Below, piece by piece: positions 1 to 55,285 of a stretch of 55,285 nt of DNA. Under the pieces are notes generated by a model. The model was not told the DNA's origin. It worked only from the letters and a program-made list of their open reading frames with translations, and did not search any database. How positions within the stretch are numbered: position 1 is the first letter of the stretch; the number at the start of each line of letters is the position of its first letter. The DNA is taken from assembly GCA_030648005.1 (NCBI GenBank), contig JAUSIP010000009.1, positions 1 to 55,285 on the forward strand, read 5' to 3'. The position numbers and the translations under genes were made by a program. The stretch is from a bacterium (GTDB taxonomy: Bacteria > Patescibacteriota > Minisyncoccia > Phycocordibacterales > UBA12445).

Positions 1-3000
1 CCCACCTCGGTGGCTTCGGCGACTTGGCCATGGCCGCTTATCAGAAATATTTCGAGCAGGAGACGGTGGAGGATTATGACTTGGTGGAGATGATTCGCTC
101 GGCGAGTGAGAAGATTACAACAAGGAAAGTTCTTTTAGTTGCCCATTCACAGGGTAATTTTTATGCCAATAGTTTCTACGATACTGTCGTTGGCCCCACT
201 TCGCCATCGGGCTTCGGCGGGGCAAGCGTTCCCGCTGAGTCCATCGGCGTCTATGCCGTCGCTACACCTGCCAGTCGTGTAGCTGGAGGTGGTAAGTGGA
301 TGACGTCCGGTACCGACAAGGTTATTGCCGGAGTTGTGGCTCACACTCCTAATCGCGTTATCATGCCACCAAATACGAATATTAAAATTGCCCCAGGCGA
401 TGACCAGACAGGGCATGGATTCTCTACTACGTATCTCAAATATCGCGGAGCAGAAATAGTTTCCGGTATTCAATCGTCTCTCGATAAGCTGAAGGTTTCG
501 GGCTTGCCTGCCGTAGCCGGAGCGGAGGCCGGGCCTTGCATCGCTCCACCGGCATTGACTATCACCCATCGCCTGCAGGGGGTGGTTCTGGCTACCGCTG
601 ATCCGGTGGCAAATGTCGGTTCTAAGATTGTTGTCGGAACAGTCGGTGCTACTTATACAGTTACCTCTACGCTGGTCCGCACTGCTGACACATTAGCTAG
701 GGCGGTTGCTTCGAATATCGCCGCTGTATTAAATAGTTTTAATAACACTGTCGCAAATCTGCCTAAGGATACCCTCGTTGCCTCTGCGAATCCTACAGCA
801 ACCGCCAAGCTTATCGCCACAGCCAAAACTGCAGAACCTGCTTCGGTGAAAGTTGTTGCCACTCCAAAATTAGAAACGGAGATTCAGACTAATCCCGCTC
901 CCGCCATCGCCTCGGTTGTTATTACATCTAACTTGGCAGTTCAACTTCCAAGTACGACATCATCTGACATTTTGGATGTCCAACCGCTAGAAAGTTCGAA
1001 GACCGACTTCGAACATTATGGAGACGAACTGGCTTATAACCCTGCCTTTGCATCTGTCCCACTTGTTTACGATGCTACACCTATCTCGGAGTCGCATGAG
1101 ATACCGAGTGTGATCGGAGGGGTTAGTGCAAGCAATAATCTGATCACAGAACCGGTTATTATTTATGATCTTACTGCTACCTCGACCTTGCTCAGTACAG
1201 GCACTTCATCGGAAGATTATCTGTCTACAGACACAGCTTCAACTACAGCTACTTCGACTCCGCCCGTGACTCTTGCCCCGCCGAAGCCCGATGGCGAAGT
1301 GGGGTCGACTCCACTTGTGACTCCACCGCCATCTGCACCTTCACCTACGCCTCTCGACCCGGCGACCCTCGCTACCACTCGCCCTGTTGTGATCAATGAG
1401 ATAGCTTGGGGCGGGACATCAAGTAATCCTGAAGATGAATGGATAGAGCTTTACAATCGTTCTTCTGAAGATGTGAATTTGTCCGGCTTCACACTCTATT
1501 CTAAAACAGATCAGAGTCCTTACATAAATCTCTCCGGCATTATTCCTGCACACGACTACTTCTTGATTGAAGCCAAAAATACCGGCGAGACAGATGAAGC
1601 GACGGAGAGTTCGGTCAAGAATATCACCGCCGACCTGTGGACGAGCTTCGGCGCACGTCTCAACAATAGTGGCGAGAACCTCGTGCTTTCTTTTACCTCA
1701 ACTTCGCTCGGTACGAGTGCTACGACCACAATCGACGAGATCCCTTTCTGTTTTAATTGGTGTGGAGTGCCTTCATCCAGAACAACAGAGAGATACGATC
1801 CGGATAGTCCTAGTAGGACAACTTCGGATTGGTCGGCCAACAGCGCTCTTATTGTTAACGGCCAGAACTCCGTCGGTAATCAGATTTTTGGCACACCCCG
1901 CGCAAGAAACAGTATCAACTATTTTATCGCGCGCGGAGTTCAGATCAACACAGACACAACTTTAACTAAAGCCGGTAGTCCTTATCTGGTAGATGGTATT
2001 GCCCAGAGGATCAGTGAAGGAAAAACTTTAACCATCGAGCCCGGAGTTGTCATTAAATTCAGAGGTGCAGCCTGGCTCATGGCTGACGGTAATATTGTAG
2101 CCAATGGCACGAGCGCTGATCCGATCGTATTCACCGCCTTCGCGGATGATACTTATGGCGGAGACTTGGATCGTGTAGTCACAACTCCACTTAAGGGTTC
2201 ATGGTTTGGTGTCGAGCTATCGAATAAAAGTACAGCATCATCTTTCGACCACACTATCTTTCGGTACGGCGGAAACCACGGCTTTGGAGTTTATAAGAAG
2301 GCGATACTTTATGTCGGGCAGACCTCTCCGCCAATCACTAATTCAATCTTCGAATATTCCAAAGCTTACGGACTATACCTTGACGGTTCCAACTCTACGG
2401 TCTCGCACAACAGCTTTAGCGGCAACATTGGAGATCCTTCTTCGGTTGGCTTAAATGTAGTCAACGGTGCGCCAAGTATTTCCAACAATACTTTCACCTC
2501 AAACAATATCGGCCTCTCTGTGGTTGCCGGTAGTGCAACCGTCCTTAATAATAATTTTTCAAGCAACACCACAGCGATGACCGCCTTTGGTCCGGTGGGG
2601 ACGATCTCCGGCAATAGTGGCGCTCCTGGTGATACTATAAATCTTACTGGATCGATCGCTATCTTATCCGCCACCACTACACTTACCAGTAATCCGATGC
2701 CGTATCTAATGCTTGGAACAGTCACTGTTCCCGCCGGTTCAGCACTCGATATAAAGGAAGGGACAGTGATGAAGAATTCCACCGCCGGCGGGGGATCTAT
2801 GTTGAATGTTTTCGGTAGATTAAATATCAATACTTCGACAACGAGCGGAGTCACTTTCATGTCCAATTCCGCCATTCCGACCAAGACCGACTGGTACGGG
2901 ATTATCCTGAATCCCGGCTCGACTTCTTATATCAAGGGTGCGACAATAAGAGATGCAAGAGTTGGTATCAAGTACACAGGATCGGCGATATCGCTCGAAG

Positions 3001-3041
3001 ATGTGAACTTCTTCAACAACACCATCGACAAAAGCCCTTGA
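1..3041 (+). CDS. Large surface protein, 5'-truncated by window edge: hydrolase-like N-terminus (VAHSQGN), lamin-tail domain, parallel beta-helix repeats
   Basis: Frame is open upstream of the TTG at 24 to the window edge; LTD-like VVINEIAWGG...DEWIELYNRSSEDVNLSGFTL; Asn/Ser-rich beta-helix repeats toward C-terminus. Confidence 0.8.
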   Translation, partial: HLGGFGDLAMAAYQKYFEQETVEDYDLVEMIRSASEKITTRKVLLVAHSQGNFYANSFYDTVVGPTSPSGFGGASVPAESIGVYAVATPASRVAGGGKWMTSGTDKVIAGVVAHTPNRVIMPPNTNIKIAPGDDQTGHGFSTTYLKYRGAEIVSGIQSSLDKLKVSGLPAVAGAEAGPCIAPPALTITHRLQGVVLATADPVANVGSKIVVGTVGATYTVTSTLVRTADTLARAVASNIAAVLNSFNNTVANLPKDTLVASANPTATAKLIATAKTAEPASVKVVATPKLETEIQTNPAPAIASVVITSNLAVQLPSTTSSDILDVQPLESSKTDFEHYGDELAYNPAFASVPLVYDATPISESHEIPSVIGGVSASNNLITEPVIIYDLTATSTLLSTGTSSEDYLSTDTASTTATSTPPVTLAPPKPDGEVGSTPLVTPPPSAPSPTPLDPATLATTRPVVINEIAWGGTSSNPEDEWIELYNRSSEDVNLSGFTLYSKTDQSPYINLSGIIPAHDYFLIEAKNTGETDEATESSVKNITADLWTSFGARLNNSGENLVLSFTSTSLGTSATTTIDEIPFCFNWCGVPSSRTTERYDPDSPSRTTSDWSANSALIVNGQNSVGNQIFGTPRARNSINYFIARGVQINTDTTLTKAGSPYLVDGIAQRISEGKTLTIEPGVVIKFRGAAWLMADGNIVANGTSADPIVFTAFADDTYGGDLDRVVTTPLKGSWFGVELSNKSTASSFDHTIFRYGGNHGFGVYKKAILYVGQTSPPITNSIFEYSKAYGLYLDGSNSTVSHNSFSGNIGDPSSVGLNVVNGAPSISNNTFTSNNIGLSVVAGSATVLNNNFSSNTTAMTAFGPVGTISGNSGAPGDTINLTGSIAILSATTTLTSNPMPYLMLGTVTVPAGSALDIKEGTVMKNSTAGGGSMLNVFGRLNINTSTTSGVTFMSNSAIPTKTDWYGIILNPGSTSYIKGATIRDARVGIKYTGSAISLEDVNFFNNTIDKSP

Positions 3042-3122
3042 CTTCTCGTTGTTGTGTGATACTCTTTCTGGCGGCGCCAACGAGCATATGCTCATTGATA
3101 ACACGGAAGGAAGCACATCAGT

Positions 3123-3239
3123 ATGATAGAGACGGCATGCTACCTGGTCTTCGGGGCTCTTGCGACGGCGACGTTCTTTCTGCGGATCATCTGGCCTTTC
3201 ATGAAGCATTTTCAGGATCGCAACGATTCGCTCAAGTAA
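3123..3239 (+). CDS. 38-aa single-TM peptide MIETACYLVFGALATATFFLRIIWPFMKHFQDRNDSLK
   Basis: GGAAGGA upstream, TTGACT promoter-like box at 3038, rho-independent terminator directly after stop. Confidence 0.6.
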   Translation: MIETACYLVFGALATATFFLRIIWPFMKHFQDRNDSLK

Positions 3240-3242
3240 AAA

Positions 3243-3275
3243 AGTGCCCCCCGCTTAGCGGGGGGCTTTTTCTTA
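3243..3275 (+). terminator. Rho-independent terminator
   Basis: gccccccgcttagcggggggc followed by T-tract. Confidence 0.85.
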
Positions 3276-3276
3276 T

Positions 3277-3618
3277 TTAGCTGATGCATTCTCGGCATGC
3301 GATGAAAGTGACATACCTTGTCTTTCTAGGATAACCGGGTTGCCCGCAGATCTCGCAAGTTTTTTTGCTTTCGATTTCCGCTTCTTCGATAAGAGATTTA
3401 ACATTATCTCTGTATCTTTCCGGTACGCCTTTGGTGTAGAAACACAGATCTCCATCTTTTTCTTTAATTTCAATTACTTCGAAACTTTGAATGTCGAGCG
3501 CTTTGAGTTTTTCGCAGAGTGTTCTAACGATCCCAAACCAGCCATCTCCAAGATCAATCGCCTCTGTTTTTATGAATTTGAAATGATCAAAAAGGTATCT
3601 CTTCTTTGTCTCGTTCAT
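3277..3618 (-). CDS. Hypothetical protein with C-terminal CxxC zinc-ribbon-like motifs
   Basis: ORF; CEICGQPG...ACREC; GGAGGT 7 nt before ATG. Confidence 0.7.
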   Translation of the reverse strand: MNETKKRYLFDHFKFIKTEAIDLGDGWFGIVRTLCEKLKALDIQSFEVIEIKEKDGDLCFYTKGVPERYRDNVKSLIEEAEIESKKTCEICGQPGYPRKTRYVTFIACRECIS

Positions 3619-3715
3619 TGTGACACCTCCATGTCGATATTATCACATTATAAGGCTTTCTTCCAGTAATGTTTGACAACCAATACCTATTTTTGCTAGT
3701 ATAGTCGGCACACTT

Positions 3716-3901
3716 ATGGCAAAAAAATCAGTTATAGCAAGATCGAAAAGAACCCCGAAATTTAGCTCTCGGGCCGTTAATAGATGTTTCAGGTGCGGAC
3801 GCAAGCGCGGGTACATGAGAGACTTCGATCTCTGCCGTATCTGCTTTAGGGAATTCGCCAACGATGGCAAGATTCCGGGAGTAAGAAAATCATCATGGTA
3901 A
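3716..3901 (+). CDS. rpsN: 30S ribosomal protein uS14 (zinc type)
   Basis: [23 protein letters not shown]; first gene of spc-like cluster. Confidence 0.97.
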
Positions 3902-4329
3902 CAGATCCAATTGCAGATTTAATAGCAAGATTAAGAAATGCAGGCCAGGCCGGACATGCTTCAGCTGTTTTGCCTTTTTCTAAAATAAAGTTCGAGATCG
4001 CCAACGCTCTAGTTCGCGCTGGATATTTGAAAGACGTTTCAGTCGTGGAGAAAACATCCGAGTCAGGCAAGAAGACAGCATTTAAATATTTAGACCTAAC
4101 TATATCCTATTCATCTCCTGCAGATAGATCCGGCAAGAAGACTCCGAAGATCGTCGATGCCTGGAGAGTTTCTAAGGTATCAAGAAGGATCTACTCCGGT
4201 ATCAAGAGCCTCAAGCCCGCACGACAGGGGTTCGGTGCGACAATCTTGTCTACCACTAAGGGTATATTGACCGACAAGGAAGCCAGGAAGGCAAAGCTTG
4301 GTGGAGAGGTATTGTTAACAGTTTGGTAA
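3895..4329 (+). CDS. rpsH: 30S ribosomal protein uS8
   Basis: [35 protein letters not shown]; order. Confidence 0.97.
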
Positions 4330-4336
4330 AACTATT

Positions 4337-4888
4337 ATGTCTAGAATCGCCAAGAAACCAATACAGCCGGGAGAGAAAGTTAAGGTTACTCTGACACCAG
4401 AGAAAACAGGCTATCTTTTTGGTGTTGTTGGACCGCTCGGCGAGAACTCTAGATATTTTAAGAATGACATAAAGATTGAAGTTGATGCGGAAGGGATCAA
4501 ACTCACTCCGACCAATGAGAATTCACTCGAACAGAAGGCTCTCTGGGGTACATACGCTTCTCATATTAAGAACATGATCGAGGGTGTTACGACAGGTTTC
4601 AAGAAGAATTTGCAGATTGAGGGTATCGGTTACAAGACACAGCTTGCAGGTACTAAGATGACCTGGAACTTAGGCTTCTCTCATCCGATCGACGTCATCG
4701 TACCTGCAGGATTGAAAGTAACAGTAGAAAAGAGTAATGTGTCCATAACAGGTGTTGATAAGGAGGCTGTGGGGCAGTTCGCTGCGCAGATTGTCGCTAT
4801 GAAGCCACCAGAGCCTTATAAGGGCAAGGGTATCAAGTACGAAGGCCAGATCATAAGGATTAAGGAGGGTAAGAAATCTGTTGCATAA
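4337..4888 (+). CDS. rplF: 50S ribosomal protein uL6
   Basis: [25 protein letters not shown]. Confidence 0.97.
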
Positions 4889-4899
4889 ACTATAAGAAA

Positions 4900-5262
4900 A
4901 TGAAACAAGGAAAGTTAACAAAAAGAGAGCAGTTGGAAAGAAGGCACCGAAGGATCAGGGCTAAGGTTTCTGGTACGGCTGATAAGCCGAGACTTTCTGT
5001 ATTCCGATCTAACAAGTTTATCTATGGTCAGATCATAGACGATACTAAGGGCAAGACTATGTTTGCCGTTAGTGACATGTTGCTTAATTCCGGAGCCAAG
5101 AAGACAAAGCTTGAGAAGGCTAAGATTGTTGGTACAATGCTCGGCAAGTTGGCAGTGGACAAGAAGATCGAGAAGGTTGTTTTTGACCGAGGTGGGTTCA
5201 TCTATACAGGCAGGGTGAAGGCATTAGCAGATGGTGCTCGGGAGGCGGGACTAAAATTTTAA
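4900..5262 (+). CDS. rplR: 50S ribosomal protein uL18
   Basis: [44 protein letters not shown]. Confidence 0.97.
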
Positions 5263-5270
5263 TATAAAAA

Positions 5271-5897
5271 ATGACTGATATAAATACAAAAGAAGAAACA
5301 GTTCCAGCTACTCCTGTAGTCGTAGCTCCAATCAGTGGTGTTCCGACTGAAGCTAAGAAGACGTTCACACGAAGGCCTATGCCAGCAAGAGGAGGTTTCG
5401 GAGGCGGATTTGGCGGAGGTAGACCTGGTGGAAGGCCGGGAGGCAAGGGTGGCTTCGGCGGCGCTCGAGATGGTATGGAGACAAAGGTGCTTTCTATAAG
5501 GAGAGTTGCTCGAGTCATAGCTGGAGGTAAGAGGTTCACCTTCTCTGTATGTTTGGTACTTGGCGACAAGAAGGGTTCTGTAGGGGTTGGTTTGGCTAAA
5601 GCTGGAGGTACTTCAGAAGCGATAGAGAAGGCGACTCGCGATGCCAAGAAGAATATGGTTAAGATCAACACCACAAAGACGATGTCTATCTTCCATGAGG
5701 CACGAGCTAAATATTGCAGTGGTATCGTTGACTTGAGGCCTGCTCCAGGACGAGGCTTGATCGCAGGTTCAGCACCACGCGTAGTACTCGCTCTCGCTGG
5801 TATCACCGACATTAATGCTAAGATCATTTCCGGTAGCAAGAACAAGATCAACAACGCCCGAGCTACATGGATGGCATTAAAGAGTCTGGCAAAATAA
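5271..5897 (+). CDS. rpsE: 30S ribosomal protein uS5 with Gly-rich N-terminal extension
   Basis: VLSIRRVARVIAGGKRFTFSVCLVLGDKKGSVGVGLAKA. Confidence 0.97.
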   Translation: MTDINTKEETVPATPVVVAPISGVPTEAKKTFTRRPMPARGGFGGGFGGGRPGGRPGGKGGFGGARDGMETKVLSIRRVARVIAGGKRFTFSVCLVLGDKKGSVGVGLAKAGGTSEAIEKATRDAKKNMVKINTTKTMSIFHEARAKYCSGIVDLRPAPGRGLIAGSAPRVVLALAGITDINAKIISGSKNKINNARATWMALKSLAK

Positions 5898-5905
5898 ATA
5901 ATTTT

Positions 5906-6349
5906 ATGCAGATACACCAAGTAAAAAGACGAAATAAGAATAAAAGCAAGAAGCTTGTCGGCCGAGGTGGTAAGCGCGGTACAACATCCGGTAAGGGTAC
6001 AAAGGGACAGAATTCGAGATCCGGTAGGAAGAAGCGTCCAGAACTTCGTGATATAATAAAGCGTATACCAAAGTTGCGAGGTCGAGGTAAGAATATCTTT
6101 ACCTCTATACAGACGGCGCCGAACACGGTAAATCTTTCTGATCTTGAAGTGTTCGATACAGGATCAATAGTTTCACCAAAGTCACTCTTAAAAAAAGGCT
6201 TAGTCAAGAGAGCTGGAGGTAAACTACCTAAGGTTAAGGTCCTGGGCGCAGGCGAACTGACAAAGAAATTAAAGTTTGAGAATGTTAAGTTCTCAGATGA
6301 TGCTAAGATAAAGGTAGAGAAGTCAGGTAGCGTCATAAAGTTGAAGTAA
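5906..6349 (+). CDS. rplO: 50S ribosomal protein uL15
   Basis: GRGGKRGTTSGKGTKGQNSRSG; start placed at MQIHQVKRR. Confidence 0.95.
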   Translation: MQIHQVKRRNKNKSKKLVGRGGKRGTTSGKGTKGQNSRSGRKKRPELRDIIKRIPKLRGRGKNIFTSIQTAPNTVNLSDLEVFDTGSIVSPKSLLKKGLVKRAGGKLPKVKVLGAGELTKKLKFENVKFSDDAKIKVEKSGSVIKLK

Positions 6350-6359
6350 TTTTTAACAA

Positions 6360-7634
6360 GTGGAAAATTTTTGGAATAAAATAAGCTTGGTCTGGAATGA
6401 CAAAGAGCTCAGAGGGAGAGTGCTCTTTGTTTTGGCAATGCTCGTGCTCTTCCGGTTTATATCTAACATCCCGATTCCAGGAGTCGATATCCTTCGTCTG
6501 AAGGCGCTTTTTTCAAGTAACCAGTTCTTCGGCCTACTGAATGTTTTCTCCGGTGGTGGACTGAACAACCTGTCTATTATGATGCTTGGAGTCGGGCCAT
6601 ACATAACCTCATCAATCATCATGCAGCTTCTGACTATGATTTTTCCAAGCATGAAGGAGATGTATCAGGAGGAGGGGGAGGCTGGCAGGAGGAAATTCGC
6701 TCAATACTCAAGAATTCTTTCTGTGCCACTGGCCATGCTTCAAGCTTTCGGTTTTCTGGCGCTTCTATCCAAGCAGGGAGTCATCTCCGCATCTCTAGGA
6801 TCGCTAGAGCACGCATCTAATGTTTTTATAATTACCGCCGGCTCGGTGCTTCTGATGTGGATCGGTGAACTTATAAATGAATATGGTATCGGCAACGGAG
6901 TCTCACTCATCATTTTCTCTGGTATAGTATCTCAAATTCCGACTACTCTAAGTCAGATGTATTTCCAGTTTGATGCGACTCAAATCCCGCTTTACCTTGC
7001 CTTCTTGTTTGTGGCGGTAGTTACTATAGCTGCGGTTGTCGTTATCACTGAAGCTGAGAGACCTATTCCTGTCACTTATGCTAAGCGGGTCCGTGGATCT
7101 AAGGTGTACGGCGGAACATCCACTTACATCCCATTGCGCCTTAATCAGGCAGGAGTTATCCCTATAATCTTCGCACTCTCCATCTTGCTTTTTCCTCAGA
7201 TGATTGCCGGATTCTTAGCCAGTGTGGATAATGCGACTGTTGCCAAGATCGCGAGCCTCCTGCTTGCTGCGGTGAGCAATCAGATGGTTTATGGCGGCGC
7301 TTACTTCTTGCTTGTTATACTCTTTACTTACTTCTACACAGCCGTCACTTTCGATCCAGATCAGATGGCGGACAACTTACAGAAGGGCGGAGCATTCATT
7401 CCTGGAGTACGACCCGGACATCCAACTTCAGAATATATCGGCAAGATCATCACAAGGCTGACACTCTTTGGTTCTGTATTCTTAGGATTCATCGCAATTC
7501 TGCCTCTTATTATGACAGCGGTAACGGGTAATCAGTCTCTCGCTATCGGCGGTACAGCATTGCTGATTGTCGTCTCTGTCGTTGTTGAACTCATAAAACA
7601 AGTCGACGCCCAGGTGGCAATGCGAGAGTACTAG
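6360..7634 (+). CDS. secY: Protein translocase subunit SecY
   Basis: Canonical SecY with IPIPGVD, EYGIGNGVSLIIF; GTG start. Confidence 0.98.
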   Translation: MENFWNKISLVWNDKELRGRVLFVLAMLVLFRFISNIPIPGVDILRLKALFSSNQFFGLLNVFSGGGLNNLSIMMLGVGPYITSSIIMQLLTMIFPSMKEMYQEEGEAGRRKFAQYSRILSVPLAMLQAFGFLALLSKQGVISASLGSLEHASNVFIITAGSVLLMWIGELINEYGIGNGVSLIIFSGIVSQIPTTLSQMYFQFDATQIPLYLAFLFVAVVTIAAVVVITEAERPIPVTYAKRVRGSKVYGGTSTYIPLRLNQAGVIPIIFALSILLFPQMIAGFLASVDNATVAKIASLLLAAVSNQMVYGGAYFLLVILFTYFYTAVTFDPDQMADNLQKGGAFIPGVRPGHPTSEYIGKIITRLTLFGSVFLGFIAILPLIMTAVTGNQSLAIGGTALLIVVSVVVELIKQVDAQVAMREY

Positions 7635-7674
7635 GTGTATACTGTTTCTTTAGTAGATAAGTAGAGAAACATAT

Positions 7675-8280
7675 ATGACTAATCCACAAACATTCATCTT
7701 TATAGGCAAATCGGGGTGCGGGAAGGGGACGCAGGCCGCTTTGCTTGCGGAGTATCTGAACAAGAATCATCCCCGCAAAATTTTTAATATAGAAACGGGG
7801 GCAGAATTCAGGAAGTTTATCAACGGCACAACTTATTCTGCGCAAATGGCCAAAGAGATACAGGTCGCCGGCGAGAGACAGCCGGACTTTTTAGCTATAA
7901 ATATGTGGGGCCAGCTTTTTATTAATAGTCTAGAAGAGGGTGAACATATTATTGCTGACGGTTGTCCTCGTTCGAAGCTTGAAGCTATGGTACTCGAAAC
8001 TGCTTTTAGATTTTACAAAAGAGATAAGCCGTTCATTGTCTATCTCGACGTCTCAGTAGATTCAGTGACAGATAGATTATTGAAGAGAGGTAGAGCTGAT
8101 GATCAGACAGAGGTGATCAAGAAGAGGTTAAAGTTTTTCGAAGATGACGTGAGGCCAGCTGTGGACTTCTATGCCGAAAACTTTGGATACAATTTCCTAC
8201 GTATAGACGGAGAGCCAAGTATAGAGGAGATACACGCTGACCTCATCAAGAAGTTGGAGAATGTATGGCAGTCACAATAA
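7675..8280 (+). CDS. adk: Adenylate kinase
   Basis: GKSGCGKGTQA P-loop; DGCPRS; order secY-adk-map. Confidence 0.95.
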   Translation: MTNPQTFIFIGKSGCGKGTQAALLAEYLNKNHPRKIFNIETGAEFRKFINGTTYSAQMAKEIQVAGERQPDFLAINMWGQLFINSLEEGEHIIADGCPRSKLEAMVLETAFRFYKRDKPFIVYLDVSVDSVTDRLLKRGRADDQTEVIKKRLKFFEDDVRPAVDFYAENFGYNFLRIDGEPSIEEIHADLIKKLENVWQSQ

Positions 8281-9029
8281 AAAATGATAAAGAGATAGAG
8301 ATCTTGCGCGAAGGCGGCAGGCGCTTATCGGTTATTTTGCGGAAGATTGCAAATGAGGTGAAAGCCGGTATGACTAAGATTGAGATCGATAAGATGGCGG
8401 AGGATCTAATTGTTGCCGGCGGAGATCTCCCTGCGTTTAAAAATTACAGACCAGAGGGTGCGGCGGTTGCCTTTCCTGCAGTACTTTGTGTATCTGTTAA
8501 CAATGAGATAGTTCACGGTATACCGAATGGCTATGAACTCCAAGACGGCGACATTGTAGGCTTGGATCTTGGCATAAGACATCAGGGACTATATACAGAC
8601 ATGGCGGTGACTGTACCCATCGGCAAAATCGACAAGGCGGGAGCTAAGCTCCTAGAGGTCACGGATCAGGCACTTGAAGCGGGTATTTCAATGGCCATCG
8701 CCGGTAACTTCACTGGAGATATCGGTTACGCCATAGAGTCTTTCGTTAGGCCATATAAATATGGTATCGTTCAGGAATTATCAGGTCATGGTGTCGGCCA
8801 TAAGATCCACGAAGATCCGTATGTTCCTAACTATGGCAAGCCGGGCACCGGGACGAAGCTTAAGCCGGGGATGGTCATAGCTATCGAGCCGATGATCAAT
8901 GAAGGAGGAGATGCCATAATTTTGGATGACGACGATTTCACATACAAAACCAAAGACGGCTCTCGCAGCGCTCACTTCGAGAAGACAATCTTGATCACAG
9001 AGGGCAAGCCGGAGATATTAACACCTTAA
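8265..9029 (+). CDS. map: Type I methionyl aminopeptidase
   Basis: GLDLGIRHQGLYTDMAVT; GHGVGHKIHEDP; EPMINEG. Confidence 0.97.
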   Translation: MAVTIKNDKEIEILREGGRRLSVILRKIANEVKAGMTKIEIDKMAEDLIVAGGDLPAFKNYRPEGAAVAFPAVLCVSVNNEIVHGIPNGYELQDGDIVGLDLGIRHQGLYTDMAVTVPIGKIDKAGAKLLEVTDQALEAGISMAIAGNFTGDIGYAIESFVRPYKYGIVQELSGHGVGHKIHEDPYVPNYGKPGTGTKLKPGMVIAIEPMINEGGDAIILDDDDFTYKTKDGSRSAHFEKTILITEGKPEILTP

Positions 9030-9040
9030 TTTTATTTTTT

Positions 9041-9520
9041 ATGGCACATCACAAAGAAGAGAGGACATTGGTTATCTTGAAGCCGGACTGCGTACAGCGC
9101 GGTATTCTAGGGCAGATCATAGAGCGATTTGAAAGAAAGGGGCTGAGGATCGCAGGACTTAAGATGGTGCATCTTAGCGACGCTGAACTCGAAGGACACT
9201 ATGCTCCGCATAAAGATAAGCCGTTCTTCACTTCACTTAAAAATTACATGAAGTCTTCGCCGGTGGTGGTGATGGTAGTTATGGGCATTAAGGCTGTGGA
9301 TGCTGTCAGATTAATTGTAGGCCCAACTAAGGGCTATGCTGCCGATGCCGGAAGTATAAGAGGCGACTTCTCCATGAGCGGAAATGTTACGATCGTTCAC
9401 GCTTCTGATTCAGTAGAGGCCGGTGTATCGGAATCAGCCAGACTGTTCAAGGATAGCGAGATATTCGATTACAACAGGGCAGATTTCTTGCATGTTTACG
9501 GAGAGGAGGAGCTGGCATAG
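9041..9520 (+). CDS. ndk: Nucleoside diphosphate kinase
   Basis: ERTLVILKPDCVQRGILGQII; NVTIVHASDSVEAG. Confidence 0.95.
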   Translation: MAHHKEERTLVILKPDCVQRGILGQIIERFERKGLRIAGLKMVHLSDAELEGHYAPHKDKPFFTSLKNYMKSSPVVVMVVMGIKAVDAVRLIVGPTKGYAADAGSIRGDFSMSGNVTIVHASDSVEAGVSESARLFKDSEIFDYNRADFLHVYGEEELA

Positions 9521-9536
9521 GGAATAAAAAAACTAC

Positions 9537-9729
9537 GAAAATCAAATTTGTGAAATTTCACTCGGGTATATCTCTCTAACCCCACGCATTAGGGTTTTCC
9601 AGCGAAAACCCTCTGCTCTTCTCGCCCAGCCACTCCGCCCGCCGCGGCGGAGACCATGCTGGCTGGTCTCCGAAAGGGGCTTCTCGAGACATACCACTCA
9701 TTCCATTTAATTTCAAAAATTTGATTTTC
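9537..9729. repeat. Long imperfect palindrome with GC-rich branched interior (element E1)
   Basis: GAAAATCAAATTTgtGAAATT...AATTTCaaAAATTTGATTTTC; inner hairpins AGGGTTTTCcagcGAAAACCCT and GGAGACCAtgctggcTGGTCTCC. Confidence 0.75.
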
Positions 9730-9803
9730 TACACCTTTGTTTTTTTATTTAGTTATGCACATTTGCTTGTTGAAGAGAGGAATGAGAGTTGTATAATTTA
9801 AGT

Positions 9804-9965
9804 GAGGTTGTTTGATATATTAAACTAGGTATTTATGCAAGGGAGCTTAACTTTCGTTCTGCTTTGGCAGAGCGTCGAGAGCACCCACCTGGTCTAAAAA
9901 CTAGGGCTTAATATCTCAAGTAACCTCGACAAAAGATCTCTCAATAAGAGGGATTTTTTGTTTTT
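9804..9965 (+). ncRNA. ssrS: Candidate 6S-like RNA
   Basis: TTGAAG-N16-TATAAT (9792-9797); closing stem GAGGUUgUUUGAUAUAUUAA / UUAAUAUcUCAAGuAACCUC; hairpin CGUUCUGCuuugGCAGAGCG; terminator AUCUCUC/GAGGGAU plus U-tract. Confidence 0.6.
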
Positions 9966-9999
9966 TGCAGGCAAGGATTAAATAGATTATAATTACCTA

Positions 10000-11397
10000 A
10001 TGAATTCTAAACTTAAGATCACTTTCTACGGCGGGGCGGGGAGCGTGACGGGGGCGAACTTTTTACTTGAGGAACTTCCTGATGCTGTGGCCGGAGTTAA
10101 GGGGATGAAGATCCTTTTCGACTGCGGACTTGTGCAGGGAGGTCGTCTCTGCGAGGGGATAAATTGCGAGAAGATGCCCTATGATTCCACAACTATTGAT
10201 TATCTGATAATTAGCCATGCGCACCTAGATCACATTGGCCGAATACCAAAGTTAGTTAAGGAGGGATTCAAGGGCAGGATCCTATCCACTCCGCCAACTA
10301 GAGAGATCACCGCGGTGATGCTCGAAGATAGTATGGGACTCCTCGGTAAGGATGCGAAGGCCAACAACGTTGAGCCGCTTTATAACGAAGATGACGTCAG
10401 ACGTTCTATGGAGCTTTGGGATGAGGGCATCTCGTACCACAAAGAGTTTAGCCTCGGTAATTTTAAGGTCAGATTCTTAGATGCAGGCCACATCTTGGGT
10501 TCAGCCATGACGGAGCTAACTTATAACGGGAAGAAGATAGTGTATACCGGCGATCTCGGTAACAGTCCAAACGTTCTTCTTAACGACACCGAGACAATAA
10601 CAGATGCCGACTATCTTATTGTAGAGTCTGTATACGGCGACCGCAATCATGAACCGCACAACATGAGTAAGGATATGCTCGAAGATGCAATCGAGAATAC
10701 GGTAAATAAAAAAGGCGTGCTGATGATCCCGGCCTTTTCGATAGAGAAGACGCAAGAGATATTGTACGAGATCAGTAAGATGATGGAAGAAAGCAGAATT
10801 CCTCTGGTGAAAGTTTTCTTGGACTCTCCGCTGGCTATCAAGGTTACCGATATATATAAAAAATATAGCTCATATTTTAATCAGGGCACGGTCGAACATG
10901 GTAAGCGTCACCCGGACGAAGGTATGTTTTCTTTTCCCCAGCTTGTGCGGACATTAAAAACAGAAGAGTCTATTGCTATAAAAAATGCTTCCAATCCTAA
11001 GATTATTATTGCCGGTTCCGGCATGAGTAATGGCGGAAGAATTTTGCACCATGAGAAGAACTATTTGTCAGACAAGAAGAACACTCTCTTGGTGACCGGA
11101 TATCAATCAGTAGGTACTTTGGGCAGATTAATACAAGAGGGTACGAAGAGTATTCGCATAATGGGGGAGACGGTAAATGTTGAAGCCGGTATTGTTTCTA
11201 TAACAGGCTACTCTGGGCACAAAGGCTCGGATGATCTTCTTGAGTTTGTGTCGCACATGGCCGATAAAGTTAAGAAGGTTTTTGTGGTTTTGGGCGAGCC
11301 GAAGTCCTCCACATTCATGGCTCAGCGGATCAGGGATAATCTTGCTATCGATGCACACACACCAAGTTATGGAGAAAGTTTCGAATTAGAAGTATAA
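10000..11397 (+). CDS. MBL-fold/beta-CASP RNA-type metallo-hydrolase
   Basis: SHAHLDHIGRIPKL; DAGHILGSAMTEL; SGMSNGGRILHHEKNYL; TTGCAG-N17-TATAAT-N6-ATG. Confidence 0.92.
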   Translation: MNSKLKITFYGGAGSVTGANFLLEELPDAVAGVKGMKILFDCGLVQGGRLCEGINCEKMPYDSTTIDYLIISHAHLDHIGRIPKLVKEGFKGRILSTPPTREITAVMLEDSMGLLGKDAKANNVEPLYNEDDVRRSMELWDEGISYHKEFSLGNFKVRFLDAGHILGSAMTELTYNGKKIVYTGDLGNSPNVLLNDTETITDADYLIVESVYGDRNHEPHNMSKDMLEDAIENTVNKKGVLMIPAFSIEKTQEILYEISKMMEESRIPLVKVFLDSPLAIKVTDIYKKYSSYFNQGTVEHGKRHPDEGMFSFPQLVRTLKTEESIAIKNASNPKIIIAGSGMSNGGRILHHEKNYLSDKKNTLLVTGYQSVGTLGRLIQEGTKSIRIMGETVNVEAGIVSITGYSGHKGSDDLLEFVSHMADKVKKVFVVLGEPKSSTFMAQRIRDNLAIDAHTPSYGESFELEV

Positions 11398-11517
11398 TAC
11401 CTTGTGGAATAAGGCTTCTCTACATCTGCTATTGACAAAAGCTATGTAAATATGCTAAGCTATAAATTGGAGTTGAGAACCTCGACATAGCTAATCAACC
11501 ACAGGAGATTCTGATCT

Positions 11518-12108
11518 ATGAACAAGGGCGTCATTCAGGCCACTCGGATCCTCTCGGTCTTCGGTAATTCTACCGAAAACCGCGTCCAGGCTCTGGTTGA
11601 CTCAGGAGTCCTCGCGGACATCCTTGAGTCCGATCCGACCAAGGTTGATCGCAACGAACTCCGCAAGTTCCTCGGCCTCACGCCGACGGAGCTCGAAGTT
11701 CTGATCGACTACACCCAGACCCTCGAACAGATGATCACTGCCGGCCACTACGACTGGGCCAACAGCGACATCACGGCCAAGCGCTTCCCGCTGAAGGGTG
11801 AGGGTAAGGTCGCTCGCAAGGCCTACCTCGTGCACTTCGATCACGGTATCTCTTCCGAGAATGCGATCAAGGAACTCGACAAGCAGGGCAAGCGCCCCGC
11901 CACCATCGAGGAACTCCTCGCCTTCGGGGCCAAGTATCCGGAGATCCAGAGGAAGTTTCCCGTCGTCGCTCTCGGCTCCTCCGCGAAGGTCGACGGCGAC
12001 CGCAGTGTGGCGTACCTGGACAGGTACGGCTCGGCTCGGCGCCTGCACCTCGTCTGGTGGGATGGCGACTGGAACGCGAACTATCGCTTTCTGGCGTTCG
12101 CAAAGTAG
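11518..12108 (+). CDS. Hypothetical protein, GC-rich
   Basis: ORF with AGGAG site, TTGACA box at 11432, terminator downstream. Confidence 0.8.
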   Translation: MNKGVIQATRILSVFGNSTENRVQALVDSGVLADILESDPTKVDRNELRKFLGLTPTELEVLIDYTQTLEQMITAGHYDWANSDITAKRFPLKGEGKVARKAYLVHFDHGISSENAIKELDKQGKRPATIEELLAFGAKYPEIQRKFPVVALGSSAKVDGDRSVAYLDRYGSARRLHLVWWDGDWNANYRFLAFAK

Positions 12109-12165
12109 CTCTCTGACTCTCATAACTTAGTACTCTGCCCTTAGACACTTTGACCCTTAGACCCT

Positions 12166-12198
12166 AACCCCGCATTTTTGCGGGGTTTCTTTTTTTTG
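12166..12198 (+). terminator. Rho-independent terminator
   Basis: aaccccgcatttttgcgggguu + T8. Confidence 0.85.
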
Positions 12199-12447
12199 AT
12201 AAACTGTATACGGCAAATGAAAAATCCGCGGTTACGGCTTCGGGTAATTTGTCCGCAAGTTACAGTGTGAGAGCTGGGACGGTTGGTCTGTTTATTGGCA
12301 TGGGGGCTTTCTCGGGAGTGCGCTGTGATAGTGCTCAAAAACAGAGACGAATTGGTGTGGGATACTGAGCCATGGTAATGGGAAGAAGTTTGAGGAAGAA
12401 ATAGGAAAGAAGTGGATTTTTGGAAACAGTGAGTATATAATATAAAT

Positions 12448-13101
12448 ATGACAGATTTATTTGAGAACAATCACAACAAGCACGCGCACCTGCAGATCAA
12501 GATCGCTATGTCCGGGTCAGCCGAGACGACGCACTTAACCGCCGAAGATCTAAATAAGTGCGAAGAGATAGGCCGGGAGGTTGCTCGTCAGGGCGCAGTA
12601 CTGGTGAGTGGAGCTACAACTGGCGTACCGCTTTGGGCTGCTAAGGGGGCGAAGCTCGAGGGCGGAGTGTCTGTCGGTCTTTCTCCTGCTGATGGCGAGC
12701 GTCAACATGTGGAGCTGTACAAGCTTCCTCTTGAGTATATGGATTTTATAATCTACACCGGCTTCGGTTACGTTGGCCGAGATATTCTACTAACTCGCAC
12801 TTCCGATGCTGTGCTGATTGGTCCGGGCAGGATCGGAACAATACATGAATTCACCGTCGCCTTCGAAGACAATAAGCCGATCGGTATTCTGACTGGGCCT
12901 TGGGATACAGATGAGATATTGATGATGATCATAGAGAAGAGCCACAGGAAAGATGACAACAAGAAGATCGTTTTTGACTCTGATCCAAAGTCGCTGATAG
13001 AGAAGGTTATAGCTTTGGTGGAGAAGGATAAACTTGATGTTAAAAATCGTGCTCCGATAAAGGAGTTTGATACCAACTCTCTGTCTGGGTCAGCTCTATA
13101 A
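12448..13101 (+). CDS. SLOG/TIGR00725-like (LOG-type) nucleotide-binding protein
   Basis: VSGATTGVPLWAAKGAK; LIGPGRIGTIHEFTVAFEDNKPIGIL; TATAAT-N6-ATG. Confidence 0.8.
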   Translation: MTDLFENNHNKHAHLQIKIAMSGSAETTHLTAEDLNKCEEIGREVARQGAVLVSGATTGVPLWAAKGAKLEGGVSVGLSPADGERQHVELYKLPLEYMDFIIYTGFGYVGRDILLTRTSDAVLIGPGRIGTIHEFTVAFEDNKPIGILTGPWDTDEILMMIIEKSHRKDDNKKIVFDSDPKSLIEKVIALVEKDKLDVKNRAPIKEFDTNSLSGSAL

Positions 13102-13154
13102 AAGACTCATAAAACTTGCATTTTTCCGGCACATATGTATAATTTGTTTAAGTT

Positions 13155-13670
13155 TTGAAGGATAGATTTAAGATAAATAATCAGATAAGAGCCTCCGAAG
13201 TCCGGGTTATCTTGGAAGACGGCCAGAATTTAGGTGTTATATCTATAGCTGACGCTCTTGCTATGGCCAAGGAGAAAGGGGCCGATCTGATAGAGATCTC
13301 TGATAAAGCCATACCCCCTATTGCAAAAATAATGGATTATGGTAAATTTCAGTATCTGGAAAACAAGAAGGCTAAGGCCACTAAGGCTAAGACAAAGCCA
13401 CTAGAAACTAAAGCTATTCAGGTTAAGATTGGCACTGGAGACCACGACCTTGAGCTCAAGTCTCAGATGGCGTCAAAGTTTTTGAAAGCAGGACATAGAA
13501 TTAAGATCAATCTGTATCTCCGTGGTAGAGCCAAATATCTCGACCCGGCCTTCCTTAGGGGAAGAATGGAGAGAATACTAAAGTTCATAACCGAAGAGTA
13601 TAAGGTTGTCGAGAGCATAAAGTCTAGTCCGAACGGGTTGAGTCTGGTGATAGAAAGAGCTAAAAAATAG
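13155..13670 (+). CDS. infC: Translation initiation factor IF-3
   Basis: INNQIRASEVRVI; KIMDYGKFQYLENKKAK; TTG start; order infC-rpmI-rplT. Confidence 0.95.
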   Translation: MKDRFKINNQIRASEVRVILEDGQNLGVISIADALAMAKEKGADLIEISDKAIPPIAKIMDYGKFQYLENKKAKATKAKTKPLETKAIQVKIGTGDHDLELKSQMASKFLKAGHRIKINLYLRGRAKYLDPAFLRGRMERILKFITEEYKVVESIKSSPNGLSLVIERAKK

Positions 13671-13679
13671 TATAAACAG

Positions 13680-13862
13680 ATGAAAACAAACAAATCATTT
13701 TTAAAAAGATTAAAGGTTACAAAGAACGGCAAGGTTCTGTCGAGGAAGGCTGGCAAGGACCACTTTAATGCTAAAGCAAGTCGGGGCAAGCAGTTGGCCG
13801 GCAAGAGGATGCTTAATGTTGTTATAAGCCATAAATTACTAAAACAGAATTTACCGTTTTAA
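13680..13862 (+). CDS. rpmI: 50S ribosomal protein bL35
   Basis: MKTNKSFLKRLKVTKNGKVLSRKAGKDHFNAKAS. Confidence 0.93.
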   Translation: MKTNKSFLKRLKVTKNGKVLSRKAGKDHFNAKASRGKQLAGKRMLNVVISHKLLKQNLPF

Positions 13863-13884
13863 ATTTTTAAGATAAGAAATTACC

Positions 13885-14253
13885 ATGACCAGAGTTAAGA
13901 AGGGCGTTAATGCTCTAAAGAAAAGAAGAAATATATTAAAGCAGGTTAAGGGCTACCGTTTCGGCAGGAGCACCAAGGAGAAGATGGCCAAAGATGCTAT
14001 CTTGCATGCCGGTAGAAGCGCTTTCGCACACAGAAGAAGGAAGAAGAAGGATTTCAGGAAGCTCTTCCAGGTTCGTATCAATGCTGAGGCCAGAGTTAAT
14101 GGCGTGAGTTATAGTAAACTCATGGGTCTGCTTAAGAAAGGCAACATCACATTGGACAGGAAGGTTCTCTCGCAGATGGCTAATGAAAGTCCAAAGAGTT
14201 TTGCTAGAGTAGTATCCCATTCGACAAACTCAGGGCAAGCTAAAGTATCTTAA
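13885..14253 (+). CDS. rplT: 50S ribosomal protein bL20
   Basis: MTRVKKGVNALKKRRNILKQVKGYRFGRS. Confidence 0.96.
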   Translation: MTRVKKGVNALKKRRNILKQVKGYRFGRSTKEKMAKDAILHAGRSAFAHRRRKKKDFRKLFQVRINAEARVNGVSYSKLMGLLKKGNITLDRKVLSQMANESPKSFARVVSHSTNSGQAKVS

Positions 14254-14265
14254 TTTTCTATTAGG

Positions 14266-15123
14266 GTGTCCAAAAGTAATAATCCAATCGGCGCTCATTT
14301 CTCAGTTTCAAAGGGTTATCTTGAAAGCTTCAAGGTAGCCCTTTCGATTGGTGCCGAAGCGATGCAGATCTTCGCCAAGAGTCCGATGCAGGCGAAGCTT
14401 CGGGCCGTTACTTACGATGAAGCGAAAGCTGTTAGGGACTTTCCTGAAAGAGCAAAAATTAAATCTTTGGTGATCCACGCATCATATCTAATGAACTTCG
14501 CCAAGAAGATACCGGAAGGTTCATATGAGATCAAATCTTTAGTTGAAGATGTTTTTAATTCCGAGGCGCTTGGTGGTATTGGTGCAGTTGCTCACTTGGG
14601 CAAGAGCCTCGAGATGACTAAGGAGGAGGCGATAAATAATTACGTCGAGAATATTAAAAAAGTTGTTGAGAAAACTGACGGACTTAAATCGTCGGTGATA
14701 TTAGAGAACACGGCCGGACAGGGGACGGAGATCGGTTTTAACTTAGAAGAGTTGGGGCAGATCTATAAAAAAATCGGCAATAAAAAGAGGGTGAAGTTCT
14801 GCTTAGATACAGCGCATATGTTTGGCGCCGGATACGATATGCGTGATGCAAAGTCAGTGAAGAAAACTTTAGCAGAGATAGATAAATTTCTCGGCGTAGA
14901 AAATATTGCCTGCATACATTTTAATGATTCAAAAAAAGCTTTGGGCTCGCATGTCGATCGGCATGAAGATGTTGGACACGGGCAGATTGGTGAGGAGGGG
15001 CTTAAAAATTTTATCACTGAGTTGCGTAAGGCCGGCGGAGAGAATATCCCGTTGATACTCGAGACACCGGAAGGCTTCGATACATATGAGAAGCAGATTA
15101 AGAAGGTCAGAAGTTGGTTCTAG
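14266..15123 (+). CDS. nfo: Deoxyribonuclease IV (endonuclease IV family)
   Basis: IGAHFSVSKGY; LENTAGQG; CLDTAHMFGAGYD; HFNDSK; LETP. Confidence 0.92.
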   Translation: MSKSNNPIGAHFSVSKGYLESFKVALSIGAEAMQIFAKSPMQAKLRAVTYDEAKAVRDFPERAKIKSLVIHASYLMNFAKKIPEGSYEIKSLVEDVFNSEALGGIGAVAHLGKSLEMTKEEAINNYVENIKKVVEKTDGLKSSVILENTAGQGTEIGFNLEELGQIYKKIGNKKRVKFCLDTAHMFGAGYDMRDAKSVKKTLAEIDKFLGVENIACIHFNDSKKALGSHVDRHEDVGHGQIGEEGLKNFITELRKAGGENIPLILETPEGFDTYEKQIKKVRSWF

Positions 15124-15158
15124 TTGACTTTTAAATCGTTATCTGCTAGTATATAAGG

Positions 15159-15253
15159 ACGAGTGCATCTTCATTTAAATCATTATTTGAAGAGCTTTCC
15201 AAAACAAATATCGCACAAGTCCCCCTGACGTAAGTTTGGGGGATTTGTGTTTC
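15159..15253 (+). ncRNA. Candidate small RNA with own promoter and terminal hairpin
   Basis: TTGACT-N17-TAGTAT (15124-15152); 12-bp hairpin CACAAGTCCCCC/GGGGGATTTGTG. Confidence 0.45.
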
Positions 15254-15261
15254 CAAGCTCC

Positions 15262-15367
15262 TAGATATGACGCATAACTTTGTCGAAGATTCCGTTTGTT
15301 CGTCAATGTACTATTAGTACATCTTCCTCACAATACTCATCTTCTTCGCGTTCTGCATCCATATCTA
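15262..15367. repeat. Dispersed repeat R, copy 1
   Basis: Shares CGCATAACTTTGTCGAA...TCAATGTAC-N5-GTACATCTTC...CGTTCTGCATCC with 37932-38038; arms TAGATATG/CATATCTA. Confidence 0.8.
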
Positions 15368-15416
15368 TGAGCCTGGCCGAGTTGCAGTTTGATTTTATTT
15401 GGTCTAAGATATAAAT

Positions 15417-15551
15417 GTTCTGGTTGATCCCAATCGTTTCTGAGTAAGGTCAGCAGAGCACTCGAAATGATATTTGTTTTGGAGTAAGCATCTGCTGATC
15501 CTACTCCGAAATGAAAATAAAAATCTCTGAAAAAATTTCAGAGATTTTTGT
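15417..15551 (+). ncRNA. Candidate small RNA forming a long hairpin
   Basis: TTGCAG-N17-TAAGAT (15382-15410); arms TTTCTGAGTAAGGTCAGCAGA / TCTGCTGATCCTACTCCGAAA; terminator AAAATCTCTGAAA/TTTCAGAGATTTT. Confidence 0.5.
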
Positions 15552-15685
15552 TTTCATAGAATTTAATTTATTTTTTTCTGAGTTATCCACAAAAAATAAT
15601 TGTTGTTTGTTTTTATTTGAGAGATAATAATATTATTAGCAACGATATTTTCTTCGAGGTCGAATATTGTTGTAGATCACTCGAA

Positions 15686-15757
15686 ATGAAAAACATGGCA
15701 AAGAAAAAAGCAGCAAAGAAGTCAACGAAGAAGAAGGCTTCAAAGAAGAAGCGATAA
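15686..15757 (+). CDS. 23-aa Lys-rich peptide MKNMAKKKAAKKSTKKKASKKKR
   Basis: Short ORF immediately followed by a rho-independent terminator. Confidence 0.5.
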   Translation: MKNMAKKKAAKKSTKKKASKKKR

Positions 15758-15764
15758 GCTTCTT

Positions 15765-15797
15765 AAAAAAATCCTCTCCGACCGGAGGGGATTTTTT
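15765..15797 (+). terminator. Rho-independent terminator
   Basis: atcctctccgaccggaggggat + T7. Confidence 0.85.
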
Positions 15798-15808
15798 TAT
15801 GCAAATCT

Positions 15809-15873
15809 GTCCCGATTCGATTCATCGAATCGCGGATCCCGGCTTTGATTTTTATCAAAATCGGGACTATAAT
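15809..15873 (+). promoter_or_regulatory. Hairpin promoter element P, copy 1 (upstream of secA)
   Basis: GTCCCGATT...AATCGGGAC followed by TATAAT 6 nt before ATG 15880; second copy at 48322-48381. Confidence 0.75.
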
Positions 15874-15879
15874 GGCTTG

Positions 15880-18402
15880 ATGTTTTTAATAGACAAAATA
15901 TTCGGTACAACAAGCGAAAGGGAAGCTACCAAACTCCGGCCGATAGTTGCCAAGACGGCCGATTTCGAGCCGTCTTTCAAGCTTCTGACAGAAGTAGAGC
16001 TTAAGTCTAAGACTATAGAGTTCAAGGAGAGGCTTGCTAACGGTGAGGCTCTGGATGACATATTACCGGAAGCTTTCGCACTAGTCAGAGAGGCTGCCAG
16101 CAGAACTCTCGGTCAGCGCCACTATGATGTGCAAATCATGGGTGGAGTTTTCTTGCATCAGGGTAAGATCACCGAAATGCGAACAGGCGAAGGCAAGACT
16201 CAAGTTGCAACTCTACCGGCATATTTGAATGCGCTATCTGGGAAAGGTGTGCATGTTGTGACTGTTAATGATTATCTTGCACGCAGAGACACTGCATGGA
16301 TGGGGCAGATATATAATCTTCTTGGTTTGTCTGTGGCCGTTATCAACCATCAGTCATCTTATATTTATGATCCAACTCACAAGGAGGATGATAAGGAGCG
16401 CGACGACCTTGGATCGTTCCGTGTGGTTTATGATTTCTTGAAACCGTGCACTCGACATGAGGCATACTTAGCTGACATAACTTATGGCACTAATCACGAA
16501 TTCGGTTTTGATTATTTGAGAGATAACATTAGTTACAGTCCTGCTGACATCGTTCAGCGTATGGATGAAGAAGGAAATACTTTGCATAACTTCGCTATCG
16601 TCGACGAGGTAGACTCCATCTTAATAGACGAAGCCAGAACTCCGCTGATCATCTCCTCTGCGACTTCGGAGTCAGAGGATCTATACAAAGTTTTCGCAAG
16701 GTTGGTTCAGAAATTAAATAAAGATGAGGACTACACAGTTGATGAGAAGTTTAAGACGATATCTATAACCGAAGCTGGTATAAATAAAGCGGAGAAAAAT
16801 CTTGGAGTAGAAAATATTTATACTGAAGGTGGCATAAAATATGTTCATCACCTCGAGACGGCTATTAAGGCTAAGGCTCTCTATAGATTAGATAAGGAGT
16901 ATGTAGTTAAAGATGGCGAAGTTATAATTGTGGATGAATCAACTGGGCGTCTTCAGCCGGGCAGAAGGTGGTCAGAAGGTTTACATCAGGCTGTTGAGGC
17001 CAAGGAGAACGTGGCTATTCAGAAAGAATCCAAGACGATGGCTACGATAACTCTGCAGAACTATTTCAGATTGTATAAGAAACTTTCCGGTATGACAGGT
17101 ACGGCTGAGACTTCAGCTGAAGAGTTCCGTAAGGTTTATAGTCTGGATACTATTGTTGTGCCGACTCATCGTCAGACACAGAGGAAAGATTTAGAAGATC
17201 TAGTTTTTCAGACGGAAGCCGGTAAGTTCAAGGCTATAGCTGCGAAGATCAAAGAGTTAAATCAGAAGGGCCAGCCGGTTCTTGTTGGTACGGTCTCAAT
17301 CGAGAAGAATGAGATGCTTTCGCGTTTTTTAAAGCAGGAGGGTGTAGTGCATGAAATATTGAATGCTAAGAATCATGAAAGAGAGGGTGAGATAGTTGCT
17401 GGTGCCGGTGCTCGAGGAGGAGTTGTGATCGCTACGAACATGGCGGGCCGAGGAGTCGATATTAAGCTCGGTGGTATTTTGGCCACCCCAGAGAATTATG
17501 ATCAGATCAAAGATCTCGGTGGACTCTTCGTTCTGGGTACAGAACGTCATGATGCCAGAAGAATAGATAATCAGCTTAGAGGTCGATCTGGACGACAGGG
17601 TGATCCGGGTGAGACGCAGTTTTTCGTCTCTCTGGAAGATAATTTGATGAGGATCTTCGCATCAGACATGGTGAAGTCGATGATGGCGCGTGCTGGCATA
17701 CCGGAGGATGAGCCGATTCAGAACAGATTTGTTTCTAAGTCTATAGAAGCGGCGCAGACGAAGATCGAGGGTCTGAATTTCGACGCCAGAAAAAATATTC
17801 TTGAATATGACGATGTTATGTCGCATCAGAGATCTGTTATATACCAAAGACGCAGGAGGATATTGATGGGGGATGGTTCTTATGTCACGGAACTTCTAGA
17901 AAGACAGCTTGGAGAAGAAGATATCGATACGAGAAAACTTCTTGAGATTAAGAAGGAAGAATTAGGCGAGGAAGAGTTTAATAAATCGCTTCGCATGCTG
18001 GCCGTACAACTTATCGATATGCTCTGGGTAGAGCACTTGGAGCAGATGGACTATATGCGATCGAGTGTTAAACTTAGGGCATATGGTCAGAGAGATCCAC
18101 TTATTGAATACAAGAGAGAGGCCCTCAATCTGTTTAGGGCCCTGGAGGGTTCGATTGGTGGTATGCTCATCAAGCTATTGCCTTCGATTGGCGGTAAGGC
18201 AGTAGCGGAGAATAAGGTAGAAGTGAAAGAGGTGCATGAATCTGCTAAGTTGGTTGAGGGTGCTGCGTCAGACCATCCGGATAACGCAGATAAAGCCGAA
18301 GTCGGCAGAAATGACCTCTGCCCATGCGGCTCAGGTAAAAAATATAAAAAGTGCGGAGCATTGAGTACGGAAGAGCATCAGAGATTGATAGCGAAGAAGT
18401 AA
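15880..18402 (+). CDS. secA: Preprotein translocase ATPase SecA with C-terminal SEC-C zinc motif
   Basis: MRTGEGKTQVATLPAYLNAL; DEVDSILIDEARTPLIIS; GRNDLCPCGSGKKYKKC; start moved to MFLIDKIFG. Confidence 0.98.
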   Translation: MFLIDKIFGTTSEREATKLRPIVAKTADFEPSFKLLTEVELKSKTIEFKERLANGEALDDILPEAFALVREAASRTLGQRHYDVQIMGGVFLHQGKITEMRTGEGKTQVATLPAYLNALSGKGVHVVTVNDYLARRDTAWMGQIYNLLGLSVAVINHQSSYIYDPTHKEDDKERDDLGSFRVVYDFLKPCTRHEAYLADITYGTNHEFGFDYLRDNISYSPADIVQRMDEEGNTLHNFAIVDEVDSILIDEARTPLIISSATSESEDLYKVFARLVQKLNKDEDYTVDEKFKTISITEAGINKAEKNLGVENIYTEGGIKYVHHLETAIKAKALYRLDKEYVVKDGEVIIVDESTGRLQPGRRWSEGLHQAVEAKENVAIQKESKTMATITLQNYFRLYKKLSGMTGTAETSAEEFRKVYSLDTIVVPTHRQTQRKDLEDLVFQTEAGKFKAIAAKIKELNQKGQPVLVGTVSIEKNEMLSRFLKQEGVVHEILNAKNHEREGEIVAGAGARGGVVIATNMAGRGVDIKLGGILATPENYDQIKDLGGLFVLGTERHDARRIDNQLRGRSGRQGDPGETQFFVSLEDNLMRIFASDMVKSMMARAGIPEDEPIQNRFVSKSIEAAQTKIEGLNFDARKNILEYDDVMSHQRSVIYQRRRRILMGDGSYVTELLERQLGEEDIDTRKLLEIKKEELGEEEFNKSLRMLAVQLIDMLWVEHLEQMDYMRSSVKLRAYGQRDPLIEYKREALNLFRALEGSIGGMLIKLLPSIGGKAVAENKVEVKEVHESAKLVEGAASDHPDNADKAEVGRNDLCPCGSGKKYKKCGALSTEEHQRLIAKK

Positions 18403-18410
18403 AAAAAACG

Positions 18411-18626
18411 ATGGACAATAAAGTTAAATTAGGCAGATATAGGCATTATAAGGGCGGGGAGTATGAATTAATTGGTGTTGCGCGACACAGTGAGACACTT
18501 GAAGATATGGTTGTTTATAAGGCACTCTATGGTCGCAGTGACTTGTGGGTCCGTCCCTTGAAGATGTTTGTTGAACAAATTGATAGAGAAGATTATAGTG
18601 GACCAAGATTTGTGTGGATGGGATAA
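18411..18626 (+). CDS. DUF1653-type small protein
   Basis: GRYRHYKGGEYELIGVARHSETLEDMVVYKALYG...LWVRPLKMF. Confidence 0.88.
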   Translation: MDNKVKLGRYRHYKGGEYELIGVARHSETLEDMVVYKALYGRSDLWVRPLKMFVEQIDREDYSGPRFVWMG

Positions 18627-18749
18627 AATAATTTGATGGACGATATTTCGAAATTTCGATATATCGATATTTTAAAAATCCGGATTATGGATATACTATA
18701 GGATAGTAGTAGAATAAGGGTGTCAAAAATGAGAGGCAAAAGTAAAAAC

Positions 18750-19280
18750 ATGAAAATTATTGTTGGTTCAAAAAATAAAGTGAAGGTAGGGGCTTTGGAG
18801 GAGATAGTAAAAGATTATCCTCATCTTAAGGATGCAGAAATTTTTTCTGTTGAAGCTGCTTCAGGCGTTGCTGATCAGCCTAAGTCTTTGGAGGAGACTG
18901 TTCAAGGCGCTATGAATCGTGCCAAGGGAGCCTTCAATGATTGTGATTACAGCTTTGGTCTGGAGTCCGGTCTTATGGCGGTCCCAAATACAAAAACTGG
19001 TTTTATGGATGTGTGTGTCTGTGCAATCTTCGATGGGAAGGAACATCACATAGGTCTTTCTTCAGCCTGGGAAGTACCGAAGCAGGTTGCTCACCATATG
19101 TTGAACGAGGGACTCGATATGACCCAGGCGGCTATTAAGGCGGGATATACTAAAAATCCTAAAGTTGGCCAAGCAGAAGGATTGATCGGAATCGTTACAA
19201 AAGGCAGATTAACCCGGAAGGATTACACCAAAGAATCTATAAGAACTGCTCTTATTCATCTTGAACAGTTAGATTTTTAG
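18750..19280 (+). CDS. Inosine/xanthosine triphosphatase (DUF84/YjjX-like)
   Basis: MKIIVGSKNKVKVGALEE; FGLESGL; start could be upstream at 18720. Confidence 0.85.
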   Translation: MKIIVGSKNKVKVGALEEIVKDYPHLKDAEIFSVEAASGVADQPKSLEETVQGAMNRAKGAFNDCDYSFGLESGLMAVPNTKTGFMDVCVCAIFDGKEHHIGLSSAWEVPKQVAHHMLNEGLDMTQAAIKAGYTKNPKVGQAEGLIGIVTKGRLTRKDYTKESIRTALIHLEQLDF

Positions 19281-19283
19281 ACT

Positions 19284-19664
19284 ATGAAGATAGAAAATAA
19301 AAAAGAGGATCAGATTGTCATCGAGAATCCGAAAGGGAGTTATAAGTCATTTGAGATAGATAGTGATCCAATATGGAAGGACTATCCGCTTGCTGGAGTG
19401 ACTTATCCTGTAGACTACGGATATATTGAAGGATACAAAAGTGAGGATGGCCATGACCTAGATGTTTTTGTAGGTTCTGGCGATAAGAACGGCTACATGA
19501 AGATCTGGCGATATGATGTGCCGATAGAGACGAAGTTTGCGATGAAGGTTACAGAGGGTGAGTGGGAAGAGGTGATTAAAACTTTTGCACCCGTTATTAA
19601 GGAACAGAAGTTGTTTGCAAACGAAGATGAGTTTAAAAAGTTTGTGGCTTTGTACAAGAAATAA
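19284..19664 (+). CDS. Inorganic pyrophosphatase-like protein
   Basis: YPLAGVTYPVDYGYIEGYKSEDGHDLDVFVG. Confidence 0.75.
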   Translation: MKIENKKEDQIVIENPKGSYKSFEIDSDPIWKDYPLAGVTYPVDYGYIEGYKSEDGHDLDVFVGSGDKNGYMKIWRYDVPIETKFAMKVTEGEWEEVIKTFAPVIKEQKLFANEDEFKKFVALYKK

Positions 19665-19726
19665 TTTTTTTTGAAATAAAAAAAGTCCCGCTAGATGCGG
19701 GACGGGATGGGAGCTGGATAGAAAAG

Positions 19727-19939
19727 TCACGGCTCTGGAAGTTTGAAGATCTGGCCGCATCTAGGGCAATACAACTTTTTTCGGTAAGAGCGTAGACGTC
19801 GATCACATGATGGACAGTAGGGAACTAAACGCGTACTCTGCATGTCTGGCGTCAGTTTGCAGTATTTGCAGTAACCATCCTCAAGACGCTCGATACACGG
19901 CGGATCATCGTGATGCAGGACTAGTTCTGCCTTTGCCAT
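19727..19939 (-). CDS. Small zinc-ribbon protein
   Basis: CKYCK...CPSCDRR...CPRCGQIF; GGAG upstream of start. Confidence 0.65.
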   Translation of the reverse strand: MAKAELVLHHDDPPCIERLEDGYCKYCKLTPDMQSTRLVPYCPSCDRRLRSYRKKLYCPRCGQIFKLPEP

Positions 19940-19953
19940 TTACCCATCTCCAT

Positions 19954-20175
19954 TTAGGTTTGTGCGGGATGCATCTTTTTGGATGTCCAGTCATGGAACC
20001 GGAAGAATAACTTGATCGGCGCGATGCCGATAAGCGGATGGGATATGCAGTTGTGGATGAGCCACCAGAAATAGTAGCGAGTCAGGGGCAACCACCCGAA
20101 CGCTCTCTTGAACAGATGTATGCGATCATGAAAGCGCTCCTCTGAACCGTACTCAGCACGGTCGAATCCAAACAT
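19954..20175 (-). CDS. Small hypothetical protein with HNxxxHPLxGxxP...FHDWT motif
   Basis: ORF with AAGGAGAGGTGA upstream of ATG. Confidence 0.65.
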   Translation of the reverse strand: MFGFDRAEYGSEERFHDRIHLFKRAFGWLPLTRYYFWWLIHNCISHPLIGIAPIKLFFRFHDWTSKKMHPAQT

Positions 20176-20404
20176 CTCTCACCTCTCCTTCAAATTCGTC
20201 GCTGTTCATCCAGCAGTTGATGAATCTTATGATATTTTCTTCCGTAAGGCGATCATACTTCATCACTGTTTCGAATAGAAACCAAGTGTCCGGATTATCC
20301 GAGAATCTTCCAATAGACTGAATGATCTGGCGTGTCTCTTCCGAGATTATTACAGAATGTAAGATATCGTTTACCGACACAGATGCTACTATCTTGTCTC
20401 TCAT
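20153..20404 (-). CDS. Hypothetical protein
   Basis: ORF with AAGGAGGT 5-6 nt before ATG. Confidence 0.65.
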   Translation of the reverse strand: MRDKIVASVSVNDILHSVIISEETRQIIQSIGRFSDNPDTWFLFETVMKYDRLTEENIIRFINCWMNSDEFEGEVRDVWIRPC

Positions 20405-20453
20405 TGGGTACCTCCTTTGTCAAATGCTATAATAGACAGTAGCATTCAAACTT

Positions 20454-20642
20454 ATGAAAAACAAGTGGTTAATTAGGGGATTAATAGTTTTTGCGATAAG
20501 CCTTTTTGGCTGGCTGGTCTCGGTGATTTTTAGTGTCTTAACCTTGGGCAAATTCCGCTTACTGGCTAATATCTTTGGATATATTGCGGCCGCGAGTATT
20601 CCTATATCGATAATCTTAGCTTTTTTCGATCGAAGAAGGTAA
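20454..20642 (+). CDS. Small two-TM membrane protein
   Basis: Hydrophobic ORF; TATAAT upstream. Confidence 0.6.
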   Translation: MKNKWLIRGLIVFAISLFGWLVSVIFSVLTLGKFRLLANIFGYIAAASIPISIILAFFDRRR

Positions 20643-20681
20643 ATTTTCATTTTTAATCAGATAGGTGATAAAATAGGCATA

Positions 20682-22334
20682 ATGATACCGATCGAAGACA
20701 TCAAGAAGGCAGTCGCCGGAGAGGTGTCTATTGACGATGCGACGCTTACACAATTTTCCAAGGATGCCAGTTTGTTTGAAGTCAGACCGGAAGTTGTCGT
20801 GGCTCCGCGTGACGTGGAAGATATAAAGAATCTGGTGAAGCTTGTCTCTCTGGAGAAGCGACAGAATCCGACATTATCTCTGACTGCACGGTCTGCCGGT
20901 ACCGATATGACCGGCGGGCCTTTATCCGACTCTATAGTTTTAGACTTTCTTAAGTATTTTAATTGGCTTAGTGCGATAAGCGATGATGGAAGGATCAGTT
21001 CGGCCCCCGGCGTCTTCTATCGCAACTTTGAGAAGGTGACTTTGAAGAAAGATTATTTCTTGCCATCATATCCCGCTTCCAGAGAAATCTGCGCAATCGG
21101 CGGAATCGTCAACAATAATTCCGGCGGAGAGCAGTCTCTGATCTACGGCAAGACACAGAATTATGTTGAAGGGATGAAGGTTGTCTTATCTGATGCTAAG
21201 GAGTATACGATTAGGAAATTAAATAAATCGGAGCTGGATGAGAAGATGAAGCAGACCGATTTCGAGGGCGGGATATATCGCGCTGTTTTTGGTCTATTGG
21301 AAAGTAATTATCAAGAAGTAAAAGAGGCTAAGCCGAAGGTGTCTAAGAACTCTGTCGGCTACAATGTCTGGGACGTTTGGGATAGGGAAGTTGGCACCTT
21401 CGACTTGACCAAGCTTTTTGTTGGCTCTCAGGGTACGCTCGGCATTATGATCGAGGCGAGCTTGAAGCTGATTAAAACTAAGCCATATTCTGGGATGGCT
21501 GTGGTTTATCTCAAGGATCTACATGGTTTACCGGGACTTATAAATGAAGTGTTGAAGTTTGGTCCGAGTTCTCTTGAATCTTTTGATGACCATACGCTCA
21601 AGCTCTCATTGAAATTCTTACCGGGCTTGGCCGGTTTGATGGGCTTTAAAAATCTGTTCTCTCTACTATTTAGTTTCTTGCCAGACGTCTTTCATGTATT
21701 AAAAACCGGCCTACCAAAGTTGATGCTTCTGATTGAATTCAGAGATGATGATGAGGCTAAACTCAAAGACAAACTGAAGAATGTCGGAGTGCTGATAGAA
21801 TCAATGAACTTTGAATGGCGAGTAGCTAGAAGTAAGAATGATGAAAAGAAGTATTGGACAATCAGGCGGGAGAGCTTCAACCTCTTGCGTCATAAGGTGA
21901 TAGGCAAGCAGACTGCGCCATATATAGACGATATTATTGTTAGACCGGAATATTTGCCGGAGTTTCTGCCTAAACTGTATGAGATCTTAGACAGGTATCA
22001 GCTTCTATATACGATAGCCGGACATGTCGGTGACGGCAACTTTCATATAATACCTCTTATGGATCTGCGTGATCCTAAAGAGAGGGAGAAGATCCGCCCT
22101 TCGATGGAAGAGGTGTATGATCTGGTTTTTCAATATCATGGATCTATATCAGCTGAGCACAACGACGGCTTACTCCGCGGGCCTTATATACAAAAAATGT
22201 TCAATGAAGAGATTTATAAAATATTCAAAGATATTAAAAAAATATTTGATCCGCAAAATATCTTCAATCCGCACAAGAAGACAGATTCGTCGCTCGATTA
22301 CACTTTTTCGCACATAAAAAATCCCGGCGCGTAG
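20682..22334 (+). CDS. FAD-binding oxidoreductase (GlcD/D-lactate dehydrogenase-like)
   Basis: LTARSAGTDMTGGPLSDSIVLDF; IVNNNSGGEQSLIYGKT; GHVGDGNFHIIPL. Confidence 0.92.
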   Translation: MIPIEDIKKAVAGEVSIDDATLTQFSKDASLFEVRPEVVVAPRDVEDIKNLVKLVSLEKRQNPTLSLTARSAGTDMTGGPLSDSIVLDFLKYFNWLSAISDDGRISSAPGVFYRNFEKVTLKKDYFLPSYPASREICAIGGIVNNNSGGEQSLIYGKTQNYVEGMKVVLSDAKEYTIRKLNKSELDEKMKQTDFEGGIYRAVFGLLESNYQEVKEAKPKVSKNSVGYNVWDVWDREVGTFDLTKLFVGSQGTLGIMIEASLKLIKTKPYSGMAVVYLKDLHGLPGLINEVLKFGPSSLESFDDHTLKLSLKFLPGLAGLMGFKNLFSLLFSFLPDVFHVLKTGLPKLMLLIEFRDDDEAKLKDKLKNVGVLIESMNFEWRVARSKNDEKKYWTIRRESFNLLRHKVIGKQTAPYIDDIIVRPEYLPEFLPKLYEILDRYQLLYTIAGHVGDGNFHIIPLMDLRDPKEREKIRPSMEEVYDLVFQYHGSISAEHNDGLLRGPYIQKMFNEEIYKIFKDIKKIFDPQNIFNPHKKTDSSLDYTFSHIKNPGA

Positions 22335-22360
22335 TGCGCCGGGTGGGTCGGTCTAGTTAG

Positions 22361-22657
22361 TTAGCAACCGTTTGGGCTTGGCGGTGGTTCGGTGCTGGTA
22401 GCTGCTTTCTTCGCTACTACCTCGGCGGCCCGGATCTTCTTGAGCTCCTTCTTTATCGACTTAGATAGCTTACCAAAGCATTCTGCTAGGCATTCATTGT
22501 TGCACATGAGTACTTCTTTAATTTCACTCTGATTCTTATCGCAAACAGCATAGTTTCCGGACTTATGTTCTACCTTAGACAACACAGTGTAGACATTGAT
22601 AGATATTGTCAAAAATTCAACATCGAGAGCCTTATCACAGATCACGCATTCTGCCAT
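22361..22657 (-). CDS. Hypothetical Cys-containing small protein
   Basis: CVICDKALDVEFLT; AAGGAGGTGAGGAG before ATG. Confidence 0.7.
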   Translation of the reverse strand: MAECVICDKALDVEFLTISINVYTVLSKVEHKSGNYAVCDKNQSEIKEVLMCNNECLAECFGKLSKSIKKELKKIRAAEVVAKKAATSTEPPPSPNGC

Positions 22658-22689
22658 CTCCTCACCTCCTTCAGTCTTGTAATTTTATT

Positions 22690-23373
22690 TTAATGGACTC
22701 GATCCTCAAGGTGCTCTAGGTCACGCTCGTTCACATAGGCCTCTAGTCGCTGGTCAATCTTGTGATAGTTTGTTCCGCCAAGTTCCATGATCTTCTCTTT
22801 GATGTAGACATTTTGTCCCACTCTATCACAGACGCAGAATTTGTTCCTGAATACGATATGGTAGAAGTGGTGTTTCGCTGTACAGCTTTTTACTATCGCA
22901 AACTTTTTCTCCGGCCGAATCTTGGTTATCAAGGGCATGATCCAGAGTAATGGTTTGATCTCGCCGTAGTACATATCGTGGAAGAAGCATCCAAGAAAGA
23001 ATGGCCACCATAGTGCAGCGAGGATCATTAGCGCCACCTTTTCTTTAATGTATGAGAGTTCCTTCTTCAGGTCGTTAATAAAATATCTACGTTCGGCTCG
23101 GTCGTCACTTTTGAAATTAAAAATGACCAACCTGCCTTCTTTTGCATAGTTCTCGATGTCTATGCCGGTGGGTCTTAAGGTTGTCTCCCACTTCGTTTCT
23201 TCTTTAGTGATCTCATTTATAATTTGGTTTGGTATCTTTCCAGATCCATCTCCGTGAACGAACCACTCAAGATCATAGAGTAAGTCACGTACAGTACAGA
23301 GTATAATTATACAGATAGAGATGAATACTCCACAGAGCCAGATCTTACTGAAAAACAGGATTATTTCGTCCAT
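22690..23373 (-). CDS. Hypothetical membrane protein
   Basis: ORF with two hydrophobic segments. Confidence 0.7.
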   Translation of the reverse strand: MDEIILFFSKIWLCGVFISICIIILCTVRDLLYDLEWFVHGDGSGKIPNQIINEITKEETKWETTLRPTGIDIENYAKEGRLVIFNFKSDDRAERRYFINDLKKELSYIKEKVALMILAALWWPFFLGCFFHDMYYGEIKPLLWIMPLITKIRPEKKFAIVKSCTAKHHFYHIVFRNKFCVCDRVGQNVYIKEKIMELGGTNYHKIDQRLEAYVNERDLEHLEDRVH

Positions 23374-23465
23374 GTCTACCCACTTCCTTTATGTCAGGGT
23401 ACTGCAATATCTTAGCCAATAGTAGCTAATTTGATATAATTGTCAAAATGTTGTAGCTTAATAAT

Positions 23466-25859
23466 ATGAAAGGTAAAATGGAAAATAAAACTTCAGCATA
23501 CGATCACAAAAAGATCGAGAAGAAATGGCAGAAGAAGTGGGAGGCTGATGGCATATATAAATCCAAAGATAAATCCAAGAAGCCGAAGTATTACTGCTTG
23601 ATAGAATTTCCTTTTCTTTCCGGGGAAGGGCTCCATGTCGGTCATGTTCGTAGCTATACAGCAATGGATATTATCGCGCGCAAACGAAGGATGGAAGGTT
23701 TCAATGTACTCTATCCAATCGGCTATGATGCCTTCGGATTACCGATTGAAAACTTCGCCATTAAAACAGGAAGGCCTCCGGCCTTGATAGTAAAAGATAC
23801 TGCTGCCACCTTTCGACGTCAGCTTAAAGATAATGGATTATCTTTCGATTGGGATAGAGAGGTGAATACATCTGATCCGGAATATTACAAATGGACGCAG
23901 TGGATATTTTTGCAACTTCTAAAGAACGGTCTGGCTTACAAAAAGAAGATGCCTATCAACTGGTGCCTCTCTTGCAAGATCGGATTGGCGAATGAAGAGG
24001 TGATAGATAGCCGATGTGAGAGGTGCGGGAGCGAGACCGATAAAAGAGAGAAGGAGCAGTGGATGCTCGCTATCACTAAGTATGCTGATCGGCTTGATAA
24101 GGATTTAGACTTGATGGATTATCTCCCGAAGATAAAAACACAGCAGAGGAATTGGATAGGCAAGAGTGAAGGGGCTGAAATAGTTTTTAATATTAAAGGT
24201 TCAGATGAGAGTATAAAAGTATTCACAACAAGACCGGATACTATCTTTGGTGCAACCTATTTGGTGTTAGCGCCGGACCACCCCCTTATCAGGGAATTTT
24301 TAATTTCTAATTTTCAATTTTCAAATAAATCAGAAGTAGAGAAATATGCAATAGAGGCGAAGAAGAGAACAGAGATAGAGCGTACCGCAGAGGGCAAGGA
24401 GAAAACCGGAGTGGAGTTGGAGGGCGTTAAGGCGATAAACCCGGCGAATCAGAAAGAGATCCCGATATACGTCGCCGACTATGTGCTCGCCCACTACGGC
24501 ACGGGCGCTATTATGGCTGTACCTGCTCATGACGAGCGGGATTTTGAGTTTGCTAATAAATATAATTTACCGAATATTGAGGTTGTTAAGGAGGGTAAGA
24601 TGATAGCTTCGGGGAAGTTTGACGGTCTAACTTCAGAAGAAGCAAAGAGTAAGATCACTGAATTTGTCGGGGGTCAGATGAAGACCACCTTCAAACTCCG
24701 GGATTGGGTTTTCTCACGGCAGAGGTACTGGGGTGAGCCGATACCGGTGATTCTTTGTGATACCTGCGGGATAGTGCCACTTGCCGAGAAAGATCTGCCA
24801 CTTAAGTTGCCTAAGGTGGAGAATTACAAACCGACAGAGACAGGCGAGTCTCCGCTTGCAGCTGTGACAAAATGGGTCAATGTGAAGTGTCCTACCTGCA
24901 AGGGTTCTGCAAAGAGAGAAACAGATACAATGCCGAACTGGGCCGGTTCAAGCTGGTACTTCCTCCGTTATATTGATCCGAAGAATAAGAAGGCTTTTGC
25001 AGATAAGAACAAATTGGAATATTGGACGCCTGTCGACTGGTACAATGGCGGTATGGAGCACACAACGCTCCACTTACTCTACTCAAGATTCTGGCACAAG
25101 TTCCTTTACGACATTGGCGCAGTCCCAACAGTAGAGCCGTATCAGAAGAGGACTTCGCACGGGCTTATCTTGGCAGATGGCGGAGAGAAAATGTCCAAAT
25201 CTAAAGGTAATGTCATAAATCCGGATTCTATAGTGAGTACACTCGGCGCAGATACCTTGCGAGTTTATGAAATGTTTATGGGCCCCTTCAGTGAGGCGAT
25301 AGCTTGGAACCCAGACGGGGTCGTTGGCTCGAGAAGATTTCTGGAGCGTGTTTGGCGCGCGTTCAGCAAGGTCTCTGCAGATAAAAAATTAGAAAACGAA
25401 GATATTTCTATTCTCCTCAATCAGACAATCAAGAAAGTTGGTGAGGATATAGAGGAGATGAAATTCAACACGGCTATTAGTGCGCTGATGATCTTACTTA
25501 ATGAGTTTGAGAAGCATGAGGTTATACCAAAGAGTTACTACGAAATCTATTTAATTTTGCTCGCACCCTTCGCTCCGCATATTGCCGAAGAATTATGGAT
25601 AATGTTAGGAAATAAAAAATCCATCCATCTTTCATTGTGGCCGAAATACAAATTAGAACACAAGAAAGATGGTAAAATAAAAATTGTAATTCAGATTAAC
25701 AGCAAGCTTCGAGACTTTGTAGAGGTTATGGCTGGCATGGAGGACGAAGCTCTAAAAACCATTGTGTTAGAAAGGCCAATTGTGAAGAAGTGGTTGGCCG
25801 GACAGCCAGTTGAAAAGATGTTTATTGTTAAAGATAAGCTAGTGAATATCGTCTCTTGA
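23466..25859 (+). CDS. leuS: Leucyl-tRNA synthetase
   Basis: FPFLSGEGLHVGHVRSYTAMDI; KMSKSKGNVINPD; editing domain TTRPDTIFGATYLVLAPDHPL. Confidence 0.98.
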   Translation: MKGKMENKTSAYDHKKIEKKWQKKWEADGIYKSKDKSKKPKYYCLIEFPFLSGEGLHVGHVRSYTAMDIIARKRRMEGFNVLYPIGYDAFGLPIENFAIKTGRPPALIVKDTAATFRRQLKDNGLSFDWDREVNTSDPEYYKWTQWIFLQLLKNGLAYKKKMPINWCLSCKIGLANEEVIDSRCERCGSETDKREKEQWMLAITKYADRLDKDLDLMDYLPKIKTQQRNWIGKSEGAEIVFNIKGSDESIKVFTTRPDTIFGATYLVLAPDHPLIREFLISNFQFSNKSEVEKYAIEAKKRTEIERTAEGKEKTGVELEGVKAINPANQKEIPIYVADYVLAHYGTGAIMAVPAHDERDFEFANKYNLPNIEVVKEGKMIASGKFDGLTSEEAKSKITEFVGGQMKTTFKLRDWVFSRQRYWGEPIPVILCDTCGIVPLAEKDLPLKLPKVENYKPTETGESPLAAVTKWVNVKCPTCKGSAKRETDTMPNWAGSSWYFLRYIDPKNKKAFADKNKLEYWTPVDWYNGGMEHTTLHLLYSRFWHKFLYDIGAVPTVEPYQKRTSHGLILADGGEKMSKSKGNVINPDSIVSTLGADTLRVYEMFMGPFSEAIAWNPDGVVGSRRFLERVWRAFSKVSADKKLENEDISILLNQTIKKVGEDIEEMKFNTAISALMILLNEFEKHEVIPKSYYEIYLILLAPFAPHIAEELWIMLGNKKSIHLSLWPKYKLEHKKDGKIKIVIQINSKLRDFVEVMAGMEDEALKTIVLERPIVKKWLAGQPVEKMFIVKDKLVNIVS

Positions 25860-25903
25860 CAACCTGTATTGACTTTAAAACATTAAAATGTTAGAACATA
25901 TGT

Positions 25904-26941
25904 ATGGCAAAAACAAATAAACTATCATTTAGTCCGCAGAAGGTTACGAAGAGCTTCTTGGCTGTATTGCCCGAGAGATCTAAGAGTGTTCTGAAGAAGC
26001 GTTTCGGTCTTGATGAGGATGTGCCGAAGATGACCTTGGAGGCTATCGGCAAGAGCTATAAAATCACAAGAGAGCGAGTCAGACAGATAGAGAATTCCGC
26101 CCTTTCCGCCATCAGGAAGTCTCCGGTTTACGGCCACTACAAAGCCGTCTTCGATGAACTTAAGAATCTTATGCATGAATTTGGCGCCATAGTTCATGAG
26201 CAGGATTTCTTGGAGCACATTTCTAAAGACAAGCATTTTCAAAATCATGTAAATTTCTTTTTAGTACTAGGTGAGGAGTTTGAGAGGCTGAAGGAGGATG
26301 ACGAATTCAAACACCGATGGACGATCGATTCAGAAATGAGCAAGAAGGTTGAGGAGTCTCTCAAATCTTTGTATAAGAGTTTATCCGAGGAGGACCTGAT
26401 CTCTGAGAGCGAGATGATTATAAAACTTTTCGATCATCTCAAACATATTAGCAAGGAGGCGCGAGACGAGGAGTTGGCGCGCCGATGGCTGTCACTCTCT
26501 AAGAATATCGACAAGAATTCTCTCGGTGAGTGGGGTATTGCACACTCTCCGAACATCAAGACACGAGGCATCCGAGATTTGGCATACTTAATACTCCGAC
26601 GCCACGGTTCTCCTATGCACTTCGAAGAGGTCGCTAAGGCTATACAGAAGGTGTTCGGCAAGGAGGCTAATGTTGCCACTTGTCACAATGAACTTATAAA
26701 AGATAAAAGGTTTGTTCTCGTTGGCCGAGGCTTGTACGCTCTTTCTAAGTGGGGCTATGAGCGAGGCAATGTTCGAGACATCATCCGTATTATAATCGGC
26801 AAGGACGGCCCGCAGACTAAGGAAGATATACTCAAGAAGGTTCTCCGTGAGCGATATGTAAAAGAAAATACTGTTCTCGTGAATCTCCAGAACAGCCGAT
26901 ATTTCAAGAAGGACAAAGACGGAAAGTATTCCATCGCGTAA
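25904..26941 (+). CDS. Sigma-70 region 4-like HTH fused to HARE-HTH (RpoE-delta-like) domain
   Basis: MTLEAIGKSYKITRERVRQIENSALSAIRK; GSPMHFEEVAKAIQKVFGKEANVATCHNELIKDKRFVLVGRGLYAL. Confidence 0.85.
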   Translation: MAKTNKLSFSPQKVTKSFLAVLPERSKSVLKKRFGLDEDVPKMTLEAIGKSYKITRERVRQIENSALSAIRKSPVYGHYKAVFDELKNLMHEFGAIVHEQDFLEHISKDKHFQNHVNFFLVLGEEFERLKEDDEFKHRWTIDSEMSKKVEESLKSLYKSLSEEDLISESEMIIKLFDHLKHISKEARDEELARRWLSLSKNIDKNSLGEWGIAHSPNIKTRGIRDLAYLILRRHGSPMHFEEVAKAIQKVFGKEANVATCHNELIKDKRFVLVGRGLYALSKWGYERGNVRDIIRIIIGKDGPQTKEDILKKVLRERYVKENTVLVNLQNSRYFKKDKDGKYSIA

Positions 26942-26981
26942 GACACATTGATAAAACAGACCGGGGCTGTATAATAAGATA

Positions 26982-28217
26982 ATGCTTGAGTTCATACAGT
27001 ATCAACTTTTTGGTTTTTTGAGTACTGGTTTTGGTGGCATCCTCGAAGGTCTTTCGAGTGTATATCCGCTGATCATACTGGTTGGAGTTGCTGCTTTTGC
27101 TTGGCGAGCATGGAAGCGCTACATAAAGGCGGACTTTATCTCTAAGATGCAGTGGGTTGTACTCGAGATTAAACTTCCTAAGGAGACTTTCAAATCTCCA
27201 AAAGCGATGGAGATAGTACTTGGTGCTTTCTATAATTCTCCGGGTGTGAATGTCTATGATGAGAATTATACCGGCAAGATTCGTCCATGGTCGTCACTTG
27301 AGATAGTCTCAATCAACGGCAGCGTGCATTTTCTCATGCGAATTCTAACGAGCGACAGAGTTACAGTTGAAGCGCATATATATTCCCAATATCCGACAGC
27401 CGAGATCCATGAAATGGCGGATTATGTGTACAACGTGCCTTTCTTGGCACCAGATTCTAAGTGGCAGATGTTCGGCACCGAGATCAAGTTGACTAAGGAG
27501 GACGCTTATCCGATTAAGACATATGTTGATTTTGGATTGGATAAAGATCCTAAAGAGGAGTTCAAGGTTGATCCTATTACTGCGACACTTGAGTTCATGG
27601 GCTCGATTGGTCAGGGTGAGCAGGTTTGGATGCAGATCAATATCATCGCTGCGCAGAAGAGATTCCACAAGCCCGGAACTTGGTTTCAGTACCAGGACTG
27701 GCAGGCGGATTCAAGGGTGATCCTGGATAAATTACTAAAGAGAGACAAACTTAAAGAGAGCGCCGTCTTTTCTAATGAGATACTGCTTTCTCCTGGTGAG
27801 AGAGGTGTGGTGGAGGCTATTGAAAGACAAGTCTCAAAGCTTGGATTTGACTGTGGCATTAGAATGATGTATCTGGCGGACGAGGGCAAATTCAAGCCGG
27901 CTAATATTGGCGGATTGATGTCTTGTTTGAAGCAGTACAACTCATTAAATCTCAATGGTTTTAAGCCATCCGGAGTTACTAAATTCAACCCCTGGGAGGA
28001 TCCGTTTGGGAAGAGAATTATCGCATACAAAAAATATCTGTTTGAAGCATATTGCAAGCGTGGTTGGTTTTATCCACCATACGATAGAGTGCCTTTTGTT
28101 CTGAATACCGAAGAGTTGGCGACCATCTACCACTTCCCTGGTGCTGTGGCTGCAACTCCGACCTTCGGCCGAAGCGAGTCGAAGCGCGGGGAGGCGCCTG
28201 TTAATCTGCCGATATAA
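26982..28217 (+). CDS. Membrane-anchored conserved hypothetical protein (possibly the CPR family near VirB4-like ATPases)
   Basis: N-terminal TM plus long soluble domain; TTGATA-N16-TATAAT-N6-ATG. Confidence 0.75.
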   Translation: MLEFIQYQLFGFLSTGFGGILEGLSSVYPLIILVGVAAFAWRAWKRYIKADFISKMQWVVLEIKLPKETFKSPKAMEIVLGAFYNSPGVNVYDENYTGKIRPWSSLEIVSINGSVHFLMRILTSDRVTVEAHIYSQYPTAEIHEMADYVYNVPFLAPDSKWQMFGTEIKLTKEDAYPIKTYVDFGLDKDPKEEFKVDPITATLEFMGSIGQGEQVWMQINIIAAQKRFHKPGTWFQYQDWQADSRVILDKLLKRDKLKESAVFSNEILLSPGERGVVEAIERQVSKLGFDCGIRMMYLADEGKFKPANIGGLMSCLKQYNSLNLNGFKPSGVTKFNPWEDPFGKRIIAYKKYLFEAYCKRGWFYPPYDRVPFVLNTEELATIYHFPGAVAATPTFGRSESKRGEAPVNLPI

Positions 28218-29210
28218 ATGGAAGACAGATATGTCAGTTGGTATGATCTAGTTATTCTTTTCATCCGGCCTATTCTTGCCTCTGTTTTTATAATAGGTAT
28301 CATTTTTATTTCTATATTTTATCGGCTCACTATTTCATCCCCGTCAGATTTTCCGATTGGTAAATATATAGAGATTAAGAAGGGGGTTTCTATCGAAGAT
28401 GGCGCGCAGTTTCTTAAAGATAAAAATATCATCCAGTCTACGAGTATGTTCAGGCTCTTCATCTCGTTGTTTGGCGAGACGGGCAATATTATAGCCGGGG
28501 AGTATCGCTTCGATAAGCCAGAGAATCTTTATGTTGTCGTAAGGAATATCACCGATACCGAATACAAGGGCAGGGCGCTTCGGATAACGATACCAGAAGG
28601 TTTTACCAATAAAGATATTGCGGAACTTATCGAAGGTAAGTTGCCGAATTTCAATATGGCGAATTTTTTAAAAACCGCTTTGCCTCTTGAGGGATCTCTT
28701 TTTCCAGATACATATATTTTCCCTATCACCCATGACGAGAAGAACGTAATAACGAGGATGAATGACAACTTCAATACGAAGATCCAAGATATAAAACCGG
28801 AGATCATAGCATCGAAATATACGCGAAACCAGATTATCATAATGGCTTCGATCCTAGAGAAAGAGGCGAGAACGATGGAGACCAGAAGGACAATCGCCGG
28901 CATACTTTGGAAGCGACTTGAGAAGGGGATGCTTCTACAGGTGGACGCATCATTTTTGTATCTTCTCAATAAGCAGAGCTCAGAGCTGACGGGGGCTGAT
29001 TTAAATATGGACTCCCTATACAACACTTATAAGTATAAAGGACTGCCTCCGGGTGCTATCTCCAATCCCGGTATAGACTCCATCATAGCCGCTCTCCGGC
29101 CGATACAATCCCCTTATTTCTTCTACCTTTCTGATAAAGACGGCGACATGCACTATGCGGTGGATTTCGAACAACATAAGAAGAATAAGGCTATTTATCT
29201 GAACCATTGA
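28218..29210 (+). CDS. mltG: Endolytic transglycosylase MltG
   Basis: IIMASILEKEART; YNTYKYKGLPPGAISNPGIDSIIAALRP. Confidence 0.93.
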   Translation: MEDRYVSWYDLVILFIRPILASVFIIGIIFISIFYRLTISSPSDFPIGKYIEIKKGVSIEDGAQFLKDKNIIQSTSMFRLFISLFGETGNIIAGEYRFDKPENLYVVVRNITDTEYKGRALRITIPEGFTNKDIAELIEGKLPNFNMANFLKTALPLEGSLFPDTYIFPITHDEKNVITRMNDNFNTKIQDIKPEIIASKYTRNQIIIMASILEKEARTMETRRTIAGILWKRLEKGMLLQVDASFLYLLNKQSSELTGADLNMDSLYNTYKYKGLPPGAISNPGIDSIIAALRPIQSPYFFYLSDKDGDMHYAVDFEQHKKNKAIYLNH

Positions 29211-29305
29211 CAAATAAGCTAGATAGTGTATACTATACATAGAAGTTAGAACAAGGGTGTTCGTTGAAAAGCCCCTCAATATAGCTCGGGGCAGGGAGAA
29301 ACAAG

Positions 29306-29434
29306 ATGAACAAGTACCTGATGGGTCTGTCTTGTGTCGCTGGTGTCGCCATGTTGGTGGTCATCGTCGCGATGAATCCGATCGGTTTCCTTTGTCTTGG
29401 AATGGTCCCGGTTCTTGTCAGCGTTGCCGGCTGA
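29306..29434 (+). CDS. 42-aa membrane peptide MNKYLMGLSCVAGVAMLVVIVAMNPIGFLCLGMVPVLVSVAG
   Basis: Below ORF-track cutoff; AGGGAG site; TTGACA-N16-TATACT at 29207-29234. Confidence 0.6.
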   Translation: MNKYLMGLSCVAGVAMLVVIVAMNPIGFLCLGMVPVLVSVAG

Positions 29435-29448
29435 AAAGAAGGAATAGA

Positions 29449-29544
29449 GTGACCAATGAAGAAGTACTTGGTCTTATTGTGATCATCGTCTGGTTAGCCG
29501 TGGTCGCTTACTGCAACAAGGACACTTTCACTCGTCCGGAGTGA
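29449..29544 (+). CDS. 31-aa membrane peptide VTNEEVLGLIVIIVWLAVVAYCNKDTFTRPE
   Basis: GTG start with AAGGA 6 nt upstream. Confidence 0.5.
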   Translation: MTNEEVLGLIVIIVWLAVVAYCNKDTFTRPE

Positions 29545-29557
29545 AAAGGAGAACAAA

Positions 29558-29653
29558 ATGGTACTCTGGGAAGACTTTGGTGTTGCCTGCGGGATTATCG
29601 TTCTGCTCCTGATTCTCCGCCGATTCGGCAACAACGACATCAAGTTCAACTAG
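29558..29653 (+). CDS. 31-aa membrane peptide MVLWEDFGVACGIIVLLLILRRFGNNDIKFN
   Basis: AAGGAG 7 nt before ATG; terminator follows. Confidence 0.55.
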   Translation: MVLWEDFGVACGIIVLLLILRRFGNNDIKFN

Positions 29654-29675
29654 TAGTATAAGAGAACGAGAGATG

Positions 29676-29704
29676 TTCCCCCAGCATGGCTGGGGGATTT
29701 TTTT
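29676..29704 (+). terminator. Rho-independent terminator
   Basis: tcccccagcatggctggggga + T7. Confidence 0.88.
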
Positions 29705-29746
29705 GTGCTTGAATTTTTTATCATTTACCTATATATTAATATTCCA

Positions 29747-30499
29747 ATGGGTGAGATTTCCATACAAGCCGAGAAGATATTTTCTATAGGCTCTTTCCCT
29801 GTGACCAACTCACTGATCATGGCGGTGATAGTGCTGGTTTCGCTCGGTTTAGTTTCGGCTATTGTCGGCAGGAATTACACAACTATTCCAGGTAAGCTTC
29901 AGTCTGTGGCCGAGGTGGTACTGGAAGGGATTATGGATTTCATGGATTCGATTCTGGGCAGAAGAAAAACAACAGAACAGTATCTTCCTATTGTTGGGAC
30001 GATATTTTTTTTCGTCCTTTTTTCTAATTGGTCAGGACTTGTGCCTGGTTTGAGTGCCGTTGGTATCTATGAAATATCACACAACACACACGAAGAGGTA
30101 CTTGTGCCGATACTTCGTGCGCCATCTAGTGATTTGAACTTCACTCTGGCGTTGGGGATCATCGCTATACTTTCGGTTAACGTCCTGGGTGTCGCCGCGA
30201 TCGGCCTGAAGAATCACATGGGCAAGTTTTTTAACTTCAGCTCGCCAGTGATGTTCTTCGTCGGGATCTTGGAGTTTGTGTCGGAATTCGTGAAGATGAT
30301 CTCGCTTGCCTTCCGTCTTTTTGGTAACGTTTTCGCTGGCGAAGTGTTGCTTATGGTCATCGGCATGCTGGCGCCGTACATCTTGCCGATGCCGTTCGTC
30401 TTGATGGAGGTGTTCGTGGGGTTCATCCAGGCCTTGATTTTTTCTGTTTTAACGCTAGTATTCATCAACATGGCAGTCGAGCATCACGAGGCGCATTAG
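29747..30499 (+). CDS. atpB: F-type ATP synthase subunit a
   Basis: SLAFRLFGNVFAGEVLL; operon order. Confidence 0.96.
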   Translation: MGEISIQAEKIFSIGSFPVTNSLIMAVIVLVSLGLVSAIVGRNYTTIPGKLQSVAEVVLEGIMDFMDSILGRRKTTEQYLPIVGTIFFFVLFSNWSGLVPGLSAVGIYEISHNTHEEVLVPILRAPSSDLNFTLALGIIAILSVNVLGVAAIGLKNHMGKFFNFSSPVMFFVGILEFVSEFVKMISLAFRLFGNVFAGEVLLMVIGMLAPYILPMPFVLMEVFVGFIQALIFSVLTLVFINMAVEHHEAH

Positions 30500-30544
30500 G
30501 TTTAATTGGTTATCAGGAATTATTAATATTAATAAAGTAAAAAT

Positions 30545-30772
30545 ATGTCACCAGAAATAATGAAGATAGTTGCGATCGCGTTCATCATGGGATTCGGTAC
30601 CATAGCCCCAGCTATTGCTATTTGTATCATTGGTTCACGTTCAGCAGAAGCTATCGGCAGGAATCCTGAGGCTGCTTCTAAGATCCAGACAGCTATGATT
30701 CTCGCACTGGCTTTTGCTGAAGCTATCGCTATCTACGGCCTAGTCGTATCTTTGATTATTAAGTTCGTATAA
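30545..30772 (+). CDS. atpE: F-type ATP synthase subunit c
   Basis: SRSAEAIGRNPEAASKIQTAMILALAFAEAIAIYGLV. Confidence 0.97.
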   Translation: MSPEIMKIVAIAFIMGFGTIAPAIAICIIGSRSAEAIGRNPEAASKIQTAMILALAFAEAIAIYGLVVSLIIKFV

Positions 30773-30776
30773 GAAA

Positions 30777-31283
30777 GTGGAAGAACTCTTTGCTCATTTG
30801 GGAATAAACTGGAAACTGCTCATAGCCCAGGGAGTGAACTTTTTTGCTTTGGTTCTTCTTCTAAACTATTTCTTGTACAAGCCGCTGGTTAAGCTTATGA
30901 ATGATAGGCGGGCTAGGATTGAGGAGGGTTTGAAGAATGCCGATGATGCGAAGAAGAGGTTGGCGGAGATAGATGACCTTCGTCAGGCGGAGGTTATGAA
31001 AGGCGAAAAAGCTGCTCTAGTAATAATTGAAGATGCTAATAAGTCCGGTCAGGCTCATAAGGATAAGATAAAGAAAGAAGCAGAAGCAGAGGCAGAGGCT
31101 ATGAAGAAGAAGACCGAAGAGCTTGGTCGGCGTCTGATACAACGTGAGATGGAGAATTTGGAGAAGAATTCTAAAGAGCTCATTGAGAAAGCCATCTTTG
31201 AATCCGTGGGTCTTCATCCAACGGAGATCGATCATAAGTTGGTTTCTGATGCTGTCGGTGCGATAAAGAGATTAAGATCATGA
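30777..31283 (+). CDS. atpF: F-type ATP synthase subunit b
   Basis: N-terminal TM, coiled coil; GTG start; position. Confidence 0.95.
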   Translation: MEELFAHLGINWKLLIAQGVNFFALVLLLNYFLYKPLVKLMNDRRARIEEGLKNADDAKKRLAEIDDLRQAEVMKGEKAALVIIEDANKSGQAHKDKIKKEAEAEAEAMKKKTEELGRRLIQREMENLEKNSKELIEKAIFESVGLHPTEIDHKLVSDAVGAIKRLRS

Positions 31284-31663
31284 GATATAGTCCCGCACTT
31301 TACGCCAAGTCGTTATTTGAAGTTTTAGACGGGGCCAAGTCTGATGAGTATGATTTGATATTGCAAAATTTTAAGCAGACCATAGAGAAGTATGGTGATC
31401 TATCTCGGATTAATTCAATAATAGAATTTTTTGAGGGTCTTGTTGTGACAAGTAGTGGTGGCAGAATGATAGAGATAGAGACGGCGAGGGAGATCCCAGA
31501 TGCAGAACAGTCACAGCTGGCAAAGTTGTTCAAGCAGGGAGATATTATAAAGAAGTCCATAGACCCGAGTTTGGTTGCTGGGGTCAGAGTGGAGATTGAT
31601 GGCGAAGTAGAGCTTGATTACAGTTTAGCCAGGAAATTTAGAAATATGTTTGCCGTAAAATAA
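31280..31663 (+). CDS. atpH: F-type ATP synthase subunit delta (short)
   Basis: C-terminal DPSLVAGVRVEIDGEVELDYSLARKFRNM; position. Confidence 0.92.
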   Translation: MRYSPALYAKSLFEVLDGAKSDEYDLILQNFKQTIEKYGDLSRINSIIEFFEGLVVTSSGGRMIEIETAREIPDAEQSQLAKLFKQGDIIKKSIDPSLVAGVRVEIDGEVELDYSLARKFRNMFAVK

Positions 31664-31666
31664 TGA

Positions 31667-31758
31667 TTAAAAATTTGAAAATAAATAATGAAGCGTTAGC
31701 GATACCTTCTAGCGAAGCGGGTGGAGCGGTGCTTTATTGTTTATTCTTGAATTTTTAA
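31667..31758 (-). repeat. Conserved-head hairpin A, copy 2 (inverted orientation)
   Basis: 28-nt arms; head is reverse complement of ACCGCTCCACCCGCTTCGCTAGAAGGTATCGCTAAC. Confidence 0.8.
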
Positions 31759-31770
31759 ATCGAAATAAAT

Positions 31771-33294
31771 ATGAATTACGATATTGTAGAAAAGTTAAAG
31801 AGAGACATTGGTGGCCGGAAGGATGAGGTCGGTTTTGAAGCTGTCGGCAAGGTAGTTGAGACATCTGACGGTATTGCCAGGATCTCAGGCTTGAGCGGAG
31901 TACAGAGCCAGGGACTCATCTTGATTGAGACAGCCGATGGAGATGTGCCAGCACTCGTGCTTAACTTGGAACAAGGTTTTATCGGCGCAATTGTTCTGGG
32001 TGAGTCTGACAAGGTTAAAACAGGAGACAAGGTTAAGAGTACAGGTAAGGTTCTTTCGCTCAAGGTTGGCGAGGAGATGGTCGGCAGAGTTGTGGATGCT
32101 CTTGGAGAGCCGATAGACGGTAAGGGTGCGATATTCAAGGATCCATCTAAGGCGACAGTATATGAACTTGAGCGCGGTGCACCTTCCGTACTGGCTCGCG
32201 AGTCAGTCGGTACACCTCTCCACACTGGAGTGAAGTCAGTGGACGCCATGATCCCTATCGGCCGAGGCCAGAGAGAGCTCATCATTGGAGACAGACAGAC
32301 CGGCAAGACGGCTATCGCTTTGGATACGATAATTAATCAGGGTAAGGAAGCAGGCCGTGTCGTTTGTATATATGTAGCTATCGGTCAGAAGAGTTCTAAG
32401 CTCGCCAAGATAGTCAAGATGCTCGAAGATAACGGCGCTATGAAATATACGATCGTGGTAGCCGCTTCTGCTTCAGACCCAGCCTCGATGCAATACTTGG
32501 CTCCTTACGCCGGCTGTGCTATTGGTGAATATTTCAGAGACGACGGTCAGGATGCTCTGGTTGTGTATGATGACTTGTCTAAACATGCGGATGCCTACAG
32601 ACAACTCTCTCTGCTTTTACGAAGACCGCCGGGCCGAGAGGCTTATCCTGGAGACGTATTCTATCTCCATGCAAGATTACTTGAACGAGCCGCCAAGATG
32701 AGCAAGGCGAATGGTGGCGGATCGCTTACGGCTTTACCTATTATCGAAACGAAACTTGGCGACGTATCCGCTTATGTGCCAACCAACGTTATATCTATTA
32801 CTGACGGACAGATCTATCTTGAGGCGTCACTTTTCTTTAAGGGCGTACGCCCAGCTATCAACGTCGGACTCTCTGTCTCTCGAGTTGGATCAGCCGCTCA
32901 GACTAAGGCTATGAAGAAAGTGGCGGGCAAGTTGCGTCTTGATCTGGCGCAGTTCCGCGAACTTCAGGCTTTCCTTCAGTTCGCATCTGATCTTGATGAA
33001 GCGACTAAGCAGAAGATTAGAAGGGGAGAACTTTTGACTGAGATGTTGAAGCAGATCGATGGCGCACCGATGAGCTTCGACAAGCAGGTTATTGTTCTAT
33101 ACGCCGCCTTGAACGGTTTCTTGGATGACATGCCGGCGACGGAGGTGAAGAGTTTTGAGAAAGGGTTCGTGGATTATATGGAGTCTCTTCACGCTGATGT
33201 GATGGATTCTATTAGGAAGACTCGTGCTATCGATGAAGCGGCTGAAAAAAATCTTCGCGCGTTCATCGAAGACTTTAAAAATCTGAAAAAATAA
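31771..33294 (+). CDS. atpA: F-type ATP synthase subunit alpha
   Basis: [18 protein letters not shown]. Confidence 0.98.
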
Positions 33295-33326
33295 CTTTAT
33301 AACTTTATAAACTTTTAACTGTTAAA

Positions 33327-34259
33327 ATGGAGTCTCTACAGACAATTAAGAGCCGCTTGCGAGCGGTCAATAATATCGGCAAAATCACCAGAGCGATGGA
33401 GGTTGTGGCTGCGACCAAGATGAGGAGGGCACAGGAGGTGGCTATCAACTCAAGACCATACTCTTTCCAGGCGCTTGAGTTGCTTTCGCGTTTGATAGCA
33501 CAACATAAGAATCCTGATATGCCGATATTGAAAGATAGGGAGATTAAGAATACTTTGTTGGTGATCGTCTCTTCCGACAGAGGTCTTGTAGGTTCTTTTA
33601 ATAACCAACTCTTCCGTGTTGTTTCAGAATACATAAAAAATAATTCCCTTACGGCAAAGAATTTCAGTGTTGTGACTGTGGGTAAAAAGGCGATGAATTT
33701 TGCAGATAAGAACGGTTACAAGATAGAGCAGAAGTTTTTGAATTTTGGCAATATGGTTAGAACAACAGAGATGGCGGCTGTATCAAATATGATCATAGAC
33801 GGATACTTAGCCAGCAAGTGGGACAGAGTTGTCGCAATATCCATGAATTTTAAAAGTACGATTGTGCAGAATGCCGTCACTCGTCAAATCCTGCCTGTCG
33901 ACTTCGAGATGATAAAGAAGATAGTTAAGGATATAGTTCCGGAGCGTGGACGCTATGCAGGTTTGGCAATACCGGTGGACTTGTCCCGAGCCGCGTCGAG
34001 GGATTATATTTTTGAGCCGTCGAAGACAGAGATCTTGAGTAGCTTGATTCCGCATTTGATCAAGATGCAGTTCTATCATCTTATGCTCGAGGCTAATGCT
34101 TCGGAACATTCGGCGCGACGTGTGGCGATGAAGACCGCTTCCGACAATGCTGATGAGGTTGCAGGCAAGCTTTCGCTGGATTATAACAAGGTTAGGCAGT
34201 CCAACATTACAAGAGAACTTATCGAGATCACGTCGACGCAAGGGGCATTACAAGGATAA
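33327..34259 (+). CDS. atpG: F-type ATP synthase subunit gamma
   Basis: IKSRLRAVNNIGKITRAMEVVAATKMRRAQ. Confidence 0.97.
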   Translation: MESLQTIKSRLRAVNNIGKITRAMEVVAATKMRRAQEVAINSRPYSFQALELLSRLIAQHKNPDMPILKDREIKNTLLVIVSSDRGLVGSFNNQLFRVVSEYIKNNSLTAKNFSVVTVGKKAMNFADKNGYKIEQKFLNFGNMVRTTEMAAVSNMIIDGYLASKWDRVVAISMNFKSTIVQNAVTRQILPVDFEMIKKIVKDIVPERGRYAGLAIPVDLSRAASRDYIFEPSKTEILSSLIPHLIKMQFYHLMLEANASEHSARRVAMKTASDNADEVAGKLSLDYNKVRQSNITRELIEITSTQGALQG

Positions 34260-35645
<1,386 letters not shown>

Positions 35646-35762
35646 ATTTACAATTATCAATTTACAATTTTTAATGAATGTTACATTGAGTAAATGTTTA
35701 AAACATTTTAACATTGAAAATTTAATGAAAATTAAAAATTGTAAAATTAAAAATTTGATGTA

Positions 35763-36008
35763 ATGTTATTAAAAATTTTATCTCTTAATAAAATTGAATA
35801 TGAGGATGAAGTAGCTGGTCTTAATGTTAAGACTAGCTCCGGCGAGATAACTGTTTTGAACGGCCATCGTCCGCTGGTCTCTGTTTTGGTATCCGGCACA
35901 GCCCAGATTATGACTAAGGACAACAAGAAGATTCCTTTCAACATCAGATCTGGATTCTTGGAGATGGATGATAAAAATAGGTTGAATCTTTTGGTAGATC
36001 AGCTATAA
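35763..36008 (+). CDS. atpC: F-type ATP synthase subunit epsilon, short form
   Basis: 81 aa; beta-sandwich GEITVLNGHRPLVSVL; position. Confidence 0.9.
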   Translation: MLLKILSLNKIEYEDEVAGLNVKTSSGEITVLNGHRPLVSVLVSGTAQIMTKDNKKIPFNIRSGFLEMDDKNRLNLLVDQL

Positions 36009-36029
36009 TTCTTTCTTGGAGGTAGCCAC

Positions 36030-36812
36030 ATGAATACACCAGAAAAAAACGAACACGGTCAGGACAATTCTTGGCAAGAAAGTCAGGCTCTTTTCAGTAC
36101 GATACATCGAATGGGTTTGAGATCATATCTCGAAGGTTTATCTAACCTTAGTGAGGCGTTCAATCTTCAAGATCGCTCTGTTCGATGTATTGACGAGGGA
36201 ACTCCGGGTGGCATACATATTGCCGGTTCGGGGATTTTGCTCGACACAAAAGACAATGAGGCTAAATTAGTTCGGGTTATTGAGGAATTGCGCGGGGCGG
36301 GCGTAGATGGTGTCTATAGTCATGAAGGTTGTGGTGCAGCGGCTCTTTATGCTGAAAAGGTGATGGACAATCCTGCTGGCGCTAAGGATTATGCTATTAA
36401 GTGGGCGGAAGAACTGGCTAGTGAGCTTGGTGTTCCTTACAGGGGTCATATAGAGAAGTTGAGTCGGCCTAAGGAGTTTCATAATGCAAGAATTGCCTAT
36501 TTTGATGGTTCTGGTAAGTTTGATCCTTTTAGGATAAAAGATATCCCGGATGGATTTATTGTTAGTCGGTACTATCTGGATAGAGACTATGCCAAGGAGG
36601 AGTTGGCGATTGCTCTGTCTATCGCCTTCGGCCATCATGGCTTAGAAGATAGGTTCACTAAAGATGATCCTTTCATAATCGCCCCGATTGAGAAGTTCAC
36701 CACCAAGAGACAAGGTATCTCTATGGCAGAGCTTGAGAGTGATGCCAGAGAGGTTGCAGAGAAGTATGGCGACAGAGTCATTGTTCATGGTTTCAAGGAA
36801 CCTCGGCAGTAA
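36030..36812 (+). CDS. Hypothetical protein with beta-carbonic-anhydrase-like CxD / HxxC motifs
   Basis: RCIDEGTPGG ... SHEGCGAAALY; GGAGG site. Confidence 0.7.
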   Translation: MNTPEKNEHGQDNSWQESQALFSTIHRMGLRSYLEGLSNLSEAFNLQDRSVRCIDEGTPGGIHIAGSGILLDTKDNEAKLVRVIEELRGAGVDGVYSHEGCGAAALYAEKVMDNPAGAKDYAIKWAEELASELGVPYRGHIEKLSRPKEFHNARIAYFDGSGKFDPFRIKDIPDGFIVSRYYLDRDYAKEELAIALSIAFGHHGLEDRFTKDDPFIIAPIEKFTTKRQGISMAELESDAREVAEKYGDRVIVHGFKEPRQ

Positions 36813-36831
36813 TTAATTTTTCAGTTCTGAT

Positions 36832-36855
36832 GGCCCGCTTCTGATGGGCCTTTTT
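36832..36855 (+). terminator. Rho-independent terminator
   Basis: ggcccgcttctgatgggcc + T5. Confidence 0.8.
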
Positions 36856-36899
36856 CTATGCTACTATATATCGGTAATTTAAAATAAAATAATAAATTT

Positions 36900-37925
36900 A
36901 TGGATAAAAAGATAAAAGTTGCGATCAATGGTTTCGGCAGGATCGGCAGGCAGTTTTTAAAAGTAGCATTGCTTGACCCGAGCGAAGTCGAGGTGGTGGC
37001 GATTAACGACCTCGGTGATATTTCCAACCTGGCGTACCTTTTGGAATTCGATTCTGTATATAAGGGATTTAATGGTGATATCAAGGTAGGAGAGGGTGAG
37101 CTCATAGTCAACGGCAAGTCCATCAAGTTCATCCAAGAGCCGGATGCCACCAAGCTTCCTTGGGGCGCGCTCGGTATTGATGTAGTTGTTGAGTCTACTG
37201 GACGCTTCACTTCTTCCGACAAAGCTAAGGCGCACTTAGATGCCGGCGCTAAGAGGGTAGTACTTTCTGCACCTGCGAAGGATGATGAGACTCCGACCTC
37301 AACTCCAAATGTGAACGTCGCTGCCTGTGGAGCTTCGAAGATCACAAGCAACGCCTCTTGTACCACCAACTCTATAACACCACTTGCCGCTATACTTTAT
37401 CAAAATCCAGGTATCAAATATTCTATGGTCACGACTGTTCACGGCTATACTGCCGAGCAGAGCTTGGTAGATGGTCCGATGCCAGCTCTTCATAAAGATT
37501 TCAGAAGGGGACGAGCAGCGGGGGTGAATATAGTCCCTACTTCTAGTGGCGCGACACTGGCTGCCGCTAAAGCAATACCTGGTATGAAAGATAAGTTCGA
37601 CGGTATAGCGCTTCGCGTGCCGATCCCGGCTGGCTCAATTCTCGACTTCAACTTCGTATCAATGAGACCTACAACAGTAGAAGAGATAAATAATATTTTA
37701 ATCGCAGAGTCTAAGAAGCCTGAGTGGCAGGGGATATTCACCGTCACTGACAAACCGCTTGTCTCATCTGATATATTAGGCAACCCGCACGGCTCGATAG
37801 TTGATTTAAATTTAACAAGAGTGGTTGGTGGCGAACTTGTGAAGGTGATGGCTTGGTATGACAATGAATGGGGATATGCCAGCCAGCTCTATAAGCACGT
37901 GGTTAATCTATCAGCTTTTCTATAG
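36900..37925 (+). CDS. gapA: Glyceraldehyde-3-phosphate dehydrogenase
   Basis: INGFGRIGRQFLK; SNASCTTNSITPLAAIL. Confidence 0.98.
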   Translation: MDKKIKVAINGFGRIGRQFLKVALLDPSEVEVVAINDLGDISNLAYLLEFDSVYKGFNGDIKVGEGELIVNGKSIKFIQEPDATKLPWGALGIDVVVESTGRFTSSDKAKAHLDAGAKRVVLSAPAKDDETPTSTPNVNVAACGASKITSNASCTTNSITPLAAILYQNPGIKYSMVTTVHGYTAEQSLVDGPMPALHKDFRRGRAAGVNIVPTSSGATLAAAKAIPGMKDKFDGIALRVPIPAGSILDFNFVSMRPTTVEEINNILIAESKKPEWQGIFTVTDKPLVSSDILGNPHGSIVDLNLTRVVGGELVKVMAWYDNEWGYASQLYKHVVNLSAFL

Positions 37926-37931
37926 CACTTC

Positions 37932-38038
37932 CACATTTGGCGCATAACTTTGTCGAAAACTGCGTTTGCTCCTCAATGTACGATTTGTACATCTTCGTCG
38001 CAAGCCTCGTTTGTCTCCTCGTTCTGCATCCAAATCTG
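37932..38038. repeat. Dispersed repeat R, copy 2
   Basis: Core shared with 15262-15367; arms CACATTTGG/CCAAATCTG. Confidence 0.8.
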
Positions 38039-38065
38039 TAAGTCCTCACAACTTTCTGTGGGGCG

Positions 38066-38216
38066 ATAAAAAATATAAACGAGCGGTTTGTGTAGCGGAA
38101 GCCTACTTAGATTTCCAATGGTCTGGCCGAGCCCTCCCATCAGAGGGCGAAGGAGATCCGAGGACCTTGGAAATTTAAGGAGGTGGAGCAACAAACCCGA
38201 GTGAAATATTTTTTAC
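38066..38216. repeat. Long palindrome E2
   Basis: AAAAAATAT...ATATTTTTT, GGTTTGT/ACAAACC, ATTTCCAA/TTGGAAAT, GCCCTC/GAGGGC nested. Confidence 0.7.
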
Positions 38217-38221
38217 AGTTT

Positions 38222-38809
38222 CTATCCTAAATGCAATCTTTCATTCAACTTCCTCCAATTCAGATTCTGGAAGAAGGCTTCGATATATTCTTTGCGCTGC
38301 GAAGGTAAGTAGTCTAGAAGATAGGCGTGTTCCCAGACATCCATAGCAAGGATGATAGGCAGAGAGGCAAGGTGTCCGACTTCGTGGTCTGCGATCCAGA
38401 CATTCTGTAATCTTTTTACGATTGGGTCGTAGTAGAGTATTACCCAGCCGATACCTCGCATGAGGCCGACTGATTTGAATTCATGAAGCCAGTTATCGAA
38501 GCTGCCGTATTGCGCCTCGATCATCATCTTCAGGTTGCCCTCCTCAGCTGTCTGACCTGCACCGTCTAGACAGTCGAAGTAGAGCTCGTGCAAGCGCATA
38601 CCATTCCACTCGAAGCCGAAGCGGCGGGTGAGTTCTGATAGAGCGAGGGCGTTGGCTTCGCTATTTATTTTTAGCTCAGCCATCTTGTCAGTTAGATTGT
38701 TTGTATTTTTAACATAACCGCCATACAGCTTGATATGCTCAGTAACCTGCTTCTCTGACAATCCCTTCAAGTTCACTAAGTTAAATTTTTGCTCTTCGTA
38801 TTTATTCAT
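38222..38809 (-). CDS. Fe/Mn superoxide dismutase family
   Basis: GIGWVILYYDP; VWIADHEVGHLASLPIILAMDVWEHAYLLDY. Confidence 0.9.
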   Translation of the reverse strand: MNKYEEQKFNLVNLKGLSEKQVTEHIKLYGGYVKNTNNLTDKMAELKINSEANALALSELTRRFGFEWNGMRLHELYFDCLDGAGQTAEEGNLKMMIEAQYGSFDNWLHEFKSVGLMRGIGWVILYYDPIVKRLQNVWIADHEVGHLASLPIILAMDVWEHAYLLDYLPSQRKEYIEAFFQNLNWRKLNERLHLG

Positions 38810-38859
38810 GCTTGAATTTTATCATAATAGATATATTATTGGAAACGGAGGTGGCTCAC

Positions 38860-39213
38860 ATGGCTGAACCTAAGCATCGCCCATTGATTTTTGATAGTTA
38901 TCAAGGGGTGAACGTTTACTTTAGTAAGAATGACGAGTGCGCTCGTCTCGGTAGGTATATGAAAGTCTTTCGTGTGAATTACACACTCGATAGTCATGTC
39001 TTTATGGCAGTTAATATGCTTGCCGGTAGGCCAATAAACATTCCTTACGCAGCTGTAAGGAAAAATAAATGCACAGAGGCAGATGAGACGGAGATCCACA
39101 GCATAGAATTCTTCTGGTTTGACGACGGAGATCCGGAAGACGATGGATATGATGAAGAGCTTAAGAAGTTCGAAGAGTCGAAACCATCAATTCCTGAGAT
39201 GGTTATAAATTGA
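38860..39213 (+). CDS. Hypothetical acidic protein
   Basis: ORF with GGAGGTG; terminator downstream. Confidence 0.7.
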   Translation: MAEPKHRPLIFDSYQGVNVYFSKNDECARLGRYMKVFRVNYTLDSHVFMAVNMLAGRPINIPYAAVRKNKCTEADETEIHSIEFFWFDDGDPEDDGYDEELKKFEESKPSIPEMVIN

Positions 39214-39227
39214 ATTCGAAACCGCAT

Positions 39228-39253
39228 CGCCCAGACTTTCTGGGCGTTTTTTT
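39228..39253 (+). terminator. Rho-independent terminator
   Basis: cgcccagactttctgggcg + T7. Confidence 0.85.
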
Positions 39254-39262
39254 ATCTCACTA

Positions 39263-39418
39263 TTATTTTTTTGGTGACCTCATCGACTTTCTGGAAGCTC
39301 TTGGCGCAACTATTCTGGTACAGCCCTTGCAGGTCTTCTGAAGATTGGCAGCACTGTGCCCTTTCTCAAGCCTCCGAACTATCGGAAATTTGCAATCGAT
39401 ACAAAAATCTTTTTTCAT
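39263..39418 (-). CDS. 51-aa zinc-binding-like protein MKKDFCIDCKFPIVRRLEKGHSAANLQKTCKGCTRIVAPRASRKSMRSPKK
   Basis: CxxC...CxxC; TATAAT-ataact-ATG on minus strand; below ORF-track cutoff. Confidence 0.55.
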   Translation of the reverse strand: MKKDFCIDCKFPIVRRLEKGHSAANLQKTCKGCTRIVAPRASRKSMRSPKK

Positions 39419-39481
39419 AGTTATATTATATCACACGCTACTAGATTTTTTATAAAAAATATACTATTATTTTCCAATCAC

Positions 39482-39552
39482 GGGCCTATGGTAAAGTGGC
39501 ATCACCCATCCATGGCATGGATGGGTCGAGAGTTCGATTCTCTCTAGGTCCA
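39482..39552 (+). tRNA. tRNA-Ala (anticodon GGC)
   Basis: Acceptor GGGCCUA/UAGGUCC with G3:U70; loop AUGGCAU; T-arm GAGAGuucgauuCUCUC. Confidence 0.8.
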
Positions 39553-39610
39553 CAACGAGTAATACAAGTTTTGGATCTAGAGCTAATGATCTGAATCAGT
39601 CCACCAATTT

Positions 39611-40444
39611 TTAGGGGAGAGCCGCTACGCAGGCCTTAATGGCAGAAATTTTAGAATTTAAAATAGTATCTGCGGCTCCAAGATCATCAAAATCTACCTT
39701 GTCTTTACCGCTGTGAATCGTAACAAGCGAAATGGCGGCAATACAAGTTTTGAAAGTAGTGAAACTTACAGCCGGACCGGTTGCTCCTATTGTGCCAGAA
39801 ATACCGATTGGGCCGATTGCACCAGTAAGCCCAGGTGTTCCAGTTGCACCGACAGTACCTAGTGTCCCGATAATTCCAGCCGGACCGGTTATTCCAGGAG
39901 TACCCGTTGCACCCACAGGGCCAACCGCACCGGTAGCTCCTGTTGCGCCAGTAGTTCCGATAGGACCAATTGCACCGGCGGCTCCAGTGGCACCGACAGT
40001 ACTAGTTGTTGAGGCGGTGGTAGTTCCAGTAAGACCCGTAGCTCCTATTGGGCCGGTCGCACCAGTATTGCCCGTTGCGCCAGTAGTTCCGGTAGGACCA
40101 GTAACTCCAGTTTCACCAGTATTTCCAGTGGGGCCAGTGGGGCCAAAAGCCCCGTTCGTTATAAAATTATTTAATTTAGCTTCGGTGATTATGTCAACAA
40201 CCCCCGTTATTTCTATACCCGTTCTTTTTTGAAAATTTTGAATAGCATTTTTCGTGAGTGATCCAAAGTAACCGGTAACTAATCCTTCAGGATAAATATC
40301 AGGGGATGTTTTTAGAAATTCCTGTAATTGCTTTACGTCGTCTCCTCTGGCTCCTTGTGTTAGAGTCCTATTCAGTTTAAGTTTTGTTTCCGCCGAAGCA
40401 AATAAGGGAAGTATAAGAACTAAAATGATTAGGTATTTTTTCAT
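39611..40444 (-). CDS. Secreted protein: signal peptide, peptidoglycan-binding domain, collagen-like GXT/GXX repeats
   Basis: [17 protein letters not shown]...[46 protein letters not shown]. Confidence 0.9.
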
Positions 40445-40480
40445 GACCTAAGTATACCCTAAATTTTAGATAAATAATTT

Positions 40481-41056
40481 TTAGTATCCCCACACCACAC
40501 TGGTGTCTTTGAGAATTTTAGCCATGCGGGCGACATTTCGTCCAACGAGTTTGTGGTCATCTTGTTGCCAGCCTTTCTCACTTTTTTCTGCCATGTGTTT
40601 GTTGTGGAAGAGCATCGTGTATGGAGGTATGACGAAACCCATGTGTATGAGTGGTGCGGCCATATCAGAGATCACTTTCTGTCCGCCATCCTCTTCGCAA
40701 GTGGCGATGAAGCCGGCCACTTTGCCCTCAAGCTCAAAGTTTCGACATTCTTCAAGTGTAGTTATATGCTCGATGAAGTTCTTCATGAGGGCACTCATGG
40801 AGAACCAGTAGACGGGGGAGGAGAAGATGACCCCGTCGGCCCATTCTAAAAGTCCGAATATCTCGTCGCACCCCTTGGGTGTCTCGGCGCTGTATTCACC
40901 GGGGAAGAAGTTCATTGGATGGTCGACCAGATGAGTTATCTTTGTCTCTGCACCCTCTTTCTCACTATGAGCAAGCGCTTCCGTCAATAATCGTACACCA
41001 TGTCCCTCTTTGTGGGGAGATCCATTTATACCTAATATGTTTATTTTTTCATTCAT
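40481..41056 (-). CDS. NAD(P)H-dependent FMN reductase / flavodoxin-like protein
   Basis: ILGINGSPHKEGHG; WADGVIFSSPVYWFSMSALMKNFIEH. Confidence 0.9.
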   Translation of the reverse strand: MNEKINILGINGSPHKEGHGVRLLTEALAHSEKEGAETKITHLVDHPMNFFPGEYSAETPKGCDEIFGLLEWADGVIFSSPVYWFSMSALMKNFIEHITTLEECRNFELEGKVAGFIATCEEDGGQKVISDMAAPLIHMGFVIPPYTMLFHNKHMAEKSEKGWQQDDHKLVGRNVARMAKILKDTSVVWGY

Positions 41057-41161
41057 CCCGTTAGAAAATTAACCCAATAAAAGTTTTATTATTATGGTCC
41101 CTATTGAAAACTATCATATTTCTTAGACTTAAACTAAGGATTGAAGATTTTCTAACGGGAT
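41054..41161 (-). promoter_or_regulatory. Start-codon hairpin T, copy 1
   Basis: Perfect 15-bp arms ATCCCGTTAGAAAAT/ATTTTCTAACGGGAT; arm overlaps ATG of 40481-41056. Confidence 0.65.
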
Positions 41162-41202
41162 TCATTGGCTAATTTTACCACTAGAGATATAATATACAAA
41201 TC

Positions 41203-41679
41203 ATGCCAGGAAATAATAGTAAAAAGATATATATCGCAAGTGACCATGCCGGGTTTGAGTTGAAGGGTAAGCTGATTGATTATCTGGAAATAGAAGGCTA
41301 TATAATTCAAGATATGGGCGCCCATTCTTATGATGAGGCTGATGATTATCCGGATTTTGTCTCTTTGGTAGCGCGCGAGGTCTCTGATAGTCCGGTGGAG
41401 TCGCTTGGTGTTGTGATCGGTGGTTCAGGTCAGGGTGAGGCGATGGTCTGCAATAGGTTCCCGAATGTCCGAGCCAGTGTCTACTATGGAGGCAACTTAG
41501 ATGTAGTGAAGACGACTCGCCAACACAACGACTCCAATGTTTTGTCGCTCGGTGCTCGCTTCATGAGTGAAGAAGAAGCCGAAAGTGCTTTGAAGATTTG
41601 GCTAGAAACAGATTTTTCCGGTGAAGAGAGGCACATCAGACGACACAAAAAAATTGAGGAATTAAAAAATGTTAAATAA
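41203..41679 (+). CDS. rpiB: Ribose-5-phosphate isomerase B / LacAB family
   Basis: IASDHAGFELKGKL; NDSNVLSLGARF. Confidence 0.92.
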   Translation: MPGNNSKKIYIASDHAGFELKGKLIDYLEIEGYIIQDMGAHSYDEADDYPDFVSLVAREVSDSPVESLGVVIGGSGQGEAMVCNRFPNVRASVYYGGNLDVVKTTRQHNDSNVLSLGARFMSEEEAESALKIWLETDFSGEERHIRRHKKIEELKNVK

Positions 41680-41756
41680 AATATTAAAGCATCTCTCACC
41701 CCGCTTCGCTAGAAGGGTTCGTTCACGCTTCAATATCTTATTTAACATTTTCTAAT
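41661..41756 (+). repeat. Conserved-head hairpin A, copy 1
   Basis: ~30-nt arms; head ATCTCTCACCCCGCTTCGCTAGAAGGGTTCGTTCAC (41691-41726). Confidence 0.85.
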
Positions 41757-41759
41757 ACC

Positions 41760-42398
41760 ATGAATATTATTCCAGCCATAATCGGCAAAGATTTTAATGA
41801 GGTAGAGGAGAAGGCACTTTCCGTGAAGAACTTTACCACTTGGGTCCACCTCGACATAATGGACGGACTTTTTACACCAACAGAAAGCTGGTCATATTTC
41901 GATATCAAGAAAGGTCAAGCGAAAGATCTTAAGGTTGAGGTGCATTTAATGACTAGGCATCCTCTGCGCATTTTGTCTAAGTGGATCGAGGCTGGGGTAG
42001 ATAGGGTGATGGTGCATTATGAGTCGACAGATGTAAGGACACTTGCAAATATTTTACAAGAGTTGAATGATTCAGAGGTAGAAGCGGGAATAGTATTAGA
42101 ATATGAGACACCCATCTCTGTTCTGGATCAATTTATAGATCAACTCGATGTGGTACAGCTGATGGGTATCGCGCATATCGGATTTTACGGTCATCCGCTA
42201 GAATACGGGATTTATGACAAGGTTAAGAGTTTGCGAGCTAAGTATCCGGGTGTTACAATTAGCGTTGATGGCGGTGTGAATTTGAAGAACGCCGAGAAGC
42301 TGATGAAAGCCGGTGCAGATAATTTAGTTATTGGTTCTGCGATTTTCAGGAGCGAGAATATAGAAGAGACAATAAAGAATTTCAAAAATATAAAATAG
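41760..42398 (+). CDS. rpe: Ribulose-phosphate 3-epimerase-like
   Basis: VHLDIMDGLFTPT; VEVHLMTRHP; ISVDGGVNLKNAEKLMKAGADNLVIGSAIF. Confidence 0.88.
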   Translation: MNIIPAIIGKDFNEVEEKALSVKNFTTWVHLDIMDGLFTPTESWSYFDIKKGQAKDLKVEVHLMTRHPLRILSKWIEAGVDRVMVHYESTDVRTLANILQELNDSEVEAGIVLEYETPISVLDQFIDQLDVVQLMGIAHIGFYGHPLEYGIYDKVKSLRAKYPGVTISVDGGVNLKNAEKLMKAGADNLVIGSAIFRSENIEETIKNFKNIK

Positions 42399-43265
42399 AT
42401 GAGTTTACATGAAGGTAAAATAAAGGAGCTTGAGGTGATGGCGAACGAGATCCGCAAGTCCATCATCGAGATGCTTGTCGAGGCTGGCTCCGGCCACACT
42501 GCGGGTCCACTTGGAATGACGGATATTTTCACCGCTTTTTACTTTCATATTTTAAATCACGACCCGAAGGATCCGATGAAGGAAGATAGGGATAGATTGG
42601 TGCTATCTAATGGACACATCTGTCCGGTGCTCTATGCGACGATGGCGCATGCTGGTTATTTTCCCACAGAAGAGTTAATGACATTAAGGAAATTCGGTTC
42701 TCGTCTTCAGGGCCATCCTCATCGGGAATTCATGCCGTGGCTGGAGAACAGCTCCGGTCCCTTGGGGCTCGGTTTAGCACAGGCTGTAGGAATGGCGTTG
42801 GCGCAAAGGATCGATAAGGGTGTGTCGAGCAACCAATATGTTTATGCATTTTTAAGCGATGGTGAGCAGGAATGTGGCCTGACTTGGGAAGCTGCGATGC
42901 TTGCAGGTAAGAATAAGCTTCATAACTTGATAGCGGTTATAGATAGAAACAACATCCAGATCGACGGCTTCACGGAAGATATAATGCCGTTAGAGCCCTT
43001 GGCCGATAAGTGGCGGGCCTTCAACTGGCATGTGATAGAGATAGACGGACATAATTTCCAGGAGATTGTATCTGCTGTGGATCAGGCTAAGGCAATCTTT
43101 GAGAAGCCGACAATGATCATCGCTCACACCATTCCAGGCAAGGGGGTTGGCTTCACCGAGAAGCGTTTTGAATGGCACGGTAAGCCGCCAAATAAGGAGG
43201 AGGCGAAGCTGGCGCTGGAAGAGCTTAGAACTCTGGGTGGTAAGATAGTAAGTGAGCATCAATAA
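42399..43265 (+). CDS. Transketolase N-terminal subunit
   Basis: EAGSGHTAGPLGMTDI; FLSDGEQECGLTWEAAMLAG. Confidence 0.95.
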   Translation: MSLHEGKIKELEVMANEIRKSIIEMLVEAGSGHTAGPLGMTDIFTAFYFHILNHDPKDPMKEDRDRLVLSNGHICPVLYATMAHAGYFPTEELMTLRKFGSRLQGHPHREFMPWLENSSGPLGLGLAQAVGMALAQRIDKGVSSNQYVYAFLSDGEQECGLTWEAAMLAGKNKLHNLIAVIDRNNIQIDGFTEDIMPLEPLADKWRAFNWHVIEIDGHNFQEIVSAVDQAKAIFEKPTMIIAHTIPGKGVGFTEKRFEWHGKPPNKEEAKLALEELRTLGGKIVSEHQ

Positions 43266-43270
43266 AATGG

Positions 43271-43362
43271 TAAAAAATTTAAAAATAAATAATAAAGTAT
43301 CTCTCACCCCGCTCCGCTAGAAGGGTTCGTTCACACTTCATTATTTATTTTGAAATTTTTAA
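43271..43362 (+). repeat. Conserved-head hairpin A, copy 3
   Basis: 28-nt arms; head ATCTCTCACCCCGCTCCGCTAGAAGGGTTCGTTCAC (43299-43334). Confidence 0.85.
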
Positions 43363-43372
43363 CATAATTTTT

Positions 43373-44362
43373 ATGATAGTAGAAAATCAAAAATTAAATC
43401 CGAAACTGTTTGACGCTGATGTGGAGAAGGTGCCTATTCGCAATGGCTTCGGCGAGGGGCTTCTTCAGGCCGGGGCGGAGGATGAGAAGATCGTCGGTCT
43501 TTGTGCTGACCTTACTGAATCCACCAAGATGCTGGCTTTTGCGGAGAAATTCCCGAAGAGGTTCATCGAGATGGGCGTGGCCGAGCAGAATCTTGCCGCC
43601 ACTGCTTCCGGTATGGCTGCGATAGGCAAGATACCATTTTTGAGTTCCTATGCCGTCTTCTCACCCGGTAGGAACTGGGAGCAGATCAGGACGACTATCT
43701 GCTATAACGACAGGAATGTGAAGATCGTAGGCTCGCATGCCGGAGTGTCTGTGGGTCCGGATGGCGGGTCACACCAGGCGGTGGAGGATATCGCTATTAT
43801 GCGGGTTTTGCCGAAGATGCGAGTGGTGGTACCGGCTGATTCGATTGAAGCGAAGAAGGCGACCTTAGCGATAGCCAAGAATGACGGCCCTGTTTACCTA
43901 CGGCTTGCAAGAGAGAAGACGCCGGTTGTAACGACAGCCGACTCACCATTTGAGTTCGGCAAAGCCAACTTGCTTTGGGAGAGCGATGCACCGTCAGTGG
44001 CTATAATCGCTTCCGGCCCTCTTGTCTATAACTCTCTGATGGCGGCTAAACAGCTCGAGACTGATGGGGTGAAGGTCTTAGTTCTGAATTTACATACTAT
44101 AAAGCCGATCGACAGCGAGGCTATAATATCTGCAGCTAAAAGAGCTGGTGCAGTGGTGACAGCCGAAGAGCATCAGGTGAACGGCGGTATGGGTTCTGCT
44201 GTGGCGGAGGTGTTGGCGGCCAACCACCCTGTACCAATAGAATTCATCGGTGTCCACGACCGCTTCGGTCAGTCCGGCAAACCGGAAGAGCTGATGGAGT
44301 ACTATGGTATGGGTGTTAAAGATATAGTTGCAGCGGTGAAGAAGGTGATGAGTAGGAAATAA
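43373..44362 (+). CDS. Transketolase C-terminal subunit
   Basis: FIEMGVAEQNLAATASGMA; TAEEHQVNGGMGSAVAEVLA. Confidence 0.95.
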   Translation: MIVENQKLNPKLFDADVEKVPIRNGFGEGLLQAGAEDEKIVGLCADLTESTKMLAFAEKFPKRFIEMGVAEQNLAATASGMAAIGKIPFLSSYAVFSPGRNWEQIRTTICYNDRNVKIVGSHAGVSVGPDGGSHQAVEDIAIMRVLPKMRVVVPADSIEAKKATLAIAKNDGPVYLRLAREKTPVVTTADSPFEFGKANLLWESDAPSVAIIASGPLVYNSLMAAKQLETDGVKVLVLNLHTIKPIDSEAIISAAKRAGAVVTAEEHQVNGGMGSAVAEVLAANHPVPIEFIGVHDRFGQSGKPEELMEYYGMGVKDIVAAVKKVMSRK

Positions 44363-44367
44363 AATAA

Positions 44368-45351
44368 CTAAAACGGCAGGGGATAATCGATAAATCCGAG
44401 CTCGGATTCACGAAGAAGCCAGATCTTGGCGATTTTGGCGGGGAGATCGACGATGATCTTAGCGATGGTGCGTTCGTTCATGAGACCTTGGACTGGGCCG
44501 TCGGTCTGGTCGTTCATTAAGGTTTCTATCTCAGTTATATTCATCTGCGGTTTGATCTTTTCTGTTGCTGTTCGATATCGGTTGTAGGTTCCATTCGTAT
44601 TTGTATTGGCTTCGGATTCAGATAGCGAAGTTAGGTAGTGGTTAGTGTGTACGAATGGGGATTGAGGGCGGGTTAAAACGGCAGAACTTGAGTTGTATTC
44701 GATATTCCAGATCTTGCCTTGAGAATTAATAATATTACCGCTGTAGCCTAGTGCGCGGGGTATACTTTTAAGTTTCTCGAAATCCTTGTCCGGATCTTTG
44801 GTCTCCGAGAGCCATCTGGCAATCACATTTTTGGACAACCCCATTTTTGTTTCTTTTGAGACTAGTGAGTTGATGCATATAACGAAGCCGTTACTGTTGA
44901 TGCTTACAGAATTACCGCCGAGTGTGTTGAGGTAATATAGCTCCAGAATTTTAAGGTCTCGTATTTGTTTCTCTATGATATATATTTTGTCTTCCGCGTA
45001 TTTCTCCCAGTCTTCATTGTGGGCGATGAGCATGCCGTCGCTGGTTATAATCGTACTGCACTTCTCGCTATATTCTTCAGTAACTTCATCTTCAAGCGAG
45101 AGTGTATAGAGATCGGTGAAGTCGACGTTTGCACCCTTGGCATAGCCGTACATCTCTTCTACATATTCGGGGAAGTATTCCTGATTAAACTTCAGGAATT
45201 TTTTGGCGCGTTCCACTTTAGTTTTCCAATCTGACATTACTGAATTGCTGGCAACATTCTGCCTTACGATGTCGCCAAATTCTAGGCCCATCAATGTGCC
45301 TAGTTCGAAATTATCTTTAGCTTTAAATTGATGGAAGTTTTTGTGCGGCAT
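44368..45351 (-). CDS. C45-family (acyl-CoA:6-APA acyltransferase-like) autoproteolytic peptidase
   Basis: KCSTIITSDGMLIAHNEDWEKY; NTLGGNSVSINSNGFVICINSL. Confidence 0.8.
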   Translation of the reverse strand: MPHKNFHQFKAKDNFELGTLMGLEFGDIVRQNVASNSVMSDWKTKVERAKKFLKFNQEYFPEYVEEMYGYAKGANVDFTDLYTLSLEDEVTEEYSEKCSTIITSDGMLIAHNEDWEKYAEDKIYIIEKQIRDLKILELYYLNTLGGNSVSINSNGFVICINSLVSKETKMGLSKNVIARWLSETKDPDKDFEKLKSIPRALGYSGNIINSQGKIWNIEYNSSSAVLTRPQSPFVHTNHYLTSLSESEANTNTNGTYNRYRTATEKIKPQMNITEIETLMNDQTDGPVQGLMNERTIAKIIVDLPAKIAKIWLLRESELGFIDYPLPF

Positions 45352-45374
45352 GTTTTTTTAATTATGAATAGGGC

Positions 45375-45562
45375 GCAGGAAATAATTTTAAAAAATAAGC
45401 GAGCGGTGTGTTCATGGAAAGGGTTCTCGGAGGCGGCGCGGGCATGGTTTTTCATCTATTGATGAAAAGAGCGACGTCCGAGACAAAGCGCGAGCCCGGC
45501 TGGGGGCTCGACGCGTCCCTTTCCGGGGGCATACCCGAGCATATTTTTTAAAATTATTTTGC
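45375..45562. repeat. Long palindrome E3
   Basis: AAATAATTTTAAAAAATA/TATTTTTTAAAATTATTTT arms; inner GGAAAGGG/CCCTTTCC, TCTCGGA/TCCGAGA, TTTTCATC/GATGAAAA. Confidence 0.75.
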
Positions 45563-45570
45563 TTTAGATT

Positions 45571-46557
45571 CTAAATTTCCTTCAACTTGTAACCATACGG
45601 TGCGTCTTTCAAGAGCTCTTCTAATTCTTCACGCGAGAGTAACCCTTCCTGTGCGCCAATCTTCTGCACTACCGACATGGAATTGATCGGTCCCCAAAGA
45701 AGCGCTTTCTCAAGTGGCAGACCAAGACCCAGTGCTGCTACAACTGTCGAGGCGAAAGCGTCTCCCGCCCCCGTCCTCTCGTATGGTGGTGCAGGATCAG
45801 GATATGCGGGTACGAACCAGGCTGTCCTGCCGTTATAGGCGTAGGCGCCAGCAGGGCCGTCGGTTAGGACTATTACCTCCGGGCCGAGATCCTTGAGCAT
45901 TCGCATCAGTTTCTTAGGTTCTGATTCGTTCGTCTTCAGAATCATCTGCGCCTCTTCTTTGTTACAGAAAAATATTTTCGATCTTTTATAAAGTCCGCCT
46001 ATCTTCTCATATCCGAGCTTGATCTGGAATGTTCCGGGCTGGAAGGCTAGGTTGATTAGTGGGTGATCTGAAAGGAACCTCTTGATTACATCATGGAATT
46101 TAAGAGCGTTCTCGCCAAGGGAACTTAAGTAGATCCATTTAGGCGCCTCCATCTCCGGCAGGCTGTAAGGATACTTCTCATGTTTAATTAGTATTGTTCT
46201 GTCTGCTTCAAACCAGAGTACATAGTGGTAGTTACTTATTATACCTGGATGGGAGATGACATATTTTGTCGCAACTTTGTCCCGCATTAGAGATCCTAAG
46301 TTCTTCTTGCCTATTTCGTCGTCGCCCTGATTGGTCACGAGTGCAGATTTGAGTCCAAGTCTTGAAGCTGAGACTGCGGCGTTGGCGGAGTTGCCGACAG
46401 CGTAGATGAGCTTCACAAATTCGTAGGGAATTTTGTCGCCATAGCTGACGCAAAGTTCTCGCCGGTGCTTGGCTTCGTCAGTGTGGATATCAGCGGTGTT
46501 CAGTCTTATAAAAGCGTCGGCTACGATGTCTCCAATGGCGATAAAATCAAACTTCAT
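45571..46557 (-). CDS. PfkB-family carbohydrate kinase
   Basis: AIGDIVADAFIRL; VLTDGPAGAYAY; YERTGAGDAFASTVVAALGLG; start at MKFDFIAIGD. Confidence 0.92.
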   Translation of the reverse strand: MKFDFIAIGDIVADAFIRLNTADIHTDEAKHRRELCVSYGDKIPYEFVKLIYAVGNSANAAVSASRLGLKSALVTNQGDDEIGKKNLGSLMRDKVATKYVISHPGIISNYHYVLWFEADRTILIKHEKYPYSLPEMEAPKWIYLSSLGENALKFHDVIKRFLSDHPLINLAFQPGTFQIKLGYEKIGGLYKRSKIFFCNKEEAQMILKTNESEPKKLMRMLKDLGPEVIVLTDGPAGAYAYNGRTAWFVPAYPDPAPPYERTGAGDAFASTVVAALGLGLPLEKALLWGPINSMSVVQKIGAQEGLLSREELEELLKDAPYGYKLKEI

Positions 46558-46730
46558 ATACTTGATTATAACATAGAGGGAGACTATAATAGAAGTTATG
46601 AAAAATTCAATAATAATTGATAAATCCTCAGGTGGACATAAACACAATTGTCTTAGATGCCTTCGTAGTCGAATAATAAAACTAGATGAACGAGTTAGGA
46701 AGGTGGAGGATAGGGTTTCCCAAAAATAGA

Positions 46731-47609
46731 ATGACACTTCGGGAAACAATAAAGGAGGCGGAGAGTAAGAAGATTGCAATTGGGCATTTTAATATTTCCA
46801 CTTTAGACCAGCTTTGGTCTATCTACCGAGCAGCAAAAAGTCTCAATGTGCCCGTCATAATCGGCGTCTCGGAGGGGGAGCGCGATTTCGTCGGAGTTAG
46901 ACAGGCGGTTCTACTTGTTAAGAGTATTAGAGACGAGTTCAGCTACCCGATCTTTATTAACGCCGATCATACTTATTCATTTGAGAGAGTTAAGGAGGCG
47001 ATAGATGCCGGCTTCGATTCTGTGATCTTCGATGGCGCCAAACTTCCAATGGAAGAGAATATTGCTGTGACTAAAAAGTGCGTCGAGTATGCCAAACAGG
47101 TTTCAAAAAATGAAGAACGGGATATCTTGATTGAAGCCGAACTGGGGTATATCGGCAGTTCTTCAAAGATCCTGGACAAGATTCCGGAGGGCGCGGCGGT
47201 ATCTGAGGCGAACCTAACTACGGTCGCCGAAGCGGTACGTTTTGTGAGCGAGACGGGTATAGACCTCTTCTCGCCGGCGATTGGCAGTATTCACGGCGCG
47301 CTCAAGTCTGACCACGATCCTGACTTGAATATTCAGAGATTGATGGATATACGAAAGGAAGTTCATGTGCCGATGGTCCTGCACGGAGGTTCAGGGCTGA
47401 CGGATGAGAATTTTACTAAGGGTATCGATGCCGGCCTTTCTGTCGTGCATATAAATACCGAGATAAGGGCCGCTTGGAGGGATGCGCTTAAGAAGAGCTT
47501 GCTTGAGAGCGACCCGAATGAAGTGGCACCGTATAAAATTCTCGCTGGTTCATCTAAGGCTACAGAGGAGGTAGTTAAAAGGCGTCTTCAGCTTTTTAGT
47601 AAATTATAG
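46731..47609 (+). CDS. fba: Class II fructose-bisphosphate aldolase
   Basis: IAIGHFNISTLDQ; INADHTYSFERVKEAIDAGFDSVIFDGAKLP; VLHGGSGL; start at MTLRETIKEA. Confidence 0.92.
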   Translation: MTLRETIKEAESKKIAIGHFNISTLDQLWSIYRAAKSLNVPVIIGVSEGERDFVGVRQAVLLVKSIRDEFSYPIFINADHTYSFERVKEAIDAGFDSVIFDGAKLPMEENIAVTKKCVEYAKQVSKNEERDILIEAELGYIGSSSKILDKIPEGAAVSEANLTTVAEAVRFVSETGIDLFSPAIGSIHGALKSDHDPDLNIQRLMDIRKEVHVPMVLHGGSGLTDENFTKGIDAGLSVVHINTEIRAAWRDALKKSLLESDPNEVAPYKILAGSSKATEEVVKRRLQLFSKL

Positions 47610-47645
47610 CTTGCATTTTATCCCTAAATATATATAATTCTTCCA

Positions 47646-48320
47646 ATGACTGAATTAAAGGCGCAAAAGCGCGATATCTTCGGTAAGAAGCTCCACAAAC
47701 AGAGGGAAGCGGGACTTTTGCCTATTGTTGTATACGGCGCAGGCGAGAAGGCCACTAGTCTATTCGTTGATGCTAAAGAGTTTATCAAGGTTTGGAAACA
47801 TGCCGGAGAATCTTCTATTGTTTCTCTTCAGACACCTGAAGGCAAGAAGGATGTGCTGATACAAGAGGTATCTCTACATGTTGTCACCGACAAGCCTCTG
47901 CATGCCGACTTCTACTTAGTTAAGGCTGACCAGCTTATCAAGGTTTCTATACCTGTTAAATTCGAAGGTGTTGCACCTGCGGTTAAGACCTTCGCCGGCG
48001 TACTCGTTAAGGTTATGCATGAGATAGAGGTAGAAGCTCTACCTGGTAATCTCCCTCATGAATTCGTTGTTGATGTTTCAAAAATAGTAAATCTCGAAGA
48101 TCAGATAACAATCAAGGATCTTAAGGTTGGTGCGGGAGTTACGATCATGGCTGATGCTGACGACGTGATTGCTCTCGTATCTGTCGCTAAGGATGAGGTT
48201 GAAGAGGTTGTACCTATAGATCTGTCTAAGATCGAAGTTGAGAAGAAAGGTAAGGAGCCTAAGGAAGGAGAAGAGGGTGAAGCTCCTGCTACTGCCGCAA
48301 AAGCTGCTCCTAAAAAATAG
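47646..48320 (+). CDS. rplY: 50S ribosomal protein bL25 (CTC form)
   Basis: LKAQKRDIFGKKLHKQREAGLLPIVVYGAGEKAT; ADFYLVKADQLIKVSIPVKFEG. Confidence 0.95.
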   Translation: MTELKAQKRDIFGKKLHKQREAGLLPIVVYGAGEKATSLFVDAKEFIKVWKHAGESSIVSLQTPEGKKDVLIQEVSLHVVTDKPLHADFYLVKADQLIKVSIPVKFEGVAPAVKTFAGVLVKVMHEIEVEALPGNLPHEFVVDVSKIVNLEDQITIKDLKVGAGVTIMADADDVIALVSVAKDEVEEVVPIDLSKIEVEKKGKEPKEGEEGEAPATAAKAAPKK

Positions 48321-48321
48321 T

Positions 48322-48381
48322 GTCCCGACCTCTCGGGTCGAGGATCCTCGATTTTGAGTTAATCAAAATCGGGACTATAAT
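48322..48381 (+). promoter_or_regulatory. Hairpin promoter element P, copy 2
   Basis: GTCCCGA...TCGGGACTATAAT; ATG of next CDS 6 nt after TATAAT. Confidence 0.75.
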
Positions 48382-48387
48382 GAAAAT

Positions 48388-49755
48388 ATGCGAGCCTTTT
48401 TCATAACAGCCTTTTTGTTGTTCGTTGCTATATTGCCTATTGCTTCGGCTGCTGATCCGGTCTCTTGTGATACTATACATGACAATGAGTCAGAAGATGT
48501 TCTACAGGCGCGTCTTCGACAGTGCGAGGAAGATATTAAGGTGCAGTCGGCGTTGCTTAATGCTAAGGCATTGGAGTCCACAAACCTTGAGAGAGATCTA
48601 TCCGTTTTGGGTTATAGGATTAGTAAAAACAAACTGGAGATAAAGGCTCGAAACCTTTCTATTTTGGAACTTGATAATAATATCGATAAGAAGGGACAGG
48701 TGATAGAGGATCTGACTGCCAAGATCGGGCGCTTGAAGGATTCTACTTCTGAACTTTTAAAAAAGACCAGCGAAGTTGAATCCGCATCGCTAGTGGAGGT
48801 GATATTGACCACTAAGAATATCTCACAATTTTACGAGGATCTCGGGACATTCGATTCTTTACAGATCTCTATCGGGGATGCTGTATCTTCAATAAAGAAG
48901 TCTAAGAGTGAGGAGGAACAGCACAAGAAAGATCTTGAAGAGAAACAGCAGAAAGAGCGTTCTTTGAAGAGTTTGCAGGAGATAGAGAAAAGAAAACAGG
49001 AGGTTATACAGACGGAAAAGGACAGAATTTTTAAGGAAAGTAAAGGTCAGGAGAAGGCCTATAAAATAATATTAAGCAAGAAGCAGAGCTTGGTGAATGA
49101 GATTAAAAATAGGATCTTGAAGATTACCGGCGGAGGCGAGTTGACTTTCTCTGAAGCTCTTAAGATAGTCCGTGTTGCAGAGAGCGCTGTTGGTATTCGT
49201 TCCGCCTTCGTACTTTCGATCTTGACTCAGGAATCGGGCATGGACGGGATGATCGGTAAGAATCTCGGTAGATGTTTCTATAACACCCCCTGGAATAACC
49301 TGAGCGCTACTGTCATGGCGGACTCACAGAAGCCGTCTTTTTTGTATATTATGCAGGGTCTGGGTAAAGATCCGAATTCAACTCCGGTGTCATGTCCGAT
49401 TAATAAGGATGGTCAGTATGGAGGTGCGATGGGGCCGTCGCAATTTATGCCGAAGACCTGGTGGGATGAAAGGTCCGGAACTGGGTATAAAAATAGAGTG
49501 CAGAAGGTCACAGGATCCTCTTTCGCTTCGCCGTTTGAAAATCTTGACGCCTTCACTGCTACTGCACTTTATCTAAACGACGCGCTCGAGGGGTGCGAAA
49601 CTATCTATAAAACTACAACATCAAGAGAGAGTTGCGCGGCCGCGAAGTATTACTCCGGAGGTAATTGGAGGAAGCATATGAACGGCTATGGTGCCAGTGT
49701 TGCCCGCCGTGCCGCCGAATTCCAGAAGGATATCGATGTTATCGACTCGCAATAG
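48388..49755 (+). CDS. Secreted coiled-coil plus lytic-transglycosylase-like protein
   Basis: Signal peptide; long coiled coil; SILTQESGMDG...GGAMGPSQFMPKTWW. Confidence 0.85.
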   Translation: MRAFFITAFLLFVAILPIASAADPVSCDTIHDNESEDVLQARLRQCEEDIKVQSALLNAKALESTNLERDLSVLGYRISKNKLEIKARNLSILELDNNIDKKGQVIEDLTAKIGRLKDSTSELLKKTSEVESASLVEVILTTKNISQFYEDLGTFDSLQISIGDAVSSIKKSKSEEEQHKKDLEEKQQKERSLKSLQEIEKRKQEVIQTEKDRIFKESKGQEKAYKIILSKKQSLVNEIKNRILKITGGGELTFSEALKIVRVAESAVGIRSAFVLSILTQESGMDGMIGKNLGRCFYNTPWNNLSATVMADSQKPSFLYIMQGLGKDPNSTPVSCPINKDGQYGGAMGPSQFMPKTWWDERSGTGYKNRVQKVTGSSFASPFENLDAFTATALYLNDALEGCETIYKTTTSRESCAAAKYYSGGNWRKHMNGYGASVARRAAEFQKDIDVIDSQ

Positions 49756-49791
49756 TTGCCAAAAAGGTCGGGATTTGGTATATTGGAGGCC

Positions 49792-50034
49792 ATGAAAAAA
49801 GAGATACATCCTACATACTTTCCAGAGGCCAAGGTTACCTGCGCATGCGGTAGTGCCTTTACTGTAGGCTCCACAAGGGAAAATATTAAAATTGAGATCT
49901 GTAGCGCCTGCCACCCATTCTTTACCGGTGAAGCCGGAAAGGTTCTTGATGTTGCCGGACGAGTTGAGAGATTCAAAGCAAGGCAGTCTAAGGCGGTTGC
50001 TAAGCCGAAGAAAGCACCGGCTAAGGCTAAGTAG
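49792..50034 (+). CDS. rpmE: 50S ribosomal protein bL31
   Basis: [46 protein letters not shown]. Confidence 0.96.
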
Positions 50035-50050
50035 AAGTTCTTAATTAATA

Positions 50051-50147
50051 AACTACCAAATCTACGTGGTCTGGTTGAGGAAAACTCTGAAACTAAAGAG
50101 TCGACCCTGTTTTCCGACCCGAGGACCCGGAGATTTGGTAGTTTTTT
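50051..50147 (+). ncRNA. Structured element between rpmE and prfA (ncRNA or elaborate terminator)
   Basis: 13-bp closing stem AACTACCAAATCT/AGATTTGGTAGTT with T6 tail; inner GGAAAAC/GUUUUCC and ACUCU/AGAGU. Confidence 0.55.
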
Positions 50148-50181
50148 AATTTCAGAACTTATAGCTTATAATGTTTTAAAC

Positions 50182-51174
50182 ATGGACATAGAGAAATATC
50201 GCGACAATCCAAAGACGAAATATCTTTTTAGCGAATACGACCGACTTAAGAAGGAGGCGGAGGAGACCAAGAAGATCCAAGAGTCAGATCCGGCAATGGC
50301 CGATTTGGTGACTTTGGAGTTGCAGATGATCCTTACTAATCTCGACTCTGTAATGAAGAGTATTGAGGAGATCAATAAGACTGACGAAGCGGAGGCTGTA
50401 GCTGATCCCAATGAGATCATCTTGGAAGTGCGCGCCGGAGCTGGCGGGGAAGAGGCGGCTATTTTTGCATATCAGCTGGCCGAGATGTATGAGAAGTATA
50501 CTGTTATAAAAGGCTGGTCCTTCCGGCCGATAGATGTGTCGGAGGCGGCACTTGGAGGTTATAAAGACGCAACTTTTGAACTCAAGGGTAAGGGGGTTTA
50601 TAGTAAGCTAAAATATGAGATGGGTGTGCATCGTGTGCAAAGAGTGCCTGCTACAGAGAAACAGGGCAGAGTGCATACGTCTACTGCGTCAGTAGCTATC
50701 TTGCCTCTTAGAACTAATGTAAAAATTGATATTAAGGATGGTGACATCGAAGTCGACTTCTCCCGTTCGGGTGGAGCTGGCGGGCAGAACGTGAACAAGG
50801 TTGAGACGGCGGTACGTATCTTCCACAAGGCGTCCGGTATTATGATCCGATGTACCAGTGAACGCAGTCAGCTCAAGAATAGGGAGAAGGCGATGGGGAT
50901 CCTTGCCGCTAAACTCGCTCAGATCGAGGAGGAGAAGATTGCAAAGACTCTATCGGCTGATAGGAAGGGACAGATTGGCACAGGCGATAGATCAGAGAAG
51001 ATTCGGACATATAATGTATTGCAAGACAGAATTACAGACCATCGGATCAAGCAGTCGTGGCACAACATTGAGAAGATAATGGCTGGCGAACTTGACCCAA
51101 TCCTCGACGCACTTATAGATGCATCGGAGAAGGGGACGATGACAGAGGGAGAAGCGGGGGACTCAGACGAATAA
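50182..51174 (+). CDS. prfA: Peptide chain release factor 1
   Basis: [32 protein letters not shown]. Confidence 0.97.
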
Positions 51175-51250
51175 GTGTTTGCACTGAGCTTATCGAAGTG
51201 TGGATAAGAGATTGGGACTTCAGGGCGATGTGGCATATAATTCTTAGTAT

Positions 51251-52810
51251 ATGCTCCGTAATTCTAGACACTCCCTCTTGATTCTCCTGGCTTTTCTTTT
51301 AGTAACCTTTTTTATTTTTAAGGACGGTTTTAATAAAGCTGTGGCGGAAGTTGGTGGTACGCAATATCTCTCTGGTTATGCTTGGAGCAGTAATATCGGC
51401 TGGATAAATTTCAACAGTCTTGGTGCAACTCCGGATTATAAGGTTACATATAATGATAATAATTTAGATACAGATCCAAACGACCTTGGTGGCACTTGGG
51501 GCGATTTATCCGGTTATGCTTGGAGTAGCAATATTGGCTGGATCAGCTTCGGCTGTGGACAGCCTGACGATACTCCAGGTGCAGGCGGGGTGCAGTGTAG
51601 TGATCTGGCGGACTTTTTGCCATGTTATCCGGACGGCGCAGGGGGTTGCGACCCGGCTGGTATCGGAGCTAGGGTAGATGATGCATCTGCCCCGCTTCAG
51701 CTGCAAGGCTTTGCCAGAGCCTGCTCAGTTTTCGAGGTGGGTTGCAGTGGAGCGTTGAAGAGTGACTTAGATCTTGGTGGATGGGACGGCTGGATCTCGT
51801 TAAGTGGAGCAACTTACGGAGTTACTTATACCGACGGTACTAAGAAATTTGGTAGCTTCGCCTGGGGAGGGGGTATTGATGGACCAGATATTCTTGGACG
51901 TAACATATCGCCACAATCTCCAGGCTGGATCAGCTTCAGTGGCCAGACTACCGGCGGAGATGAATATGGAGTTAAATTATGTGATACCGCTGATTGTGGA
52001 GAGGCGATAACAGGGGTGACATGTGAACGCCCTCAACCGATCGTTAATACGGATATAAAGTGGAAGGTGACTGTTAACCCTCCAAATCCCCTCTACACTT
52101 ATCAGTGGACTATCACACCACCAAACAACGATCCTGCTCTTACTCCGCCAACTGATTATGAGATAATTGGCAATACAGATGTTACCAGTGAGATGACAGT
52201 GAGATATTATACGCCCGGCCAGGGTGACTGGATCACAGATGTTGAGGTGTTTGATGGGGCTACTCCTGTAGGTCGTTGTCAGTCTTCTGTAACTGAATAC
52301 ACCGTCGGTGATGAGGGCTTCACTATCAATGCCGAGCCGAATGCGATGACTGCGCAGTTCATCCGAAGCGTCCGTACGGTAACCTTCCCCGATATTACAA
52401 TTAGAATCGATGCGTTCGGGGGCTTTAATGATCCGTTTGTTAAGATAGTATTCGTTGGAATTATCGACCAGGGTCTTTCTCCAAAGAGTGGCCCAGGACA
52501 GGCTCTGCTTGTTGATGATCAGATGTTCTGGAAGAATGATGCAGATATCCCTACTAAAGATATTATTCTTGATCGTCTCACTTCCGCCACTCCTACCACC
52601 CCTGCTACTTATCAGACCGCTAAACTTCGTCTGAAGCTGACTAAAAATCAAGATCCGAGCCTTCCAGAGGCTAATAAGCAGTTACCATCCAGTAGAGATG
52701 CTAATCCCCTTATTCGTTACGACGTGATCATTGATCGTGATACTGGTGGTAATTTTAAAGATATAGAGCTCAAGATTAACAATCCAAGCGGAGGGGTTAT
52801 AGAGAAGTAG
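51251..52810 (+). CDS. Secreted surface protein with GYAWSSNIGWI(N/S)F repeats
   Basis: N-terminal TM/signal; two GYAWSSNIGWI repeats and related GWISFSG segments. Confidence 0.85.
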   Translation: MLRNSRHSLLILLAFLLVTFFIFKDGFNKAVAEVGGTQYLSGYAWSSNIGWINFNSLGATPDYKVTYNDNNLDTDPNDLGGTWGDLSGYAWSSNIGWISFGCGQPDDTPGAGGVQCSDLADFLPCYPDGAGGCDPAGIGARVDDASAPLQLQGFARACSVFEVGCSGALKSDLDLGGWDGWISLSGATYGVTYTDGTKKFGSFAWGGGIDGPDILGRNISPQSPGWISFSGQTTGGDEYGVKLCDTADCGEAITGVTCERPQPIVNTDIKWKVTVNPPNPLYTYQWTITPPNNDPALTPPTDYEIIGNTDVTSEMTVRYYTPGQGDWITDVEVFDGATPVGRCQSSVTEYTVGDEGFTINAEPNAMTAQFIRSVRTVTFPDITIRIDAFGGFNDPFVKIVFVGIIDQGLSPKSGPGQALLVDDQMFWKNDADIPTKDIILDRLTSATPTTPATYQTAKLRLKLTKNQDPSLPEANKQLPSSRDANPLIRYDVIIDRDTGGNFKDIELKINNPSGGVIEK

Positions 52811-52871
52811 AAGTAGGCGCCAGATTACTTGCCTTTTTGACCCTATTTTGGTAGACTCTTTGAACGTATGG

Positions 52872-52995
52872 ATCCCGTTAGAAGCCGCGGTCACGGTGCT
52901 AATGGTGATTAAATATGTTTATAGGACAATAGTTTAAACGTTTAATTTTAAATGATAAGTGGGGTTCTGACCGAGACCTGCTTCTAAACGGGATG
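52872..52995 (+). promoter_or_regulatory. Start-codon hairpin T, copy 2 (rpsB leader)
   Basis: ATCCCGTTAGAAGC ... CGGTCA/TGACCG ... GCTTCTAAACGGGAT; right arm covers rpsB ATG. Confidence 0.65.
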
Positions 52996-53727
52996 GAAAA
53001 TGATATTAAAACAAAGGTAGACGATCTCTTCAAGGTTGGGGCGCATTTCGGCTATTCTAAGACACGCAGGCACCCGACTCTGAAGCCTTATATTTTCGGT
53101 TCTAAGAATAGGATGGATATTATCGATCTGGACAAGACTGTCGGCATGATCGAGAGAGCATTGAAGTTCGTGGAGAAGCTGTCTCAGGAGGGTAAACAGA
53201 TTATCTTTGTCGGCAACAAGAAGGAGGCTCAGAAGGCCGTCATTGACGCTGCCAATTCTCTCGATATGCCTTATGTGGCCAACCGCTGGATCGGAGGCAC
53301 TTTAACCAACTTTGCCGAGATCAGAAAGAGGATCGCCCGCCTGGAGGACTTGATGACCAAGAAGGAGTCTGGAGAGTTGGATATTTACACCAAGAAGGAG
53401 AGGGGTATCTTGGATCTTGAGATTGAGAAATTAACTAAAAGATTCTGGGGTATCATGAAGGTTAAGAGGTTGCCGGGCGCTATTCTTGTTATTGATTCCA
53501 ACAAAGAGGAGATAGCCGTTGCCGAGGCTAAGAGCGCTGGTATTCCGGTTATAAGTCTTTCCGGTTCTGATTGCGACATAAGCATGATAGATCATCCTGT
53601 GGTTGCCAACGATTCAGCCGGGCAAAGCATCGAATTCTTCCTTAAGCAGGTAGTAGAGGCTTATAGAAACGCTAAAGTTGTAAACAGCCCTGTATCTGCC
53701 GAACTCACAAAGACGATCGCCGCGTAA
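52993..53727 (+). CDS. rpsB: 30S ribosomal protein uS2
   Basis: GAHFGYSKTRRHPTLKPYIFG; NRWIGGTLTNFAEI. Confidence 0.97.
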   Translation: MENDIKTKVDDLFKVGAHFGYSKTRRHPTLKPYIFGSKNRMDIIDLDKTVGMIERALKFVEKLSQEGKQIIFVGNKKEAQKAVIDAANSLDMPYVANRWIGGTLTNFAEIRKRIARLEDLMTKKESGELDIYTKKERGILDLEIEKLTKRFWGIMKVKRLPGAILVIDSNKEEIAVAEAKSAGIPVISLSGSDCDISMIDHPVVANDSAGQSIEFFLKQVVEAYRNAKVVNSPVSAELTKTIAA

Positions 53728-53789
53728 TCTATCTAAGCGGGATAAACGGGTTGCTATCTATTTTTTAATATAGGATAATATATATTGCT

Positions 53790-54248
53790 ATGGTTACAGC
53801 AGAGCAGATAAAAAAATTGAGGGATATGACTGGCATCTCCATGATGCAGTGTAAGTCGGCTCTTGATGCATCTGGAGGTGATGTAGATGGTGCCTTGGCT
53901 TATCTTAAGGAGAAGGGGGTTGAGGTGGCTGCCAAGAAGTCTGATAGAGCCTTGGGTGCAGGTATCGTGCAGGCTTATATCCATAGCAACGGCACCATTG
54001 GTGCTTTGATTGAGCTTAATTGCGAGACGGATTTCGTAGCTCGTAACGATGAGTTTAAGGCTCTGGCTTACGATTTGGCAATGCACATCACTGCCACTAA
54101 TCCGGTCGATTTGAGCACCTTACTCCTTGAGCCTTTTGTGAAGAACCCAGACGAAACGATCGGAACTCTCATTAATAATCGTATTCAGAAGTTTGGCGAG
54201 AAGATTGAACTGGGCAAGTTTGTAAGATATTCGCTTTTTGATAAATAA
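53790..54248 (+). CDS. tsf: Elongation factor Ts, short form
   Basis: KKLRDMTGISMMQCKSALDASGGDVDGALAYLKEKG; ELNCETDFVARNDEFK. Confidence 0.95.
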   Translation: MVTAEQIKKLRDMTGISMMQCKSALDASGGDVDGALAYLKEKGVEVAAKKSDRALGAGIVQAYIHSNGTIGALIELNCETDFVARNDEFKALAYDLAMHITATNPVDLSTLLLEPFVKNPDETIGTLINNRIQKFGEKIELGKFVRYSLFDK

Positions 54249-54250
54249 TA

Positions 54251-54628
54251 ATGATCTACTTAATAGTATTATCATTAATATCTTTCTCGGCGATCATCTT
54301 CATGTTGACGAAGAAGATTAGGGAGACTGCATCATATATTGAGATAGCTGGACGTGGCACACACACTAATTTTATCGTCGACTTCATCCATTATTTAAGG
54401 AATCAAACAAAGGTCTTGCTACATGATGCATATCTGAACTTGAGGCCACATGCTCATGATATCATCTCTTTTGTTGTAGCTAAGATGTATAAGGTCAGCT
54501 CATGGCTTGCCAGGGAGTTCTTGAAGTTCTACAATTTTATCCAAGGCCGCAAAGTCTTGAAGAATTCCGGCCGACAGTCTATATTTATACAGGATATGGG
54601 CAGTGTGAAGGGGAGAGGTCGTATATAG
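54251..54628 (+). CDS. Hypothetical membrane protein
   Basis: N-terminal hydrophobic segment, directly after tsf. Confidence 0.65.
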   Translation: MIYLIVLSLISFSAIIFMLTKKIRETASYIEIAGRGTHTNFIVDFIHYLRNQTKVLLHDAYLNLRPHAHDIISFVVAKMYKVSSWLAREFLKFYNFIQGRKVLKNSGRQSIFIQDMGSVKGRGRI

Positions 54629-54642
54629 TTTGCCAAAATTAT

Positions 54643-54718
54643 GCCACTTTAGCTCAGCTGGTAGAGCAACACTTTTGTAAAGTGAAGGTCCTCGGTTCAA
54701 GTCCGAGAAGTGGCTCCA
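54643..54718 (+). tRNA. tRNA-Thr (anticodon TGT), CCA encoded
   Basis: GCCACTT...AAGTGGC acceptor; GCTC/GAGC D-stem; loop TTTGTAA; CTCGG/CCGAG T-stem. Confidence 0.95.
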
Positions 54719-54731
54719 AGATTAGACTAAT

Positions 54732-54767
54732 AAAACCCCTGTTGATAACTTATCAACAGGGGTTTTA
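54732..54767 (+). terminator. Rho-independent terminator
   Basis: AAAACCCCTGTTGATAA/TTATCAACAGGGGTTTT. Confidence 0.9.
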
Positions 54768-54770
54768 TAT

Positions 54771-54861
54771 TAAAAATAGCTAAGCAATAGAGCATCTCTC
54801 ACCCCGCTCGTAAAAACTCACTAGAAGGGTTCGTTCACGCTCTATTGCTTAGCTATTTTTA
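54771..54861 (+). repeat. Conserved-head hairpin A, copy 4
   Basis: Perfect 23-bp arms TAAAAATAGCTAAGCAATAGAGC/GCTCTATTGCTTAGCTATTTTTA; head ATCTCTCACCCCGCT...CTAGAAGGGTTCGTTCAC. Confidence 0.9.
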
Positions 54862-55285
54862 GGATGACCTCTTCATTTTTCTGAAAATCATAAAAACAAA
54901 AATCGATAGTACAAGTATAATTATAATTACAAAAGGATAAGAGATATTATACGACACGGGTGAAACTCCGCTGTATACAGATTTCCTTGCGTTCCCTGCA
55001 GTATCATAGGCTATAACCGTCACTTTAACCGGTTTGTTTTGTTCTTGCAAAATATAAGTATCTCTACTGCGGACAGGAGGCAGATCGCCTTCTATTACTT
55101 CATAATAAGCAATATCTGATTGTTTATCTATAGTGCTGAAAGACAAAAACTTTTTGCCCTCAAAAACTGAACTTTCTTGTCCTAAATAAATCTCAAAAGG
55201 TTCTGGCGGCGTCTTATCATTTGAAACTAAACTGCCCCAATCATCAACAGATTTCGAATCTGGTTTTTTAGGTAAGACATTTATG
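54859..55285 (-). CDS. C-terminal part of a membrane-anchored surface protein (truncated by window edge)
   Basis: Frame stays open past 55146 to window end (…PKKPDSKSVDDWGSLVSNDKTPPEPFEIYLGQESSVFEGKKFLSFSTID…), C-terminal TM plus basic tail. Confidence 0.8.
   Translation of the reverse strand, partial: INVLPKKPDSKSVDDWGSLVSNDKTPPEPFEIYLGQESSVFEGKKFLSFSTIDKQSDIAYYEVIEGDLPPVRSRDTYILQEQNKPVKVTVIAYDTAGNARKSVYSGVSPVSYNISYPFVIIIILVLSIFVFMIFRKMKRSS

Follow-up and report, generated by a model that had tools for sequence, protein, structure and literature searches.

A conserved hairpin head on paired, variable arms in a Minisyncoccia genome: a candidate family of small mobile palindromic elements

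Introduction

A long hairpin separates rpiB from rpe in the genome studied here, and its head recurs elsewhere in the same genome on arms that always pair. How does one head come to stand on differing arms, and what keeps those arms complementary? A conserved head on paired arms that have diverged to different degrees lets one ask, as in a natural experiment, what keeps a long hairpin paired, with selection, template switching, or both as the candidate forces. The occurrence of small palindromes within essential genes is well established for Rickettsia and for some REP families; our literature search found none described in candidate-phyla-type bacteria.

Results

The hairpin between rpiB and rpe

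We re-located the arms and head of the predicted palindrome and found it to be real, at 41661 to 41756 of the window (the whole stretch of DNA analysed, 55,285 nucleotides). Its parts and neighbours are listed below, with the arms named in head sense.

41203-41679, plus strand: rpiB (LacAB_rpiB, PF02502)
41661-41690, minus strand: 3' arm of copy 1, containing the rpiB final codons and TAA stop (41677-41679)
41691-41726, minus strand: conserved 36-nt head of copy 1, in head sense GTGAACGAACCCTTCTAGCGAAGCGGGGTGAGAGAT
41727-41756, minus strand: 5' arm of copy 1, ending 3 nt ahead of the rpe ATG
41760-42398, plus strand: rpe (Ribul_P_3_epim, PF00834)

The rpiB 3' end does lie within the left arm, as had been claimed, while the mismatches between the arms, described at first as only of the A/G type, are in fact three A.C on the plus strand, that is, G.U on the minus-strand transcript. 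Folded as RNA, the minus strand reaches -41.9 kcal/mol compared to -12.8 kcal/mol for shuffles (z -10.5), with all arm bases paired; folded as DNA, the copy has a z of -4.5. The plus-strand RNA reaches only -24.5 kcal/mol because its three A.C mismatches are G.U on the other strand. This strand asymmetry recurs at the 43.3-kb copy and, with orientation reversed, at the 31.7-kb copy, and therefore the head has a sense. It reads GTGAACGAACCC-TTCTAGCGAAGC-GGGGTGAGAGAT and lies on the minus strand at 41.7, 43.3 and 54.8 kb and on the plus strand at 31.7 kb. A chance palindrome is ruled out by the recurrence of the head and by a fold far better than that of shuffles.

Five copies in one genome

With up to three mismatches the head occurs twice in the window (0.00 expected), and with larger differences allowed we recovered four loci, the number given in the original prediction, on the strands stated above. 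The further copies and their neighbours are as follows.

31280-31663, plus strand: atpH (OSCP, PF00213), upstream neighbour of copy 3
31667-31758, plus strand (opposite orientation): copy 3, atpH/atpA gap; arms 31667-31694 and 31731-31758, diverged head 31695-31730
31771-33294, plus strand: atpA (PF00006), downstream neighbour of copy 3
42399-43265, plus strand: transketolase N-terminal subunit, tktN (PF00456)
43270-43363, minus strand: copy 2, tktN/tktC gap; arms 43270-43298 and 43335-43363, head 43299-43334 with one difference
43373-44362, plus strand: transketolase C-terminal subunit, tktC (PF02779/PF02780)
54771-54861, minus strand: copy 4; arms 54771-54793 and 54839-54861 (100% complementary), head 54794-54838

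Copy 4, whose terminal loop is longer by 9 nt, begins at the stop codon of a minus-strand ORF that ends at 54859 and is adjoined by a tRNA gene. A fifth and identical head lies on contig C11, downstream of rsmA. A covariance model of the hairpin (R1) has exactly these five matches in the genome, referred to here as family A, and four of the five fall on the 55-kb contig of the window (P for at least four of five, 1.3e-4).

All five copies are intergenic, and each adjoins or overlaps the stop codon of a gene. At rsmA the arm covers the final codons and the stop, as at rpiB, while the remaining three copies (43.3, 31.7 and 54.8 kb) start at a stop codon or 3-5 nt past one. Their position next to stop codons would fit a cis-acting or small structured RNA of head sense, in which a protein-bound tandem-G.A head on a long stem serves in the 3' UTR, in stability, processing or termination, and is inherited or duplicated. 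We consider this explanation unlikely, since the 41.7- and 43.3-kb copies are antisense to their operons whereas those at 31.7 kb, C11 and 54.8 kb are in sense relative to the upstream gene. A Rho-independent terminator was rejected: the pattern scan omits the hairpins at 41.7 and 43.3 kb from its terminator-like list, and a short G+C-rich stem, small loop and U tract are expected, compared to paired arms of 21-30 bp, A+T-rich at three copies, and a 36-nt head.

Absence from orthologous sites and from databases

Neither the 60 relatives nor the 397 genomes of the order that were searched gave an R1 match of comparable score. The best matches outside this genome are long hairpins in G062 (L089, 49 bits) and G127 (L090, 37 bits), whose heads carry a CGA//GAG module like that of family A and which we do not count as proven members. 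Matches in G017, G031/G339, G044 and G200 look like generic long hairpins and were set aside.

Orthologues without the palindrome had been proposed as a check, and all orthologous sites examined are of this kind: the family A hairpin is absent from the rpiB-rpe and atpH-atpA junctions of G001 and from the rsmA and tktN sites of G002. At the G001 junctions the rpiB stop is 2 nt before the rpe ATG, and atpH overlaps atpA. The relatives are distant, with RpiB at 72% amino-acid identity within the genus. This absence argues against an RNA function inherited at each site. It also bears on the possibility that long palindromes, for instance terminators, were there first and received the conserved head in their loops as a mini-element. 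Hairpins are the targets of some insertion elements, and such insertion would directly yield one head on unrelated paired arms; the arm ends of some copies are an A-run and a T-run, as in bidirectional terminators. Yet the corresponding G001 and G002 sites have no palindrome, arms are shared between loci (see below), and loops of 3-4 nt on shorter stems are found in many of the genome's other palindromes; together these points make loop insertion very improbable.

Exact head strings were absent from 85,462 species genomes, in a search limited to exact matching and possibly leaving out the genome's own or near records. The hairpin had no match to Rfam covariance models at gathering score, which the window reaches only for two tRNAs; this too speaks against a structured RNA. 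A phage or plasmid origin was rejected, the phage and plasmid records giving only A+T-rich matches of 29-34 nt, as was a viral one, for which viral-contig patterns gave four contigs with one identical, unrelated-looking stretch, or nothing.

A wider class of related hairpins

A survey of long inverted repeats in stretches of this genome and its relatives, combined with a tandem-GA pattern scan in which the arms were scored, found a wider class, in which heads 5'-(A)GCGAA..//..GUGAGC-3' are carried by paired arms; its members occur within the genus, elsewhere in the family and in further families of the order. Tandem-GA heads of the form (A)GCGAATTCCCCTC..ACCGTGAGC stand on unlike arms in G002 (another genus of the family), in this genome and elsewhere. 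These elements are about 65-100 bp long with stems of 15-37 bp. By eye, a 5' half GNGANCGAA..CCC and a 3' half GUGAGNG are common to family A and the wider class. A second covariance model, R2, built from the heads of relatives, matched 13 copies in G002, 3 in G001 and 1 in G000 (inside polA), with weaker matches in G113, G258, G105 and G060/G328/G378; in this genome it did not find the family A copies. The head pattern suggests that family A and the R2 class belong together, a motif-level inference made without a significant model score.

One in-gene copy, kept by vertical descent in two species that belong to a single genus, agrees between them at 57/59 positions (97%), while the adjacent 57-nt flanks are 84% and 77% identical and nearby flanks span 77-89%. 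Compared to 84% flank identity, this conservation has a P of about 0.003, and such retention within a gene whose flanks diverge would be expected of a structured RNA.

Arms that are partly shared between loci

The original prediction held that the arms differ at each locus while staying self-complementary. The arms do always pair; they are not, however, different everywhere. The 5' arms of the 31.7- and 43.3-kb copies are 26/28 identical (p=5e-5, dinucleotide shuffles). There are two weak relationships besides, one of the 41.7-kb 5' arm with both of these (p about 0.004; 0.02 without the inner 5 bp) and one between the 5' arms of the 54.8-kb and C11 copies (15/23, p=0.013), and all other family A arm pairs are at chance. 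In G002, the arms of the murB (L230) and mnmA (L233) copies agree at about 18/25 positions by eye, a significant pair, and six copies share one arm sequence over 15-18 bp. Since arms are common to unrelated loci (atpH-atpA and tktN-tktC; murB and mnmA) over about 25-28 bp, the arms travel with the head and would then diverge as pairs.

These shared arms do not agree with an earlier proposal, that some 20-30 bp of host flank are duplicated in inverted form at insertion, either brought along by the head or set off by it, such that one arm is ancestral and the other its copy. The arm common to six G002 copies speaks against it as well, as does a murB insert longer than the head plus one arm, and the wobble asymmetry described below shows arms evolving as a pair after insertion. 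The proposal fails as a rule and may still apply to rsmA and rpiB, where the arms contain the final codons and stop of the gene. The arm-coded C-terminus of RsmA (..CLVKSTKR) resembles those of palindrome-free orthologues (..CLVKTLS and ..CLSTKLSKN), and RpiB has the same length as in G001; the arm-coded C-termini of RsmA, and of RpiB, look like ordinary host C-termini. Further, complementarity in the wider class extends past the point where copies stop resembling each other: copy-to-copy identity is above background only in the inner 12-14 bp and falls to background by about 15 bp, while pairing holds in 14-18 of 19 copies out to 17 bp and in about half beyond. Taken as a general account, inverted duplication of host flank is distinctly unlikely.

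Between copies, conservation generally covers the head and the inner 5-14 bp; farther out the arms are at background identity, some pairs excepted. A doubtful alternative is that the mobile unit would be no more than the head with a few base pairs next to it. After landing, the stem would be grown outwards by hairpin-primed template switching, one host flank being copied inverted onto the other. Each copy would so acquire a host-derived stem of its own, kept paired because the head-sense strand has to fold as single-stranded DNA or RNA.

Arms that change in concert

In the wider class, 86 cells of the alignment changed on both sides of a pair, compared to 23 in shuffles and 12-21 in slid controls. 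The covariation check that had been proposed comes out in favour of the hairpin, with 93.4% of cells paired and a score of 0.76 compared to 0.29 for shuffled and at most 0.20 for slid controls, in an alignment that was fitted to the model and leans towards the structure. In this alignment, which comprises 25 distinct R2 matches, each of the 14 pairs has changed on both sides in at least one instance, and the G-C pair next to the G.A module switches to A-U in concert (helix 2: GC/AU and CG/UA). At non-Watson-Crick arm positions read on the head-sense strand, G.T outnumbers A.C by 38 to 10 (p=6e-5, a value that treats copies as independent, which related copies are not). Since most mismatches are G.U on the minus-strand (head-sense) transcript, one strand is the structured one. 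The both-side changes and the wobble asymmetry support the claim that the arms are under structural selection. Wobble pairs concentrated on one strand, and a tandem G.A motif kept in the head with a covarying neighbour, are also what a structured RNA would show.

Copies inside protein genes

We found that the element in G002 MurB is an in-frame insert of about 27 amino acids relative to a gap-free G000 MurB, and that G002 ileS carries two in-frame element inserts of about 20 amino acids each relative to a gap-free G003 ileS. More copies lie in long ORFs matching polA (G000), mnmA (G002 and G113, another family), gatA, dusB and others. In the coding sense the head mostly reads SAHGKRGGFA-like, and other frames occur too; the verified in-frame inserts bear on how such peptides are tolerated in conserved enzymes of minimal genomes.

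The head sense is antisense to the gene in 11/11 coding copies (p=0.001), a generous count in that two copies (G378 and G060) are one orthologous site. Because these copies are antisense, the favoured fold is absent from the mRNA, which argues against a structured RNA and implies that a pairing constraint on gene-borne copies would act on single-stranded DNA or antisense RNA.

By eye, the polA linker holds an R2 copy in G000 and other palindromes in G002 and G003, with none in G001, a pattern which suggests that insertion was repeated at tolerant sites, as for the Rickettsia elements discussed below.

In sister genera the palindromes of this polA exo-polymerase linker (L197-L200) differ, and G001 has none there, which suggests that the linker is a hot spot of palindrome insertion. 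Head-type palindromes with unrelated arms also occupy about the same loop of mnmA in three genomes of two families (L233 in G002, L214 in G113 and L122 near 1682 in G000), either an insertion hot spot or one old insertion.

Ends, target sites and transposases

In the flanks of 29 copies inspected by eye, neither GTAG (GTRG) nor CGTC is common to the ends. Target-site duplications had no consistent length: the longest shared end string averaged 3.4 compared to 3.0 for mismatched pairs (about 2.5 sd), with no common length. Of the features of a MITE, inverted arms are present and a direct duplication of fixed length was not found. An SNQ..SNQ repeat in polA and an S(H/N)PS repeat in murB were considered as target duplications and were not reproduced elsewhere. 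Movement of the hairpin is inferred from the distribution of its copies.

Y1 transposase genes are present in five of the six genomes searched, including the copy-richest (3 matches in G000, 8 in G002 and 2 in G001). No family head lies within 300 bp of the Y1 genes inspected in G000, G001, G002, G060 and G113, and these genes mostly carry other, short-loop hairpins.

Discussion

A small family of candidate mobile palindromes

We lean towards the view that family A consists of mobile palindromic elements, few in number, non-autonomous and RPE-like, whose arms travel with the head and then drift while remaining paired; on balance this reading is probable. A stem-loop of approximately 80-100 nt, head plus arms, would disperse to new sites as one unit and land where an insert is tolerated: beside stop codons or, for members of the wider class, within protein genes. 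After insertion the head would be held by a constraint, either a protein that recognises it or the fold that it forms itself, with its tandem G.A module, while the arms would drift in concert. Complementarity could be kept by hairpin template switching in replication, each event of which would rewrite one arm from the other and could extend the stem outwards over neighbouring DNA. In addition, base pairing of the head-sense strand, as RNA or single-stranded DNA, would be selected. As mobiliser we would guess at a Y1 transposase of the RAYT type that uses the hairpin in single-stranded form as its substrate.

Comparison to known systems

The hairpin family looks like a little-known relative of the Rickettsia palindromic elements (RPEs), long stem-loops fused in frame into genes (Ogata et al. 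2000, PMC2229807). Both are small palindromic stem-loops, intergenic and in frame within conserved protein genes, with reading frames open through the element, and neither has a known transposase. Occurrence both between and inside genes is a property of the wider class (murB, and ileS twice); family A itself is intergenic only. RPE repeats are 105-146 bp (PMC2229807) and their ends are CGTC (PMC3733652), whereas the elements described here are shorter (65-100 bp, as above), are conserved only in the head and inner arm, have a tandem G.A module in the head and no CGTC end, and reside in hosts other than Rickettsia.

GTAG REPs are reported to fall into subfamilies whose stems have alternative residues that remain complementary, along with GT pairs (PMC3733652). 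The original prediction that no standard REP or MITE has the property seen here was therefore too strong, since GTAG REPs (PMC3733652) and RPEs (PMC2229807) come near it. Like GTAG/CGTC REPs, the elements are short palindromes found mainly downstream of genes and sometimes inside them, with complementary stem variation and GT pairs, in a genome that contains RAYT-like genes. They differ in lacking a GTAG or CGTC tag at the stem foot, in stem length (REP stems are mostly 6-9 bp) and in not being adjacent to the RAYT-like genes inspected.

Maintenance of hairpins by template switching has been described for RNA genes (Monttinen and Loytynoja 2022, PMC8794818), and long near-perfect stems, compensatory changes and a conserved loop are the pattern that this mechanism predicts. 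The palindrome described here is dispersed, in contrast to those RNA genes, and its arms can be compared across many loci. In Nematomorpha mitochondria, long coding palindromes have arms that encode conserved host-protein residues (PMC6649704). Long inverted repeats are kept paired within protein-coding genes in both cases, while here the gene gains an inserted peptide and a shared head instead of carrying conserved host residues in the arms.

Other palindromes in the genome

RAYT-like Y1 genes were seen at L119 (C4), L103 (C8) and L140 (C17), and at L238, L239, L240 and L242 in relatives. Several are flanked by short-loop hairpins, for example TACTTGGACGC tta GCGTCCAAGTG, whose stem letters vary between genes with complementarity kept.

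A second head family, GGTCTGG..CCGAGGACC with a shorter variant CCGAGCCCTCCC..GGAGATCC, was seen in nine copies in this genome. Its arms are paired and partly variable, and its flanks have further GCGGA//GGAAGC modules. The copies are:

Window: 38090-38190 and 50043-50151
L099: 15297, minus strand
L106: 13592-13676
L111: 3758-3876
L118: 2561-2646, minus strand
L127: 15256-15353
L138: 9667, minus strand, and 11979, plus strand

A palindrome at L117:1234-1297 (minus strand) has arms of the CGTCATTGCGAGGCACGAAGCAATCT type and in this resembles the REP type with a CGTC tag that is described for Rickettsia. Repeated A+T-rich long palindromes, AATTTTTAATTTGCAATTTTCAAT..ATTGAAAATTAAAAATTGTAAATT, lie at L102:17521-17632, L112:17275-17388, L140:8421-8548 and 35643-35749 of the window.
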